64,000 bases of DNA from Hyalangium gracile (lineage in GTDB: Bacteria > Myxococcota > Myxococcia > Myxococcales > Myxococcaceae). The translations under genes and the position numbers were made by a program. Shown piece after piece: positions 1 through 64,000 of this stretch. How positions within the stretch are numbered: position 1 is the stretch's first letter; every line of letters begins with the position of its first letter. The stretch spans positions 62,001 through 126,000 of the forward strand of contig NZ_JAHXBG010000019.1 of assembly GCF_020103725.1 (NCBI RefSeq). Direction: 5' to 3'. The notes under the pieces were generated by a model. It was not told where the DNA came from. It saw only the letters and a program-made list of their open reading frames with translations, and did no database searches.

Positions 1-717
1 TGGCAGGATCTCGATGCCGCAGGATGGGAGCTGATCTGGCGCCTGTTGCGTGAAGCCCCATCGGCCTCCGTAGAGCTTCAGGACGCCTCCAGACTCGAGT
101 GCCGATACCGATTCGAGTACCTGGGCAAGCCTCGGAAGATTCCTCCCCTTTTTGACAAGGCCACCGCCGTCAGCGCCGTGAGTTTCTGGCTCCCCACCGA
201 GTTCCTGGAGGCCCAAGGCCCTGAGCGCGTGCGCGAACTGGCGCTGAACCTGGCTGCTTCCTTGCCGTTCTGCTCGGGCCATGCCGGACTGTCCTTCAAT
301 GGGGCGTTGGACATGGCTGGAGTCGACCAGCGTGTCGCCTCGTACTGTTTCCGCTACCCAGGCCTGGACATTCCCGACGTGAGTTGGCGCTCGTGGAATC
401 TGGGCACTCGGGTCGCCGGCCCTTACTGGCTGACGTTCCTCGGGCAGCCTGTCCTCGGTGAGCTAGGCGGCGCTGATGGCTTGCGCTCCCACCTCCTCTC
501 TCCTGGCACCACTGTCCAGGAACTGGGCGGTGACAGAGCCGTCATCACCCTGGGCGCGTGGCCCGAGGCGGGCGACACCGAGCGCGGCGACACCCTGCCC
601 GCCTACCGCGAACTGGCTCGCGTGCTCGAACCCTGGCTCTTCCGCGAACCCAACGGATTGTTGGCCGGCCTGCCTCGCGAGGACGTTCCCCGCTGGGAGC
701 GCCGCTTCCTCGACTGA
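1..717 (+). CDS. DUF3396 / type VI immunity-like protein (5' end missing)
   Basis: The reading frame is open from the first base, so the true start lies outside the window; the first in-frame start-type codon is TTG at 46. About 238 residues are present. Seen: a domain with FWLPTEFLEAQGPERVREL, a YCFRYPGLDIP segment and a GPYWLTFLG strand, the pattern I associate with DUF3396, often named type VI secretion immunity protein. Known of the family: such proteins occur next to polymorphic toxins and are thought to neutralise them. Inferred: a cytoplasmic immunity protein whose partner toxin would lie upstream of the window. It could also be an orphan. No signal peptide is visible in the retained part. 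It ends 74 bases before the next gene on the same strand. Confidence 0.7.
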   Translation, partial: WQDLDAAGWELIWRLLREAPSASVELQDASRLECRYRFEYLGKPRKIPPLFDKATAVSAVSFWLPTEFLEAQGPERVRELALNLAASLPFCSGHAGLSFNGALDMAGVDQRVASYCFRYPGLDIPDVSWRSWNLGTRVAGPYWLTFLGQPVLGELGGADGLRSHLLSPGTTVQELGGDRAVITLGAWPEAGDTERGDTLPAYRELARVLEPWLFREPNGLLAGLPREDVPRWERRFLD

Positions 718-791
718 GCGCCGCGCCGCTCCAGCCGCCCACACGCCGCGCCGGACTTTCTGGTAGACTCAACGTCAGAGGTCCTATCGGA

Positions 792-1679
792 ATGTCCCTA
801 CCCAGCACTGCCTGGCTCGCGTGCGCGTGCCTGCTGTGGGCGGCCGCCACGCCTGCCCAGCCCCGCGCGCCACGCGAGCGGAAGGAACGGCAGGCCTCCC
901 TCCTGCGCGACCCCGCCGAGCCCGTGCCCCAGGTGCGAGTGGCCGCTGGCGTGCTCACCTCCCTGTCCTTCAATGCCCCGCTGGCGCGCGCCCAGGCGGA
1001 GGACCACGAGCGCTTCCACCGCCTGGACCTGGGCGAGCGCGCCCTCTACCTCAAGCCCGCCCTCGACCTGGCCGCCACCGAGCGCCTGGCCCTCCACCTC
1101 ACCTTCGTGGATGGCCGCAAGGCCGTGCTCCTCCTCATCTCCCACCCCACCGAGGTGGATGCACGGGTGGACTTCGTCCTCCCGGAGCGCTCCGCGGAAG
1201 CCTGCGAGCGCGAGCTGGCCTCCACGCTCGCCCGCTACGAGGCACGGAGTCGCGAGCTGGAGAAGATTCAGGGCCAGTGCGCGGAGACCGGCCCGGCCCT
1301 CCTGGCGCTGGCCGGAAGCTTCCAGCGCGAAATCCGACGGAAGATCCTACCCACCAGTGACAGTCCGGCCCTGCTCCGCTTCTCCAAGGGATGGGCGTAC
1401 CGTCTGCGCGGCTGGATGGTGCTGACCGGGCGCGTGACGAACACGGGCACTGCGCCCTGGATGCCCGTCCGAGCCCACCTCACGCCCGCCGAACCTGGCG
1501 TACAGGTGCGGGTGGTGTTCCCCACGAAGGCCGCTCTGCGTGCCGGAGCGGGGGCAGACATCGCCATCGAGGTGAAGGTCCCCGGTGAGCTCCTCGCTCC
1601 GAGCACACTGCATGACCTGACGCTGTGTGACGGCGCGCAGGAGCGCTGCCTGTCCGTTCCCGACCTGGAGCTCGAGTAG
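792..1679 (+). CDS. DUF2381 family secreted protein
   Basis: 295 residues from ATG 792. The N-terminus MSLPSTAWLACACLLWAAATPAQ is a signal peptide with a likely cut after the AQ-like motif. The body carries the PVPQVRVAAGVLTSLSF opening, a LDLGERALYL strand and a helical segment around ERELASTLARYEARSRELEK, as in the DUF2381 paralogous family of myxobacteria. The function of the family is unknown. The frame stays open upstream to 558, but that stretch lacks a signal peptide and overlaps the previous gene, so ATG 792 is preferred. The stop codon lies one base before the kinase start, so the two are almost certainly cotranscribed. DUF2381 genes are commonly paired with such kinases, which suggests an exported partner or sensor for the kinase (inference). 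Confidence 0.8.
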   Translation: MSLPSTAWLACACLLWAAATPAQPRAPRERKERQASLLRDPAEPVPQVRVAAGVLTSLSFNAPLARAQAEDHERFHRLDLGERALYLKPALDLAATERLALHLTFVDGRKAVLLLISHPTEVDARVDFVLPERSAEACERELASTLARYEARSRELEKIQGQCAETGPALLALAGSFQREIRRKILPTSDSPALLRFSKGWAYRLRGWMVLTGRVTNTGTAPWMPVRAHLTPAEPGVQVRVVFPTKAALRAGAGADIAIEVKVPGELLAPSTLHDLTLCDGAQERCLSVPDLELE

Positions 1680-1680
1680 A

Positions 1681-3414
1681 ATGAGCGCGCAACCGGACCC
1701 CTCGAACCTCCCACCTGGCACGTCCATCCAGGCGTGGCGCGTGGTGGCGAAGCTCGGCCAGGGCTCCTACGGAGCCGTGTATCACGTCCAGTTGGAGGGG
1801 CAGGACTTCGCCTTGAAGATCGCCCACCACCGCGCGGGCAGCGCGGACACGGCGCGGACGGACGCCCGCATCCGCCGAGAGCTGGCCTGCCTGAGCCTGG
1901 TCAACCACCCTCACATCGTCCGGGTGTGGAGCCACGGACGTTGGTCGAATCCCCGCGAGGGCTTCTTCTTCCTCGTGGAGGACTACGTGGAGGGCTACAC
2001 ACTGGCCGAGTGGATGGAGCATGCCCAGCCCACCTTCCGCCAGGTTGCCGCGCTCATGGAGTCCGTAGCCGACGCGCTGGAGGTCCCCCACAAGCAGGGA
2101 ATCTTCCACCGCGACCTCAAGCCCTCCAACATCCTGGTGCGCAAGAAGGATGACGCCCCCGTCATCACCGACTTCAGCGTGGGCGACCACCCGCTGGCGG
2201 AGGACCTGACGGAAGGGCCCATCCCGCCCGGCACCCGGCGCTACCGCAGCCCGGAGGCCTTGAGGTTCGAGCGCCAGCACCCGCACCCGCCCGAGGCGCG
2301 CTACGCGTTTCAGGTGACGGATGAGCTCTTCGCGCTCGGCGCCACGCTGTACGACATCCTCACCGACCCGCTCCCCACTGGACGTCACCCTCGCCTGCCG
2401 CTCAACAACGACGCGCTGCCACCGCCCTCGCCCATCAAGGTCAACCCCCGCGTTCCCCCCGCGCTGAGTGATCTGACCATGGCCTTGCTGGACCCGAACC
2501 CCCACCTTCGGCCACCGAGCGTCGGCGCCTTGCGCCGCATGCTGGGGGAGCTAAAAGCAGACCCGGGCGAGGCGTGGGATGCGCTGGTGTACCCGCCCTT
2601 GGCCCGGCGCACGGCGGCCTCACCTCCTCCCGAAGCTCGAAAGGACCCGCGCAGACCCTGGTGGCCGTGGGTCGCGGTGCTGGGAGCCGCGGTGCTGGCC
2701 CTGCTCTTGGCGGCCATCCTCTTCGCCGCGCGCGCGGATCCCCCGACGGAGTCACCAGCCGCTCACGCCCCACAGCAGCCCTCCCTGGGCTCTACCTCCC
2801 CTCTCTCTCAGAAGGAGACCAACGCCGTGAGCAACTCTCGGAGCACCCCGGAAGCCTCTTCCCCCGTGACAGCGGAGCCCAAGCCCCAGCAGCCGCAGCT
2901 CCCCATCCCTCCCAAGCCGAGCCTCAAGCGATGTGCCGCCTTGGCAGGCGCGCTCGCGTTCCTGGAAGTGGGCTGCGCCACCGTCCAGCTGCGGCCTGAA
3001 CCCGGTGAGTGCCCCGACAACGCCATCAAGGCCATGAGGAAGTTCCATCAACCCAACATGGGCATGGCAGCGGTCCGAATTTGGCCTGACGCGAGGCGGA
3101 AGGGAGACACGGAAGGACTGGGCGCCTATGAAAACGGCCCCATCACCGGCGTATTTGACCTCGAGTCCAGCCCTGACGAGTTCCCAGACGGGACGCTGCT
3201 GGATGGGCACCTGTGGGTGAGCGCTCCGGGGGACCGGATCTTCGGACGGTTCACTCGTGCCCGCCTGCCGGATGGCTCGAGCGTCCCTCTCTGCATGGAG
3301 CTGTGCGAGAACGAAGATGATTGGGGCATCCATAAGCGAGGACCCGGCCCCCGTGAAGGCACGGTCATGATGTACCACCACGTAGGTGCCTGCTTCACCG
3401 ACCGCTGGCACTGA
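1681..3414 (+). CDS. Membrane Ser/Thr protein kinase (Hanks type)
   Basis: 577 residues, starting at ATG 1681 one base after the DUF2381 stop. The kinase domain spans about residues 19-290: glycine loop GQGSYGAVY, ATP-binding K46 in FALKIA, catalytic loop HRDLKPSN (D144), and APE-like RSPEA. The metal-binding DFG is DFS here (163-165). A Pro-rich juxtamembrane stretch is followed by one membrane segment at about 327-349 and an external C-terminal domain rich in Thr/Pro and then Cys (GCATVQL, CPDN, CMELCEN, GACFTD). The topology is kinase inside, Cys-bearing domain outside. Role: probable signal transduction by phosphorylation of cytoplasmic proteins in response to an envelope signal; substrate unknown. 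The DFS motif may lower activity or be tolerated. Confidence 0.85.
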   Translation: MSAQPDPSNLPPGTSIQAWRVVAKLGQGSYGAVYHVQLEGQDFALKIAHHRAGSADTARTDARIRRELACLSLVNHPHIVRVWSHGRWSNPREGFFFLVEDYVEGYTLAEWMEHAQPTFRQVAALMESVADALEVPHKQGIFHRDLKPSNILVRKKDDAPVITDFSVGDHPLAEDLTEGPIPPGTRRYRSPEALRFERQHPHPPEARYAFQVTDELFALGATLYDILTDPLPTGRHPRLPLNNDALPPPSPIKVNPRVPPALSDLTMALLDPNPHLRPPSVGALRRMLGELKADPGEAWDALVYPPLARRTAASPPPEARKDPRRPWWPWVAVLGAAVLALLLAAILFAARADPPTESPAAHAPQQPSLGSTSPLSQKETNAVSNSRSTPEASSPVTAEPKPQQPQLPIPPKPSLKRCAALAGALAFLEVGCATVQLRPEPGECPDNAIKAMRKFHQPNMGMAAVRIWPDARRKGDTEGLGAYENGPITGVFDLESSPDEFPDGTLLDGHLWVSAPGDRIFGRFTRARLPDGSSVPLCMELCENEDDWGIHKRGPGPREGTVMMYHHVGACFTDRWH

Positions 3415-3571
3415 CGCGGGCCGTGTAAGCCTCCTTGACACCCCGGCGACCCGCGCCCCCTCCCCCGACTCGTCACTTGTAACCTGGAAGGTCCTTCCCT
3501 TTCATGTGACGTTCCGGGTAGTCTTCGGCTTGTCAGCGCGTGGTGCCTCGCCACGCGCGCGAGGCACTTCC

Positions 3572-4753
3572 ATGGCACCCACCTCACATCCCTGGCTGCC
3601 CCAGGGCGTCATCCTTTTCTCTCAGGGAGACGTCTCCTACGAGCTCATCCGGGAGCTGGAGATCAGCCATCACGGTGAGTCCACCGTGCTCGCGCGCCAG
3701 CGCACGGGCCGGTCCATCGGCGCGCAGGTGGTCATCAAACGCCTGCCGCTCACCCAGGAGGACGCCGCCACGCGGGAGCACATCCGCGCGCGTCTCGAGG
3801 AAGAGGTCCGCCTGGCCACCTACCTCCAGCACCCGAACATCGCGCGCCTGCGCGGCCGCCATGAGACGCGGGAGGAGCTCTTCGTCGTCATGGACTTCGT
3901 GGAGGGCTGGAGCCTCAACACGCTCCTCACCACCTCGATGATGCGCGGCGTCCGCTTCTCCGAGGCCTTCGTCCTCCACGTGGGCGCGGAGGTGGCCAGC
4001 GCCCTGCATCACGCCCACACCCGCTTGGACTCGCAGGGCCACCCGCTCCACATCCTCCACCGAGACATCAACCCCCTGCGCATCATCCTGGGGCCACTGG
4101 GAGAGGTGACGCTGACGGACTTCGGCCTGGCCCACTCGCGCCTGCCGGGCCGACAGCCCACCTCGCTCCCGCGTCCCCGGGGCAACGTCTACTTCGCCGC
4201 GCCCGAGGCCCTGCTCGGTGGAACCCTGGATGCGCGCTCGGATCTCTTCTCGCTGGGCCTGGTCCTCCTGGAGCTGGCCACGTGGCACCACCTCTACAAC
4301 CTGGACTCGACGGACTGGGACGCGCTGCCCCAGGCGCTCACCCCTCCCGTCAAGGAGCAGGTGCTCGGCGCGCTACTCACCGCCGTCGAGGCGAAGCTGC
4401 CGGACGAGGTGGATGAGCTCATCCTCCGCGCCGCCACCTACGCACCCCAGGAGCTCGAGCGGGTGCTCCAGCCGCTGAGCGAGCCCCTGCGCGGAATCCT
4501 GTGGCGCCTGCTCCAGCGAGCTCCCACAGCCCGCCTACCGACAGCCGCGGCGCTGGAGGCGGAGCTGCGTGCCTGCCTCGCCGCGCTCAGCACCGGGTAC
4601 GGCGCGGCCGAGGCCGCCGCGGAGGTCCGCCACTCCCTGGCCGTGGCCCGCTCGCACCAGGAGCACGTCACTCCCACGGAGCCCGGCGTCTTCCCGGACT
4701 GCATCCCCCTGCCTCCCGACGAACTCACCACGGATTCTGGCCGCCGCGCCTGA
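3572..4753 (+). CDS. Ser/Thr kinase-like protein with altered catalytic loop
   Basis: 393 residues from ATG 3572; the frame is open further upstream to 3386, but that part looks non-coding. Kinase fold: VVIKRL supplies K56, HRDINPLR is the catalytic loop (HRD 163-165), DFGLAHS the metal loop (183-185), and FAAPEALLGG the APE region. The usual Asn of HRDxxxxN is Arg170 and the usual Lys is Asn, so the Mg-binding Asn is missing. No membrane segment is visible. A C-terminal helical region of about 100 residues follows. It could be a weakly active kinase or a pseudokinase that acts by binding. It stands alone between kinase and histidine-kinase genes, with about 155 bases of intergenic sequence upstream. 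Confidence 0.8.
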   Translation: MAPTSHPWLPQGVILFSQGDVSYELIRELEISHHGESTVLARQRTGRSIGAQVVIKRLPLTQEDAATREHIRARLEEEVRLATYLQHPNIARLRGRHETREELFVVMDFVEGWSLNTLLTTSMMRGVRFSEAFVLHVGAEVASALHHAHTRLDSQGHPLHILHRDINPLRIILGPLGEVTLTDFGLAHSRLPGRQPTSLPRPRGNVYFAAPEALLGGTLDARSDLFSLGLVLLELATWHHLYNLDSTDWDALPQALTPPVKEQVLGALLTAVEAKLPDEVDELILRAATYAPQELERVLQPLSEPLRGILWRLLQRAPTARLPTAAALEAELRACLAALSTGYGAAEAAAEVRHSLAVARSHQEHVTPTEPGVFPDCIPLPPDELTTDSGRRA

Positions 4754-4785
4754 TCGGCTCTCACACCAAGCCCGGGGAACCGCCC

Positions 4786-5133
4786 ATGCCCAGGAAGCCC
4801 GTCGCGCCCTACACCCGCATCATCCGCAACGGCACCCACGCGCCGGATGAGCCCCCTGCCACCATCGACGCGCTGCTCGCCGTGCTCGCGTCACATCCGG
4901 TGGCCTCCTGGACGACCTGCCGTCCCCTGAAGAAGACGCCGAGTGCCACCTTCTTCTGCGGCGAGCTCAGCAACCGCGAGCACCCCTTCAGCATCCTCAC
5001 CACGGATCCATCCATCGCGCGCCGCCTCACCGAGGCCTTCACCAACAACTGTGAGCGCTTCCAGCTGGAGTCCTCGGAGCCCCGCGCGCGGAGATCCCGT
5101 CTGGGAACCCGGGGCGGCCGCCGCAAGCGCTGA
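4786..5133 (+). CDS. Hypothetical protein, basic C-terminus
   Basis: 115 residues from ATG 4786, 32 bases after the preceding kinase gene and in the same direction. The protein begins MPRKPVAPYTRIIRNGTH and has a central region containing TTCRPLKKTPSATFFCGEL. It ends with an Arg/Lys-rich tail (SRLGTRGGRRKR), which suggests nucleic-acid or membrane-surface contact. I do not recognise a family. The longer upstream frame overlaps the kinase and was not used. Codon use is like the neighbours. Possibly cotranscribed with the kinase. Confidence 0.55.
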   Translation: MPRKPVAPYTRIIRNGTHAPDEPPATIDALLAVLASHPVASWTTCRPLKKTPSATFFCGELSNREHPFSILTTDPSIARRLTEAFTNNCERFQLESSEPRARRSRLGTRGGRRKR

Positions 5134-5358
5134 GCGCCTCCCTCCCCCGGAGCGGGCCCTCCCCCGCTCGCGCGCCCGGTGAGTGCCCTGCGCGCTGCCC
5201 TCGTCCGCCAGGCTGAGCCTCACATCCGGACCGTGCCTATCTCTAGCAAGGGGGGATGCGCGCCCTTCCCGAGCGGTCCGAACCCGGGTGAAGAGGCCCG
5301 CTCGAGCACCTGCCGCTGTCCGCCCGAGCCTCCAGCGCACTCGAGGAGAAGTCCGTCG

Positions 5359-7320
5359 GTGACATCCTCAACCCGTGATGAGTTCAAGCTGCTGCTGGAC
5401 GCCATCGCCGACCCCCTCGTGGCGTGCGATGGCGCCGAGCGCATCGTCCACCTGTCCCCCTCCGCCGAGCGGCTGCTCGGCTGGAGGGACGAGGAGCTCC
5501 GCGGCCGGCCCTTCACTGCCCTCGTCCCCGAGCGCCTGCACACCGTCGATGGTCGCTCCCTGCTCCGCTATCTGCTCGACAGGCGGCCCCAGCTCGGCGG
5601 CCGCCCCACCCTCGTCCCCCTCCGGCGCCACGGCGGCGAGGAGCTGCTGCTGGAAGTCACCACGGGCCACTCCCATCACCAGGAGGACCAGCGCATCGTC
5701 CTGTCGCTGCGTCGCCTCCCCGAGGCCCCCAGCTTCACCCCCGAGCCCTTCGTCCAGGACGTCTCCCTCAAGCTCTGGCACGACGGCCACATCGGCGCGG
5801 CGCGCACCTTCAGCGTCGTCGATCGCCACTACCAGCTCATCATCGAGAACGCGCCGCTGGGCATCTTCCACTTCGACAAGACGCCCGTCATCACCCTGTG
5901 CAATGACTACTTCGTCCGCCTCATCGGCTCGTCCAAGCGGCTGCTCATCGGCCTCAACCTGCTCACCCTGCGGGACGAGCGCATCATCCGCTGCGTCCGC
6001 GCCACCCTCCTGGGCGAGCACACCCACTTCGAGGGGGACTACTCCTCCGTCACCGCCCGCAAGCTGACGCCCGTGCGCGCCCACTTCGCCCCCTGCTACG
6101 ACGAGCAGGGCCAGGTGAACGGCGGGGTCGGCATCATCGAGGACGTCACCGTGCAGCGGCGCATGGAGGAGGAGCGCGCCACCCAGTCCGTGCTCGTGGA
6201 CACGCTGCTGCGCGCCGCGCCCATCGGCATGGCCTTCCTGGATCCGGAGCTGCGCTACGTGCGCGTCAACGACATGCTGGCGCGCCTCATCCACCAACCC
6301 ATCGAGGCGCACATCGGCCGCCGGCCTCACGAGATGCTCGGCCCCAGGGGCGACAGGCTGGAGCGGCTCCTCCGAGGCGTGCTCGACTCCGGCAAGCCGG
6401 TGGAGCAGTTCGAGCTCAACAGCCAGGACTTCTGCGACGACGGCCCGCCGCGCATCTGGGCCGCCAGCTTCTACCCGGTCCGCGGCGGCGACGGCCGCCT
6501 GCTGGGCATCGGCGCGATGGTGGAGGACATCACCGAGCGCAGGCAGGCCGAGCAGGAGCGCGCCCGGCTCTACCGCGAGGCCCAGGAGGCCGTGCGCGTG
6601 CGGGACGACTTCCTCACCGTCGCCTCGCACGAATTGAAGACGCCGCTCACGCCGCTCTCCCTGCGCCTGGCCAGCCTCGAGCGCCGGCTGGAGCGCGGCG
6701 AGCCCGTGGACCCCGCCGCCCTGCGCCACGCGCGCCAGCACCTGCTGCGCCTCACCGCGCTCATCAATGATCTGCTGGACGCCTCGCGCATCGAGTCCGG
6801 AGGGCTCGCGCTCCACCCACAGCCCACCCGGCTGGACGTGCTCACCGAGCACGTCATCCGCGTGATGGAGGGCGCCCACGACGCCGAGCACCGCATCGTC
6901 TTCCACCCGGGCGCCAGGTCGCCGCAGGTGCTCGGCGATCCGTACCGGCTGGAGCAGGTCATCTCCAACCTGCTGGAGAACGCGCTCAAGTACAGCCCGA
7001 ACGGGGGCGCCATCCACGTGTCCCTGGAGCCACGCGGCGACCTGGTGCTGCTGGCCGTGAGGGACCCGGGCATCGGCATCCCCGCCGACCAGCAGCAGCA
7101 CCTCTTCGAGCGCTACTTCCGGGCGCGCAACGTCTCCACGCACTCCTATGGAGGACTGGGGCTGGGGCTCTACATCTGCCGCGACATCGTCGAGCGTCAC
7201 GGCGGTCGCATCTGGGTCGAGAGCGAGGTAGGCCGCGGCTCCACATTCTATGTCGCGCTGCCGACACTCAAGCAGGCCCCGGAGTCGCTCGAGCAGGCCT
7301 CGGGCCACTCCGTACACTGA
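5359..7320 (+). CDS. PAS-domain sensor histidine kinase
   Basis: 653 residues from GTG 5359, chosen because GAGGAG (5343-5348) sits ten bases upstream; the frame is open back to 5179 but that part is low-complexity. Order: PAS at about 8-125, a second PAS at about 155-275, a third PAS at about 276-400, then HisKA with the phospho-accepting His424 in SHELKTPLTPLSLRL, then HATPase with LENALKYSPNG (N box), DPGIGIPAD (G1) and GGLGLGLYI (G2). No membrane segment, so it is cytoplasmic. No response regulator is adjacent, making it an orphan kinase, common in myxobacteria. The signal is unknown; the PAS domains could bind a small ligand or mediate protein contacts. Confidence 0.88.
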   Translation: MTSSTRDEFKLLLDAIADPLVACDGAERIVHLSPSAERLLGWRDEELRGRPFTALVPERLHTVDGRSLLRYLLDRRPQLGGRPTLVPLRRHGGEELLLEVTTGHSHHQEDQRIVLSLRRLPEAPSFTPEPFVQDVSLKLWHDGHIGAARTFSVVDRHYQLIIENAPLGIFHFDKTPVITLCNDYFVRLIGSSKRLLIGLNLLTLRDERIIRCVRATLLGEHTHFEGDYSSVTARKLTPVRAHFAPCYDEQGQVNGGVGIIEDVTVQRRMEEERATQSVLVDTLLRAAPIGMAFLDPELRYVRVNDMLARLIHQPIEAHIGRRPHEMLGPRGDRLERLLRGVLDSGKPVEQFELNSQDFCDDGPPRIWAASFYPVRGGDGRLLGIGAMVEDITERRQAEQERARLYREAQEAVRVRDDFLTVASHELKTPLTPLSLRLASLERRLERGEPVDPAALRHARQHLLRLTALINDLLDASRIESGGLALHPQPTRLDVLTEHVIRVMEGAHDAEHRIVFHPGARSPQVLGDPYRLEQVISNLLENALKYSPNGGAIHVSLEPRGDLVLLAVRDPGIGIPADQQQHLFERYFRARNVSTHSYGGLGLGLYICRDIVERHGGRIWVESEVGRGSTFYVALPTLKQAPESLEQASGHSVH

Positions 7321-7415
7321 AAGTCTTGCAGAGGGGGCTGCAAGAATGACAGCCCGGGTGTCCACGGGTGTTCGCTTGGGCCGCTCAACCGCCCGCAATC
7401 CCACGCTCCGAAGGC

Positions 7416-7431
7416 TGGCATGCAGGCTGCT
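7416..7431 (+). promoter_or_regulatory. Probable sigma-54 (-24/-12) promoter
   Basis: TGGCATGCAGGCTGCT matches the sigma-54 consensus TGGCACG-N4-TTGCW at 10 of 12 defined positions, with the correct 12-base distance between the GG and GC doublets. A transcript would start near 7442, just ahead of the ribosome-binding sequences of the 55-residue protein gene at 7473. Requires an enhancer-binding activator, not identifiable here. Confidence 0.5.
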
Positions 7432-7472
7432 AGGGAGGAGAGATGGGAGGATCACCACAAGGAATGGACGCC

Positions 7473-7640
7473 ATGACGACCGAAACCCCCACCCTGACTC
7501 GTGAGAAGGACGGCTGGCTCATCCGCGTGAAGATGGGTGGCCGCATCCAGGAAGTGCGCTGCACCAATGAGGTCCAGGCTCGTTACTTCGCCGTCATGCT
7601 GGCCCTCAACCCGCTCAAGCCCACGCGCTTCAGGAACTGA
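7473..7640 (+). CDS. Small conserved-looking protein, 55 residues
   Basis: Reads MTTETPTLTREKDGWLIRVK and continues with MGGRIQEVRC, a RYFAVMLALNP helix and a PTRFRN end. Three in-frame ATGs exist (7443, 7464, 7473). AAGGA at 7459-7463 is nine bases before 7473, and the predicted sigma-54 transcript start near 7442 makes 7443 unlikely. The compact beta-beta-alpha-like pattern, lack of low complexity and good codon use support a real gene. Function unknown. It is followed by a bidirectional terminator hairpin and a convergent methyltransferase gene. Confidence 0.6.
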   Translation: MTTETPTLTREKDGWLIRVKMGGRIQEVRCTNEVQARYFAVMLALNPLKPTRFRN

Positions 7641-7660
7641 CAACCGCGGGTGACGCACGC

Positions 7661-7693
7661 AGGGCCACGCTCCTCTCCGAGGGTCGTGGCCCT
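7661..7693. terminator. Bidirectional stem-loop between convergent genes
   Basis: Nine-base arms AGGGCCACG (7661-7669) and CGTGGCCCT (7685-7693) enclose a 15-base loop, between the stop of the 55-residue gene (+) and the stop of the methyltransferase gene (-). There is no U-tract, as is usual for high-GC genomes. Confidence 0.55.
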
Positions 7694-7714
7694 CGCTGTG
7701 TCGGGCCCCTGGCC

Positions 7715-8239
7715 CTACGCCTTCGTCGCCACCACGCACAGCAGCGGCGCGGAGCCGCGAGTCGCGGTACGCGTGGACGCGATGCGGAAGCCGTTGTCCT
7801 CGAGGCGGGCCGTCAGCTGGACGCCCAGGGGCCGCAGCTTCTCCTTCGTGGGCGGCTGGTAGAAGAGATAGAGCGCGCCGCGCGGGGCCAGGACGGCTCG
7901 GAGAATGGCCAGCTCCGCCGAGGCCTCGAGCCAGAACAGGTTGACGTTCACGGCGAAGACCTTGTCGAACCGGGCTCCTTCGAAGTCCGCGTCGGCCAGC
8001 GCCGTGGCGCGAAACGACGCCTTGCCCGAGGCCACGGCCTCGCGGTTGCTGGCCTCCGCCGCGCGGATCATCACGTCCGAGCGATCGATGGCCAGGATCC
8101 TCCCGCGCTCCAGCCGCTCGCAGATCGCGGAGACGGCCACGCCGCGACCGCAGCCGATCTCCAGCAGGCGATCGCCGGGCTTCACGTCCAGCAGCTCGAG
8201 CGCCCATGTCAGCCGCGCTGGGAGTGCCTTCGTGCTCAT
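7715..8239 (-). CDS. Class I SAM-dependent methyltransferase
   Basis: 174 residues from ATG 8239. The SAM-binding motif LLEIGCGRG is at about 22-30, with the acidic strand end AIDRSD about 20 residues later. Further motifs are FDKVFAVNVNLFW (motif II/IV region) and LAPRGALYLFYQP (post-motif III). Compact single-domain Rossmann methyltransferase; the substrate is unknown and may be a small molecule. The frame continues upstream of the ATG into the neighbouring anti-sigma gene, so ATG 8239 is used. It follows that gene by 31 bases in the same direction and may be the last gene of the sigma/anti-sigma transcript. Confidence 0.8.
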   Translation of the reverse strand: MSTKALPARLTWALELLDVKPGDRLLEIGCGRGVAVSAICERLERGRILAIDRSDVMIRAAEASNREAVASGKASFRATALADADFEGARFDKVFAVNVNLFWLEASAELAILRAVLAPRGALYLFYQPPTKEKLRPLGVQLTARLEDNGFRIASTRTATRGSAPLLCVVATKA

Positions 8240-8270
8240 GCGTGCCTTGCGTCGCGCCAGCTGCCGGGGC

Positions 8271-9806
8271 TCAGTGCGCCGGCTGGCGCAGCGCTGACTC
8301 CTGGAGGTAGGCGCGCGACAGGGCGGCGTTGCCTCCCAGTCGGGCAATCTCGCCGAGGTCCTCCAGCAGCCGCACCTCGAGGTCCGCGTCGTTGATGCGC
8401 CGGGCCTGGCGCAGGCCACGCAGGGCGTGCTCACGCGCCTCGGGCAGCCGGTTCCCGGCCGCGTAGAGCCCGGCCAGCACCTGCTCCAGCTCGGCGCAGC
8501 GCGAGTCCAGCCGCTGCTGCTCACACTCGGAGAGCGCGGCGCTCAGCGTGGCCTCCGCCTGGGCGCTCTCACCGCCGGCCAGCTGCGCCTGGGCCCGCCG
8601 CAACTCCGCCTCCATCAGGAACCACGCGTCCCCCGCCTCGTGCGTGGCGGCCTGGGAGAAGTCTCGCTGCGCGTTGCGCTCGACATAGGTTCGCAGCACG
8701 TCGCCGCCGTAGTGCGCATCCAGGGCCTTCGCCACGGGGAGCAGCGCGCGCACACGCTCGGCGCCAGGCGCGGAGCCGACCGCCAGGTACAGGGAACGGC
8801 GAGCCACGGACGGGGCATCGCGCACCTGCGCGTCGGATAGCGGAGTGCCCTGCTCCACCATGGCCTTGCCGGCATCCCGGACGGCCTTCCACCGGTTGAG
8901 GCGCTCCAGCCCCTGGCGCTCCAGCGACGCCTTGTGCTCCCGGGCCTCGTCGCTCCAGCCAGGCTCGTTGAGCGCCGCCACCTGGCCGAAGCTCTCCGCG
9001 GCCACCAGCTCGAGCCCGAGCTCGCGCAGCACCAGGCCCCGGTTCCACAGCGCCGGAGCGTGACGAGGCGCCTTCGCCAGCACGCCCTCCAGCAGGGTGA
9101 GCGCCTGCTCGAGCTCGCCCTTCGAGAGCGCCACCACCGCACGGTCGCTGTCCACCTCGGGCGAGGTGGAGAGCTTGCCCAGGTACGAGAAGGCCCGATC
9201 CCGCTCACCGCGCATCAGGAAGGTGGTGGCCAGGCCGTGCACGTCACCCGCCTTCTCCAGCTTCACCTGCGTCTCCAGCGGCACGACCTCCACGGTCCGC
9301 TCGCTGCCGGAGCGCTTCACGCCGTACGGCCGCCAGCCGCTGGCCCCCGGGTAGCTCAGCCGCGCCTCCATCGAGCGTGTGGGCGCCAGCGCGAGCGTCT
9401 CGTAGTCCCCTCCCCCCGAGCCGTCACCGGGGCTGCGGAGCACGGCCAGGGCGAAGGCCGCGGCCAGCACCCCGCCCATCACGACGGTGAGCCCGACACG
9501 GCGGCGGCTCCAGGTGGGACGAAAGGCACGGGACGCGGCAGGGGAAGAGCGCGGTGCCTCCACCGGCCGGGCCGCCTCCGCTGGTCGCGCCGCCTCCTCT
9601 CCCGCCGGGGATGCCTTCTTCTCCGTCGCGGCCAGCTGCGCGCTCACGGCTCCGAGCTCCAGGATGTCCTGCAGCTCCACCTGACACTGCTCGCAAGTAG
9701 CCAGGTGCCCGCGGAAGGACTCAGCCTCGGCGGGCTCCAGCTCCCCGTCCGCGAAGGCGTGCACGAGCTCATGGATGTCGTCACCCATGTCGGACATGCC
9801 ACTCAT
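8271..9806 (-). CDS. Anti-sigma factor with zinc finger, TM helix and TPR-like sensor domain
   Basis: 511 residues; the start codon overlaps the sigma-factor stop (ATGA), indicating translational coupling. The N-terminal zinc-finger anti-sigma motif is H-x3-C-x2-C in HLATCEQC with an upstream His (ELVHAFADGELEP). An Ala/Pro-rich linker is followed by a membrane segment (VGLTVVMGGVLAAAFALAVL, about 108-127), then a large external part with helical TPR-like units (ATTFLMRGERDRAFSYLGKL, HAPALWNRGLVLRELGLEL and others). Role (known for the class): holds the ECF sigma factor at the membrane until an envelope signal releases it. The TPR-rich external domain probably senses a protein or peptide partner (inference). 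Confidence 0.85.
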   Translation of the reverse strand: MSGMSDMGDDIHELVHAFADGELEPAEAESFRGHLATCEQCQVELQDILELGAVSAQLAATEKKASPAGEEAARPAEAARPVEAPRSSPAASRAFRPTWSRRRVGLTVVMGGVLAAAFALAVLRSPGDGSGGGDYETLALAPTRSMEARLSYPGASGWRPYGVKRSGSERTVEVVPLETQVKLEKAGDVHGLATTFLMRGERDRAFSYLGKLSTSPEVDSDRAVVALSKGELEQALTLLEGVLAKAPRHAPALWNRGLVLRELGLELVAAESFGQVAALNEPGWSDEAREHKASLERQGLERLNRWKAVRDAGKAMVEQGTPLSDAQVRDAPSVARRSLYLAVGSAPGAERVRALLPVAKALDAHYGGDVLRTYVERNAQRDFSQAATHEAGDAWFLMEAELRRAQAQLAGGESAQAEATLSAALSECEQQRLDSRCAELEQVLAGLYAAGNRLPEAREHALRGLRQARRINDADLEVRLLEDLGEIARLGGNAALSRAYLQESALRQPAH

Positions 9807-10438
9807 GCATCGCCTCCTGTCTCGGTGGGCAGCAACAGCTCCTTCAGGCGGCGGCGCGCGCGGATGAGCCGCGTGCCCACGGTGTCCTTGGGGATGCCGA
9901 GCTGCGCGGCAATCTCGTTATAGGAGCGCTTCTCCAGCGCATGGAGCTGGTACACGAGGCGGAACTGCTCGGGGAGCTTCTCCACGGCCTCCTGGAGCTG
10001 CTCGGGACCGATGTGAGCCCACCGGGGCTGGGCCTCCTGCTCGGGGGCAGCGACGCGCTCCTGCACCTCCTCGGCGGAGACATCCGCGCTCCGCTCCCGG
10101 GAGCGGGAGCGAAACCGGTCAATGAAGCAGTTGCGGAGGATGGTGAGTATCCAGGCAAGGAAGTTCGTCCCTTGCTTGTAGCTGGCCCTCTTCTGAAACC
10201 CGCGCAGGCAGGTCTCCTGGAAGAGATCGTCCGCCTCCGCGGCATTGCCACACAGTCGCAGTCCGGTGGCCCGGATGGCGTGTTCATGCTCCCGGACGAG
10301 GGCGGCGAACCACGCGCTGTCGGGGTCCAAAGGATCCAAGCGGCCGGGAGGCTCCTCGGTCCGATCCCAGACAGTCAAGCTCCGCGAGAAGAGCAGGCTC
10401 TCCGGCCATCCGGCGTGGTGTAGGGCAACAGCTTCCAT
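9803..10438 (-). CDS. ECF RNA polymerase sigma factor
   Basis: 211 residues from ATG 10438; a GTG directly before it (10441) is an alternative, and AGGG lies a few bases upstream. Region 2: FAALVREHEHAIRATGLRLC, DDLFQETCLRGF and NFLAWILTILRNCFIDRFR. Region 4: LPEQFRLVYQLHALEKRSYN and EIAAQLGIPKDTVGTRLIRA, a helix-turn-helix. It directs transcription of a small regulon and is controlled by the coupled zinc-finger anti-sigma factor encoded immediately downstream. It probably regulates its own operon, but no clear -35/-10 ECF pair was identified. Confidence 0.92.
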   Translation of the reverse strand: MEAVALHHAGWPESLLFSRSLTVWDRTEEPPGRLDPLDPDSAWFAALVREHEHAIRATGLRLCGNAAEADDLFQETCLRGFQKRASYKQGTNFLAWILTILRNCFIDRFRSRSRERSADVSAEEVQERVAAPEQEAQPRWAHIGPEQLQEAVEKLPEQFRLVYQLHALEKRSYNEIAAQLGIPKDTVGTRLIRARRRLKELLLPTETGGDA

Positions 10439-10501
10439 CACCCTAGGAACGACGGCCCCCGGAGATCTTCCCGGGTGAATCTTTCCAGAAGAATTATTTT
10501 G

Positions 10502-11008
10502 TCACCGGTTGAGACGGACGATCTCCTCGTTGAGGAGGCTGGCGAAGCACACCCAGCCCAGGTAGGGGGCCATGAGCGCCGCGGCCGGCCGGTCCACCTT
10601 GCGCGCCGCGGCGATGTAGGCGGCGATGCTGACGCCGAGCGCGCCGATGTCCGCCAGCGCGGTCTTCTTGCGGCGCTTGCCGAAGAAGAGCCATGACCAC
10701 GCGGCGTTGAAGCCGAGCTGGACGAGCCACAGCCCCAGGGCTCGCGAGCGCGCGGGCCCGGCCGCCTGGTTCCACACCCGCCAGCCCGAGACGGCGATGA
10801 GCCCATAGAGCACCGTCCACACGGGAGCGAACACGGCATCCGGCGGCTGGAACGGAGGCTTGCGCAGCCGCCGGTACCAGAGCTGGGTGCCATGGCTCGG
10901 GCCCGCCCCGAGCGCGGCCGCCCCCGCGGTCAACGCGCCGAAGACGCCCAGCGCCGCGATGGACTCACTCCTCAACGAAGGACTCTTCAAGGCGGGACTC
11001 CGCTGCAT
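10502..11008 (-). CDS. tspO: TspO/MBR family membrane protein
   Basis: 168 residues from ATG 11008, with GGAGGAG five bases upstream. Five hydrophobic helices, with family signatures WYRRLRKPPFQPPDAVFAPVW, LVQLGFNAAWSWLFFG and MAPYLGWVCFASLLN. TspO proteins bind tetrapyrroles and cholesterol-like molecules, and in bacteria are linked to porphyrin breakdown or stress responses. The N-terminus carries about 15 extra hydrophilic residues. It lies 63 bases upstream of the ECF sigma gene on the same strand, so readthrough into that gene is possible. Confidence 0.93.
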   Translation of the reverse strand: MQRSPALKSPSLRSESIAALGVFGALTAGAAALGAGPSHGTQLWYRRLRKPPFQPPDAVFAPVWTVLYGLIAVSGWRVWNQAAGPARSRALGLWLVQLGFNAAWSWLFFGKRRKKTALADIGALGVSIAAYIAAARKVDRPAAALMAPYLGWVCFASLLNEEIVRLNR

Positions 11009-11038
11009 CGTCGCTCCTCCAGCACGGAATGCACGACA

Positions 11039-11071
11039 CTCCCCGGAGGAAGTCGCCTTCCCCCCGGGGAG
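11039..11071 (-). terminator. Second stem-loop downstream of the ferritin-like operon
   Basis: Arms CTCCCCGG (11039-11046) and CCGGGGAG (11064-11071) with a 17-base loop, beyond the first hairpin at 11093-11123. It lies in the gap between the ferritin-like gene and tspO and could be a backup terminator or fold in the tspO leader. Confidence 0.4.
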
Positions 11072-11092
11072 CCAGAAACCTCCAGGTGCTCA

Positions 11093-11123
11093 CGGGAGAG
11101 GAGCCCCTCCCTCCCCTCTCCCG
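11093..11123 (-). terminator. Stem-loop terminator of the ferritin-like operon
   Basis: Nine-base arms CGGGAGAGG (11093-11101) and CCTCTCCCG (11115-11123), starting 13 bases beyond the stop codon of the ferritin-like gene. There is no U-tract. Confidence 0.5.
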
Positions 11124-11136
11124 GAGCCACACCACG

Positions 11137-11895
11137 TCACGGCGCGGGAATGCCTGCCTCTTCGCGGACACCCGCCTCGCCCGTCACGCCCGCGAAGAGC
11201 CAGCGCCGCACCAGCAGCAGGTGCTCGGCCTCCGTGCCCAGCGCCGCCTCGAACTGCTCGACGAGCTCGGTCTGCCCCAGCCCCTGGGCCAGCTCGATGA
11301 GCAGCTCCCAGCCGGCGTTGTCCGTCAGCTCCGCCACCAGCAGGGCCTCCAGGCACTGGACCAGGTTGGTGCGCGGATCCGTCAGCACCGCGGGGATGCC
11401 CTTGGACGCCACGGACACCAGGTCCGCCGAGGGCGTCAGGGCCGTGGGGTCCGCCCCCATCTTCTCCATCGCCTCGCGGACGAGCGCGAAGTGGGCCAGC
11501 TCGTCGAGCATGATCTTCTCGAGCTGCTCGCGCGACGGGCCCCCCGGCCACGTCCCGTGCAGGTCGAACTTGCTCAGGGCCGCCTCGTAGAGGCGCACCC
11601 CGGTGCGCTCGAAGCCGAGCCGCTCGCCCAGCTTGTCGATGAACACCGTGGGCTTGTTGCCCTTGAGCATCTCCTTGGCGGTCTTGAACATGCCCTTGAG
11701 CGTGGCCGGCACGGGCACCGTCCCCAGGCCGTCCCCCTCCTTCCCGTAGAGGATGCGCACCTCGGCGATGCCGGCCTCGGTGCCGGGCGAGCTCGGCAGC
11801 CCCTGCCGTGCCCCCTCGATGGCCTCCTTGCTGTCGATGGGCGACGTCTGGATGCCGGTGCGGTTGAGCCCCACGTCACTGGATGTCTTCTTCAT
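11137..11895 (-). CDS. Ferritin-like domain protein (single domain)
   Basis: 252 residues from ATG 11895, with GGGAGG eight bases upstream. A helical protein with ferritin-like signatures: LDELAHFALVREAMEKMG gives an ExxH-type motif, and a late helix has TEAEHLLLVRRW, again ExxH. Known of the superfamily: four-helix bundles that bind a di-iron centre or are used as structural scaffolds. The N-terminal 60 residues are polar. The start overlaps the stop of the upstream ferritin-like gene by four bases (ATGA), so the two proteins are made together and may form a complex. Iron binding and role (oxidative stress, metal storage, surface layer) are not proven by the sequence. Confidence 0.75.
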   Translation of the reverse strand: MKKTSSDVGLNRTGIQTSPIDSKEAIEGARQGLPSSPGTEAGIAEVRILYGKEGDGLGTVPVPATLKGMFKTAKEMLKGNKPTVFIDKLGERLGFERTGVRLYEAALSKFDLHGTWPGGPSREQLEKIMLDELAHFALVREAMEKMGADPTALTPSADLVSVASKGIPAVLTDPRTNLVQCLEALLVAELTDNAGWELLIELAQGLGQTELVEQFEAALGTEAEHLLLVRRWLFAGVTGEAGVREEAGIPAP

Positions 11896-13097
11896 TGCTG
11901 CAGCCTCCCTTCCGGCCCGACGCCCACGCCCTGCACCCGCGCGCTGAGCTCGGTGCCCGGCGTCCACTGGTAACCCGCGGAGCAGATCTCGCTCGGCGAG
12001 CCCTCGGAGTTGAGCTGATCACGGTAGAGGATGGAGCGGTGCCCGGGTGGGATCTCCGCCTTGTCCACGAACTCCGTGCCGTTGGCGCGCAGATCCACCT
12101 CCTGGTTCAGCGTGCGGCGCACGAAGTCGCGGTGGCTCTTGAAGTCGATGAGGTCGGGCAGCGTCGCCGGCAGCACCTCGGCCGGGTCCCTCCCCTCGAT
12201 GCGCTGGAACAGCTCCATCACGTACTGCAGATGGCCCAGCTCGTAGTCCACCATGCGCTGCCAGATGCCCTTGATGCGGGCGTTGCCCTCGTACTGAAGG
12301 CACGAGTAGTAGCAGTACACCTCCATGGCCTCGCTCAGCAGCAGCTTCTCGAGCACCGACTCGTCCGGGTCGCACAGCGAGCCGTACTGGGTGACGTGCT
12401 GCTCCTCGATGGAGGCGATCTCCGCGTAGAGCTGGCGCGCGACCGGGTCGGTGAACATCGGACCGATGGTCATGTAGAAGTCGTGCGTCTGGAACTCGGC
12501 CGCGGTGATGAGCATCGCGTGGATCTTCGAGAGCGGATGCGCCTGGCGCCTGTCGTAGGGACGCCGCAGGTCATCCAGCGGGTGGCGGTGCTCCACCACG
12601 GTGGGCCGCCCGGGCCGGATGTCCGAGTAGGACTGGATGAGGTAGTTCGGGTCCTTGCCCTCGAGCCGGTCATACAGGGCGGCGTACCGGTACAGGTGGT
12701 CGAAGTCCTCCAGCAGGCCGAAGCGATAGGCCTGGGCCAGGTACGGGTCAGGCTCCTTGAGGGCCACGCTGGCCGTCACCTCGATGGCCACCTGCTCGAA
12801 GCCGAGGGTCGTCTCCAGCGGGCTCTGGTCCGGCGGGTTGAGCCAGTTGACCAGCGTCTGCTGGTGGTGCTCCGCGCGGCGGATGAGCGCCAGCGGCTCA
12901 CGCAGCTCGCGGTTCATGCGCGCCACGATATGCTTGAAGCGCAGCGAGTCCGCCTCGATGCCGTTCATGAGGATGACACGCACGCGGGTGAAGGCGTCGT
13001 CATCCAGCTTGCTGTAGGGGCGCTGAACCAGGTCCTTCCAGGTGAAGACCTGGCGATCCAGCGGCACCCCTTTCTCCTTGAAGAGATCCAGGGCCAC
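11892..13097 (-). CDS. Ferritin-like protein, larger partner
   Basis: 401 residues. Start GTG 13097 chosen because AAGGAG lies six to seven bases upstream; upstream of it the frame is open to 13424 but looks non-coding and faces a divergent gene. The first half has a helical pair around EVTASVALKEPDPYLAQAYR and EDFDHLYRYAALYDRLEG. The second half has IASIEEQHVTQYGSL and MVDYELGHLQYVMEL, two ExxH motifs typical of di-iron ferritin-like bundles. No signal peptide. Coupled by an ATGA overlap to the smaller ferritin-like gene. The C-terminal 70 residues (EIPPGHRSILYRDQLNSEG) look like a separate, non-helical extension. Function unknown; probable metal binding. Confidence 0.75.
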   Translation of the reverse strand: MALDLFKEKGVPLDRQVFTWKDLVQRPYSKLDDDAFTRVRVILMNGIEADSLRFKHIVARMNRELREPLALIRRAEHHQQTLVNWLNPPDQSPLETTLGFEQVAIEVTASVALKEPDPYLAQAYRFGLLEDFDHLYRYAALYDRLEGKDPNYLIQSYSDIRPGRPTVVEHRHPLDDLRRPYDRRQAHPLSKIHAMLITAAEFQTHDFYMTIGPMFTDPVARQLYAEIASIEEQHVTQYGSLCDPDESVLEKLLLSEAMEVYCYYSCLQYEGNARIKGIWQRMVDYELGHLQYVMELFQRIEGRDPAEVLPATLPDLIDFKSHRDFVRRTLNQEVDLRANGTEFVDKAEIPPGHRSILYRDQLNSEGSPSEICSAGYQWTPGTELSARVQGVGVGPEGRLQQ

Positions 13098-13293
13098 GTC
13101 TGACTCCTTTGAGCGGAGAGGTAAACGAATCGGGGTAAAGCTCTGGCGCCCCTGGCAGTCCGGCAATGGAGACAGTCGTGCAGCCTGGTGTCCTGCGGAG
13201 CGGAGCAATGGCCTGCCTGGGTGCCCGCCGGATCTTCCAAGGGCGCCGCCCGCCGCCGGTGACATAGAGTCGGTCCGAGCGAGGAAGTAGCGG

Positions 13294-15684
13294 ATGGCGA
13301 GTGACACCTGGAAGGTCCTACGGCTGCGCCTGCGCAACCACCTGCCGCAGATGGTGGGGCTGGCGGTGCTGAGCACGTTGGTGGCGGCGGGCTGCTGGAA
13401 GCTGGAGTGGCTGTGGCTGCACACCGTGGAGCGCGGCCTCTACGACACCGCGCTCACGCGGTTCACCGAGAAGGAAGGCCCGTCCACCGAGATCGTCGTG
13501 GTGGCCATTGATCAGTCGAGCCTCGACGGGGTGCGCAACAACCCGACGTACGCGCGCAACTTCGGCACCTACCCGTGGACCCGCAATCTGTGGGCGCGGG
13601 TGGTGGAGGAGCTGGCCCACAACGGCGCGCGGGCGGTGCTCTTCGATCTGGTGATGGACGAGCGGTACACGGACGTGAGCGCGGACCTCGACTTCGCCCA
13701 GGCCCTGCGAGACACGGGCCTGCCCATCTACCTGGGCGTGGCCTCGCACCCGAGGGCGGCCCCGCTGCCGAAGGTGGAGGCCGTCCACGTGCCTCGGGAG
13801 CCGAGCAAGGCTCGCCTGCCCACGAAGCCCGCCGTCGCGACGGAAGAGGCCACGGCTCCGGAGTCCATCCCCGAGCCGCCCGCGGCGGGAGAGGAGCAGT
13901 TCGAGGAGCTGGACGAGAGCGAGGTGGAGGCGAAGACGGATCCGCTGGAGGCGGCGCGGGTGCTGGCCTTCCCGGTGCGGACGGACGGGCGCGAGCTTCC
14001 CCTGCTGGAGTACGAGTCCGAGCGCGGAGGGCGCGAGCGGTTCTACCCGGTGCCTCCCATCGCGTCGCTGCTGACGGACGTGGCGGGCTTCGGGCTGGTG
14101 GAGGTGGAGCCGGACGCGGACGGGCGCATGCGGCGCACCCGCTTCGCGTACACGGATGGAGTAAACTCCTACGTCACGCTGCCGGTGGCGCTGGCGGCGG
14201 ACGTGTTCGGGGCGAAGGAGCTGGTGTTCTCCGGCCGGACGATGCAGCTGGGCTCGCGCACGTTCGACGTGGATCCGGACGGCAGCGCCGCGCTCGACTT
14301 CGGAGGCAGGCTGAACGAGCGGTTCCACACCGTCCCGGTCCTGGCGCTGCTGGACGCCTGGGCGCTGCGGCGGCAGGGCAAGCCCACGACGCTGCCGGCG
14401 GACCTCTTCCGCAACCGCTTCGTGGTGGTCGGCGGCATGGCGGTGGGGCTGGGCGACAACAAGTCCACGCCGTTCTCGGCCTCCACGCCGGGGATGGCCA
14501 AGCAGCTCGCGGTGCTGGAGAACCTGCTCGCCGGCCGCTTCATCACCGAGGCGCCCTTCTGGGTGAGCGTGCTGTTCGGGCTCGGGCTGGCGCTGCTGTC
14601 GACGGTGGTGCTCATGACGCTGCGCTGGCCGGTGCTGGAGTTCGCGTGGCTCCTGGTGGTGCTGGGGGTCGTCTACGGGGTGATGGGTGGCTCGCTGGCG
14701 CTGGGCCGGGTGCACGTGCTCTCGGCGATGCCGGCCGCGGCGGCGCTGCTGGCCTGCATGGGGGCCATGGCGTCCAACCACCTCTTCGCCAGCCGCGAGG
14801 CCGCCTTCATCCGCCAGGCCTTCAACCGCTACATGGAGCCCCGGCTCATCGAGCAGATGATCGAGGAGCGGCAGCTGCCGAAGCTGGACGGCGAGGAGCG
14901 GGAGATCACCGCCTTCTTCAGCGACATCCGCGGCTTCTCCACCTTCTCGGAGCGGTTCAAGGACGACCCGCGCGCGCTGGTGCGCGTGCTCAACATGTAC
15001 CTGACGCGGGTGAGCTCGGCGCTGCTGAACGAGGGCGGCTGCCTGGACAAGTACATCGGCGACGCGGTGGTGTGCCTCTTCGGGGCGCCCTTCAACCAGT
15101 CGGACCACGCGGTGCGGGCCTGCCGCGGAGCGCTGGTGGCCCAGGCGGAGGTGGAGCGGCTGCGCGCGGAGTTCCGCAAGCAGGGCCTGCCGGACGTGTA
15201 CACGCGCATCGGCCTCAACAGCGCGCGGCTCTTCGTGGGCAACTTCGGAAGCGAGCAGCTCTTCGACTACACGGCCATGGGCGACGGCATGAACCTGGCG
15301 TCCCGGCTGGAGGGCGCGAACAAGGCCTATGGCTCGCTGATCATGATCGGGCAGCGCACCTACGAGCTGGCGAAGCACGACATCGAGGTGCGCGAGCTGG
15401 ACCAGGTCCGCGTTGCGGGCAAGAGCGAGGCGGTGACGGTGTACGAGCTGCTGGCGCTCAAGGGCCAGCTGCCGGCGGCGAAGCGCGAGACGGTGGAGCG
15501 CTACCATGAGGCGCTCGCGCTGTACCGCCAGGCGCGCTTTGGAGAGGCGGCGGTGGTGCTGCGGTTCCAGCGGTCGAAGGACCCGACGGACGGGCCGACG
15601 GCCGCGCTGCTCGCGCGCTGCCAGGAGTACGTGGAGAATCCGCCCCCACCCTCGTGGGACGGGGTGACGAGCCTGGACAAGTGA
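13294..15684 (+). CDS. CHASE2-domain adenylate/guanylate cyclase
   Basis: 796 residues from ATG 13294. An N-terminal membrane helix (about 18-36) leads into an extracellular CHASE2 sensor (EIVVVAIDQSSLDG, YPWTRNLWARVVEEL, GARAVLFDLVMDE) with an acidic insertion around 165-225 (EEQFEELDESEVEAKTDP). Three membrane helices follow (about 410-500), then a class III cyclase catalytic domain. Metal Asp544 is in FFSDIRGFSTF and Asp590 in YIGDAVVCLFG; the purine/ribose region is YTAMGDGMNLASRLEG. A short helical tail follows. Role: makes cyclic nucleotide, probably cAMP, in response to an envelope signal. Likely first gene of an operon with the SH3 and M48 genes (17-base gap, then overlap). Confidence 0.92.
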   Translation: MASDTWKVLRLRLRNHLPQMVGLAVLSTLVAAGCWKLEWLWLHTVERGLYDTALTRFTEKEGPSTEIVVVAIDQSSLDGVRNNPTYARNFGTYPWTRNLWARVVEELAHNGARAVLFDLVMDERYTDVSADLDFAQALRDTGLPIYLGVASHPRAAPLPKVEAVHVPREPSKARLPTKPAVATEEATAPESIPEPPAAGEEQFEELDESEVEAKTDPLEAARVLAFPVRTDGRELPLLEYESERGGRERFYPVPPIASLLTDVAGFGLVEVEPDADGRMRRTRFAYTDGVNSYVTLPVALAADVFGAKELVFSGRTMQLGSRTFDVDPDGSAALDFGGRLNERFHTVPVLALLDAWALRRQGKPTTLPADLFRNRFVVVGGMAVGLGDNKSTPFSASTPGMAKQLAVLENLLAGRFITEAPFWVSVLFGLGLALLSTVVLMTLRWPVLEFAWLLVVLGVVYGVMGGSLALGRVHVLSAMPAAAALLACMGAMASNHLFASREAAFIRQAFNRYMEPRLIEQMIEERQLPKLDGEEREITAFFSDIRGFSTFSERFKDDPRALVRVLNMYLTRVSSALLNEGGCLDKYIGDAVVCLFGAPFNQSDHAVRACRGALVAQAEVERLRAEFRKQGLPDVYTRIGLNSARLFVGNFGSEQLFDYTAMGDGMNLASRLEGANKAYGSLIMIGQRTYELAKHDIEVRELDQVRVAGKSEAVTVYELLALKGQLPAAKRETVERYHEALALYRQARFGEAAVVLRFQRSKDPTDGPTAALLARCQEYVENPPPPSWDGVTSLDK

Positions 15685-15701
15685 GAGGAGTGAAGAACGC
15701 C

Positions 15702-16256
15702 ATGCACAAGAGAGCCCGATGGCTGGTGGGGACACTGGCCCTGTGTGCCGCGAGCACGGCCCTGGCGGTCGGCGTGGGCGAGCCGCTGTACGTGAAGGCG
15801 CGCAACACGCGGCTCATGGCGGGCCCTCCGCCCAGCGCCGACGTGAAGGCCATCCTCCAGCCCGGCCAGCAGGTGAAGTGGCTGGGCGCCGACCCGAAGA
15901 ACAAGCAGTGGCACAAGGTGGAGGTGGATCGACAGAAGGGGCTGGTCTTCCAGTCCAACCTCTCCACGAAGCCGCCTGGCAAGGAGCTCCTCGCCAGCGA
16001 AGGGGCTCCCCAGGGAGACATGAAGGCACTGGCCAGCGCGGGCGCCGCGGTCCGGGGGCTGAGTGGCGGCGCCATCACCTATGGCAAGGAGAAGGGACAG
16101 AAGACCCCTGCCTTCTCGACGGCCGTGGATCAGCTCCAGAAGCTCGAGGAGCATGCGAACGCCATCACACCCGCAGCGCTCGCCGCGCACGCCGAGAAGG
16201 CCCACCTGTTTCCGGTGGTCGGCCCCCGTGAGACGGCCTCGCGAGGTGGCAGGTGA
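15702..16256 (+). CDS. Exported SH3-domain protein
   Basis: 184 residues from ATG 15702; GAGGAG lies about 12 bases upstream, and the gene starts 17 bases after the cyclase stop. Signal peptide MHKRARWLVGTLALCAASTALA, then a bacterial SH3-like domain at about 25-90 (PLYVKARNTRLMAGPPPSAD, LQPGQQVKWLGADP, WHKVEVDRQKGLVFQSNLS). A Gly/Ala-rich central part follows, with a C-terminal helix around STAVDQLQKLEEHANAIT. SH3 domains of this type bind peptidoglycan or periplasmic proteins. Its stop codon shares a base with the start of the M48 protease gene, so the two are coupled and probably work together in the envelope. Confidence 0.8.
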   Translation: MHKRARWLVGTLALCAASTALAVGVGEPLYVKARNTRLMAGPPPSADVKAILQPGQQVKWLGADPKNKQWHKVEVDRQKGLVFQSNLSTKPPGKELLASEGAPQGDMKALASAGAAVRGLSGGAITYGKEKGQKTPAFSTAVDQLQKLEEHANAITPAALAAHAEKAHLFPVVGPRETASRGGR

Positions 16257-17275
16257 TGCGCTCGTTCTCGAGAAGCTCCGTCGCGGGCCTCGGCTTTCTG
16301 GCGCTGTCGTGCGCCGGGATGAAGCTGCCCACGCTTCCGAACTCCGTGGGGGGCGTCGTCCAGACGGTGAACACGGGCATCAAGACCTATCGCGATGCCT
16401 CCGCCTGCGAGAAGCTCGCGGCCCGGCCCTCCGTCGAAGAGGAGTACACGCTGGGAGGCGCCGTCGCCCTCAACTGGGTGCAGCGAGGCGGTGGGCTGAT
16501 CGAACTCGCCTCGCACAAGGAGCTGGTGACCTACCTCAACGTCGTGGGGAAGAACCTGGGAGCGCAGTCCTCCCGGCCCACGCTGAGGTGGACCTTCGGC
16601 GTCCTGCGGACGGAGTCCTCCGTCAACGCGCTGTCCACCCCGGGCGGCTACATCCTGGTGACCCGCAAGCTGCTCCAGAGCGTGGAGAACGAGGCCCAGC
16701 TCGCGGGAGTGCTCGCGCACGAGATCGCCCACGTCACGGAGCGGCACGTCCTGAATCGCTACTCCCAGGTCAAGGTGGGCCAATGCCAGCGGGCCGTGGC
16801 CATCAAGGGTGGAAAGGAGGCCATCGGCCAGAATGGAGGCGATCTCACCCCGGCCGTGGTGGATGATCTCCTCGCCGTCGTGGACGACCTGGAGAGCACA
16901 CTGAACCTGGATCTTCAGCCCAGGCTGCTGACCAGCTTCACGGATGGCCTGGTGCAGACGCTGACCGAGGATGGCCTCGACGAGAAGGAGGAGTTCGCCG
17001 CGGATGAAGAGGCGGCCCGCCTGCTCCTCTCCGCGGGTTATGATCCCCAGGAGTACGTGACCTTTCTCTCCAGGCTCCCCGACAGTCAGGCCACGTTCGG
17101 CCACCACCCACGCAGCCAGGATCGCACGAGGAAGCTCTCCACCTTCCTCCGGGGCAACAAGAGCTCCGGGAGCGACTTCCCCGAGCTGGCGGCTGGCACC
17201 GAGGGCCTCGTGCGCCCCCCACTGCCGCCCTCCTTCGCCTCGGTGAAGAAGGCCGTGGCCCGCGACAAGCCGTAG
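16256..17275 (+). CDS. M48-family metalloprotease, lipoprotein
   Basis: 339 residues from ATG 16256 (a GTG just before it is an alternative). Lipobox GFLALSC places the acylated Cys at residue 19. Zinc site HEIAH (His155, His159) in LAGVLAHEIAHVTERHVL, and a downstream helix EEFAADEEAARLLLSAGYDP provides the third ligand (Glu/Asp), as in BepA/YfgC-type M48B peptidases. No C-terminal TPR region. Role: envelope peptidase, probably quality control or processing of outer-membrane or secreted proteins. The gene overlaps the SH3 protein gene by one base and is the last gene of the cyclase operon. Confidence 0.87.
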   Translation: MRSFSRSSVAGLGFLALSCAGMKLPTLPNSVGGVVQTVNTGIKTYRDASACEKLAARPSVEEEYTLGGAVALNWVQRGGGLIELASHKELVTYLNVVGKNLGAQSSRPTLRWTFGVLRTESSVNALSTPGGYILVTRKLLQSVENEAQLAGVLAHEIAHVTERHVLNRYSQVKVGQCQRAVAIKGGKEAIGQNGGDLTPAVVDDLLAVVDDLESTLNLDLQPRLLTSFTDGLVQTLTEDGLDEKEEFAADEEAARLLLSAGYDPQEYVTFLSRLPDSQATFGHHPRSQDRTRKLSTFLRGNKSSGSDFPELAAGTEGLVRPPLPPSFASVKKAVARDKP

Positions 17276-17393
17276 CCGCCTCCACGCCCGGGGCGAAGGG
17301 AGCAGCCCGGGCGGGGGATTTCCGCTCGGCGGGCACGAGCGGTACTCTCCCGGCGCCGGAGGCCCGACGGCCCGGCCCAATGGAGGGGGTTCC

Positions 17394-19523
17394 TTGTCCC
17401 AGAAAATGCATCGCCGCACCATCCTGCAGTCCGTCGTCGCGGTAGCGGCGACGACGGCGTTTGGCTGCAGCGACGACGACACGACGATCGATACACAGGC
17501 GGAGAAGTCCCGCGCGTACTTCCCGCAGTCGGTGGCCTCTGGCGAGCCGCGCCCCGACAGCGTGGTGCTGTGGACGCGCGCCGTGGATGAGGAGCACGGC
17601 GGGGATGTCTCCCTCTCGCTCGAGGTCTCCACCGAGGAGAGCTTCGGCCAGCTCGTGCTCCAGCAGCAGGGCCTGACGGCGAAGGCCGTTCACGACAACG
17701 CCATCAAGGTCAAGGTGACCAACCTCCAGCCGCGCACCACCTACTACTACCGCTTCATCTACGAGCACGACGGCGAGAAGCTCGTCTCGCCGGTGGGCCG
17801 CACGAAGACGGCGCCGGCCGCGGGTGACGACGTGCCGGTGAAGTTCGTCTTCGCCAGCTGCCAGGACTACGTGGGCCGCTACTACAACACGTGGAGCCGG
17901 CTGCTGCAGCTCGACGAGAACCTGGACTTCATCGTCTTCCTCGGCGACTACATCTACGAGACGACAGGCGACCCGGCCTTCCAGTCCACCAACACCCTGC
18001 GCAAGGTGAACTTCAGCGAGCCCGACACCGCGCTGGTGCAGAAGAGCGGCATCTTCCAGTACTACGCTGCCGCCTCGCTCTCGAACTACCGGGACCTGTA
18101 CAAGACGCTGCGCTCGGACCCCGTCATCCAGCGGCTGCACGAGCGCTACCCGTTCATCGTCATGTGGGACGACCACGAGTTCTCCAACGACTGCTGGGGC
18201 TCGAACGCCACGTACGAGAACGGGCGCCGCGAGGAGAAGCAGGACACGCGGCGGCGCGAGGCGGAGCAGGCGTTCTTCGAGTACCTGCCGCTGGAGGCCA
18301 ACCCGGCGGGCTCGGGCGCGGGCGCCATCGACGTGAACAGCGAGCCGAAGTACCCGGACACGCACATCTACCGGGCCTTCGAGTTCGGCAAGCACGTGAA
18401 GCTCATCGTCACGGACTACCGCACCCACCGGCCCGACCACCTCATCCCCGAGGACGCCTTCCCCGGCACGGTGGCCATCGATGAGCCGACGCTGACGGCG
18501 CTCGGCCTTGCGGGGAACTTCAACTCGGACCTGTTCTCGTACATCAACGTGGACGCGGCGGAGCACTCGCAGCGCAAGGGCGTGCTCCGGCAGGCGTACG
18601 TGGCGCTCGCCACGCAGGCGGGGCTGACGCAGCAGGAGGCCGCGGCGAAGGCGGACACCTGGGTGACGGGCAACCTGGCGGTGGCCTACGTCAACCAGGT
18701 GCTGGCCGGCGCGGGGGCCGCGGCGCTGCAGGTCGATGCGGCGAACAAGCCCCGGGGCGTGGCCTTCGTGCACATGGGCAAGCTGAACCTGTTCGACGTG
18801 CGCGGCGTGCGCAACATCGTGGTGAAGGACACCTACGACTTGTACTCGGCCGTCCGCTACCAGGCCTCGCAGCGCAACAGCGAGAACGTGCTGGGCACCG
18901 ACCAGGAGGCGTGGTTCAAGGAGCAGCTGAAGGCCACCAACACCTGGAAGGTGATTGTCAGCTCGGTGTCCTTCTCGGCGCTGATCCTGGATCTGCGCAC
19001 GAAGACGGACATCCCGGACCCGTCGCTGCGCCAGCGCTACTACTTCACGACGGACCAGTGGGACGGCTTCCCGACGAAGAAGAAGGAGCTGCTCACGTAC
19101 GTGAAGAACAACGCGAGCAACCCGCTCTTCATCTCCGGAGACATCCACGCCTCGTTCGCGTCGGTGGAGGAGGGGGTGCCCACGCTGACGGCTCCGGCCA
19201 TCTCGTCCAGCTCCATCAAGGAGGAGGCGGCCACGGCGGTGGTGGGCGCGGGCTTCGCGCAGGGCAGCCCCATCTACCGCTACATCGCCCAGGACATCGA
19301 CCAGACGCTGAAGGCCGCCAACCCGAACCTCGCCTTCACCGACAGCGACAGGCACGGCTTCGTGGTGCTGGAGGTGAGGGCCACGGAGGCGGTGGCGACC
19401 TACCACCTCATCCCCAGCAGCGAGGTCCACAAGGACTACTCGCGCAGGTCGGCCAGCGAGCTGTCGGCGCAGTTCACCCGCCAGCAGCTGCGCGTCCAGA
19501 ACGGCAAGATCACCGCCGGCTGA
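17394..19523 (+). CDS. phoD: PhoD-like alkaline phosphatase, Tat-exported
   Basis: 709 residues from TTG 17394, chosen because GGAGG at 17382-17386 is seven bases upstream; ATG 17406 is the alternative but too far from that site. A twin-arginine signal (HRRTILQSVVAVAATTAFGC) also carries a lipobox-like end (Cys25). PhoD N-terminal domain at about 40-140, then the metallophosphatase core with FASCQDY (154-159), FLGDYIYE (182-189), MWDDHEFSND (258-266) and FISGDIHASF. Typical family members are near 520 residues; the extra length is an insertion between the DDHE and GDIHA motifs (roughly residues 330-450, around AIDEPTLTALGLAGNF). Role: hydrolyses phosphodiesters and monoesters outside the cytoplasm, scavenging phosphate. 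Confidence 0.9.
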   Translation: MSQKMHRRTILQSVVAVAATTAFGCSDDDTTIDTQAEKSRAYFPQSVASGEPRPDSVVLWTRAVDEEHGGDVSLSLEVSTEESFGQLVLQQQGLTAKAVHDNAIKVKVTNLQPRTTYYYRFIYEHDGEKLVSPVGRTKTAPAAGDDVPVKFVFASCQDYVGRYYNTWSRLLQLDENLDFIVFLGDYIYETTGDPAFQSTNTLRKVNFSEPDTALVQKSGIFQYYAAASLSNYRDLYKTLRSDPVIQRLHERYPFIVMWDDHEFSNDCWGSNATYENGRREEKQDTRRREAEQAFFEYLPLEANPAGSGAGAIDVNSEPKYPDTHIYRAFEFGKHVKLIVTDYRTHRPDHLIPEDAFPGTVAIDEPTLTALGLAGNFNSDLFSYINVDAAEHSQRKGVLRQAYVALATQAGLTQQEAAAKADTWVTGNLAVAYVNQVLAGAGAAALQVDAANKPRGVAFVHMGKLNLFDVRGVRNIVVKDTYDLYSAVRYQASQRNSENVLGTDQEAWFKEQLKATNTWKVIVSSVSFSALILDLRTKTDIPDPSLRQRYYFTTDQWDGFPTKKKELLTYVKNNASNPLFISGDIHASFASVEEGVPTLTAPAISSSSIKEEAATAVVGAGFAQGSPIYRYIAQDIDQTLKAANPNLAFTDSDRHGFVVLEVRATEAVATYHLIPSSEVHKDYSRRSASELSAQFTRQQLRVQNGKITAG

Positions 19524-19536
19524 GGCGCTGGCTCTC

Positions 19537-19566
19537 GGGAGGCGCGGTCCTCACGCCGCGCCTCCC
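19537..19566 (+). terminator. Strong hairpin after the phoD-like gene
   Basis: Perfect 11-base arms GGGAGGCGCGG (19537-19547) and CCGCGCCTCCC (19556-19566) with an 8-base loop, 14 bases after the stop codon. There is no U-tract. Confidence 0.6.
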
Positions 19567-19695
19567 TCCGAGTCCGGTAACACTCCGCAATAATCGCGTC
19601 AGGGGTCCTTAAGGATTTCCTGGCCAGATGGCTCCCGAAGTCCACCGACATGCGCAAGAGGCGCTCGAGCGCCTCCGCCGTCGAAAGGAATCAGG

Positions 19696-20676
19696 ATGAG
19701 CCACGAGAAGAGCAGCACTTCCCCGGCGTTCATGACACGCCGAAGGATTCTCCGGAACCTGGGCATGGCCCTGGCGGTCGTCCCCATTGGCAAGCTGATC
19801 GCCTGCTCCTCGGACAGCCCCGGCGAGCCAGGAGACGGCACGGACGGGGGTACCAACCCGGATGGTGGGACGAGCTCCGGCGCCTGGGCGACGGGGGGCA
19901 CGGCGGCGATGGCGGGCAACTACCCGGATCCGTTCGCCTCGGGCATCGGCTCGGTGTGCGCGCTGACGTGCGCGGCGACGCTGGGGCCGTGCTACGCGAA
20001 CACGCTGGTGCGCAAGGACATCAGCGAGGGCCACGATGGTCTGCCCGTGCGCCTGGCGCTGCTGGTGGTGGACACGGCCTGCAAGCCCATCCAGGGCGCG
20101 GCGGTCGACATCTGGCACACGGCGCCGCACGGGCTCTACTCGGGAGAGGACGCCAGCACGTTCTGCACCTCGGGCGATGAGGGGGCCACCTCCGCGCGGT
20201 GGTTCCGGGGCGTGCAGACGACGGATGCGAACGGCCGGGTCGACTTCGACACGTGCTTTCCGGGCTGGTACAGCAGCCGGACCATCCACATCCACTTCAC
20301 GGTCCGCGTCAACGGCAGCGAGTACGTGACGTCGCAGCTGTTCTTCGACGACGCGCTGAACGACGACATCATCGGGACCCAGCCGCTGTACAACACGCGG
20401 GGTCAGCGCGACACGACGAACTCGAACGACACGGTCATCTCGGCCAGCGCCGTCGGCGACTACACGCTTCAGACCCAGCGGATGGCGGATGGCGCATTGC
20501 TGGCCTGGAAGACGCTGGTCATCCGCTCATCGCTCTCGGACGCGCTGTGCGACGTGCCGGGCGGAAGCGGTGGCGGAGGCGGTGGTCCTCCTCCGGGATT
20601 CGATGGCGGCATGCCTCCTCCTCGCGGGGATGGAGGCATGGGTCCCCCGCCGGGCTTCGATGGTGGCCAGGGCTGA
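19696..20676 (+). CDS. Exported intradiol dioxygenase-like lipoprotein
   Basis: 326 residues from ATG 19696. A Tat-type signal TRRRILRNLGMALAVVPIGK ends in a lipobox (Cys37), followed by a Gly/Asp/Thr spacer (TDGGTNPDGG). The catalytic domain matches intradiol ring-cleavage dioxygenases: Fe(III) ligands Tyr100 in LGPCYANT, Tyr192, His198 and His200 in GWYSSRTIHIHFTV, with VDIWHTAPHGLYSG in between. The C-terminus is a Gly/Pro tail with repeated PPPGFDGG. Known: cytoplasmic members open catechol rings; secreted homologues have unclear substrates, possibly lignin-derived or cell-surface catechols. Cys pairs in the domain fit an oxidising location. It is alone between phoD and the convergent pomX gene. 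Confidence 0.87.
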   Translation: MSHEKSSTSPAFMTRRRILRNLGMALAVVPIGKLIACSSDSPGEPGDGTDGGTNPDGGTSSGAWATGGTAAMAGNYPDPFASGIGSVCALTCAATLGPCYANTLVRKDISEGHDGLPVRLALLVVDTACKPIQGAAVDIWHTAPHGLYSGEDASTFCTSGDEGATSARWFRGVQTTDANGRVDFDTCFPGWYSSRTIHIHFTVRVNGSEYVTSQLFFDDALNDDIIGTQPLYNTRGQRDTTNSNDTVISASAVGDYTLQTQRMADGALLAWKTLVIRSSLSDALCDVPGGSGGGGGGPPPGFDGGMPPPRGDGGMGPPPGFDGGQG

Positions 20677-20706
20677 CGCCGTCGGACCAGCGCCGCCCGC
20701 GAGCCG

Positions 20707-21900
20707 TCAGCGCACGGTGGCCTGACTGAGGGCGCGGTGCACCGCCTCCAGCGCCTTGCGCGCCTCGAGCAGCTCCGCGCGCTCCGCGGTGAGCGCCGCC
20801 ACCTGCTGGGCCAGCACGTCTCGCTCGCCCCGGAGCGTCTCCACCGCGCGCCGCAGGGAGGCCGCCTCGTCCTTGGCGCCCTCCAGCTCCGTGGCGAGCC
20901 GCTCCTCCTCGGAGAGGCTGTCGGCCAGCGCCTTCTTGCCCCGGGCCACCTCCGACTCCAGCTCCGCCCGCTCCGTGCTGGCCGCCTGCAGCGCCTGCCG
21001 GGACTCCTGCAGCGACAGCAGCGCCTCGTCCCGCTCGCCCTCCAGCGCCGCCAGCTCGCGCTCCAGGTCGCCCAGGAGCTTCACCCGGGCCTCCATCTCC
21101 GCGGACAGCCGCCGCGCCTCGTCCATCCGCAGGCGCGCCTCCTCCGTGGCCTTCTCCGACTGCCGCCGCGCCGCCTCCAGCTCCTGCGTCAGCGACAGGT
21201 TGAGCGCCTTCACCCGGTTCAGCTCGCCCTGCAGCGCGTTGATGCGCTCCACCGCGCGCATCCCCGCCTCGGACACCGAGGCCGGCAGCGGCTCCGGGCG
21301 CGGGTTCTCCCGCACCGCCTTGAGCCGCTCCTTCAGCCGCTCGCGGCGCGCATCCGGATCCATCTCCTCGTGCGGCGCGGGCGGCGTCTGCACCTCGACC
21401 TCCGTCGCGGGAGCATTCCCATGCGCCACCGGCGCAGCCACCGGGGCCGGCGCGGCATGCGCCACCGGCGCCACGGGAGCCACCACCGCGGCCGGCGCGG
21501 CCACCTCGGCGGGCGCGGCGAACGCGGAGGCCCCCACCGGCTCGGGCTCCACCGGCGTCACGCGCGGAGCCGCGGCCTCGGCGTTTCCGCCGAAGACCTC
21601 ATGGTGCACGGCGGCCATCGCATGCGCCTCGGTCTGCGACAGCGGCGAGCGCAGGGCGGCGCTCACGGCCTCGGCGGCGGTGGGACGCGGCGCCCGAGCC
21701 CGCTCGATGCGCGCCCGCACCTCGGCCGAGAGGTCGGCGGGAGCAGGCGCGGGAGCCTCGGCAACGGGAGCGGCCTCGGCCGCGGGCTCGGAGGCCTCCA
21801 TGGGCTCGGCGGTCTCGGGAGTCTCCACGAGCCCCGTCAGCGCACCGAGGCGTACTCGCGGCTTGGCTCGAGACACGTTCTGTTCGAAGGCTTTCTTCAT
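20707..21900 (-). CDS. pomX: Cell-division positioning protein PomX
   Basis: 397 residues. The N-terminal peptide MKKAFEQNVSRAKPRVRLGA carries Lys13 and Arg15, the PomZ-activating peptide known from Myxococcus xanthus PomX. Next comes an Ala/Pro/Val-rich disordered stretch (about 30-180), then a long coiled coil (about 185-395) of the ELEAARRQSEKATEEARLRM type. Role (known for PomX): forms the cytoplasmic cluster on the nucleoid, binds PomY and PomZ, and stimulates the PomZ ATPase so that the cluster moves to midcell and recruits FtsZ. The gene is last in the pomY-pomZ-pomX order, 39 bases after pomZ. It converges on the dioxygenase gene with a 30-base gap. Identification rests on the peptide, architecture and neighbours. 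Confidence 0.92.
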   Translation of the reverse strand: MKKAFEQNVSRAKPRVRLGALTGLVETPETAEPMEASEPAAEAAPVAEAPAPAPADLSAEVRARIERARAPRPTAAEAVSAALRSPLSQTEAHAMAAVHHEVFGGNAEAAAPRVTPVEPEPVGASAFAAPAEVAAPAAVVAPVAPVAHAAPAPVAAPVAHGNAPATEVEVQTPPAPHEEMDPDARRERLKERLKAVRENPRPEPLPASVSEAGMRAVERINALQGELNRVKALNLSLTQELEAARRQSEKATEEARLRMDEARRLSAEMEARVKLLGDLERELAALEGERDEALLSLQESRQALQAASTERAELESEVARGKKALADSLSEEERLATELEGAKDEAASLRRAVETLRGERDVLAQQVAALTAERAELLEARKALEAVHRALSQATVR

Positions 21901-21939
21901 AGGCGGGACAGGGAGCGTGGGAAGAAGAGAGAGAGGAGG

Positions 21940-22896
21940 TCAGCCGGCCTTCGTGGCCTGGGTGCCGCCCTTGGTCTGAGCGGCGACCATGAGCGGCAGG
22001 ACGTGGTTGATGAGCGCCTGGATGTCCGTGGCGCCCTTGGAGGTCGGGTCGGCGACGAAGACGGGGCGGCCTTCGCTGGAGGCCTGCGCGAACTTGGTGC
22101 ACTGCCGGATGATGGTGGGCAGCAGGTACTCGGGGTAGTGCGTCTGCAGCGCCTCGAGCGCCTCCTTCGCCAGCTTGAAGGTGGCGTTGAAGGAGTTCAC
22201 CACGATGAACACGTGGTCCAGCACGTGCTGCAGGTCCTCCTCCAGGCTCTGCACCGTCTCGAAGAGCAGCTTCAGCCCGTGGAAGGACAGGAAGTCGGCG
22301 AGCACCGGGACGAACAGGTCGTTGGCCGCCATCAGCGCGTTGAGGTTGAGCAGTCCGAAGGATGGCGGCGCATCAAAGACGATGACGTCGTACTGGGGCT
22401 GTACTTCCTTGAGCGCATTGCGCAGCTTGAACTCGCGGCCCGCCATGGGCATCAGCGCCAGGTCCACCGTGGACATGCTCAGGTTGGACGGCACGAAGTC
22501 CAGGTTGGGCAGGCTGGACTTCTGGATGACCTGGGTCATCGGCGCCTTGCGCACCAGCACGTCCTGGAGCGTCTTCGGGAAGTCCTCGCCCTCGTAGCCC
22601 AGGCACTTGGTGGCGTGGCCCTGGCTGTCCAGGTCCACCAGCAGCACCGCGTAGCCCAGCTCGGCCAGCCGCCACGCGTAGGAGGTGGACAGGGACGTCT
22701 TGCCCGTGCCGCCCTTGAAGTTGAGGAACAGCTGGCGGCGATGGCTGATGACCTCCGGGTACTTCTGGAGCGTGGCGCGCAGCTCCCACAGGTCATCCGG
22801 GGTGTAGTCGTCCTTCTTCAGCGCCTCGAAGAGCTCCTTCGAAGACACGCCGAGCATCTCGGCTACCTGCTTGGCGGTGTAGGTCGGAGCTTCCAT
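21940..22896 (-). CDS. pomZ: ParA/MinD-type ATPase PomZ
   Basis: 318 residues from ATG 22896. An N-terminal MerR-like helix-turn-helix (YTAKQVAEMLGVSSKELFEA) precedes a ParA core with deviant Walker A KGGTGKTS (61-68). Gly62, Lys66 and Asp90 (in VDLDSQG) fall at the same numbers as the key residues of M. xanthus PomZ. Walker B region is VIVFDAPPSFGLLNLNAL; basic residues near the C-terminus are expected to bind DNA. Role: ATP-bound dimers bind the nucleoid non-specifically; hydrolysis is stimulated by PomX, PomY and DNA, which drives the Pom cluster to midcell. Lies between pomY (40-base gap) and pomX (39-base gap). Confidence 0.94.
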   Translation of the reverse strand: MEAPTYTAKQVAEMLGVSSKELFEALKKDDYTPDDLWELRATLQKYPEVISHRRQLFLNFKGGTGKTSLSTSYAWRLAELGYAVLLVDLDSQGHATKCLGYEGEDFPKTLQDVLVRKAPMTQVIQKSSLPNLDFVPSNLSMSTVDLALMPMAGREFKLRNALKEVQPQYDVIVFDAPPSFGLLNLNALMAANDLFVPVLADFLSFHGLKLLFETVQSLEEDLQHVLDHVFIVVNSFNATFKLAKEALEALQTHYPEYLLPTIIRQCTKFAQASSEGRPVFVADPTSKGATDIQALINHVLPLMVAAQTKGGTQATKAG

Positions 22897-22936
22897 CGAG
22901 AACCCTTCGTTGAACCAGCGGGGCGCGGACCTCGCG

Positions 22937-24814
22937 TCAGGCCGCGAAGTATTTGTGCCCCCGCCGTATCACAGCCCCCCGGGCAAGCAGGAGCGTCAGC
23001 GCCTCCTGGGCCAGCTCCACCGGAGCGGAGAGCGCGGCCGTCAGCTCTCCGAGCGAGCGACCCCGGATGGCCGCGCGGATGTCCGTCATCAGCGACGCGC
23101 AGAGCGCCTCCACGGGCGACGGGCCGGGACGCGCCGCGGGGACGCTCGGCTCGGACGCGGGCGGCGCCACGGACGCGGGCCGGGCCCCCATCGCCGCCAG
23201 CGCCGCGCGAGCGGAACCCGAGCGCTCGGGCGCGGAGGCCGGAACGGACCGCGCGAGCGTGACGGCCGGGGCGGGAGCCGGCTGCGCCGGTCCGCTCGAG
23301 GCCACCGGAGCGGAGGCCGCCTGCACGGGAGCCACGGCCTGCGCCGGAGCCACCGCCTTCGCCGCCACGGCCGGAGCCGGCGAGCGACTCACGGCGGGAG
23401 CCTCGGACATGGCCTCCACGGGAGCGCGGCGCGGAGGCGGCGGTGGCGCCAGCGAGGCTCGCACGGGCTGCGTGGGCAGCGCCGCCAGCCGCCGGACTTC
23501 CCGCCGACGCTGCGGCTCATCCATCCCCACCACCGCGGAGACGTCGTGGCCGAGGATGCGCGACAGGCTCTGCGCGGCGGCCTTGCGCACGCGGAACTCG
23601 CTGTCCAGCAGCGCATCGAGCAGCAGCGTCCGAGCGCCCTCTCCATTGGCGGCGCCCAGCGCCAGCGCTGCCAGGCTGCGCACCTCGGGGTCCGCGTCCT
23701 GGATGGCCTCCTCGCCGAGCCGTCGCGCCGCCTCGCCCTCCAGCCCCAGCGCCAGCAGCGACGCACGCCGGCGCACGGCACGGTCCTGGTCCTTCATCGC
23801 CTGCGCCAGGTGCGGCGCGGCGTCATCGGGCGCCAGCGAGAGCAGCGCCTTGAGCGCGGCGATGCGGACCTCGGCCACCGGCGAGGCCAGCAGCGGAGAG
23901 ACGACCGACGCGCCCTGCTCCCGGCACAGCCCCGCGAAGGCCTGGATGAGCGCCACCTGGACGGACGGCTCCGTCTCCGCGTGCAGCGCGGTGGCCAGCG
24001 CGGGCGCGGCGGCCGGCTGGGCCAGGGCCTTGAGGCGCTCGGCGGCGCGGATGCGCGCGGAAGGATCGCCCGCGGACAGCTCTCGCACGGAGAAGCCGAA
24101 CAGCGTCTCGTCCGCGCTGCCCGAGGGCCCCACGTGCCCGGACAGCTCCGCGAGCTGCTGTGGGCTCACGCCGAGCCGGCCCTCGTGGAAGAGCCGCTTC
24201 GCCTGCTGCACCACGGGAGACGCGGCCACCACCGAGGCCACCTTGGGCGCCACCGCCATGGCCACCGCGAACGCGGGCGACTGCGTGGGGAACAGCGGCT
24301 CGTCCTCGTCCGGCACCGGCGGAGGCGGACGCTCCGAGCTCTGCTTCGCGGCCACCGGCACCGCCGTGGCCCGCGCCGCCGCGGGGGCCTCCACGGCCGT
24401 GGGCGCCGCCCCCGGACGGTTCAGCACCTCGCTGCGCAGCTGAGAGATGAAGGACGCCAGGTCGATGCCCAGGTCGTCGCCGTCCGCGTCGTCGCGCACC
24501 TGGTCGGCGGTGCGGATGCGGCTGGCGTCGAGCAGCTTGCCCATCAGCTGGGTGCGCTCGTCTCGCAGCGCCAGGTTGACGCGCGCCAGCTCGTCGCGCT
24601 CGGCCTGCGAGCGGTTGAAGCGCACCTCCAGCTCCGCCAGCTCCCGCCGCAGGACGATCTCTCGCTGTCCCGTCTCGGACAGCTCGCGCTTGAGCCGCTC
24701 GGTCTCCTGCCGGGCGGCCTCCAGCTCATGGTGGAGCTGCTCCGCACGGGCCTCGAAGTAGACGATCTTTTCGAGTGCGCTCTTGAGCAGCGCGTCCGGA
24801 CGCTCATCACTCAC
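22937..24814 (-). CDS. pomY: Cell-division positioning protein PomY
   Basis: 625 residues from ATG 24814. N-terminal coiled coil (about 5-100; LLKSALEKIVYFEARAEQLH), then HEAT-like repeats (about 215-405; SARIRAAERLKALAQPAAAP, PEVRSLAALALGAANGEGAR, SEFRVRKAAAQSLSRILGHD). A Pro/Ala-rich disordered region (about 430-560) follows, and finally a compact about 60-residue end (LGELTAALSAPVELAQEALT) that looks like a winged-helix. M. xanthus PomY has the same coiled coil-HEAT-disordered plan and is somewhat longer. Role: binds PomX, stimulates PomZ and forms condensates that nucleate FtsZ at midcell. First gene of the operon; a promoter would lie in the repeat-bearing gap upstream, but no clear one is seen. 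Confidence 0.9.
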   Translation of the reverse strand: MSDERPDALLKSALEKIVYFEARAEQLHHELEAARQETERLKRELSETGQREIVLRRELAELEVRFNRSQAERDELARVNLALRDERTQLMGKLLDASRIRTADQVRDDADGDDLGIDLASFISQLRSEVLNRPGAAPTAVEAPAAARATAVPVAAKQSSERPPPPVPDEDEPLFPTQSPAFAVAMAVAPKVASVVAASPVVQQAKRLFHEGRLGVSPQQLAELSGHVGPSGSADETLFGFSVRELSAGDPSARIRAAERLKALAQPAAAPALATALHAETEPSVQVALIQAFAGLCREQGASVVSPLLASPVAEVRIAALKALLSLAPDDAAPHLAQAMKDQDRAVRRRASLLALGLEGEAARRLGEEAIQDADPEVRSLAALALGAANGEGARTLLLDALLDSEFRVRKAAAQSLSRILGHDVSAVVGMDEPQRRREVRRLAALPTQPVRASLAPPPPPRRAPVEAMSEAPAVSRSPAPAVAAKAVAPAQAVAPVQAASAPVASSGPAQPAPAPAVTLARSVPASAPERSGSARAALAAMGARPASVAPPASEPSVPAARPGPSPVEALCASLMTDIRAAIRGRSLGELTAALSAPVELAQEALTLLLARGAVIRRGHKYFAA

Positions 24815-25004
24815 GACCTGAACAGCCCTCCACCGTCAAGGCGCTCAAGGCGCTGGGAGCCACGAGATGGGGTGTCCTCACAGCGCACACCTACATCCCT
24901 GTGGCATCGGGGTCCAGACCTTATGTCAGACCCGCATGGCAGGTAAACCCCCGAAATAGTTGGGGCTTTTTTCTGATTGGCCCCCAAGCCCATTGACAAC
25001 GCCG

Positions 25005-25029
25005 CCCAGGCCGATTTTTCGGCCCCGGG
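25005..25029 (-). repeat. Inverted copy of the hairpin core repeat
   Basis: Read on the minus strand it matches the core of the 67-base array (positions 25376-25400 and 25443-25467) at nearly every base: CCGGGGCCGA-AAAA-TCGGCC-type core. It contains a perfect six-base stem GGCCGA/TCGGCC around a four-base loop (25009-25024). Confidence 0.65.
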
Positions 25030-25375
25030 CGCGAATGGGAGGGGTCTGCCTGCGAGCCTGCGCTCGCCTTCTTGCCCGCCCTGTGAAGCCCCCGGGCCCT
25101 ACGCACTTCCCGCTACCCTGGAGCCCGGACCCTGGCGATGCGCCGTGAGCGTCCTGCCCGGAGGCGTCGCGCACGGCGAGAGAACCACCGTGAGAGGAGC
25201 GCCCACGCACGGCGCACGACGCAACCCGCACGCGCGAGCACGTCGCGCGAGCCACCGTGGCGGGGCTGATCAATTCGTGCGCGCCGATGGGCGCTCGCAA
25301 TCTCGCCCGGCCTTCCCATCAGGCAGGGTTGATCTTGTCGAATCCGGCGCACAGGTTCCGGGGTGAGAAGTGGCT

Positions 25376-25576
25376 CCGGAGCCGGAAAATCGGCCTCGGA
25401 AGGGTTTCGCGATGGAATGCGTTGATCTTCCACCAAGTTGATCCGGGGCCGAGAAATCGGCTTCGGAACACGTTTCCGACGCCACGGGTTGATCACTCCG
25501 CGGGCGGTTCCGGAGCCGAGAAATCGGCCTCGGCGCCTGTTCACGACGGCACAGGTTGAACTGTGCGCGGTGCGTC
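25376..25576 (+). repeat. 67-bp tandem repeat array with hairpin core (3 units)
   Basis: Three 25-base cores start at 25376, 25443 and 25510, exactly 67 bases apart, each of the form CCGGRGCCGAGAAATCGGCY followed by TCGG. The inner GCCGA-GAAA-TCGGC folds as a five-base stem with a GAAA tetraloop. A second conserved element, GTTGATC/GTTGAAC, sits at 25421, 25488 and 25555, again 67 bases apart. A decayed partial unit is visible just before 25376, with a further GTTGATC at 25328. The period is not a multiple of three, so the array is not coding. It ends about 75 bases before the HTH gene start. Confidence 0.8.
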
Positions 25577-25649
25577 ACCGGGACGGCACAGGGTGTGCGC
25601 GTCCGGTGTGCGCGGAAGGTCTCCCCAGGGCGTCTACGAGGATCCTGGG

Positions 25650-26129
25650 ATGTCAGACTCCCTCCGTAATGTCCCTCTCACGCCGCCGCTCACCTCGAGC
25701 GACGACTCCCTCGACGACGCGTGTCGCGGCAACGAGGGTCAACGCCCTTCTTCGCAGGTGTCAGCAGCCATGGAACAGCGACTGGCAGGCATCATTGGAG
25801 CGTCCGTGCGAGCGGCACGGCAACGCTTGGATCTCACCCAGGCCGACGTAGCTGAGCGCGTCGGCATCGCCACGGAAGTGTACGGACGGCTCGAGCGCGG
25901 CCACATGCTGCCCAGCGTGAAGACGCTGCGGCGCTTGTGCCTGGTGCTCAACTGCTCCTCGGACGTGTTGCTCGGAGTCGCCTCGGCGGAGAAGCCGGTG
26001 GCGGTGGCCGAGGATCCGCCCGAGTACGGCGAGCGTCCCGAGGTGCGGCGCGTGCTGCGCACGCTGCGGCGGCTCGAGCCGGCTCAGCTGCGGTTGATCA
26101 GCCAGGTGGCCGGCGCCATCCACCGCTGA
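25650..26129 (+). CDS. XRE-family transcriptional regulator
   Basis: 159 residues from ATG 25650, with GAGGA about seven bases upstream; the frame is open back to 25563 but enters the repeat region. A polar N-terminal 40 residues precedes a Cro/C1-type helix-turn-helix at about 42-100: SVRAARQRLDLTQADVAERV, GIATEVYGRLERGHMLPSVK, TLRRLCLVLNCSSDVLLGV. The C-terminal 50 residues (RRVLRTLRRLEPAQLRLISQ) form a helical tail. Single-domain DNA-binding regulator with no visible ligand domain. The 67-base repeats directly upstream could be its binding sites (inference). Confidence 0.85.
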   Translation: MSDSLRNVPLTPPLTSSDDSLDDACRGNEGQRPSSQVSAAMEQRLAGIIGASVRAARQRLDLTQADVAERVGIATEVYGRLERGHMLPSVKTLRRLCLVLNCSSDVLLGVASAEKPVAVAEDPPEYGERPEVRRVLRTLRRLEPAQLRLISQVAGAIHR

Positions 26130-26257
26130 AGCCGCCTGCTTCCTCTCTCGCGAGGGTGGGGAAGCGGCTCCATCGCGCCGGAAGGCTTTCGCTTTTTCGC
26201 AACTTCTTGGCGCATGGAAAGAAGCGACCTGGGGCGTCCGGGGCGTACATCGCCCCC

Positions 26258-27157
26258 ATGCGCCCCCCCCATTCAACGTCCCCTTCGCTGGACTTGCCGA
26301 GCCTCGCGGTACACGCGCTGTGGTGGGGCTGGTTCCCCGCCTTCGTGTGGAGCTGGGGCCACCTGACGTGGACAGGGCGGCTGGGGATGCTGGTGGCAGG
26401 CTGGGCGGTGCTGTTCTGGAACTACGCCGTCCTGCACAACCACATGCACGTGCCCATCGCGAAGCCCTCCGCGCTCAAGTGGGTGGTGTCGCGGACGCTG
26501 GGGCTGGCGTGTGGCTTCCCCTACCGGGGCTACTACCTGTTCCACTTCAACCACCACAAGTACAACGACGGCCCGGGGGACTGGGGGCAGCGCCACGTGG
26601 GCGAGGGCGCGGCGCACTACGTGCTGCGCAACACGCTGACGCAGTGGTTCTGGCCGTGGGAGCTGGTGGGCAACGTGTGGCGGGCGACGAAGACGCGCAC
26701 GCAGCGGCTGGAGCTGGTGCTGGACTTCGTGCTGGTGGACGGCACGCTGCTGGGGCTCGTCTTCTGGGAGCCGGCGCTGGGGCTGTCCTTCTGGGGCATG
26801 CTGCTGGTGGGGCAGATGTCCATCTTCTGGCTCAACCTGGCCGCGCACTTCGAATCGGACTCCACCCGGAGGGACTCGCTGGGGGTGACGTCCACCTCGA
26901 AGTTTTATAACTTCTTCTTCTTCAACGCCGGCTATCACCAGGCCCACCACTTCTGGCCGCAGGTGCCGTGGCAGCAGCTGCCCTCGGCCACGCGGGAGCT
27001 GGCGGCGTCGGCGCGCGTTCGTCCGACACTGCAAACCTCGCTCTCTCCGATCAATCCGTTGTTCGTGGCGCGGGTGATCCGGAGCTATTCTGCCGAGCCG
27101 TGCGATCGGCAGACGGAGTCGACGATTACCTCCGGGACCCCATCGGCCGTTACCTAG
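26258..27157 (+). CDS. Membrane fatty acid desaturase
   Basis: 299 residues from ATG 26258. The histidine boxes of membrane di-iron desaturases are present: HNHMH (near 60), FNHHK, and HQAHH near 225. Several hydrophobic helices (VHALWWGWFPAFVWSWG, LGMLVAGWAVLFWNYAVL, LVLDFVLVDGTLLGLVFWEP). Role: introduces a double bond or hydroxyl into fatty acyl chains in the membrane, using O2 and electrons from a ferredoxin-type donor. Its 3' end overlaps the start of the AraC-type regulator gene by 58 bases on the same strand. A longer upstream frame reaches 25937 inside the HTH gene and was rejected. Confidence 0.85.
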   Translation: MRPPHSTSPSLDLPSLAVHALWWGWFPAFVWSWGHLTWTGRLGMLVAGWAVLFWNYAVLHNHMHVPIAKPSALKWVVSRTLGLACGFPYRGYYLFHFNHHKYNDGPGDWGQRHVGEGAAHYVLRNTLTQWFWPWELVGNVWRATKTRTQRLELVLDFVLVDGTLLGLVFWEPALGLSFWGMLLVGQMSIFWLNLAAHFESDSTRRDSLGVTSTSKFYNFFFFNAGYHQAHHFWPQVPWQQLPSATRELAASARVRPTLQTSLSPINPLFVARVIRSYSAEPCDRQTESTITSGTPSAVT

Positions 27158-27960
27158 TCGGGGACGGGTTCCTGCACTGGTACGCCTCGGTGGACCTTTG
27201 CGGGTTCATCGCGTGGCAGCGGCCGGACGAGCCGTTCATCCGCCGTCTCATCGAGGTGCTGGACGTGGAGCGGACGCCGGAGGCGCCACACCGCTCGCTG
27301 GTGGACCTGCGGCGGCTGGAGTCGCCGGACCCCTCGGCCTTCGGGCTCTTCGTGAACTACATGCGGCAGCGGGAGGAGGACTTCGCCACCTCGGTGCAGC
27401 GCCAGGCGCTGGTGCGGCCGGAGGGCATCATCGGCGCGGTGGTGGGCGGCTTCTACAGCCTGCTGAGCCCGCGCTACCCCAGCCGGGTGTTCACCGACTC
27501 GAGCGAGGCGCTCTCGTGGCTGGGCGTGCAGGAGGCCAAGGCGGCCGCGCTGCAGGCGGAGCTGAACCAGCTGGTGGTGGAGGCCACCGGGCAGTCGCCG
27601 CTGCTGTTGCAGCTGCATCGGGTGCTGCGCCCGCGGCTGGTGGAGGCGAGCCTCACGGACACCGCGCGCGAGATGGGCATGTCCGAGCGCACGCTCCAGC
27701 GGCGGCTGAAGGAGGCGGGCACGTCCTTCCAGGCGGAGCTGAACGCGGTGCAGGTGCGCACCGCGCAGCAGCTCTTGCTGGAGACGGACATGAAGCTGAC
27801 GGCGGTGGCCGTGGAGGTGGGCTGCGCCTCGCTGCAGCACTTCAGCAGCCTGTTCCGCAAGCTGGTGGGTGAGTCCCCCAGCACGTGGAGGGATCAGCAG
27901 CGCAAGACGTCGCCGGGAGGCTCACCGACGGCCTCGCAGGAGCGGCCCACGGGAGAGTAG
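27100..27960 (+). CDS. AraC-family transcriptional regulator
   Basis: 286 residues from GTG 27100, the first start-type codon before the conserved-looking DDYLRDPIGRYLVGDGFLHW. No strong ribosome site is seen, so translation may be coupled to the overlapping desaturase gene. The N-terminal part (about 1-180) is a mixed alpha/beta domain without a recognisable ligand motif, with a helical connector at about 145-180. The C-terminal AraC double helix-turn-helix covers about 185-265 (SLTDTAREMGMSERTLQRRL and LTAVAVEVGCASLQHFSSLF). Possible regulator of the desaturase and lipid composition, inferred only from position. Confidence 0.82.
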   Translation: MRSADGVDDYLRDPIGRYLVGDGFLHWYASVDLCGFIAWQRPDEPFIRRLIEVLDVERTPEAPHRSLVDLRRLESPDPSAFGLFVNYMRQREEDFATSVQRQALVRPEGIIGAVVGGFYSLLSPRYPSRVFTDSSEALSWLGVQEAKAAALQAELNQLVVEATGQSPLLLQLHRVLRPRLVEASLTDTAREMGMSERTLQRRLKEAGTSFQAELNAVQVRTAQQLLLETDMKLTAVAVEVGCASLQHFSSLFRKLVGESPSTWRDQQRKTSPGGSPTASQERPTGE

Positions 27961-27983
27961 GTCCGCTCCGGATGGCCACTCCG

Positions 27984-28586
27984 CTACGCGAAGGCCTTCT
28001 TGGCGGCCGGGCGCTCCACCAGCCGGCCCAGGTAGGCCTGCAGCGCGGGAAACTCCCCGAGCAGTCCCAGCTTGCTGGCCACCAGGAGCACACCGCCCAT
28101 CACCACGTCGGCGCCGGAGAACTTGTTGCCGACGAGGAACTCGCGGCCCTTCAGGTGCGCCTCGACGACGGCGGCGGTGACCTTGAAGCGCTTGGTGGCG
28201 TTCTCGACGACGGCCGGAGAGCGCTGGGCCTCGGGCAGGACATGGCTGTGCACGAAAGCGGCGGAGGCGTGCGGATCCATCTCCGTCATGGCGTAGAGGA
28301 TCCACTGATAGTACTGGGCGCGCTCCAGGGTCCCCACCGCGGGAGCGAACCCCTTCTCCGGGAACTTGTCGGCCAGGTGCATCACGATGGCCGCCGACTC
28401 GATGATCGTCTGCCCCTCGTCCACGAGGGCGGGCACCACGCCCAGCGGGTGCACCTGCAGGTAGGCGGGCTGCTTCTGCTCGCCCTTCATGAGGTTCACC
28501 ACCGCCCCCTCATAGGGCACGGCGAGCTCCTCGAGCATCCAGCGAGCACGCAACCCTCGGGTCTGCGGAAAGTAATAGAGCTTCAT
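27984..28586 (-). CDS. Glutathione S-transferase
   Basis: 200 residues from ATG 28586, with GGGAG seven bases upstream. N-terminal thioredoxin-like domain: MKLYYFPQTRGLRARWMLEE, NLMKGEQKQPAYLQVHPLGV and PALVDEGQTIIESAAIVMHL (cis-Pro and ESxAI glutathione site). The C-terminal all-helical domain has FLVGNKFSGADVVMGGVLLV with the conserved N-capping Asp. Role: conjugation or peroxidase activity toward electrophiles in the cytoplasm. Convergent with the AraC gene (23-base gap). Confidence 0.92.
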   Translation of the reverse strand: MKLYYFPQTRGLRARWMLEELAVPYEGAVVNLMKGEQKQPAYLQVHPLGVVPALVDEGQTIIESAAIVMHLADKFPEKGFAPAVGTLERAQYYQWILYAMTEMDPHASAAFVHSHVLPEAQRSPAVVENATKRFKVTAAVVEAHLKGREFLVGNKFSGADVVMGGVLLVASKLGLLGEFPALQAYLGRLVERPAAKKAFA

Positions 28587-28603
28587 TTGGATCTCCCGGG
28601 TGA

Positions 28604-29212
28604 TCAGCGGCGGAGGCGCCGCGACTGGCCCAGACGGATGCCGTCGGGCGCCCGCTTCTTCGCCGCTGTCGCGCCCGCAGGCAAGATCGGATCGGGGCAG
28701 ACCGAGCGCAACCGGCAGCCGCGACACTCCGCGCCGCTCCACACGGCCTCGTACAGCGCGGTGACTCGGTCGATGACGTCGAAGTCCTCGGTGACGAAGC
28801 CCAGCTCGAAGTTGCGCGTGTCCTCGCCCTTGGCGCCCAGGCCCGCGCCCGTGAGGTTGGCGCTGCCCAGGTAGGCCCAGGCCCCGTCCACCACCACCGC
28901 CTTGAAGTGCACGCGCGGGCAGACCTTCAGCTCCAGCCCTCCGCGCACCAGCCGCTCGCTCGCGTCGAAGGCCTCTCGGAACGGGCGGCTGGGCAGCTCC
29001 GCGTGCAACAGCCGCAGCGCCACGCCGCGCGAGGCCAGCGCGTCGAACAGCTCCAGCACCGGAGCAAAGCGCCCGCCCTGCTCCACGAACATCGCCTTCA
29101 CGTTGGCCGTGGCGATCCACACCGACTCGCGCGCGTGCGCCAGCTTGCCCAGCACCACCTCGCGATAGAGCGCACGGCCCTGGAGCAGCTCTGCCTGGAG
29201 GCTTCGCATCAT
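28604..29212 (-). CDS. Phospholipase D-like (single HKD) protein
   Basis: 202 residues; ATG at 29212 or 29209. One HKD motif: HFKAVVVDGAWAYLGSANLT (H-x-K-x4-D-x6-GSxN). The C-terminus has a Cys cluster (AECRGCRLRSVCPDP) that could bind zinc. PLD-superfamily members cleave or transfer phosphodiesters, either lipid or nucleic acid; single-HKD proteins act as dimers, like Nuc-type endonucleases. No signal peptide, so it is probably cytoplasmic and more likely a nuclease or helicase-associated factor than a lipase. It lies 17 bases upstream of the GST gene on the same strand. Confidence 0.78.
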   Translation of the reverse strand: MMRSLQAELLQGRALYREVVLGKLAHARESVWIATANVKAMFVEQGGRFAPVLELFDALASRGVALRLLHAELPSRPFREAFDASERLVRGGLELKVCPRVHFKAVVVDGAWAYLGSANLTGAGLGAKGEDTRNFELGFVTEDFDVIDRVTALYEAVWSGAECRGCRLRSVCPDPILPAGATAAKKRAPDGIRLGQSRRLRR

Positions 29213-29270
29213 GGACCCACACTATCGCACATCTACCCCATACCGCGAGTCCCAGCGTCCCGGCGAGAAA

Positions 29271-29325
29271 TGACCGAGGGTCATTGACAACTGACTTCGA
29301 GTCACTTACTAATGACCCATGGTCA
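29271..29325 (+). promoter_or_regulatory. Triple TetR-type operator over a promoter
   Basis: Three perfect 13-base palindromes TGACY-NNN-RGTCA begin at 29271 (TGACCGAGGGTCA), 29292 (TGACTTCGAGTCA) and 29313 (TGACCCATGGTCA), each exactly 21 bases apart, about two DNA turns, so all lie on the same face. The first has 7-base arms (AATGACC/GGTCATT). A -35-like TTGACA (29284-29289) and a -10-like TACTAA (29307-29312, 17-base spacer) interleave with them. The third palindrome covers the start codon of the TetR gene. Most likely autoregulation by that TetR protein. Confidence 0.7.
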
Positions 29326-29999
29326 GCAACGGAGCGGCGAAGGGGAAGCGGGCCCTGCCTCAGCGGGCGCGCAAGGACGAGGACAAGGAGGCGCGGCGGC
29401 AGCTCATCCTGGAGGAGGCGCTGGCGCTCTACACGGCCACCTCGTACGGCGAGGTGAAGATGGCGGACGTGGCGGAGCGGGCCCGGCTCGCCAAGGGGAC
29501 GGTGTTCCTCTACTTCCCGACGAAGGAGGCGCTGTTCCTGGCGCTGCTGGAGGACCTGCTCTTCGCGTGGTTCGAGACGCTGGAGGAGCGGCTGAGCGCC
29601 GGTGAGGGGCGGTGGACGGGGGCGCGGGTGGCGCGCACGGTGGCCGAGTCGCTGGAGGGGCAGGAGACGCTGACGCGGCTGCTGGCGCTGCTGCAGACGG
29701 TGCTGGAGCAGAACGTCACGGTGGAGCAGGTGCGAGGCTTCAAGGAGCGGCTGCTGGAGGCCATGGCTCGGGCGGGGGCGCTGGTGGAGCAGCGGCTGGC
29801 GTTCCTGAAGCCGGGCGAGGGCGGACGCTTCTTCATCCACCTGCACGCGCTGGTGACGGGGCTGCGGCAGATGGCGGACGTGTCCCCGGTGACGCGCGAG
29901 GTGCTGGAGCTGCCGCACATGGCGCCGCTGCGCGTGGACTTCACGCAGGAGCTGACGGACGCGCTGACGACGCTGCTGCGCGGGCTCGAGACCCGCTGA
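29319..29999 (+). CDS. TetR-family transcriptional repressor
   Basis: 226 residues from ATG 29319. N-terminal helix-turn-helix at about 30-75: LILEEALALYTATSYGEVKM, ADVAERARLAKGTVFLYFPT, KEALFLALLEDL. The rest is the helical ligand/dimer domain. The ATG lies about seven bases after the -10-like hexamer and has no Shine-Dalgarno sequence, so the mRNA may be leaderless. Three palindromes overlap its promoter and start, predicting autorepression. An SDR gene follows 36 bases downstream and is probably controlled with it. Ligand unknown; the pairing with an SDR and resemblance to lipid-responsive TetR proteins suggest a fatty or aromatic metabolite (inference). Confidence 0.88.
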   Translation: MVSNGAAKGKRALPQRARKDEDKEARRQLILEEALALYTATSYGEVKMADVAERARLAKGTVFLYFPTKEALFLALLEDLLFAWFETLEERLSAGEGRWTGARVARTVAESLEGQETLTRLLALLQTVLEQNVTVEQVRGFKERLLEAMARAGALVEQRLAFLKPGEGGRFFIHLHALVTGLRQMADVSPVTREVLELPHMAPLRVDFTQELTDALTTLLRGLETR

Positions 30000-30035
30000 C
30001 TTTTCTGTTTCACGGCTTCACGCAAGGAGACTCCC

Positions 30036-30836
30036 ATGACGACGCAGACGCAGAAGCAGACGGCCCTCATCACCGGTGCCTCGAGTGGCATCGGCCTGGA
30101 CTTCGCCCGGCTGTTCGCCGAGGGCGGCTATGACGTGGTGCTGGTGGCGCGCACGGAGTCCAGGCTGAAGGCACTGGCGGACGAGCTGACCGCGAAGCAC
30201 GGTGTGCGCGCGCGGGTGGTGGCGGCGGACCTGTCGGATCCGGCGGCCGTGCGGCAGCTGATGGAGCGACTGAAGGCGGAGGATGTGCGGGTGGACGTGC
30301 TCGTCAACAACGCGGGCTACGGGAGCTACGGGCCGTTCGCGGAGACGGACCTGGACTCGGAGCTGAGGATGATCCAGGTGAACATCTCGGCGCTGACGGC
30401 GCTGACGAAGGCGGTGCTGCCGGGGATGCTGGCGCGTCGGAGCGGGCGCATCCTCAACGTGGCCTCCACGGCGGCGTTCCAGCCGGGGCCGCTGATGGCG
30501 GTGTACTACGCGACGAAGGCATACGTGCTCTCGTTCTCGGAGGCGCTGGCCAACGAGACGCGAGGCACGGGTGTCTCGGTCACCTGCCTGTGCCCGGGCC
30601 CGACGAAGACGGGCTTCCAGGAACAGGCGAAGATGGAAGAGTCCAAGCTGGTGAAGGGCAAGGACATCATGGACTCGATGACGGTGGCGCGCGTCGGCTA
30701 CGAGGCGATGCAGCGGGGGCAGGCCGTCATCATCCCGGGCTTCATGAACAAGATGCTGGCGCAGGGCGCGCGCTTCCTGCCGCGCAGCACGATCACGAGC
30801 ATCGTGCGCAAGGTGCAGGACCGCGCCCAGGCCTGA
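30036..30836 (+). CDS. Short-chain dehydrogenase/reductase
   Basis: 266 residues from ATG 30036, with AAGGAG eight bases upstream. Cofactor motif TGASSGIG (about 14-21), NNAGYG (about 90), catalytic Ser in VASTAAFQ, YxxxK in YYATKAYVLS, and the post-active-site CPGPTKTGF. The classical SDR fold prefers NAD(P)H. Related proteins of the DltE/YqjQ type reduce lipid or acyl substrates; the substrate here is not visible. Operon with the upstream TetR gene. Confidence 0.9.
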   Translation: MTTQTQKQTALITGASSGIGLDFARLFAEGGYDVVLVARTESRLKALADELTAKHGVRARVVAADLSDPAAVRQLMERLKAEDVRVDVLVNNAGYGSYGPFAETDLDSELRMIQVNISALTALTKAVLPGMLARRSGRILNVASTAAFQPGPLMAVYYATKAYVLSFSEALANETRGTGVSVTCLCPGPTKTGFQEQAKMEESKLVKGKDIMDSMTVARVGYEAMQRGQAVIIPGFMNKMLAQGARFLPRSTITSIVRKVQDRAQA

Positions 30837-30841
30837 GCGGC

Positions 30842-31216
30842 TCAGCGGTGAGCGGACGCCCCGGAGGCCAGTCGCGCCACGAGGGCCTCGCGGTCTTTCA
30901 GGAACCAGAGGTGTGCGCCCTGGTTCGCCTCGTAGACGAAGCCGCGGAGCGCCTTGCTGTTCTCCACCTGGGCGGAGATGTCGCCGAGGATGGCCAGGCG
31001 CAGGCGGTAGTTGACGAACTTCTGGACGAGATCGCCAGCCAGGCCCGTGGCGAGCTTGAAGAAGGTCTCCTCGAGACGCGCGGTGGGGATGGCGATCAGG
31101 TCGACCTGATGCTCCCAGGCGAGGCTGATGAGCTCGGAGGCGTCGCGGACCTGGGGCCCTTCCGCCTGCAGCTCGAGGATGCGGACTCCGTGAAGTTCCA
31201 GCGTCTGAGCGCTCAT
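30842..31216 (-). CDS. DUF4180 family protein
   Basis: 124 residues from ATG 31216, chosen because GAGGA lies eight bases upstream; an ATG at 31252, overlapping the upstream stop as ATGA, gives 12 more residues. Sequence features: GVRILELQAEGPQVRDASEL, IAIPTARLEETFFKLATGLA, KFVNYRLRLAILGDISAQVE and HLWFLKDREALVARL, which I recognise as DUF4180. Function of the family is unknown; members often sit next to MarR/MerR-type regulators. Here it follows an HTH gene in the same transcript. It converges with the SDR gene (5-base gap). Confidence 0.75.
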   Translation of the reverse strand: MSAQTLELHGVRILELQAEGPQVRDASELISLAWEHQVDLIAIPTARLEETFFKLATGLAGDLVQKFVNYRLRLAILGDISAQVENSKALRGFVYEANQGAHLWFLKDREALVARLASGASAHR

Positions 31217-31248
31217 GTGCGTGTCCTCTTCGGGTCGTTCGATTCGGG

Positions 31249-31689
31249 TCATGTCTCGCTGTCGAGATAGGCGGAGACGAGCTGGAGCAGCCGCGTGTTG
31301 GCGGCGAGGGAGCCGCTCAGGATGAGCTTCAAGCGAGCGCGCTCGGGGTCGTAGATCGTGTCGACGCGCAGCGGGGGCTCGCTGGAGTCGCGGCTGTTGG
31401 CGACGGCGATCAGTCCGTTGGCGATGCGCATGGCGGCCTGGGGAGAGATGGCGTCGATCTCGACGATGCTGGAGACGTCCACGTGGCGCTGGCGGCGCAC
31501 GGGCTCGGGCGTCGAGAGGGGGCGACCCGTGAGTGCCTCGAGGTCCTCGCGAGCGATCCGGTACTGCTTGCCGATGCGCGTGGCCTTCAGCCGCCCTTCG
31601 CGGACATAGGCCCGGATCGTGCGGACATGCAGCCCCAGAAGGTCCGCGACCTGCTCGGCGGTGTAGAGGTCCTGGGGCATGGGCTCCAT
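31249..31689 (-). CDS. Excisionase/MerR-type HTH protein
   Basis: 146 residues from ATG 31689 (ATG 31680 is an alternative). An N-terminal excisionase-like helix-turn-helix at about 8-55: LYTAEQVADLLGLHVRTIRA, YVREGRLKATRIGKQYRIAR, EDLEALTGRP. The C-terminal half (about 70-146) is an alpha/beta domain (VDVSSIVEIDAISPQAAMRI, VDTIYDPERARLKLILSGSL) that may bind a ligand or the DUF4180 partner. Coupled to the DUF4180 gene at its 3' end. Probably a regulator acting with DUF4180. Confidence 0.8.
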   Translation of the reverse strand: MEPMPQDLYTAEQVADLLGLHVRTIRAYVREGRLKATRIGKQYRIAREDLEALTGRPLSTPEPVRRQRHVDVSSIVEIDAISPQAAMRIANGLIAVANSRDSSEPPLRVDTIYDPERARLKLILSGSLAANTRLLQLVSAYLDSET

Positions 31690-31827
31690 GATGCCCTGGA
31701 CTGACCTATTCGTCCATGAACCCTGACAGGATAGGGAAGAATAGGGACTTTTTGGGCAGTGCGCATTCAGTGAGAAGCATCCAGCGAAAGGGGCGCCTCT
31801 CGCAGCGAGCTCTCTCTAAGGAGGGGA

Positions 31828-32319
31828 CTACCGCTTGGCTCGGGACCTGGAAGCCTTGGTGCTCCGGCTCGGGCCGGCAGCCTTGCGAGCTACGGGCCTT
31901 GCGGGAGGCTCGTTCGTGAAGAGGTCCTGCACGGACTCGGCCGTCACTGCCTTGCGCAGCCAGAGCTTGAGTTGCTCCTGCTCCGTGCAGGCCAGGATCT
32001 GCGCGCGGGAGGCGTCATCCACTTCGATGCCTCGGGCGTCGAGCACCTCGAGCAAGGCAACCTGCTCACCCTCGTGACGCCCCTCCTCACGTCCCTTCAG
32101 GAGTCCCTCCTGGAGGCCCTGGGCCACATACTTGCGCGCGAACTCGCTCTGGTACTGGTAGGTGCCACTTCCCATCAGCGCCTCCAAGGCTCTTCGGGCC
32201 GCCTCGCCCAGCGAGGACATAGCCAGGTCAACGTAAAGGCGGACTCGCTCGGCTTCAAGCCCCACCACCGCCGCCATCACTGTCCTGGCGATGCTCGTTC
32301 CTACCTGTGGGCTGCGCAT
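31828..32319 (-). pseudogene. C-terminal remnant of an amplified myxobacterial family (Rpn/PD-(D/E)XK-like)
   Basis: A 163-codon frame whose product resembles only the C-terminal part of about 290-residue proteins that are highly amplified in myxobacteria: EAARRALEALMGSGTYQYQS, EFARKYVAQGLQEGLLKGRE and LLEVLDARGIEVDDASRAQI. The N-terminal nuclease-like domain is missing and the frame is blocked upstream by the stop of the SUKH gene at 32329-32331. Likely a decayed copy truncated by insertion of the toxin-immunity pair. The repeated EG/REEGRHEG segment and basic tail are family features. Identification is from memory of the family, not a search. Confidence 0.5.
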
Positions 32320-32328
32320 GCGCTGCGT

Positions 32329-32814
32329 TCACTCCACCCGTGTGCGCAACGCTGCTGCGAGCATCTCCTCGAAGGTGGCAAACACCTCGTGCCGATCCAG
32401 AGACACACGATCGATCACGCTGAATTCCCTTGCCTGGGCCTCGTAGACGTACAGGTACATATCCGAGTCGCCAAGCACGAGGAACCGCTTCATCCGGTCG
32501 TTATCACGGTAGCCCAGGTTCGACTCGACGAACCCCTCAATGAACCGATCCTCGTGCCCAACGATGGGAACGGTGGTGCACGAGTAGATGACAAGGCCAT
32601 CCCAATCCAGCCCATTGTGGAGCGACAGGAACTCCGCGTAGCCCGGAGGGAGCTCCGCGCCGAGTTGCTCACGCGCTCGGAGCTGGAGGTCAGCGACTGA
32701 CTCCGGTTCGCAAGGAGACTGCAAACCTTCGCCGTACTTGCGGGCACTGACCGCAATCTGCTCCAGGAACGGCTTGTAGGCATCTGCACCGGAAATGGAA
32801 GACATGATTGTCAT
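32329..32814 (-). CDS. SUKH (SMI1/KNR4) family immunity protein
   Basis: 161 residues from ATG 32814 (ATG 32805 also possible). SUKH features: an N-terminal helix, AREQLGAELPPGYAEFLSLH with NGLDWDG, VIYSCTTVP, and the late MKRFLVLGDSDMYLYVYEAQ strand pattern. SUKH proteins neutralise diverse polymorphic toxins, often nucleases. It starts six bases after the stop of the HNH-toxin gene on the same strand, the typical toxin-then-immunity order. Base composition is visibly less GC-rich than the flanks, suggesting transfer. Confidence 0.82.
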   Translation of the reverse strand: MTIMSSISGADAYKPFLEQIAVSARKYGEGLQSPCEPESVADLQLRAREQLGAELPPGYAEFLSLHNGLDWDGLVIYSCTTVPIVGHEDRFIEGFVESNLGYRDNDRMKRFLVLGDSDMYLYVYEAQAREFSVIDRVSLDRHEVFATFEEMLAAALRTRVE

Positions 32815-32820
32815 GAAACA

Positions 32821-33870
32821 TCAGGGTGGATAAATGAAGCCGTCAACCACGGGGAAGTCCACCAACCTGCTCTGCCCTGCGTCGAGCCCTCCTGTCAACT
32901 CACCCTGCGCGTTCGTCAGCACCTTGTGGTAGGGGTGGTTCTTGATCAGCACCAGGTTGTCGAAATCATTGGTGCCACCGTCATCGAGCGGCAGCTTGTG
33001 GTGCACCTGATAACCCGAGGGTATTCTTCCGTCTCCAAGCTTGGCAATATCAACGTCACTCAGACCTGCCTTCTTGAGCTGCGCGACCTTTTCGGAAGAT
33101 CCAGCGAGGCTCTTGGCGAAGTTGCGTCGAACAGACGAATCGAACTTGTTTCTGAGCTGCTCGGCGTCGACGGGATCCCGCTTCACGTAGTTGATCTTCT
33201 GCGTATATACGCCCGGAAGCTCGACAGGGGTCTTATCGAGCTTGCCAACGTACGATTGCTGTTGTGGATGCCTGGCAGGGGGTGGCTCTGGAGGGCGTGG
33301 CGGAGCGTTCGACCTGAGAACGGGCCCTCCCGAGCCCGGTGCGCCCGCTGCGGACGAGGGCTTGATCTGGGCTCTGCGGGTCAGCAGGGCCACAACCACC
33401 TCCACGCCCAGCAAGACGAAGGCTCGAACCAGCTTCTCGGATGCGCGCCGCAGGTCGAAGTCTCTCCTGGCGTTGATGACGTCGTAGCCAAACTCCACCA
33501 GGTCCGCGAGACCTTGCACGCCCTGCGCGCCTATCGAGACATAGGCAACCCCAACCAGGATGACATCAACGACTTCACCCACCCCGAAGAAGTGCGAGGC
33601 GGCCCAGACCACCAGGACGCTTGCGGCAATGGCCAGATTCTCCGGGCTGAGCAGCTCGCTCAACGCGCGCTTGAACTCGATTGCCAGGCTGGGAGAGGAG
33701 AGCGCGTACTCAATCGTCCTCCGTAGCTTCTGCGTGTTGTCCATCTGGGAGATAGGGTCGACGCCAGCTCCCGCGTTCGGGACAACCCCTGTGACACACC
33801 GTGGCCCTGACTGGAGGGGTGTGAGTGTCCTGGCTTTGTTGAAGAACCCATTGTCGTCAGAAGAAGACAT
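32821..33870 (-). CDS. Polymorphic toxin with C-terminal HNH-type nuclease domain
   Basis: 349 residues from ATG 33870 (GAGG nine bases upstream; ATG 33885 also possible). A polar N-terminus is followed by two hydrophobic stretches at about 79-120 and 146-165 (IAASVLVVWAASHFFGVGEV, FVLLGVEVVVALLTRR), a Pro-rich linker (about 183-205) and a C-terminal HNH-like domain. His290-His291 lie in YQVHHKLPLDDGG, Asn305 in NDFDNLVLIKN, and His312/His315 in NHPYHKVLT. Role: likely cuts DNA or RNA in competitor cells; hydrophobic segments may help delivery. No Rhs, LXG or PAAR domain is visible, so the export route is unknown. The immunity gene follows directly. Confidence 0.8.
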   Translation of the reverse strand: MSSSDDNGFFNKARTLTPLQSGPRCVTGVVPNAGAGVDPISQMDNTQKLRRTIEYALSSPSLAIEFKRALSELLSPENLAIAASVLVVWAASHFFGVGEVVDVILVGVAYVSIGAQGVQGLADLVEFGYDVINARRDFDLRRASEKLVRAFVLLGVEVVVALLTRRAQIKPSSAAGAPGSGGPVLRSNAPPRPPEPPPARHPQQQSYVGKLDKTPVELPGVYTQKINYVKRDPVDAEQLRNKFDSSVRRNFAKSLAGSSEKVAQLKKAGLSDVDIAKLGDGRIPSGYQVHHKLPLDDGGTNDFDNLVLIKNHPYHKVLTNAQGELTGGLDAGQSRLVDFPVVDGFIYPP

Positions 33871-34034
33871 GCCAGCCAACCTCACACCGTCAGGAGCGCC
33901 ATAGGTGTCGGCGCAAGGTATGAGAGGTCGTCACCCAAGGCCGTACCACCACGGTGGTATGTCTTTGCGAAGCGGGCGTGCCCTGATGTCGCGGACACGA
34001 GGGCTCTCAGCTCTGCCCATGCCAGCAGAACCTA

Positions 34035-42919: not shown

Positions 42920-43546
42920 GTGCTGACCATCGACCCACACCCCCTGCTGGACGCCCTGGCCTTCACCACCACCCTGCCAGGGCCGCTGTCCTCCCTCCCC
43001 TCTCCCGACTGGCTCCAGGCGCTCCTGAAGCCGGACGCCCCCGCGCCCCTCTCGAGCGATGACGCCGTGCGCGGCGTCGTGAGAGACCTGCTCCGCCACG
43101 GCGGCTACAAGCCCACCGGTCGGGGCAAGCCCGCCTCGGAGTACCTCGTGCGCGCGGCGGGAGATGGCTCGCTGGGCTCCATCAACGCCGCGGTGGACGC
43201 GTGCAACGCCGTCTCGCTCCACAGCGGCCTGCCCATCAGCGTGGTGGACCTGGACCGCGCCAGGGCGCCCTTCCGCGTGGGCATCGCCCCCGAGGGCGCG
43301 CAGTACGTCTTCAACGCCTCCGGGCAGACCATCGACGTGGCGGGGCTGCTGTGCCTCTTCGACGCCGAAGGCCCGTGCGCCAACGCCGTGAAGGACGCGC
43401 AGCGCACGAAGACGAACGCGGACACCCGCCGCACCCTCACCATCCTCTGGGGCGCCAAGGCGCTGGGGGACAGGACCGCGCGCGCCTTCGCCTGGTACCG
43501 CGAGCTGCTCGAGCGGCTAGGCACCACCGTGGAGCGGCTTCCCTGA
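42920..43546 (+). CDS. B3/B4 tRNA-binding-domain protein
   Basis: 208 residues from GTG 42920, with GGAG eight bases upstream; GTG 42911 is an alternative. The B3/B4 fold (as in phenylalanyl-tRNA synthetase beta) is indicated by SINAAVDACNAVSLHSGLPI, SVVDLDRARAPFRVGIAPEG, VFNASGQTIDVAGLLCLFDA and TILWGAKALGDRTARAFAWY. Free-standing members are thought to hydrolyse mischarged tRNA or bind nucleic acids. The next gene overlaps the stop by four bases. Confidence 0.8.
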   Translation: MLTIDPHPLLDALAFTTTLPGPLSSLPSPDWLQALLKPDAPAPLSSDDAVRGVVRDLLRHGGYKPTGRGKPASEYLVRAAGDGSLGSINAAVDACNAVSLHSGLPISVVDLDRARAPFRVGIAPEGAQYVFNASGQTIDVAGLLCLFDAEGPCANAVKDAQRTKTNADTRRTLTILWGAKALGDRTARAFAWYRELLERLGTTVERLP

Positions 43547-44649
43547 GCTCGCCGGACCTGGAGCTGCTGCTCGCCGACGGCGCCCGGGCCCTCTCCGCGG
43601 CCTGGGGTCGCCCGGTGCTGCTCACCGCTCCAGAGGTGCTCCGCACCGAGTCGCGCAGCGTCGTCGTCCGAGCCCGGGTCGTCGGTGGCGGCAACGTGCC
43701 GAACGTCGTGCTCAAGCACTTCCGGGACGATCCAGTCCTCGGCCTGGACGACTGGGCCGGCCTCGTGTTCCTCCAGCAGCGAGGCCTGCGCATCGGCCCC
43801 CGCTTCCTCGCCGGCAGCGAGGAGGCGCGTCTCTTCGTCATGGAGGACCTGGGCCGGGGCCACACCCTCGAGAGCCTCTTCCAGGGCCAGGACGAGCGCA
43901 TGGCCAGCGGAGCGCTGCTGGCCATCGTGCGGCTCACGGCCCTGATGCACATCCGCACCCTGAGCGCGCAGGCGGACTATGACGCCGTCCGCCAGGCCAT
44001 CGAGCCTCGCCACGAGCGGGCACGCATCGAGAACGCCCGCTACCTGCTGGACAACGCCGGCCGGCTGCGGCGGTGGGTGGCCGAGGTCGGCGCCGAGGAG
44101 GCTCCCGGCACCCAGACGGACCTGGAGCTGCTCGCGCGCGAGCTCGCCGACCCCGGGCCCTTCCTCGCCTTCACGCACGGAGACATGGCACCGAGCAACA
44201 CGCTCCTCACGCGCGACGGGCCCCACCTGCTGGACTTCGAGTACTCGGGCATGCGCCACGCCCTGTACGACGCGCTGATGTGGCTGATCTCGGTGCCGCT
44301 GCCGGACGAGCTCATCGCCCGCGCGGACACCATCTATCGCACCGGCCTGAGCCAGGCCTGCTACTCGGCGCAGGTGGACTCGGAATACTTCCACGCGCGC
44401 GCCGTGGTGGTCGCCGCGCGCACCGTCAACCTCTTCCAGTGGATCTCCCCCAAGGCCCTGGAGCGGGACCGCGAGTGGGCGCCCGGCTTCACCGAGCGCG
44501 ACGCGCTGCTGCGCCACCTCGAGCGCTACCGGCTGCTGCTGGAGCCCCTCGACCCCGTCCCCGCGCTCTCCCGCACCCTTCGCTCGCTGGAGACGCGCCT
44601 GCGCGAGCGCTGGACCGTGAAGCCCTTCGTCTGGCCCGCGTTCTGGTGA
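43543..44649 (+). CDS. Aminoglycoside phosphotransferase-family kinase, CTG start
   Basis: 368 residues. APH/choline kinase fold: VVRARVVGGGNVPNVVLKHF (nucleotide region), FVMEDLGRGHTLESLF, Brenner-type HGDMAPSNTLL (catalytic loop), and LLDFEYSGMRHALYDALMWL (metal site). No ATG/GTG/TTG lies before the first structural element; CTG 43543 has GGAG eight bases upstream and overlaps the previous stop (CTGA), so an unusual CTG start with translational coupling is proposed. Alternatively translation starts at GTG 43615, losing about 24 residues. Substrate unknown. Confidence 0.8.
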   Translation: MSSPDLELLLADGARALSAAWGRPVLLTAPEVLRTESRSVVVRARVVGGGNVPNVVLKHFRDDPVLGLDDWAGLVFLQQRGLRIGPRFLAGSEEARLFVMEDLGRGHTLESLFQGQDERMASGALLAIVRLTALMHIRTLSAQADYDAVRQAIEPRHERARIENARYLLDNAGRLRRWVAEVGAEEAPGTQTDLELLARELADPGPFLAFTHGDMAPSNTLLTRDGPHLLDFEYSGMRHALYDALMWLISVPLPDELIARADTIYRTGLSQACYSAQVDSEYFHARAVVVAARTVNLFQWISPKALERDREWAPGFTERDALLRHLERYRLLLEPLDPVPALSRTLRSLETRLRERWTVKPFVWPAFW

Positions 44650-44671
44650 GGCCCGGGCAGCGCCTCCGAGG

Positions 44672-45193
44672 CTACAGGCCCAGCCCGGAGCGGATCGCCG
44701 CGACCACCTCGTCGGGCCCCGGCGTCACATCCACCTGGAGCGCCTCCTGCGGCACCTCCAGCGCCTCGAACTGACTGCCGAGCAGACCCAGCGGCATGAA
44801 GTGGCCCGCGCGATGCGCCAGCCGGTCCGCGATCACCTCTCGCGGCGCCCACAGGTACACCCACCGCACCCGCGTCGGGTCGACCGTGAGCAGCGCGCGG
44901 TAGCTCCGCTTCAGCGCGGAGCAGGCCAGCACCGCATCCTCGCCTCGCGACAGCGCCTCGGTGATGAGCTCCTGCAGCCGCAGGAGCCAGGGCGTACGGT
45001 CCTCATCCGTCAGGGGAATCCCCGCCGCCATCTTCGCCACGTTCACCTGCGGGTGGAAGTCATCCCCCTCCAGGAAGCGCCAGCCCAGCGACTGAGCCAG
45101 CCGCCGGCCGATCGTCGTCTTCCCCGCGCCAGCCACTCCCATGATGATGATCACCACGCGCCATGCTCCCGGACCTGCGTCGTCTTCACCCAT
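44672..45193 (-). CDS. gntK: Gluconokinase
   Basis: 173 residues from ATG 45193; GTG 45157, with GGGAG eight bases upstream, could be the true start and would remove a 12-residue polar N-terminus. P-loop GVAGAGKTT at about 19-27, FLEGDDFHPQVNVAKMAAGI (substrate loop), PLTDEDRTPWLLRLQELI, CSALKRSYRALL and GHFMPLGLLGSQFEALEVP. Transfers phosphate from ATP to gluconate, feeding 6-phosphogluconate to the pentose-phosphate or Entner-Doudoroff route. Converges with the APH gene. Confidence 0.93.
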   Translation of the reverse strand: MGEDDAGPGAWRVVIIIMGVAGAGKTTIGRRLAQSLGWRFLEGDDFHPQVNVAKMAAGIPLTDEDRTPWLLRLQELITEALSRGEDAVLACSALKRSYRALLTVDPTRVRWVYLWAPREVIADRLAHRAGHFMPLGLLGSQFEALEVPQEALQVDVTPGPDEVVAAIRSGLGL

Positions 45194-45340
45194 GGTGCGG
45201 CATCTCGCCTCCCGCCGCTACCCCCGAGGATGGCTACCGTTCACCCGTCCTCCAGGGTCCTCCGTCCACGTCAGACCCGCCGGATACGATTCGGTTCGTC
45301 GCCGCGAGGGACTCGCGGCGTTGTGAGGGGTCAAAAACTC

Positions 45341-46435
45341 GTGGCCGATATCCCGAATGGCGGACAGGTCGAAGTCAAAGGCTCGGGCGCCAAGCCGTAC
45401 ATCCTGAAGAACACCGGTGGTGTGTACTCGTGCTCGTGCCCCGCGTGGCGCAACCAGTCCGAGCCCATCGAGCGCCGCACCTGCAAGCACCTGCGCAAGG
45501 TCCGTGGTGACGACGCCGAGAACGCCCGCCTCGGCGCGGCGGCCTCCCGCGCGGCGGCCAGCGCTCCCAACAGCCCCACCAACCGGGTTGCCACCAGCAA
45601 GCGCGCCAGCTCCGCCTCGAGCGACGGCAAGGCCCCGCCGGTGCTGCTGGCCCACTCCTGGGAGAACGACACGGACCTCACCGGCTGGTGGATGAGCGAG
45701 AAGCTCGACGGCGTGCGCGCCTACTGGGATGGGACGCGCTTCCTCTCGCGCCAGGGCAACCCCTTCTATGCGCCGGACTGGTTCACCGAGCAGCTTCCGG
45801 ACTACCCGCTCGACGGAGAGCTGTTCGGCGGCCGCAAGAAGTTCCAGCGCACGGTGAGCATCGTCCGCCGGCAGGACCAGAGCGACGACTGGAAGGAGCT
45901 GGCCTTCGTCATCTTCGACGCGCCTTCCCTGGACGCGCCCTTCGAGGACCGCATCGCCCACGTCCAGCAGTTCGTGGACGACGTGGCGCCGTCCTACGCC
46001 GAGTGGCTGCCGCATGAGCCCTGCCAGGGCGTGCAGCACCTGCGCTCGGAGCTGGCGCGCGTGGAGGGGCTCGGGGGCGAGGGGCTGATGCTGCGTCAGC
46101 CGGGCTCTCGCTACGAGGTGGGCCGCTCGTACACGCTGCTCAAGGTGAAGAGCTTCCACGACGACGAGGCGCGCGTCATCGGCCACCAGCCCGGCGCGGG
46201 CCGCCACAAGGGCCGCCTGGGCGCGCTCGAGGTGGAGCTGCGCAACGGCACCCGCTTCTCCGTGGGCACCGGCCTGTCCGACGCCGAGCGCGGCAACCCG
46301 CCGCCCCTCGGCAGCATCATCACCTTCCGCTACCAGGAGCTCTCCAACGACGGCGTGCCGCGCTTCCCCTCGTATGTGGGCGTGCGCATCGACGCGGAGC
46401 CCTGGGAGCCCCAGGCCCAGCGCAAGCGCTCCTGA
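45341..46435 (+). CDS. ATP-dependent DNA ligase with N-terminal SWIM zinc finger
   Basis: 364 residues from GTG 45341, with GAGGGG about ten bases upstream; a GTG at 45323 is possible. A SWIM-type zinc motif (Cys31, Cys33, Cys48, His50 in YSCSCPAW and RTCKHLR) precedes a linker rich in Ala/Ser and an adenylation domain. Lys121 is in EKLDGVRAYWDG (motif I), DGELFGGRKKF (III), EGLMLRQPGSRYEVGRSYTL (IV) and LLKVKSF (V). A C-terminal OB-fold follows (TFRYQELSNDG). Seals nicks in DNA using ATP. The SWIM domain probably adds DNA or protein binding. Confidence 0.88.
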   Translation: MADIPNGGQVEVKGSGAKPYILKNTGGVYSCSCPAWRNQSEPIERRTCKHLRKVRGDDAENARLGAAASRAAASAPNSPTNRVATSKRASSASSDGKAPPVLLAHSWENDTDLTGWWMSEKLDGVRAYWDGTRFLSRQGNPFYAPDWFTEQLPDYPLDGELFGGRKKFQRTVSIVRRQDQSDDWKELAFVIFDAPSLDAPFEDRIAHVQQFVDDVAPSYAEWLPHEPCQGVQHLRSELARVEGLGGEGLMLRQPGSRYEVGRSYTLLKVKSFHDDEARVIGHQPGAGRHKGRLGALEVELRNGTRFSVGTGLSDAERGNPPPLGSIITFRYQELSNDGVPRFPSYVGVRIDAEPWEPQAQRKRS

Positions 46436-46681
46436 CGCATCGCGCCTTGTTGCTCCATCTCTCTCAAGAGGTGGAAAAAATGACGGACCTCCATTGAACG
46501 AAATGGAGTCTCACCTCCGGTGACAGGGTGGACCTGTGCGCTGCGAGTCATCGCAACGCCCCGAATCCCCGAGGGGTGAGCCCTCCCGTCCGCACGGGTT
46601 CGACGATCCGTGCGTTCCGGGACGGTGCACATGTCTTGCAGGGCAAAGGGTAGATCCCCCTTTTCCAGGTTCCCAAGCCCC

Positions 46682-48169
46682 ATGCGCTGCGAGCTCTGTC
46701 TCTCCGAACACACCGACGATGTGCTGTGCGGAAACGTGCACTGGAGCCTCTCGGGCGAGGTCACCGTCGTGGACCCCGCCCAGGCGCGGACTCCATCGCC
46801 GCCTCCGGCCCCTCCCGCCGCGGCTGCGCCCTCGCGAGAGCCGGCGCCCGCCGTGGACCTGGTGGGCAGGACGCTCGGGTACTACCGCGTGCTGCGACGG
46901 CTGGGCTCGGGAGGCATGGGGACGGTGTACCAGGCGGAGCAGACGCGCATCGGCGCGCGGGTGGCGCTCAAGGTGCTGCACCCGCACCTGAGCCAGGACG
47001 CCGGCCTGCTCGCGCGCTTCTACGCCGAGGCGAAGACGGTGAACGTGGTGGGCCACCCCAACATCGTCCGCATCTTCGACATCAACGAGGCGCCCGGCGG
47101 CCTCCACTACTTCGTCATGGAGTACCTGGAGGGAGAGCCGCTGTCGCAGCTGCCCCGCCCGCTGGAGCCGGGCCTGCTCACGCACCTGCTGGCGCAGGCG
47201 TGCGAGGCGCTGGAGGCCGCGCACTCCGCGGGCGTGGTGCACCGGGACTTGAAGCCGGACAACCTCTTCGTGGTGCGGCGCGAGGGCTCGCAGCGGCCCT
47301 CGCTCAAGGTGCTGGACTTCGGCGTGGCCAAGGCGCGCGACTCGATGAACACGCGGCTCACGGCGGTGGGCACGGTGCTCGGCACGCCGGCGTACATGGC
47401 GCCGGAGCAGTGGACGGGGCAGCCGGTGGATGGGCGCGCGGACATCTATGCGCTCGGGGTGACGGCGTACCTGATGGCCACCGGGCGGCTGCCCTATCCG
47501 CGCGGCCAAGTGGCGGAGATCGTCCTGTCTCCCACGGCCCCGGGCCCGGTGCCGCCGCACCTGCTCAACCCGCGCATCCCCCAGGCCTTCTCGGAGGCGG
47601 TGCTGCGCGCGATGGCACGCTGCCCGGCCGATCGCTTCGCCCACGCGCTCGAGTTCAAGCAGGCCCTGGAGGCGGCGACCACCGCCACCGCGCGGCCCCG
47701 GGCCACGCCAGCGCCCTCGCCCGTGCCCGAGGCCCTGCGCGCCAGCACGCCGGTGCCGGCTCCCACGGTGTCCCTGCGCGCTCCCCGCGCGCACCTGCCG
47801 CGCTCGGATGTCCAGGCGCCCCAGACGTGGGAGGCGCGGGTGCGCCGCCGCAGCGGTGCCGGTGAGGTGGTGGTGCAGTGCACGGAGCTGAGCCGCGGCG
47901 GGCTCTTCATGTGCTGCTCGGAGCCCTTCCCCCAGCTCTTCACCCAGCTGGCGTTCACGCTGATGCTGGGCGGCGAGGCCGTGGAGTGCGTGGGCGAGGT
48001 GGTCCGGCACGTGGACTCGGCGCAGGCACAGACGTGGGGCATGTCGCCGGGCGTGGGGCTGCAGTTCGTCAACCCTTCGGCCAGGCTGCGCGAGCACCTG
48101 CGCCAGCTGCGCCCCGCGCGCGTGCTGCCCCCCACGCCCGCGCCCGTCGCCCAGGACTGCGTCCTCTAG
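46682..48169 (+). CDS. Ser/Thr kinase fused to a PilZ-like domain
   Basis: 495 residues from ATG 46682. N-terminal Cys motif MRCELCLSEHTDDVLCGN (possible zinc ribbon) and a Pro/Ala-rich linker, then a kinase at about 66-335: GSGGMGTVY (75-83), Lys97 in VALKVL, HRDLKPDN (187-194), DFGVAKA (212-218), YMAPEQ. No membrane segment. A C-terminal PilZ-like domain at about 385-475 (RVRRRSGAGEVVV, CTELSRGGLFMCCSEPF, GVGLQFVNPSARLREHL) has RxxxR- and D/ExSxxG-type motifs. Cyclic di-GMP may regulate the kinase (inference). Confidence 0.85.
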   Translation: MRCELCLSEHTDDVLCGNVHWSLSGEVTVVDPAQARTPSPPPAPPAAAAPSREPAPAVDLVGRTLGYYRVLRRLGSGGMGTVYQAEQTRIGARVALKVLHPHLSQDAGLLARFYAEAKTVNVVGHPNIVRIFDINEAPGGLHYFVMEYLEGEPLSQLPRPLEPGLLTHLLAQACEALEAAHSAGVVHRDLKPDNLFVVRREGSQRPSLKVLDFGVAKARDSMNTRLTAVGTVLGTPAYMAPEQWTGQPVDGRADIYALGVTAYLMATGRLPYPRGQVAEIVLSPTAPGPVPPHLLNPRIPQAFSEAVLRAMARCPADRFAHALEFKQALEAATTATARPRATPAPSPVPEALRASTPVPAPTVSLRAPRAHLPRSDVQAPQTWEARVRRRSGAGEVVVQCTELSRGGLFMCCSEPFPQLFTQLAFTLMLGGEAVECVGEVVRHVDSAQAQTWGMSPGVGLQFVNPSARLREHLRQLRPARVLPPTPAPVAQDCVL

Positions 48170-48297
48170 CGAGCCGGGCCACTGTCGCCCGCCGCCCATC
48201 GACGCGCTTCAAACGTCCGCTTCTCAACTCCGAGGGTGGTACTCGGGTCCGAGCCCCCCGGAGCGGATGTGGGCGCCTCGGGTAGCGTGGAGGCTTC

Positions 48298-49155
48298 ATG
48301 GGACACAGGAAACGCAAGGAGGCCCGGGCTCCTCTCCGGGCCTGGAGCCTCTGCGGGCTCGGATTGCTGGCGCTCGGCGTGGCGGTCGGCGCGTGCCGGG
48401 ACTCCATCGGGACGGCGCTCTACGTCACCATCGACTTCCCTCCCTCGCTGCAGATGGATCAGCTCCTCGTCACGGGCACCGTGGAGGGGGATGGCTTCGG
48501 CCCCCACGTGCTGCCGGAGGAGCCCGAGCGGCTGCTCACCAACGGCGACACGTTCCGCGTGCTCCTGTCCGCGGCGCCGGACGACGCGGAGGCGAAGCTG
48601 AGCGTGGAGGGGCTGCGCCAGGGCGCGCGGATCGCGGTCGGCACCAGCGAGGTGCGCATCCAGGAGGGTGACGAGGTGGATGTCACCGTGCGGCTGGAGC
48701 CTGCGCCCACTCCGGACGGCGGAGTGCCCGACGGAGGCACTCCGGATGGAGGCTTCTGCCCCAACTGCGCCAGCGGGTGCTGCATGAACAACGTCTGCAC
48801 CACCTCCACCTTCAACACCTGTGGCTCGGGCGGCATCGCCTGCGTGACGTGTGAGCGAAAGACGGCGGACTCCTGCGGCCCCCAGGGCGTCTGTTCCTGC
48901 GGGCAGGGGCCCGCGTGCGATCCCGCCTTCTCGGACCAGTGCACCAATGGCCAGTGCAAGTGCGGCAACGGGCCGGCGTGCGGCTTCGGCCAGACGTGCG
49001 TGGGGGGCAAGTGCGTCTGCAACCCGAGCTCGTGCGGCGGGTGCTGCTTCGGCAACCTCTGCGCGCCCGGCAACAGCAAGGACGCGTGCGGGCGCAACGG
49101 CGTGGAGTGCGCGAAGTGCAGGAACACCTGCGGCTCCACGGGCACCTGCTCCTGA
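48298..49155 (+). CDS. Cys-rich outer-membrane lipoprotein
   Basis: 285 residues from ATG 48298. Lipoprotein signal with GVAVGAC as lipobox (Cys about 33). The N-terminal half is a beta-rich domain (TALYVTIDFPPSLQMDQLLV, EVRIQEGDEVDVTVRLEPAP). After a PDGG-repeat spacer the C-terminal half is Cys-rich (CPNCASGCCMNNVC, CVTCERKTADSC, CKCGNGPAC, CGGCCFGNLC), resembling EGF-like or disulfide-rich modules found in myxobacterial surface lipoproteins. Function unknown. Followed at 8 bases by the convergent hybrid kinase gene. Confidence 0.75.
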   Translation: MGHRKRKEARAPLRAWSLCGLGLLALGVAVGACRDSIGTALYVTIDFPPSLQMDQLLVTGTVEGDGFGPHVLPEEPERLLTNGDTFRVLLSAAPDDAEAKLSVEGLRQGARIAVGTSEVRIQEGDEVDVTVRLEPAPTPDGGVPDGGTPDGGFCPNCASGCCMNNVCTTSTFNTCGSGGIACVTCERKTADSCGPQGVCSCGQGPACDPAFSDQCTNGQCKCGNGPACGFGQTCVGGKCVCNPSSCGGCCFGNLCAPGNSKDACGRNGVECAKCRNTCGSTGTCS

Positions 49156-49162
49156 GGCGCGG

Positions 49163-51694
<2,532 letters not shown>

Positions 51695-52126
51695 CAAAAC
51701 GGTTCCTCTCTGTCCTCACCAGCGCATGGACTGGGGACAGCGCCTCGCTCCTCGAGCTCCATGGCGCTCGCCGCCTCACGCGCAGGGGCCCTACTCCACT
51801 CCGCATGAGCACGCACTATCCGTGTGACGCACCGAGCCCTCCAAGCACTGCACCCGACAGTGCTTCAGTCAGCCTGGAGGAAGGCTTCAGCTCCGTGCAT
51901 GGCCCTCGGGTCGGGCAGCTGGGATTCCCGCCAGTTCCGGACGCTCGACCCCGCCATTCACCGATAGTTCACAGCATTCCACAGGGTGACGAGCTGGGAT
52001 GGGGTGACGGCGCATGACCCATCAGGTAGGTTGCGCCCTACCCGACGTGTGGTTTGCATTGCGCCTGATCTGGAGTTCATCTTTAATTTCCCTAAATAGG
52101 GATTTCAATGAATTCCAGGAGCCCCC
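51695..52126. other. Intergenic region with A+T-rich palindrome
   Basis: 430 bases between the divergent hybrid-kinase gene and a decayed lipoprotein gene. The right end is A+T-rich and contains a perfect palindrome TCCCTAAATAGGGA (52089-52102) about 25 bases before the gene at 52127. The rest shows no convincing gene or repeat. Confidence 0.5.
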
Positions 52127-52631
52127 ATGCGGCTTCCCCGAGGGCTGACGCTGCTGTGTGGAGGGCTGCTGGGGTGCGTCAGCGGCCCTGAGATGGTGGG
52201 AGAGGACGTCAACTATGGCCTCAAGGATGGACAGGTCTGGGTGCGTGGCCCCTGGGCGGCCATCCAGCCCTCGAAGGATCCCGACGAGGTGATCGACCAG
52301 CTCTGTCCCGCCGTCATGGAGCTACCTGGCGCGCGCTTCGGGAGTCATGGCCAGGAGTACTGCGGCCTCGGAGACGCTCGCGGACTACCATGGTCACCCC
52401 TGGACTCCCTCCTCCATGATCGAGAGCCGGGCGGACCTGCTCGCCGCGACGCAGGTGTTCTCCGTTCGCATCCAGTTCGACACGGCCTGCCATGTCCAGA
52501 AGTTGGTCCCCTACGTGAAGGAGGATCGCCCGGGCGAGCTGTACGAGCGCCGCGAGAAGACCTGGAAGCTCATCGGTCTCATCAAGCCTGAGAACAAAGC
52601 CAGCGGGCGGGTCACCCTTGTCACCGATTGA
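52127..52631 (+). pseudogene. Frameshifted lipoprotein gene
   Basis: The first frame (from ATG 52127, AGGAG just upstream) encodes a lipoprotein signal (LTLLCGGLLGC) and VNYGLKDGQVWVRGPWAAIQ with GQEYCG. The conserved C-terminus TLADYHGHPWTP, VRIQFDTACHVQKLVPYVKE and DRPGELYERREKTWKLIGLI is read in another frame ending at 52631. Related myxobacterial proteins, as I recall, join these two parts through a longer middle segment. A deletion with frameshift near 52380 is the simplest explanation; a sequencing error is possible. Confidence 0.65.
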
Positions 52632-52683
52632 ACCGCTTCGGCGCGGCGCGCGGCCCTGGCCCTCTCCGCGCCAGAGGAACTTC

Positions 52684-53109
52684 ATGAAGCGTCTCCTGCT
52701 GTCGATGCTCTGCGCCCTGCTTCCCGCCTGCGCGCTCTTCCGGCGTCCGCCACGGCCCGTCCATGCCCCGCCGCAAGAAGCCACGGGGGTCACCTTTCCC
52801 CAGGAGATTCTCGATCTCGAAGGGAGCGTGAGCGTCACGGGCCCCCTGTTCGTGGCGATGCAGCTCGCCATGGAGGACTTCCGCCCCTGGGATCTCCAAC
52901 CTCCCCGGAACGCCACACCTCGAGAGGCGTGCCTCTACAAACGTGAGTCATATGACATGAACGCGGCTCCCGGAGCCGACGGTGTGGTCTTCGTGCAGAT
53001 CTGGGCACGCCCTGGAACGTGCGAGATGGGCCTCGGCCCTGTCCTGGATGTCGGCGCCAATTACATCATCGACACGAAGACCTGGCGCATCCTCGCCACC
53101 GTGCACTAG
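52684..53109 (+). CDS. Hypothetical lipoprotein
   Basis: 141 residues from ATG 52684, GAGG seven bases upstream. Signal with lipobox LLPAC (Cys about 16). The mature part has LDLEGSVSVTGPLFVAMQLA, DDL-like FRPWDLQPPRNATPREACLY, and VFVQIWARPGTCEMGLGPVL with DVGANYIIDTKTWRIL. Unknown family; it probably shares a transcript with the frameshifted lipoprotein gene upstream, with which it may form a pair. The C-terminus converges on the histone-deacetylase gene. Confidence 0.65.
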   Translation: MKRLLLSMLCALLPACALFRRPPRPVHAPPQEATGVTFPQEILDLEGSVSVTGPLFVAMQLAMEDFRPWDLQPPRNATPREACLYKRESYDMNAAPGADGVVFVQIWARPGTCEMGLGPVLDVGANYIIDTKTWRILATVH

Positions 53110-53114
53110 GGCCG

Positions 53115-54857
53115 TCAGCCGTCGACGGTGAAGCGGCAGCGCTCGCGCTCCTGGGCGATGGCCGGCGCGTCGTCCACCACGGGGGCGCGGCGCGACACCA
53201 TGTCGCTGGCCTCCCAGCTGTAGCGCTCGCCGTTGAGCCGCACGTGCCCGTCGGCCACCAGGCGGGTGGCCTCCAGCAGCGGCACGTGCGACAGGTCCCT
53301 CATCAGCGCCTCGAAGCGTCCCTGTCGCGCCGGCTCCACGAAGCGGAAACGCGCCCGAGCCACCACCGCCAGGTGGTACCACATGGGCCGGAAGGCCACT
53401 CCATCCAGCTTCAGCCGTTCCGCCATCAGCATGAGCATCTCCCCCGCTTCGCGTGACAACCCCAATCCTGGCACTTCCTGGCCCGGCAGTTGGGGGCGCA
53501 ACGAGCTGAAGCGCGCGTGAGGGTGCCGTAAGGTGAGCCAGTTGACGAAGAGGTATTGCTCCTCTCCGATGCACCGACGCTCCAGGATGCAGTCCACCAG
53601 CAGGTGCTCGCGGCCGTCCGCCTGCCCCAGGAGCTGGATGCGATCGCCCGCGCCCGTGGTGCCCAGCTCCACCCGCAGCCGGCTGTAGCCCAGGCGCTCC
53701 AGGTGCGGCAGCAGCCCGTAGCGGTAGAGGGCGTACTCCAGCGACTGCGCGGTGTAGTAGCCCAGCACCCGGGGCTGGGGCGGGAGGGTGTGCCCCAGCG
53801 AGCCCTCCAGGTCCTCCAGGGTGATGGGCTCCCAATCCCAGTCGGACGAGGCCTCTCGGGACAGCAACCGCGAGATGCGCTGGAAGCGGGCGCTCAGCGG
53901 ATCGAACCGCTCCTGGATGGGCCGGTGCCCGCGCCCGCCCAGCACCAGCATCGAGCCGGCGAACACCTTCCAGGAGTCCTCGTGGTAGCCGCCCCCGGGC
54001 AGCCACACGGCCGGCAGGCCTCGGAGCGCTCGCGCCACGAGGCGGTCCCGCCGCCGGGCTCCCTCCAGCGAGAGCCCCAGCCGCCCGAAGCGATCTCCGC
54101 GCAGCACGTCTCCGCCAGCGATGACGAAGGCCAGCTGCGCGCGGGGCATGCGATTCAGCAGCGCCTCCAGCATCGCGAGGTACTCCGCGTCGCCGGTCCC
54201 CTCCGGCAGCAGCACCTCGTCCACGCCGGGCAGGGCGCCCCAGCTGCTCCCGGAGATCGAGCCAATCCACACCTTGGCGTCCCCGGCGAAGCAGGCGGCG
54301 GTGCCGTCCGGCGGGTGGGCGTCCAGGTCCACCACCACCGTCTTGCCGTCGAAGCCATCCGCGCGCACGGCCGCGAGCGCCACGGCGATGTCATTGAGGG
54401 CGCAGAAGCCCCCGCCGTGGTCCGGCGCGGCGTGGTGGAAGCCACCGGCCAGGTTGGCCACCGGGCGTCCCTGGGCGAGCGCCATCCGGGTGGCCTCCAG
54501 CGTGCCGCCGCAGACGCGGCGTACCGAGTCCAGCAGGGTGTCCACGGGCACATCCGAGGGGTCCACTCCGAAGATGCGCGCGAGCGCCTCCGGCCGCCCG
54601 AGCGACTCCAGGTAGGCCACATGGTGCACGCGGGCGAGCTGCGCGTACGAGACGGGCAGCGGGCGGTGCACCTCCGTGGGGCGGACGATGCCGGTCTCCA
54701 GCAGGTACCAGGTGGTGAAGTCCACGCGGCGGGGCTCGATGCCGGTGGAGACCTCCAGGCCGCTGAACGGCAGCCGGTAGGACTCGTCGTAGAAGACGGG
54801 CACCCGAGCCCGGTCGGGGCGAAGCCGTGCGCTCCACTCCTCGAGCCAGCCTCTCAT
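53115..54857 (-). CDS. Histone deacetylase-superfamily protein with C-terminal extension
   Basis: 580 residues from ATG 54857. Deacetylase core (about 18-325): His141-His142 in GGFHHAAPDHGGGFCALND, zinc ligands Asp179 and His181 in VVDLDAHPPDG, Asp250 in IAGGDVLRGDRFG, and the active-site GGGYH. The C-terminal 240 residues (VLGYYTAQSLEYALYRYGLL, RIQLLGQADGREHLLVDCIL) form a further domain that I do not recognise. Bacterial members deacetylate polyamines, acetoin-like compounds or proteins; the substrate here is unknown. No signal peptide. Confidence 0.87.
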   Translation of the reverse strand: MRGWLEEWSARLRPDRARVPVFYDESYRLPFSGLEVSTGIEPRRVDFTTWYLLETGIVRPTEVHRPLPVSYAQLARVHHVAYLESLGRPEALARIFGVDPSDVPVDTLLDSVRRVCGGTLEATRMALAQGRPVANLAGGFHHAAPDHGGGFCALNDIAVALAAVRADGFDGKTVVVDLDAHPPDGTAACFAGDAKVWIGSISGSSWGALPGVDEVLLPEGTGDAEYLAMLEALLNRMPRAQLAFVIAGGDVLRGDRFGRLGLSLEGARRRDRLVARALRGLPAVWLPGGGYHEDSWKVFAGSMLVLGGRGHRPIQERFDPLSARFQRISRLLSREASSDWDWEPITLEDLEGSLGHTLPPQPRVLGYYTAQSLEYALYRYGLLPHLERLGYSRLRVELGTTGAGDRIQLLGQADGREHLLVDCILERRCIGEEQYLFVNWLTLRHPHARFSSLRPQLPGQEVPGLGLSREAGEMLMLMAERLKLDGVAFRPMWYHLAVVARARFRFVEPARQGRFEALMRDLSHVPLLEATRLVADGHVRLNGERYSWEASDMVSRRAPVVDDAPAIAQERERCRFTVDG

Positions 54858-54935
54858 CGCCAGCGGAGCATGCCATCCCTCCCCTCGCGGAATCTACCCA
54901 ACACGTCGCCTTCCCGCTCCGAGGGGCTCCTGCCC

Positions 54936-55691
54936 CTACTGCTCGCTCGCCGCCTCGGGCACATCCGGTCCGGTGCGGACCTCCTCCCGGAGCCCATGGC
55001 TGCGTCGCTTCGCCGCTCGCGCCACGAGCGTGGACAGGAGCGCCCAGGCCAGCCCCGCCATCCACCCCCCCAGCACGTCCGTGAGGTAGTGCACCCCCAG
55101 GAACACCCGCGTCAGCCCCACCAGGAAGGTCAGCGCCAGCGACACCCCCAGCACGTACACCTTGAGCCACTGGCGATCCGTGAGCTGCGTCAGCAGCGCG
55201 CCCAGCGTCAGGTACACGATGGCCGAGAGCATCGCGTGCCCGCTGGGGAAGCTCGGCGCATCCGCCTCAACCAGGTGCGGCACCACCGTGGGACGGGGCC
55301 GGGCGAAGAAGCCCTTGAGGACGGAGTTCAGCAACGCCCCGCTCACCGTGGCCCCCACCACCAGCAGCAGCGAGCGGAAGCGCCGCACCAGGACCAGGAA
55401 GCCACACACCGCCAGCGTGACGAGCGTCAGGACCGTTCCGCCCCCCAGCGCCGTCACGTCCCGCGCCGCGACCCGCAGCCACACGGGGCCAATGGGCGTA
55501 GCGGGGTCCTCGGCCTTGCGCAGCGCGCGCACCACGGCCTCGTCGAAGCCCTGCGTCTCCTTCTCCACGATCTCGTCGGCCAGGAGCACGAAGCCCAGGG
55601 CGCAGGCCACGAGCGCCAGCAGCAGCCCGAGCAGCCGGACGCCATCCCCACTGCTCACCTTGGAACGCCACTCGCGGAAGAGATGCCGCAT
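54936..55691 (-). CDS. PAP2-family membrane phosphatase
   Basis: 251 residues from ATG 55691 (GTG 55709 is also possible). Six hydrophobic segments; phosphatase motifs KGFFARPRP (KxxxxxxRP), PSFPSGHA (PSGH) and RVFLGVHYLTDVLGG (SRxxxxxHxxxD form). Removes phosphate from lipids such as phosphatidic acid or undecaprenyl pyrophosphate at the membrane. A basic C-terminal tail follows. Lies 78 bases before the deacetylase gene on the same strand, and is divergent from the aldehyde dehydrogenase. Confidence 0.92.
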   Translation of the reverse strand: MRHLFREWRSKVSSGDGVRLLGLLLALVACALGFVLLADEIVEKETQGFDEAVVRALRKAEDPATPIGPVWLRVAARDVTALGGGTVLTLVTLAVCGFLVLVRRFRSLLLVVGATVSGALLNSVLKGFFARPRPTVVPHLVEADAPSFPSGHAMLSAIVYLTLGALLTQLTDRQWLKVYVLGVSLALTFLVGLTRVFLGVHYLTDVLGGWMAGLAWALLSTLVARAAKRRSHGLREEVRTGPDVPEAASEQ

Positions 55692-55854
55692 CCGCTCTAC
55701 CCTATGCACTCACGACGCTCGTGGGGCTCCAACCTCACCCCGTCGCCTGGAAGTGCACAGAACCGGACCTGCGTACTCCCTTGAACGGGCCCCCATTCTG
55801 TCCCGTTGTTCTCTCCGCCCAGGCTGCTATCACTGCGCCCTGGGAGGGACACAC

Positions 55855-57261
55855 GTGGCCATCGCGACCATCGATCCGACGACGGGCAAGACGCTCCGCA
55901 CCTTCACAGCTCACACCCCGGAGGAGCTCGAGGCGCGGCTGCGGCTCGCCGAGGAGACCTTCCGCACCTACCGCCACACCTCGCTGGCCGACCGGAAGCG
56001 CTGGCTGGCCCGCGCCGGCGAGCTGCTGGACTCCGAGGCCGACCACTTCGGCCGCATCATGACGCAGGAGATGGGCAAGCCCTTCGAGGCCGCCAAGGCC
56101 GAGTCCCAGAAGTGCGCCACGGCCTGCCGCTACTACGTCGAGCATGGCGAGGCGTACCTGCGCGACGAGCCCATCGACACCGGCGGGGACCGCAGCTACG
56201 TGCGCTACCAGCCGCTGGGGCCGGTGCTGGCCATCATGCCGTGGAACTTCCCCTTCTGGCAGGTCATCCGCTTCGCCGCTCCGGCGCTGATGGGCGGCAA
56301 CGTGGGGCTGCTCAAGCACGCGCACAACGTGCCGCAGTGCGCCCTGGCGCTGGAGGAACTGTTCCTGCGCGCCGGCTTCCCCAAGGGCGCCTTCCAGACG
56401 CTGCTCATCGAAACGGCGGACATCCCGCGCGTCATCGACGATGGGCGCGTGAAGGCCGTCACCCTCACCGGCAGCGAGGGCGCCGGGCGCGCGGTGGGCA
56501 GCCAGGCCGGCCGGGCCCTGAAGAAGGTGGTGCTGGAGCTGGGCGGCAGCGATCCGTTCATCGTCATGCCCAGCGCGAAGCTGGAGCTGGCGGTGGAGAC
56601 GGCGGTGAAGGCCCGGCTCATCAACAACGGCCAGTCCTGCATCGCCGCCAAGCGCTTCATCGTCCACGAGTCCATCTACCCCGAGTTCGAGCGCCGCTTC
56701 GTGGAGCGCATGCGCAGGGCGGTGGTGGGCGACCCGATGGACGCCAGGACGGAGGTGGGCCCGCTGGCCACCGAGGGCATCCGCCAGGGACTGCACGCGC
56801 AGGTGGAGAAGAGCGTCGCGGCGGGCACCAGGCTGCTGGTGGGCGGCAAGCTGCCCACGGGCGCCGGCCTCTACTACCCGCCCACGGTGCTGTCGGATCC
56901 CGCGCCGGGCTCTCCCGCCGCCACCGAGGAGATGTTCGGCCCGGTGGCCGTGCTCTACCGGGCCCGGGACGTGGACCACGCCATCGCGCTCGCCAACGAC
57001 ACGCCCTTCGGCCTGGGCGCGAGCGTGTGGACGCACGACGAGGCGGAGATCCGCCGCTTCATCGACGGCATCGAGACGGGGATGGTGTTCGTCAACGCGA
57101 TGGTGGCCTCGGATCCGCGGCTGCCGTTCGGCGGCGTGAAGGCCTCCGGACACGGGCGCGAGCTGGCGCTGCACGGCCTGCGCGAGTTCCTCAACGCCAA
57201 GACGGTGCGCATCACCGCCGGCACCGGCGCTCCGCCCACCCAGGCCTCGGCTAACGAGTAG
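55855..57261 (+). CDS. NAD(P)-dependent succinate-semialdehyde-type dehydrogenase
   Basis: 468 residues from GTG 55855, GGAGG about seven bases upstream; the frame is open upstream to 55162, where it overlaps the PAP2 gene antisense. Motifs: VLAIMPWNFPFWQVIRFAAP, LKHAHNVPQCALALEELF, VTLTGSEGAGRAVGSQAG, catalytic Glu in VVLELGGSDPFIVM, Cys in NNGQSCIAAKRFI, EEMFGPVAVLYRAR and the end LPFGGVKASGHGREL. Resembles Sad/YneI-type enzymes acting on succinate semialdehyde, but substrate assignment is inferred. The 3' end overlaps the convergent coiled-coil gene by 11 bases. Confidence 0.9.
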   Translation: MAIATIDPTTGKTLRTFTAHTPEELEARLRLAEETFRTYRHTSLADRKRWLARAGELLDSEADHFGRIMTQEMGKPFEAAKAESQKCATACRYYVEHGEAYLRDEPIDTGGDRSYVRYQPLGPVLAIMPWNFPFWQVIRFAAPALMGGNVGLLKHAHNVPQCALALEELFLRAGFPKGAFQTLLIETADIPRVIDDGRVKAVTLTGSEGAGRAVGSQAGRALKKVVLELGGSDPFIVMPSAKLELAVETAVKARLINNGQSCIAAKRFIVHESIYPEFERRFVERMRRAVVGDPMDARTEVGPLATEGIRQGLHAQVEKSVAAGTRLLVGGKLPTGAGLYYPPTVLSDPAPGSPAATEEMFGPVAVLYRARDVDHAIALANDTPFGLGASVWTHDEAEIRRFIDGIETGMVFVNAMVASDPRLPFGGVKASGHGRELALHGLREFLNAKTVRITAGTGAPPTQASANE

Positions 57262-58282
57262 GCACCCGCGAGCCGGGGGCGCGGTGGACCTCCTCCAGCG
57301 CCTCCGTCACCGCGTCCATCTCCGCGCCGAGCTGCTCCACGCTCTGGCGCAGGCCCGCGCCCGCCACGTCCTCCGAGGCGGCATCCGCCGTGCGCACCCG
57401 CAGGAGCTGCGTGTAGAGGTTCTCCAGCGTGTAGTAGAGCCGCATGTACTCCGCCTCCAGGCGCGAGGCGGCCGTGGACAGCTCCGCGCGCTGGCGCTGC
57501 TGCTCCTCGAGCGCCTTGACCGCCGAGGCCAGGCGCTCCTTCACCACCGCGTCTCGCTCGGACTCCACCCGGGCCGTGAGCGCGGCGTGCTCGCTGGCCA
57601 GCCGCTGCTCCTCCTCGGGCGAGGAGAGGGCGCGCAGCTCCTGCTCCCGCCGCACCAGCTCGTGGCAGCTCTTGCGCAGGGCCTCCACCGTCTGCTCGGG
57701 CGAGCGGACCACCTCGCGCAGCACGCCTGGGCCCGCCTTCAGCTCCACCCGCAGCTTCTCGCACAGCGCATCCACCCGGGCGATCCGCGGCTCCGTCACG
57801 ACAGCCGCGCGAGGGGGCTCCGGGAGCAGCTCCGCCTTGCGCTCCGGGAGCGGCTGGGGCGCCGGGGCTCCGCGAGCCCCCTTCAGATGGCGGGCCGCCT
57901 GCATTCCGAACACGAAGACGGCGATGAAGATGAGCCACCACATGCGCGGGTAGGCCAGGGCGAGCCCCAGCGTCACCAGCGCGGCGATCGCGAGGAACAC
58001 CCCCATCACCGGGTTGCGAGAGGCCTCCTCACGCGCCCGGTGCTCGGCACGCTCCGCCTCCTTCTTCGCGCGCCGCGCCTCGCGCTTCGCCTGCTTGAGC
58101 CAGCGCTTCTCCCACTCGCGGCGCTCCTTGCGAGTAGGCAGGCGGCCCATCTGCCGCACCCAGGCCTCCATCTCCTGCGCGTGACGCTCCTGTCCCTCGG
58201 CCAGCGCCTCCTCGAGGCGGCGCAGGCGCTCCTCCTGCGAGGAAGCCGGAGAGAGGGGCGGCTTGGAAGAATCAGGGGGCAC
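57251..58282 (-). CDS. Coiled-coil membrane protein
   Basis: 343 residues, start GTG 58282 (weak ribosome site; the next start lies inside the helical region). N-terminal highly charged helix (about 15-90; ERLRRLEEALAEGQERHAQE, RREWEKRWLKQAKREARRAK), two close membrane segments at about 92-130 (MGVFLAIAALVTLGLALAYP, MWWLIFIAVFVFGMQAARHL), and a C-terminal coiled coil from about 165 (LREVVRSPEQTVEALRKSCH, RLEAEYMRLYYTLENLYTQL). No known family. Could be a membrane scaffold or regulator. Ends 11 bases inside the ALDH gene on the other strand. Confidence 0.75.
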   Translation of the reverse strand: MPPDSSKPPLSPASSQEERLRRLEEALAEGQERHAQEMEAWVRQMGRLPTRKERREWEKRWLKQAKREARRAKKEAERAEHRAREEASRNPVMGVFLAIAALVTLGLALAYPRMWWLIFIAVFVFGMQAARHLKGARGAPAPQPLPERKAELLPEPPRAAVVTEPRIARVDALCEKLRVELKAGPGVLREVVRSPEQTVEALRKSCHELVRREQELRALSSPEEEQRLASEHAALTARVESERDAVVKERLASAVKALEEQQRQRAELSTAASRLEAEYMRLYYTLENLYTQLLRVRTADAASEDVAGAGLRQSVEQLGAEMDAVTEALEEVHRAPGSRVPTR

Positions 58283-58513
58283 GCAGTGAGGCTAACCACT
58301 TCTCCTGGCGCTCGGGGAAGAAGGTTCCTCGCCTCCCCACCGGCAGGGCCTCCAGACGGGTACGGCTCGCGCAAGCCCTCGAACTTCCATGGTGATTGCT
58401 GGCAGCGAGCATGCCAGCTGATGGCAGAGAGGGAGCAGGCCCGGACGGGGGGAGGCGCTCGGAGCCGAAGTGCGTTAGGGAGGAGCCCTCTGCTCGCCGG
58501 GGTCGCCGCCCGA

Positions 58514-59500
58514 ATGACCTACCCAGCCTCTTCCCGTCGCTTCCAGGTCTTCAGCTACGCCGTGCTCGTCTACACGCTGGCGGTGGTGCTGTGGGGCGCC
58601 TTCGTGCGTGCCACGGGCTCCGGCGCCGGGTGCGGAGACCACTGGCCGCAGTGCAACGGCGTCATCCTCCCGCGCGAGCCCACCGTCGCCACCCTCATCG
58701 AGTACACGCACCGGGTGACGAGCGGCCTGGCCACGCTGCTGGCCGTGGCGCTGTGCGTGTGGGGCCTGCGCGCGCACGCCAAGGGCCACCCGGTGCGGCG
58801 CGCGGCGGTGCTCCAGCTCGTCTTCATGCTGACCGAGGGCGCGGTGGGCGCGGGGCTGGTGCTGCTCCAGTACGTGGCGGACAACCCGTCCATCGCGCGG
58901 GCGTTCTGGATGGCGGTGCACCTCATCAACACCTTCCTGCTCATCGGCGCCCAGGCGCTGACGGCGTGGTTCGCCGGCGGGCGCGCGCGGCTGGTGCTGC
59001 GAGGCCAGGGGATGGCCGGAGCGCTGGTGGCCACCGGGCTGGCGGCGCTGATGCTGCTGGGCGTGACGGGCGCCATCGCGGCGCTCGGCGACACCCTCTT
59101 CCCCGCCAGGAGCCTGGCGGAGGGCTTCCAGCAGGACATGTCCGAGACGGCCCATGTGCTGCTGCGCCTGCGCGTGCTGCACCCGGTGCTCGCGGTGGGC
59201 CTGGGCGCGCTGGTGGTGGTGCTGGGCTCCCTGCTCTCCCGGCTGCGGCCCACGCCGGAGGTGAAGCGCGGGGCGACGGTGCTCGGCGTGCTCTACGCGG
59301 TGCAGCTCGCCGCCGGGCTCATCAACCTGGTGCTGCTGGCGCCGGTGTGGATGCAGCTCGTCCACCTGCTGCTGGCGGACCTGGTGTGGATCTCCCTGGT
59401 GCGGCTCAGCGCGGCGGGGCTCGCGGAGGACGCCCCCAGGGCCGAGCTTCGCCCCAGTCCGGCGCAGGCCCCTTCCGCCTCGGGCTCGGGCGCGGGGTGA
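58514..59500 (+). CDS. COX15/CtaA-family heme A synthase-like protein
   Basis: 328 residues from ATG 58514. Eight hydrophobic helices with family signatures: VLWGAFVRATGSGAGCGDHW, PQCNGVILP (Cys pair), IEYTHRVTSGLATLLAV (His), MAVHLINTFLLIGAQ (His), VLLRLRVLHPVLAVGLGALV (His) and QLVHLLLADLVWISLVRLS (His). Converts heme O to heme A for cytochrome oxidase; CtaA-type proteins also take part in heme handling. A long upstream frame overlaps the coiled-coil gene antisense and was not used. Confidence 0.88.
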   Translation: MTYPASSRRFQVFSYAVLVYTLAVVLWGAFVRATGSGAGCGDHWPQCNGVILPREPTVATLIEYTHRVTSGLATLLAVALCVWGLRAHAKGHPVRRAAVLQLVFMLTEGAVGAGLVLLQYVADNPSIARAFWMAVHLINTFLLIGAQALTAWFAGGRARLVLRGQGMAGALVATGLAALMLLGVTGAIAALGDTLFPARSLAEGFQQDMSETAHVLLRLRVLHPVLAVGLGALVVVLGSLLSRLRPTPEVKRGATVLGVLYAVQLAAGLINLVLLAPVWMQLVHLLLADLVWISLVRLSAAGLAEDAPRAELRPSPAQAPSASGSGAG

Positions 59501-59525
59501 CAGCGCCACGCCCACCGCGCGCGGC

Positions 59526-60119
59526 TCACGCCTTGACGACGTAGACGCAGGACGAGTGGCCCTTCTTGCGGCACGGGTGGCTGTCGTCGTGGATGATGGA
59601 GCCCACCGCGTGCAGCCGCCTCAGCCCGCCGAACAGCATCCCCTTGTCGAAGGCGCACGGGTACGGGTTGTCGCTCTCCACCTCCACCGCGCCGTCCGGC
59701 CGCGTCTTCCACCGGTAGTGCCCGATGCCCTCCTTGATGCGGCCCGTCGTCGAGTCGAACATCGGCCGGCCGTTCTTGCGGTGGTGCAGGTGGTAGCCCG
59801 CGTCCATGCCCTCCATCATCGTCTTGATGTCCTTCACGCTCGGCAGCCACTCGACGTTCTTCATCACCGACACGCCGATCTGGTGCAGCACCGAGTCCCC
59901 CATGTGCTGACTGGCGCGCGCGAAGGCGCGCAGGAACGCGTCGAACGGGTACCAGGACTCTGGCTCCACGACGACCATCCCGTCCGGGCCCTTCTGGCCA
60001 ATGCCCTCCGCCAGCAGGATCTGGCTGGCGATGGACTTGAACTGGCCGAACGCCTGCACCAGCCCCAGCACGTTGCGTCCAGACACCTCGATGCCCTTGA
60101 ACTCGTGGAACGGAATCAT
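59526..60119 (-). CDS. Conserved-looking protein, possible V4R/heme-NO-binding-like sensor
   Basis: 197 residues from ATG 60119 (longer upstream frame is low quality). Features: MIPFHEFKGIEVSGRNVLGL, ESWYPFDAFLRAFARASQHM, SVMKNVEWLPSVKDIKTMME, GYHLHHRKNGRPMFDSTTGR, DNPYPCAFDKGMLFGGLRRL and the end PCRKKGHSSCVYVVKA. The pattern of an aromatic-rich helical half and a beta half ending in Cys pairs resembles V4R/heme-NO-binding or sensor folds, but I cannot assign it. Cytoplasmic. Convergent with the COX15 gene (25-base gap). Confidence 0.6.
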   Translation of the reverse strand: MIPFHEFKGIEVSGRNVLGLVQAFGQFKSIASQILLAEGIGQKGPDGMVVVEPESWYPFDAFLRAFARASQHMGDSVLHQIGVSVMKNVEWLPSVKDIKTMMEGMDAGYHLHHRKNGRPMFDSTTGRIKEGIGHYRWKTRPDGAVEVESDNPYPCAFDKGMLFGGLRRLHAVGSIIHDDSHPCRKKGHSSCVYVVKA

Positions 60120-60449
60120 GGCGCGGCTTATCCCCTCGGCAGCCAGGCTCACCCTTCCTCGTGCCCCGGTCTCCTCGACGTCGAAGCCCGCGGGCCGAGC
60201 GGCGCGATGATGGCACGGCTGCTCACTTCCCCACACCACCTGCCGGGTAAAGCCCCGAATGTCCCAGCTCGCGCCCCTGGCGTGTCTCACCCAAGGGCAC
60301 ATCCGGGGCCTTCCCGTTCAAAGATTTCTCATAAATGCGAACAGGTCGGAAAATGTGAATAGCGGGCAACGGTGGTGGTGGAATCTTCCGTTCCTCGGCG
60401 TTCCTGGTAGAAGGCGCCCGCCAAACCCGCCGTTACAGGGTGTTTGAAG

Positions 60450-60479
60450 TTGCCGCATCCTTACGTCGTACATTAGTAT
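60450..60479 (+). promoter_or_regulatory. Promoter-like sequence for the orphan transcript
   Basis: TTGCCG (60450-60455) and TAGTAT (60474-60479) with an 18-base spacer; TTGAAG (60444-60449) is an overlapping alternative. Predicted start about 60487. This is the only -35/-10-like pair I see ahead of the structured region that ends in the terminator at 60606-60668. Confidence 0.4.
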
Positions 60480-60486
60480 CTGAAAT

Positions 60487-60668
60487 AGATGAGCCAATCC
60501 CAGACATGGGGGTTGATTCAGAGCCACCCGCACGCGGACACCCGGGGGCGAGTGATGGGCGGTAGGCCATCACAGCAGTCCGCACCCGAGTGGGGTGGGT
60601 AGTGCGCAGCGGGCATGCCCTTCTGCATCCTCGGGGGATGATGCAGAGGGGGCCCGCTGCGGTTTTTT
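60487..60668 (+). ncRNA. Candidate structured small RNA
   Basis: About 180 bases in a 650-base gap with no gene (60120-60769; the left part 60120-60443 holds only A+T-rich sequence). Nested helices: GCGGAC (60534-60539)/GTCCGC (60578-60583) enclose GTGATGG (60552-60558)/CCATCAC (60567-60573). Then comes a terminator hairpin GCAGCGGGC (60606-60614)/GCCCGCTGC (60652-60660), with an inner TCTGCATC/GATGCAGA stem, followed by six T (60663-60668). Start end is taken from the promoter-like sequence. Boundaries are approximate. It may instead be a leader element of the histidine kinase gene. Pxr, a developmental sRNA of these bacteria, is one comparison to test. Confidence 0.5.
60606..60668 (+). terminator. 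Intrinsic terminator with U-tract
   Basis: Long nested stem: GCAGCGGGC/GCCCGCTGC outside, TCTGCATC/GATGCAGA inside, then GG and TTTTTT at 60663-60668. It is the only hairpin in the window with a clear T-tract, and it points in the + direction with no annotated gene upstream on that strand. Confidence 0.75.
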
Positions 60669-60769
60669 GCGGCGAGGCCTCCTGACGGATGTGTCTCGAA
60701 GCCACCGCACGGCGTGACAGAGACGGCGCGGCTCGGGGGTTCAATGGTATCTGGCTCTCCCCCCATCTC

Positions 60770-62968
60770 GTGAACGCGGCCTCTCTCCCTCCCACCAAGC
60801 GCATCCCGTTGACCGCCCTCGCGGTGCTGGTCGTCGCGCTCCTGCTGGCGGCCGCCTGCACGGCGTTCTTCCTGGTGACCGCTCGGAGCCGGGACGCCAC
60901 CCGCTTCGAGGGTCAGGTGCAGATGACCCAGGACCGGATCGCCGCCCAGCTGGATGCGGACATCACCCTGCTGCGCGGGGCGGCGGGCTTCTTCTCCGCC
61001 AGCGAGTCGGTCAACCCGCAGGAGTTCCGCATCTACGTCCAGCGGCTGGACGTGAAGCGGCATGATCCGGGCGTCCAGGGCCTGGGCTTCAGCCAGCGCA
61101 TCCTGGCGCGCGAGAAGGAGGCCTGGGTCTCCCGGCTGAGGGCCGAGGGGCTGGCGGACTTCCACCTCTGGCCCGAGCAGGCCCGCGAGGAGTACCACGC
61201 CATCATCTACCTGGAGCCGCTGGACGAGCGGAACGAGGCGGCGCTGGGCTACGACATGTTCACCGAGCCCATCCGCCGCGAGGCCATGGAGCGGGCCTGG
61301 CGCACCGGCGAGCCGGCGCTGTCGGGCAAGGTCATCCTCAAGCAGGAGATCGACGTGCGGCAGCAGGCGGGCTTCCTGCTGTACGTGCCGGTGTACAGCA
61401 GCGGCCCGGTGCCCTCCTCCGAGGCGGAGCGCATGGAGAAGCTGGTGGGGTTCGTCTACAGCCCCTTCCGGGTGAAGGACCTGTTCGACGCGATGTTCCC
61501 GCCCGATCATCAGCCGCGCGTCTTCTTCCGCGTCTACGACGGCCCGGAGGCGCGAGCCGAGCAGCTGCTCTATGACTCGGCCGACGACGACACGGAGGGG
61601 CAGCGCGCGTCCCCGCGCTTCACCCATACCTGGCACATGGAACGCGCCGGGCGTGTGTGGACCCTCGTCTTCACCTCGCGGCCCTCGCTCGAGCGCTCCA
61701 TGCTGACGCAGTGGGTGCCCGCCGTCGGGGTGCTGTGCCTGCTGCTCAGCCTGATGGTGTTCTCCGTGGCGTGGACGCAGGTCACCGCCCGGCAGCGCGC
61801 CGAGGCCAACGAGGAGGAGCGGGCCCGGCTGCTGGCGCGGCAGGTACAGGCGCGCCGCGAGGCGGAGGCGAGCCGCGAGGAGGCCCGGCGCAGCGCGGAG
61901 CAGCTGCAGACCATCACGGATGCGCTGCCGGCGCTCGTCGCCTACGTCGATGCGGAGGAGCGCTACCTCTTCGCCAACCAGGCCTATGAGACATGGTTCG
62001 GCCAGAAGCCCGCGGAGGTCGTCGGCAGGTCCGTGCGAGCGCTCATCGGAGAGCAGGCCTACGCGCGCTTCCGGGACCCCATCCAGCGGGCCCTGAAGGG
62101 AGAGCTCGTCCGCTACGAGGGCTCGCTGGCGCTGAAGAACGGCGGCACGGTGTACACCGCGTCCAGCTACATCCCGGATCGGGATGCCGAGGGCCGGGTG
62201 CGCGGGTTCGTGGTGCTCGCGCCTGACATCACCGAGCGCAAGCAGGCGGAGGAGGCCGCGCGCAGCGCCGTGCGGCTGCGTGACGAGTTCCTCTCCGTGG
62301 CCAGCCACGAGCTGAAGACGCCGCTGACGTCCCTGAGCCTCAAGCTCCAGACGCTCGCGCGCGACGCCGCGGCCCAGCCCGACTCGCCGTTCGTGCTGAA
62401 GGTGCGGGCGCACGTGGAGACGGGACGCCGGCAGGTCAAGCGACTGTCGGAGCTGATCGGCGACCTGCTGGACGTGTCGCGCATCAGCTCCGGAAAGATG
62501 AAGCTCCACTGGGAGCCCGTGGACTTCGCCGCCGTGGTGCGCGAAGTGGCCTCGCGGCTGGAGCCCGAGGCCACCCGGGCGGAGTCCCGGCTCACCGTGG
62601 AGGCGCCGGAGACGCTACCGGGGAGCACGGACCGGCTGCGGTTCGAGCAGGTGGTGGAGAACCTGCTCACCAACGCCATCAAGTACGGGGCCGGCCAGCC
62701 CATCCACGTCCGGCTGGAGGCGGGCTCCGAGCGGCTCATCCTCACCGTCCAGGACCGGGGCATCGGCATCGCGCTCGAGAACCAGGCCCGCATCTTCGAG
62801 CGCTTCGAGCGCGCCGTGTCCGAGCGGAACTACGGCGGCCTGGGGCTGGGGCTCTACATCACCCGGACCATCCTGGAGGCCCTGGGAGGCACCATCCGCG
62901 TGAAGAGCGAGCCCGGTCAGGGCGCCTGCTTCACGGTGGAGTTGCCTCGGGAGCCGCCAGCGCCATAG
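60770..62968 (+). CDS. CHASE-PAS sensor histidine kinase
   Basis: 732 residues from GTG 60770, chosen because the membrane helix then starts near residue 13; ATG 60689 would add 27 residues and lies only about 20 bases after the terminator. Order: TM helix, extracellular CHASE domain (about 50-285; FRIYVQRLDVKRHDPGVQGL, GFSQRI, LGYDMFTEPIRREAMERAWR), second TM (about 305-330; VGVLCLLLSLMVFSVAW), coiled-coil linker, PAS (about 385-495), HisKA with His513 in SHELKTPLTSLSLKL, HATPase with NLLTNAIKYG, DRGIGIALEN and GGLGLGLYI. No response regulator adjacent. Ends overlapping the convergent SpoIID-like gene by 52 bases. Confidence 0.88.
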   Translation: MNAASLPPTKRIPLTALAVLVVALLLAAACTAFFLVTARSRDATRFEGQVQMTQDRIAAQLDADITLLRGAAGFFSASESVNPQEFRIYVQRLDVKRHDPGVQGLGFSQRILAREKEAWVSRLRAEGLADFHLWPEQAREEYHAIIYLEPLDERNEAALGYDMFTEPIRREAMERAWRTGEPALSGKVILKQEIDVRQQAGFLLYVPVYSSGPVPSSEAERMEKLVGFVYSPFRVKDLFDAMFPPDHQPRVFFRVYDGPEARAEQLLYDSADDDTEGQRASPRFTHTWHMERAGRVWTLVFTSRPSLERSMLTQWVPAVGVLCLLLSLMVFSVAWTQVTARQRAEANEEERARLLARQVQARREAEASREEARRSAEQLQTITDALPALVAYVDAEERYLFANQAYETWFGQKPAEVVGRSVRALIGEQAYARFRDPIQRALKGELVRYEGSLALKNGGTVYTASSYIPDRDAEGRVRGFVVLAPDITERKQAEEAARSAVRLRDEFLSVASHELKTPLTSLSLKLQTLARDAAAQPDSPFVLKVRAHVETGRRQVKRLSELIGDLLDVSRISSGKMKLHWEPVDFAAVVREVASRLEPEATRAESRLTVEAPETLPGSTDRLRFEQVVENLLTNAIKYGAGQPIHVRLEAGSERLILTVQDRGIGIALENQARIFERFERAVSERNYGGLGLGLYITRTILEALGGTIRVKSEPGQGACFTVELPREPPAP

Positions 62969-64000
62969 GCACGCTCGAGGATGTCGTCGCTGCGCAGGCC
63001 ACTGGCCTTCGCGTCCTCCACGTCCAGCCCCTCGCCATGGCCCCGGCCCCGGCCCTCGAAGAGGATGTCCGGCCCGTCGAAGGAGGCCGTGCGCGGGCAC
63101 GCCGGCAGCTTCAGCCCCGAGCGCAGCAGCTCGCACGGCAGGGACTCGGTGGTGTCGTAGGTGGCGCCCGCCTCCTGCTGCGCCCGGACGAAGAAGACGC
63201 GCCCCGCGTCGAAGCGCAGCGCCGCGAGCCCAGGCCCCAGCAGCGCCTCCACCCGCCCACGGGGGCGTGACTCGCGCCAGGGCTCCTGCCCGCCCTGCGA
63301 GAAGAGCAGCCACTGCTTCCAGCGCAGCGGCGGCAGCCCCAGCGCCTGCTCCTCCTCTGGCCGCACCCGCACCGTGCCGAGGAAGGCCTGGCAGTGCGTC
63401 GTGTCGCAGATGGGGCGGCCTGCGTGCCGGCTCGCGGCGTGCTGCTCGTTGTGCGCCACCACGCGCGCCAGCGCCACCCGCGCCTCACCCTTGAGCGACG
63501 CGTCCTCCGAGGCCACCACGCCCGCCGTGTACTGCAGCCGCGTGGTGCGGAAGATGAAGTCCGAGCCCCGCCGGGCGTTGCGCTCCCGCTCCGTGGTGGG
63601 CACGCCCAGGGGGGGCCGGTACGGCGGCGGCGCGGACCAGGTGAAGAGCCCCGCGTAGTCCCGCCCCTCCGCCGGAATCCCCGGCACGCGCACCCGCCAT
63701 GGGCTGCCCAGGCAGAGCGCGGGGCCGCGCGCCACCATGTCCCGCATGCGGGAGAAGCCCTGGGGCACGGCTCGCGGCAGGCCGTCGTGGATCGAGAAGC
63801 CCACGCCCCGACATGCCGCCTCCACGTCCGCGGAGGAGGCCAGCCCCAGCACCTGCACGCGCGCGGCCTCCAGACCCGGGCGCTGACGCACGCGGGCCAG
63901 CACCCTGGGCACCTCGTCCGCGAAGCTGCGAGGCATCTTCCCCGGGCGCATCGCCACCGCGACGAGGTCCGCGTCCACCGCGACGATCCACCCGTACTGG
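62917..64000 (-). CDS. SpoIID/LytB-domain protein (5' end outside the window)
   Basis: 361 residues present; the frame is open to the right edge without a start, so the N-terminus is missing. SpoIID-type signatures: VVAHNEQHAASRHAGRPICD with TTHCQAFLGT in the middle and FEGRGRGHGEGLDVEDAKAS with GLRSDDILERAYG at the C-terminus (the GRGxGHGxG and ILxxYY-like elements). The family cuts denuded glycan strands in peptidoglycan or activates amidases; in myxobacteria such proteins may act in cell-wall remodelling. Its last 52 bases overlap the end of the histidine kinase gene on the other strand. Confidence 0.85.
   Translation of the reverse strand, partial: QYGWIVAVDADLVAVAMRPGKMPRSFADEVPRVLARVRQRPGLEAARVQVLGLASSADVEAACRGVGFSIHDGLPRAVPQGFSRMRDMVARGPALCLGSPWRVRVPGIPAEGRDYAGLFTWSAPPPYRPPLGVPTTERERNARRGSDFIFRTTRLQYTAGVVASEDASLKGEARVALARVVAHNEQHAASRHAGRPICDTTHCQAFLGTVRVRPEEEQALGLPPLRWKQWLLFSQGGQEPWRESRPRGRVEALLGPGLAALRFDAGRVFFVRAQQEAGATYDTTESLPCELLRSGLKLPACPRTASFDGPDILFEGRGRGHGEGLDVEDAKASGLRSDDILERAYGAGGSRGNSTVKQAP

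Follow-up and report, generated by a model that had tools for sequence, protein, structure and literature searches.

In the literature that we found, Pxr is the only myxobacterial small RNA for which a role in development is known. This developmental RNA of Myxococcus xanthus is about 108 nt long, has a predicted sigma-54 promoter, and carries a C-rich loop in SL1 (PMC5568312, PMC5684412); a single C-to-A change in that C-rich first loop abolishes Pxr function in M. xanthus (PMC5568312). The first-pass annotation of a 64,000-nt stretch of the Hyalangium gracile genome, here called the window, had set Pxr beside an orphan structured transcript lying upstream of a sensor kinase gene. Using a Pxr sequence that we reconstructed from primers and a probe in the literature (PMC5568312), we obtained chance-level matches only, and we reject the identity of the two. 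The true pxr gene of this genome lies on another contig (G000:C6:524433-524535, L035); it is 94% identical to published Pxr and has the SL1 loop CCCCCCCACCCC. Tandem pxr copies occur in other genomes, four in G013 and five in G034. The context of pxr, which is found next to nla19/pxrR, also differs from that of the element described here, which sits between an uncharacterised gene adjoining COX15 and the sensor kinase gene. A sigma-54 promoter (GG-N10-GC) was considered and rejected as well: TTGC is conserved in the alignment of eight loci, but no GG stands at a fixed spacing from it. What the putative RNA shares with Pxr is the general character of an independent, intergenic myxobacterial small RNA with several hairpins, the last of them long, GC-rich and of the terminator type, and both are found in genomes of the family; it differs in its length of about 180 nt, its sigma-70-like promoter, its G-rich linker, and its locus.

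The element consists of a promoter-like block, a folded body, and an intrinsic terminator at 60449-60668 on the + strand. The promoter core (60449-60479) has the form GTTGC-N6-CTTAC-N7-ATTAG, with GTTGC at 60449-60453, CTTAC at 60460-60464, and CATTAG at 60471-60476; we read it as a -35 hexamer TTGCCG (60450-60455) and a -10 hexamer TAGTAT (60474-60479, overlapping CATTAG) separated by an 18-nt spacer. Transcription would start near 60485-60489, giving an RNA of about 180 nt (60486-60668; 158-188 nt across the homologues). Within it we recognise a 5' hairpin of 11 pairs, UGAG.CAAUCCC-loop-GGGGUUG.UUCA (60490-60520); a predicted middle hairpin, GUGAUGG...CCAUCAC (60552-60573), the pairs of which are kept in G006 and G002; a linker, GGGUGGGYAGYG (60593-60604), in which GGGUGGG is invariant in all eight loci; and a terminator (60606-60668) built of an outer stem (60606-60614/60652-60660), an inner stem, a UC-GGGG-GA tip, and TTTTTT at 60663-60668. 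The fold of a 195-nt RNA has a predicted free energy of -102.6 kcal/mol against a mean of -81.1 for shuffled sequences (z -4.78), and none of 200 shuffles was equally stable; z scores of the homologues run from -4.1 to -6.7, the four genomes concerned, window included, all giving stable folds. The promoter-like pair, nested helices, and long stem with its T6 tract that the first-pass annotation had described in + orientation are located where it placed them. Its further statement that this is the only strong terminator of the window is nearly correct. When the 23 T-rich tails found on either strand of the window were compared, the hairpin ranked first at -46.9 kcal/mol, ahead of one of -35.6 kcal/mol whose tail is merely TTCTTCTT, but there is a weaker canonical terminator at 24967 on the + strand (24949-24972, a 6-bp stem CCCCCGAAATAGTTGGGG followed by TTTTTT). 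A simple consensus scan of the window missed both the promoter and the terminator of the small RNA, because the hexamers are loose and the stem is long and bulged. The promoter motif has no second exact copy in the genome, and the single match at 2 mismatches equals the control level. A regulon sharing the motif was considered and rejected, the 0-mismatch match being at this locus only.

With a 401-bp query we found one copy in the genome itself and seven homologues among 97 relatives, six in other Hyalangium genomes and one in another genus of the family. The element occupies the corresponding, syntenic place in all eight genomes, that is, in all seven examined of Hyalangium and in one of the neighbouring genus. 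A covariance model of the 3' module recovers the same eight genomes at 98-107 bits, with no credible copy in the other 88 genomes of the family or elsewhere in a 147-genome sample of the class. Laxer filters applied to 36 genomes added chance-level hairpins only; the best of these sub-threshold matches, in G100 (L025), proved on inspection of its sequence to be an unrelated chance hairpin. An exact pattern search found no match to the element in a viral collection. When an orthologous empty locus was sought in other genera, the gene neighbouring the RNA had no clear orthologue outside the group. The restriction to Hyalangium and one neighbour makes the element a test object for how such RNA genes arise in a lineage.

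Only two blocks of the locus are conserved. In the alignment of the eight loci, 10 of 20 columns are invariant in the promoter core (60460-60479) and 50 of 60 in the 3' module (60600-60659); for most stretches of the flanks and the middle the count is 0-2 of 20. Within the core, GTTGC and ATTAG are present in all eight loci, the central motif reading CTTAC in six and CTAAC in two. The 3' module, about 80 nt long, starts sharply at GGGUGGG, continues with YAGYGNGCAGCGGGC, and then extends through the terminator hairpin, arms and tip included. The conservation of these two blocks in eight genomes is the strongest evidence that the element is more than chance. Between them the sequences fall into a group A (the window, G006, and G002, with G020 similar) and a group B (G001, G003, G004, and G005); the middle region differs between the two groups, and in both the hairpins are kept and the folds stable. 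The 5' hairpin of group A has 93% of its cells paired across four genomes, with three pairs changed on both sides, compared with 51% paired and at most one doubly changed pair in slid controls. All pairs of a 15-bp hairpin of group B are kept, its tip pair being seen as G-U, G-C, C-G, and U-A, and 39 of 500 shuffles score as well as the group B hairpins; G003 keeps the outer stem of the first hairpin and lacks its inner portion. Covariation is limited because there are only eight homologues, and with so few sequences a conserved RNA fold is supported, not proven. The suggestion of a small RNA of about 180 bases gains support from the conservation of a promoter-like core and a terminator, from the predicted structure, and from the compensatory changes.

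An intrinsic terminator at the 3' end is what one expects of a trans-encoded small RNA, and the hairpin might have no function beyond termination: a transcription terminator, or a palindrome acting as DNA, could serve the neighbouring genes without any functional RNA. The arrangement in group B, with a co-directional MATE gene upstream of the hairpin and a convergent gene directly adjoining it, would suit such a role. Against it, the promoter core is conserved and so are the 5' hairpins, with compensatory changes; the divergent orientation of the upstream gene in the window group, too, leaves nothing else on the + strand to be terminated. We consider this explanation very unlikely. Nor is the constraint on the 3' module solely for termination, since conservation sets in at GGGUGGG, 13 nt upstream of the terminator stem. 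In four homologues the U-run is weak (GGGUGUU). Both arms of the hairpin are nearly invariant in all eight genomes, and compensatory change is almost absent from them. Such invariance of arms and tip, which exceeds what termination or pairing needs, speaks for a second possibility, namely that a protein recognises the 3' hairpin as sequence-specific double-stranded RNA and that the RNA does not act by base pairing. We regard this as unlikely, if still deserving attention, because the invariant block includes linker bases that lie 5' of the stem, CsrA was not found in the genome, and no known family of protein-binding RNAs matches.

The genes around the element bear on whether it is transcribed for its own sake. 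Directly 3' of it, on the same strand, the window encodes a sensor histidine kinase (CHASE-PAS-HisKA-HATPase by Pfam; 60770-62968, +), for which a GTG start at 60770 is more likely than an ATG at 60689; in the longer frame, homology to relatives sets in at about residue 19-34. The first-pass annotation had offered a leader of this kinase as an alternative to a small RNA, and a cis-acting leader or attenuator is indeed what the order of genes suggests in the window, G002, and G020, where the kinase gene comes immediately after the RNA in the same orientation. In group B, however, a MATE gene lies upstream, a gene for a mechanosensitive channel converges on the RNA right after the terminator, and the kinase is further on; in G006 a convergent Band-7 gene takes the same place, again with the kinase further on. 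The next gene is therefore convergent in five of eight genomes (G001, G003, G004, G005, and G006) while the RNA is conserved regardless, and synteny refutes the leader as a general role. The kinase gene, moreover, is preceded by what appears to be a conserved block of its own, TTCAATGGTATCTGG (60740-60754, +), which lies outside the RNA, after its terminator, is near-identical in G002 and G020, and is probably the promoter of the kinase gene. We find the leader reading barely tenable. Since the RNA and its promoter persist while their neighbours change, they probably form a transcription unit of their own. The upstream gene (59526-60302, -; start between about 60120 and 60302) adjoins COX15 and is uncharacterised. 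Its product is a conserved protein that matches no Pfam or NCBIfam family and distant paralogues of which occur in many genomes of the family, with three tandem copies in L010.

A protein-coding role can be judged from a 37-codon open frame inside the RNA (60489-60602, +). Its ATG lies near the inferred start of transcription, and in four genomes it closes with the invariant GGGTAG, as might be expected if the transcript were a small leaderless mRNA encoding a peptide 37-39 residues long. The codon comparison indicates otherwise: relative to G002 there are 0 synonymous and 13 non-synonymous codon differences, in four of the eight genomes (G005, G003, G006, and G020) the homologous frame is either shifted or cut short by an early stop, and the peptides of groups A and B are unrelated. 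We judge the frame to be non-coding and reject a small protein gene at 60489-60602 for want of a coding signature; a small mRNA is accordingly highly improbable.

Comparison with known RNAs gave no name to the element. None of 4227 Rfam families matched the window or the seven homologous loci at the gathering threshold, and the weak matches of window and homologues, to microRNA hairpins and similar families, did not rise above chance. 6S RNA, which resembles the Hyalangium element in being a GC-rich folded RNA of similar length, was considered and rejected: RF00013 does not match at the element, and the genome's own 6S RNA lies at G000:C11:244018-244211 (57.3 bits). The element agrees better with trans-encoded small RNAs in general, with which it shares a promoter-like sequence of its own, an intergenic position, hairpins, a Rho-independent end, a short most-conserved stretch outside a stem, and a narrow lineage; unlike them, it has a terminator hairpin that is unusually invariant in sequence, and it belongs to no recognised family. 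We take the element to be a real, conserved small-RNA gene, restricted to a lineage, of a known general kind but without a family name; its product is probably a new regulatory RNA.

We therefore favour, with a probability of roughly 0.6, an independent small-RNA gene with its own sigma-70-like promoter, the product of which acts in trans by base pairing through its 3' module. RNA polymerase would start at the conserved promoter (60449-60479) and produce an RNA of about 180 nt that ends at the hairpin and U-run of 60606-60668. The 5' and middle hairpins would be tolerant scaffolding, and the functional part would be the invariant 3' module, which comprises the long hairpin of the terminator and, before it, the GGGUGGGYAGYG linker. 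Through this linker, a candidate seed region, the RNA would most likely pair in trans with one or more other RNAs that carry C-rich sites. Such pairing would proceed without Hfq or CsrA, since neither family was found in the genome in a search that did detect control families. A second independent RNA gene with an invariant, pairing-like module should be a useful test object for small-RNA regulation where Hfq and CsrA are not found.

What the linker might pair with can be approached from its sequence. Its 12-nt complement, CRCTACCCACCC, is no commoner than the control, and the sites in two genomes are not orthologous, so that this single-motif search found no conserved target. The predicted probability that the linker is unpaired is 0.46-0.82 in group B, 0.06 in the window species, and 0.03 in G006; its pairing in the window species may represent an internal locking, or it may count against the seed idea. 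The sequence CCACCCG at 60525-60531, in the 5' domain of the RNA (CCRCCC in seven of eight loci), could pair with GGGUGGG as such a lock. In each of the eight genomes the linker also finds a perfect complement of 7-8 bp in the C-rich first loop of Pxr, and in five of them GGGUGGG is extended to GGGGUGGG, which could pair with the SL1 loop CCCCCCCACCCC. One could imagine from this that the RNA is a natural sponge of Pxr, which by holding the SL1 loop through GGGUGGG would release fruiting-body development in Hyalangium. We consider this a long shot; random segments of the window pair equally well with the Pxr loop in 39 of 400 trials (about 10%), and the sponge is for that reason a lead only; the predicted burial of the linker in the window species also speaks against it.

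A further short motif lies upstream of the promoter. A TTCCG box at 60386-60390 (+), about 95 nt before the inferred start, is kept in seven of the eight loci, and 6 of 20 columns are invariant in the stretch that contains it, against 0-2 in the adjacent stretches. Around the box the genomes of group B are nearly identical over 15 bases (AAAACTTTCCGTCTG); it is a possible activator site.
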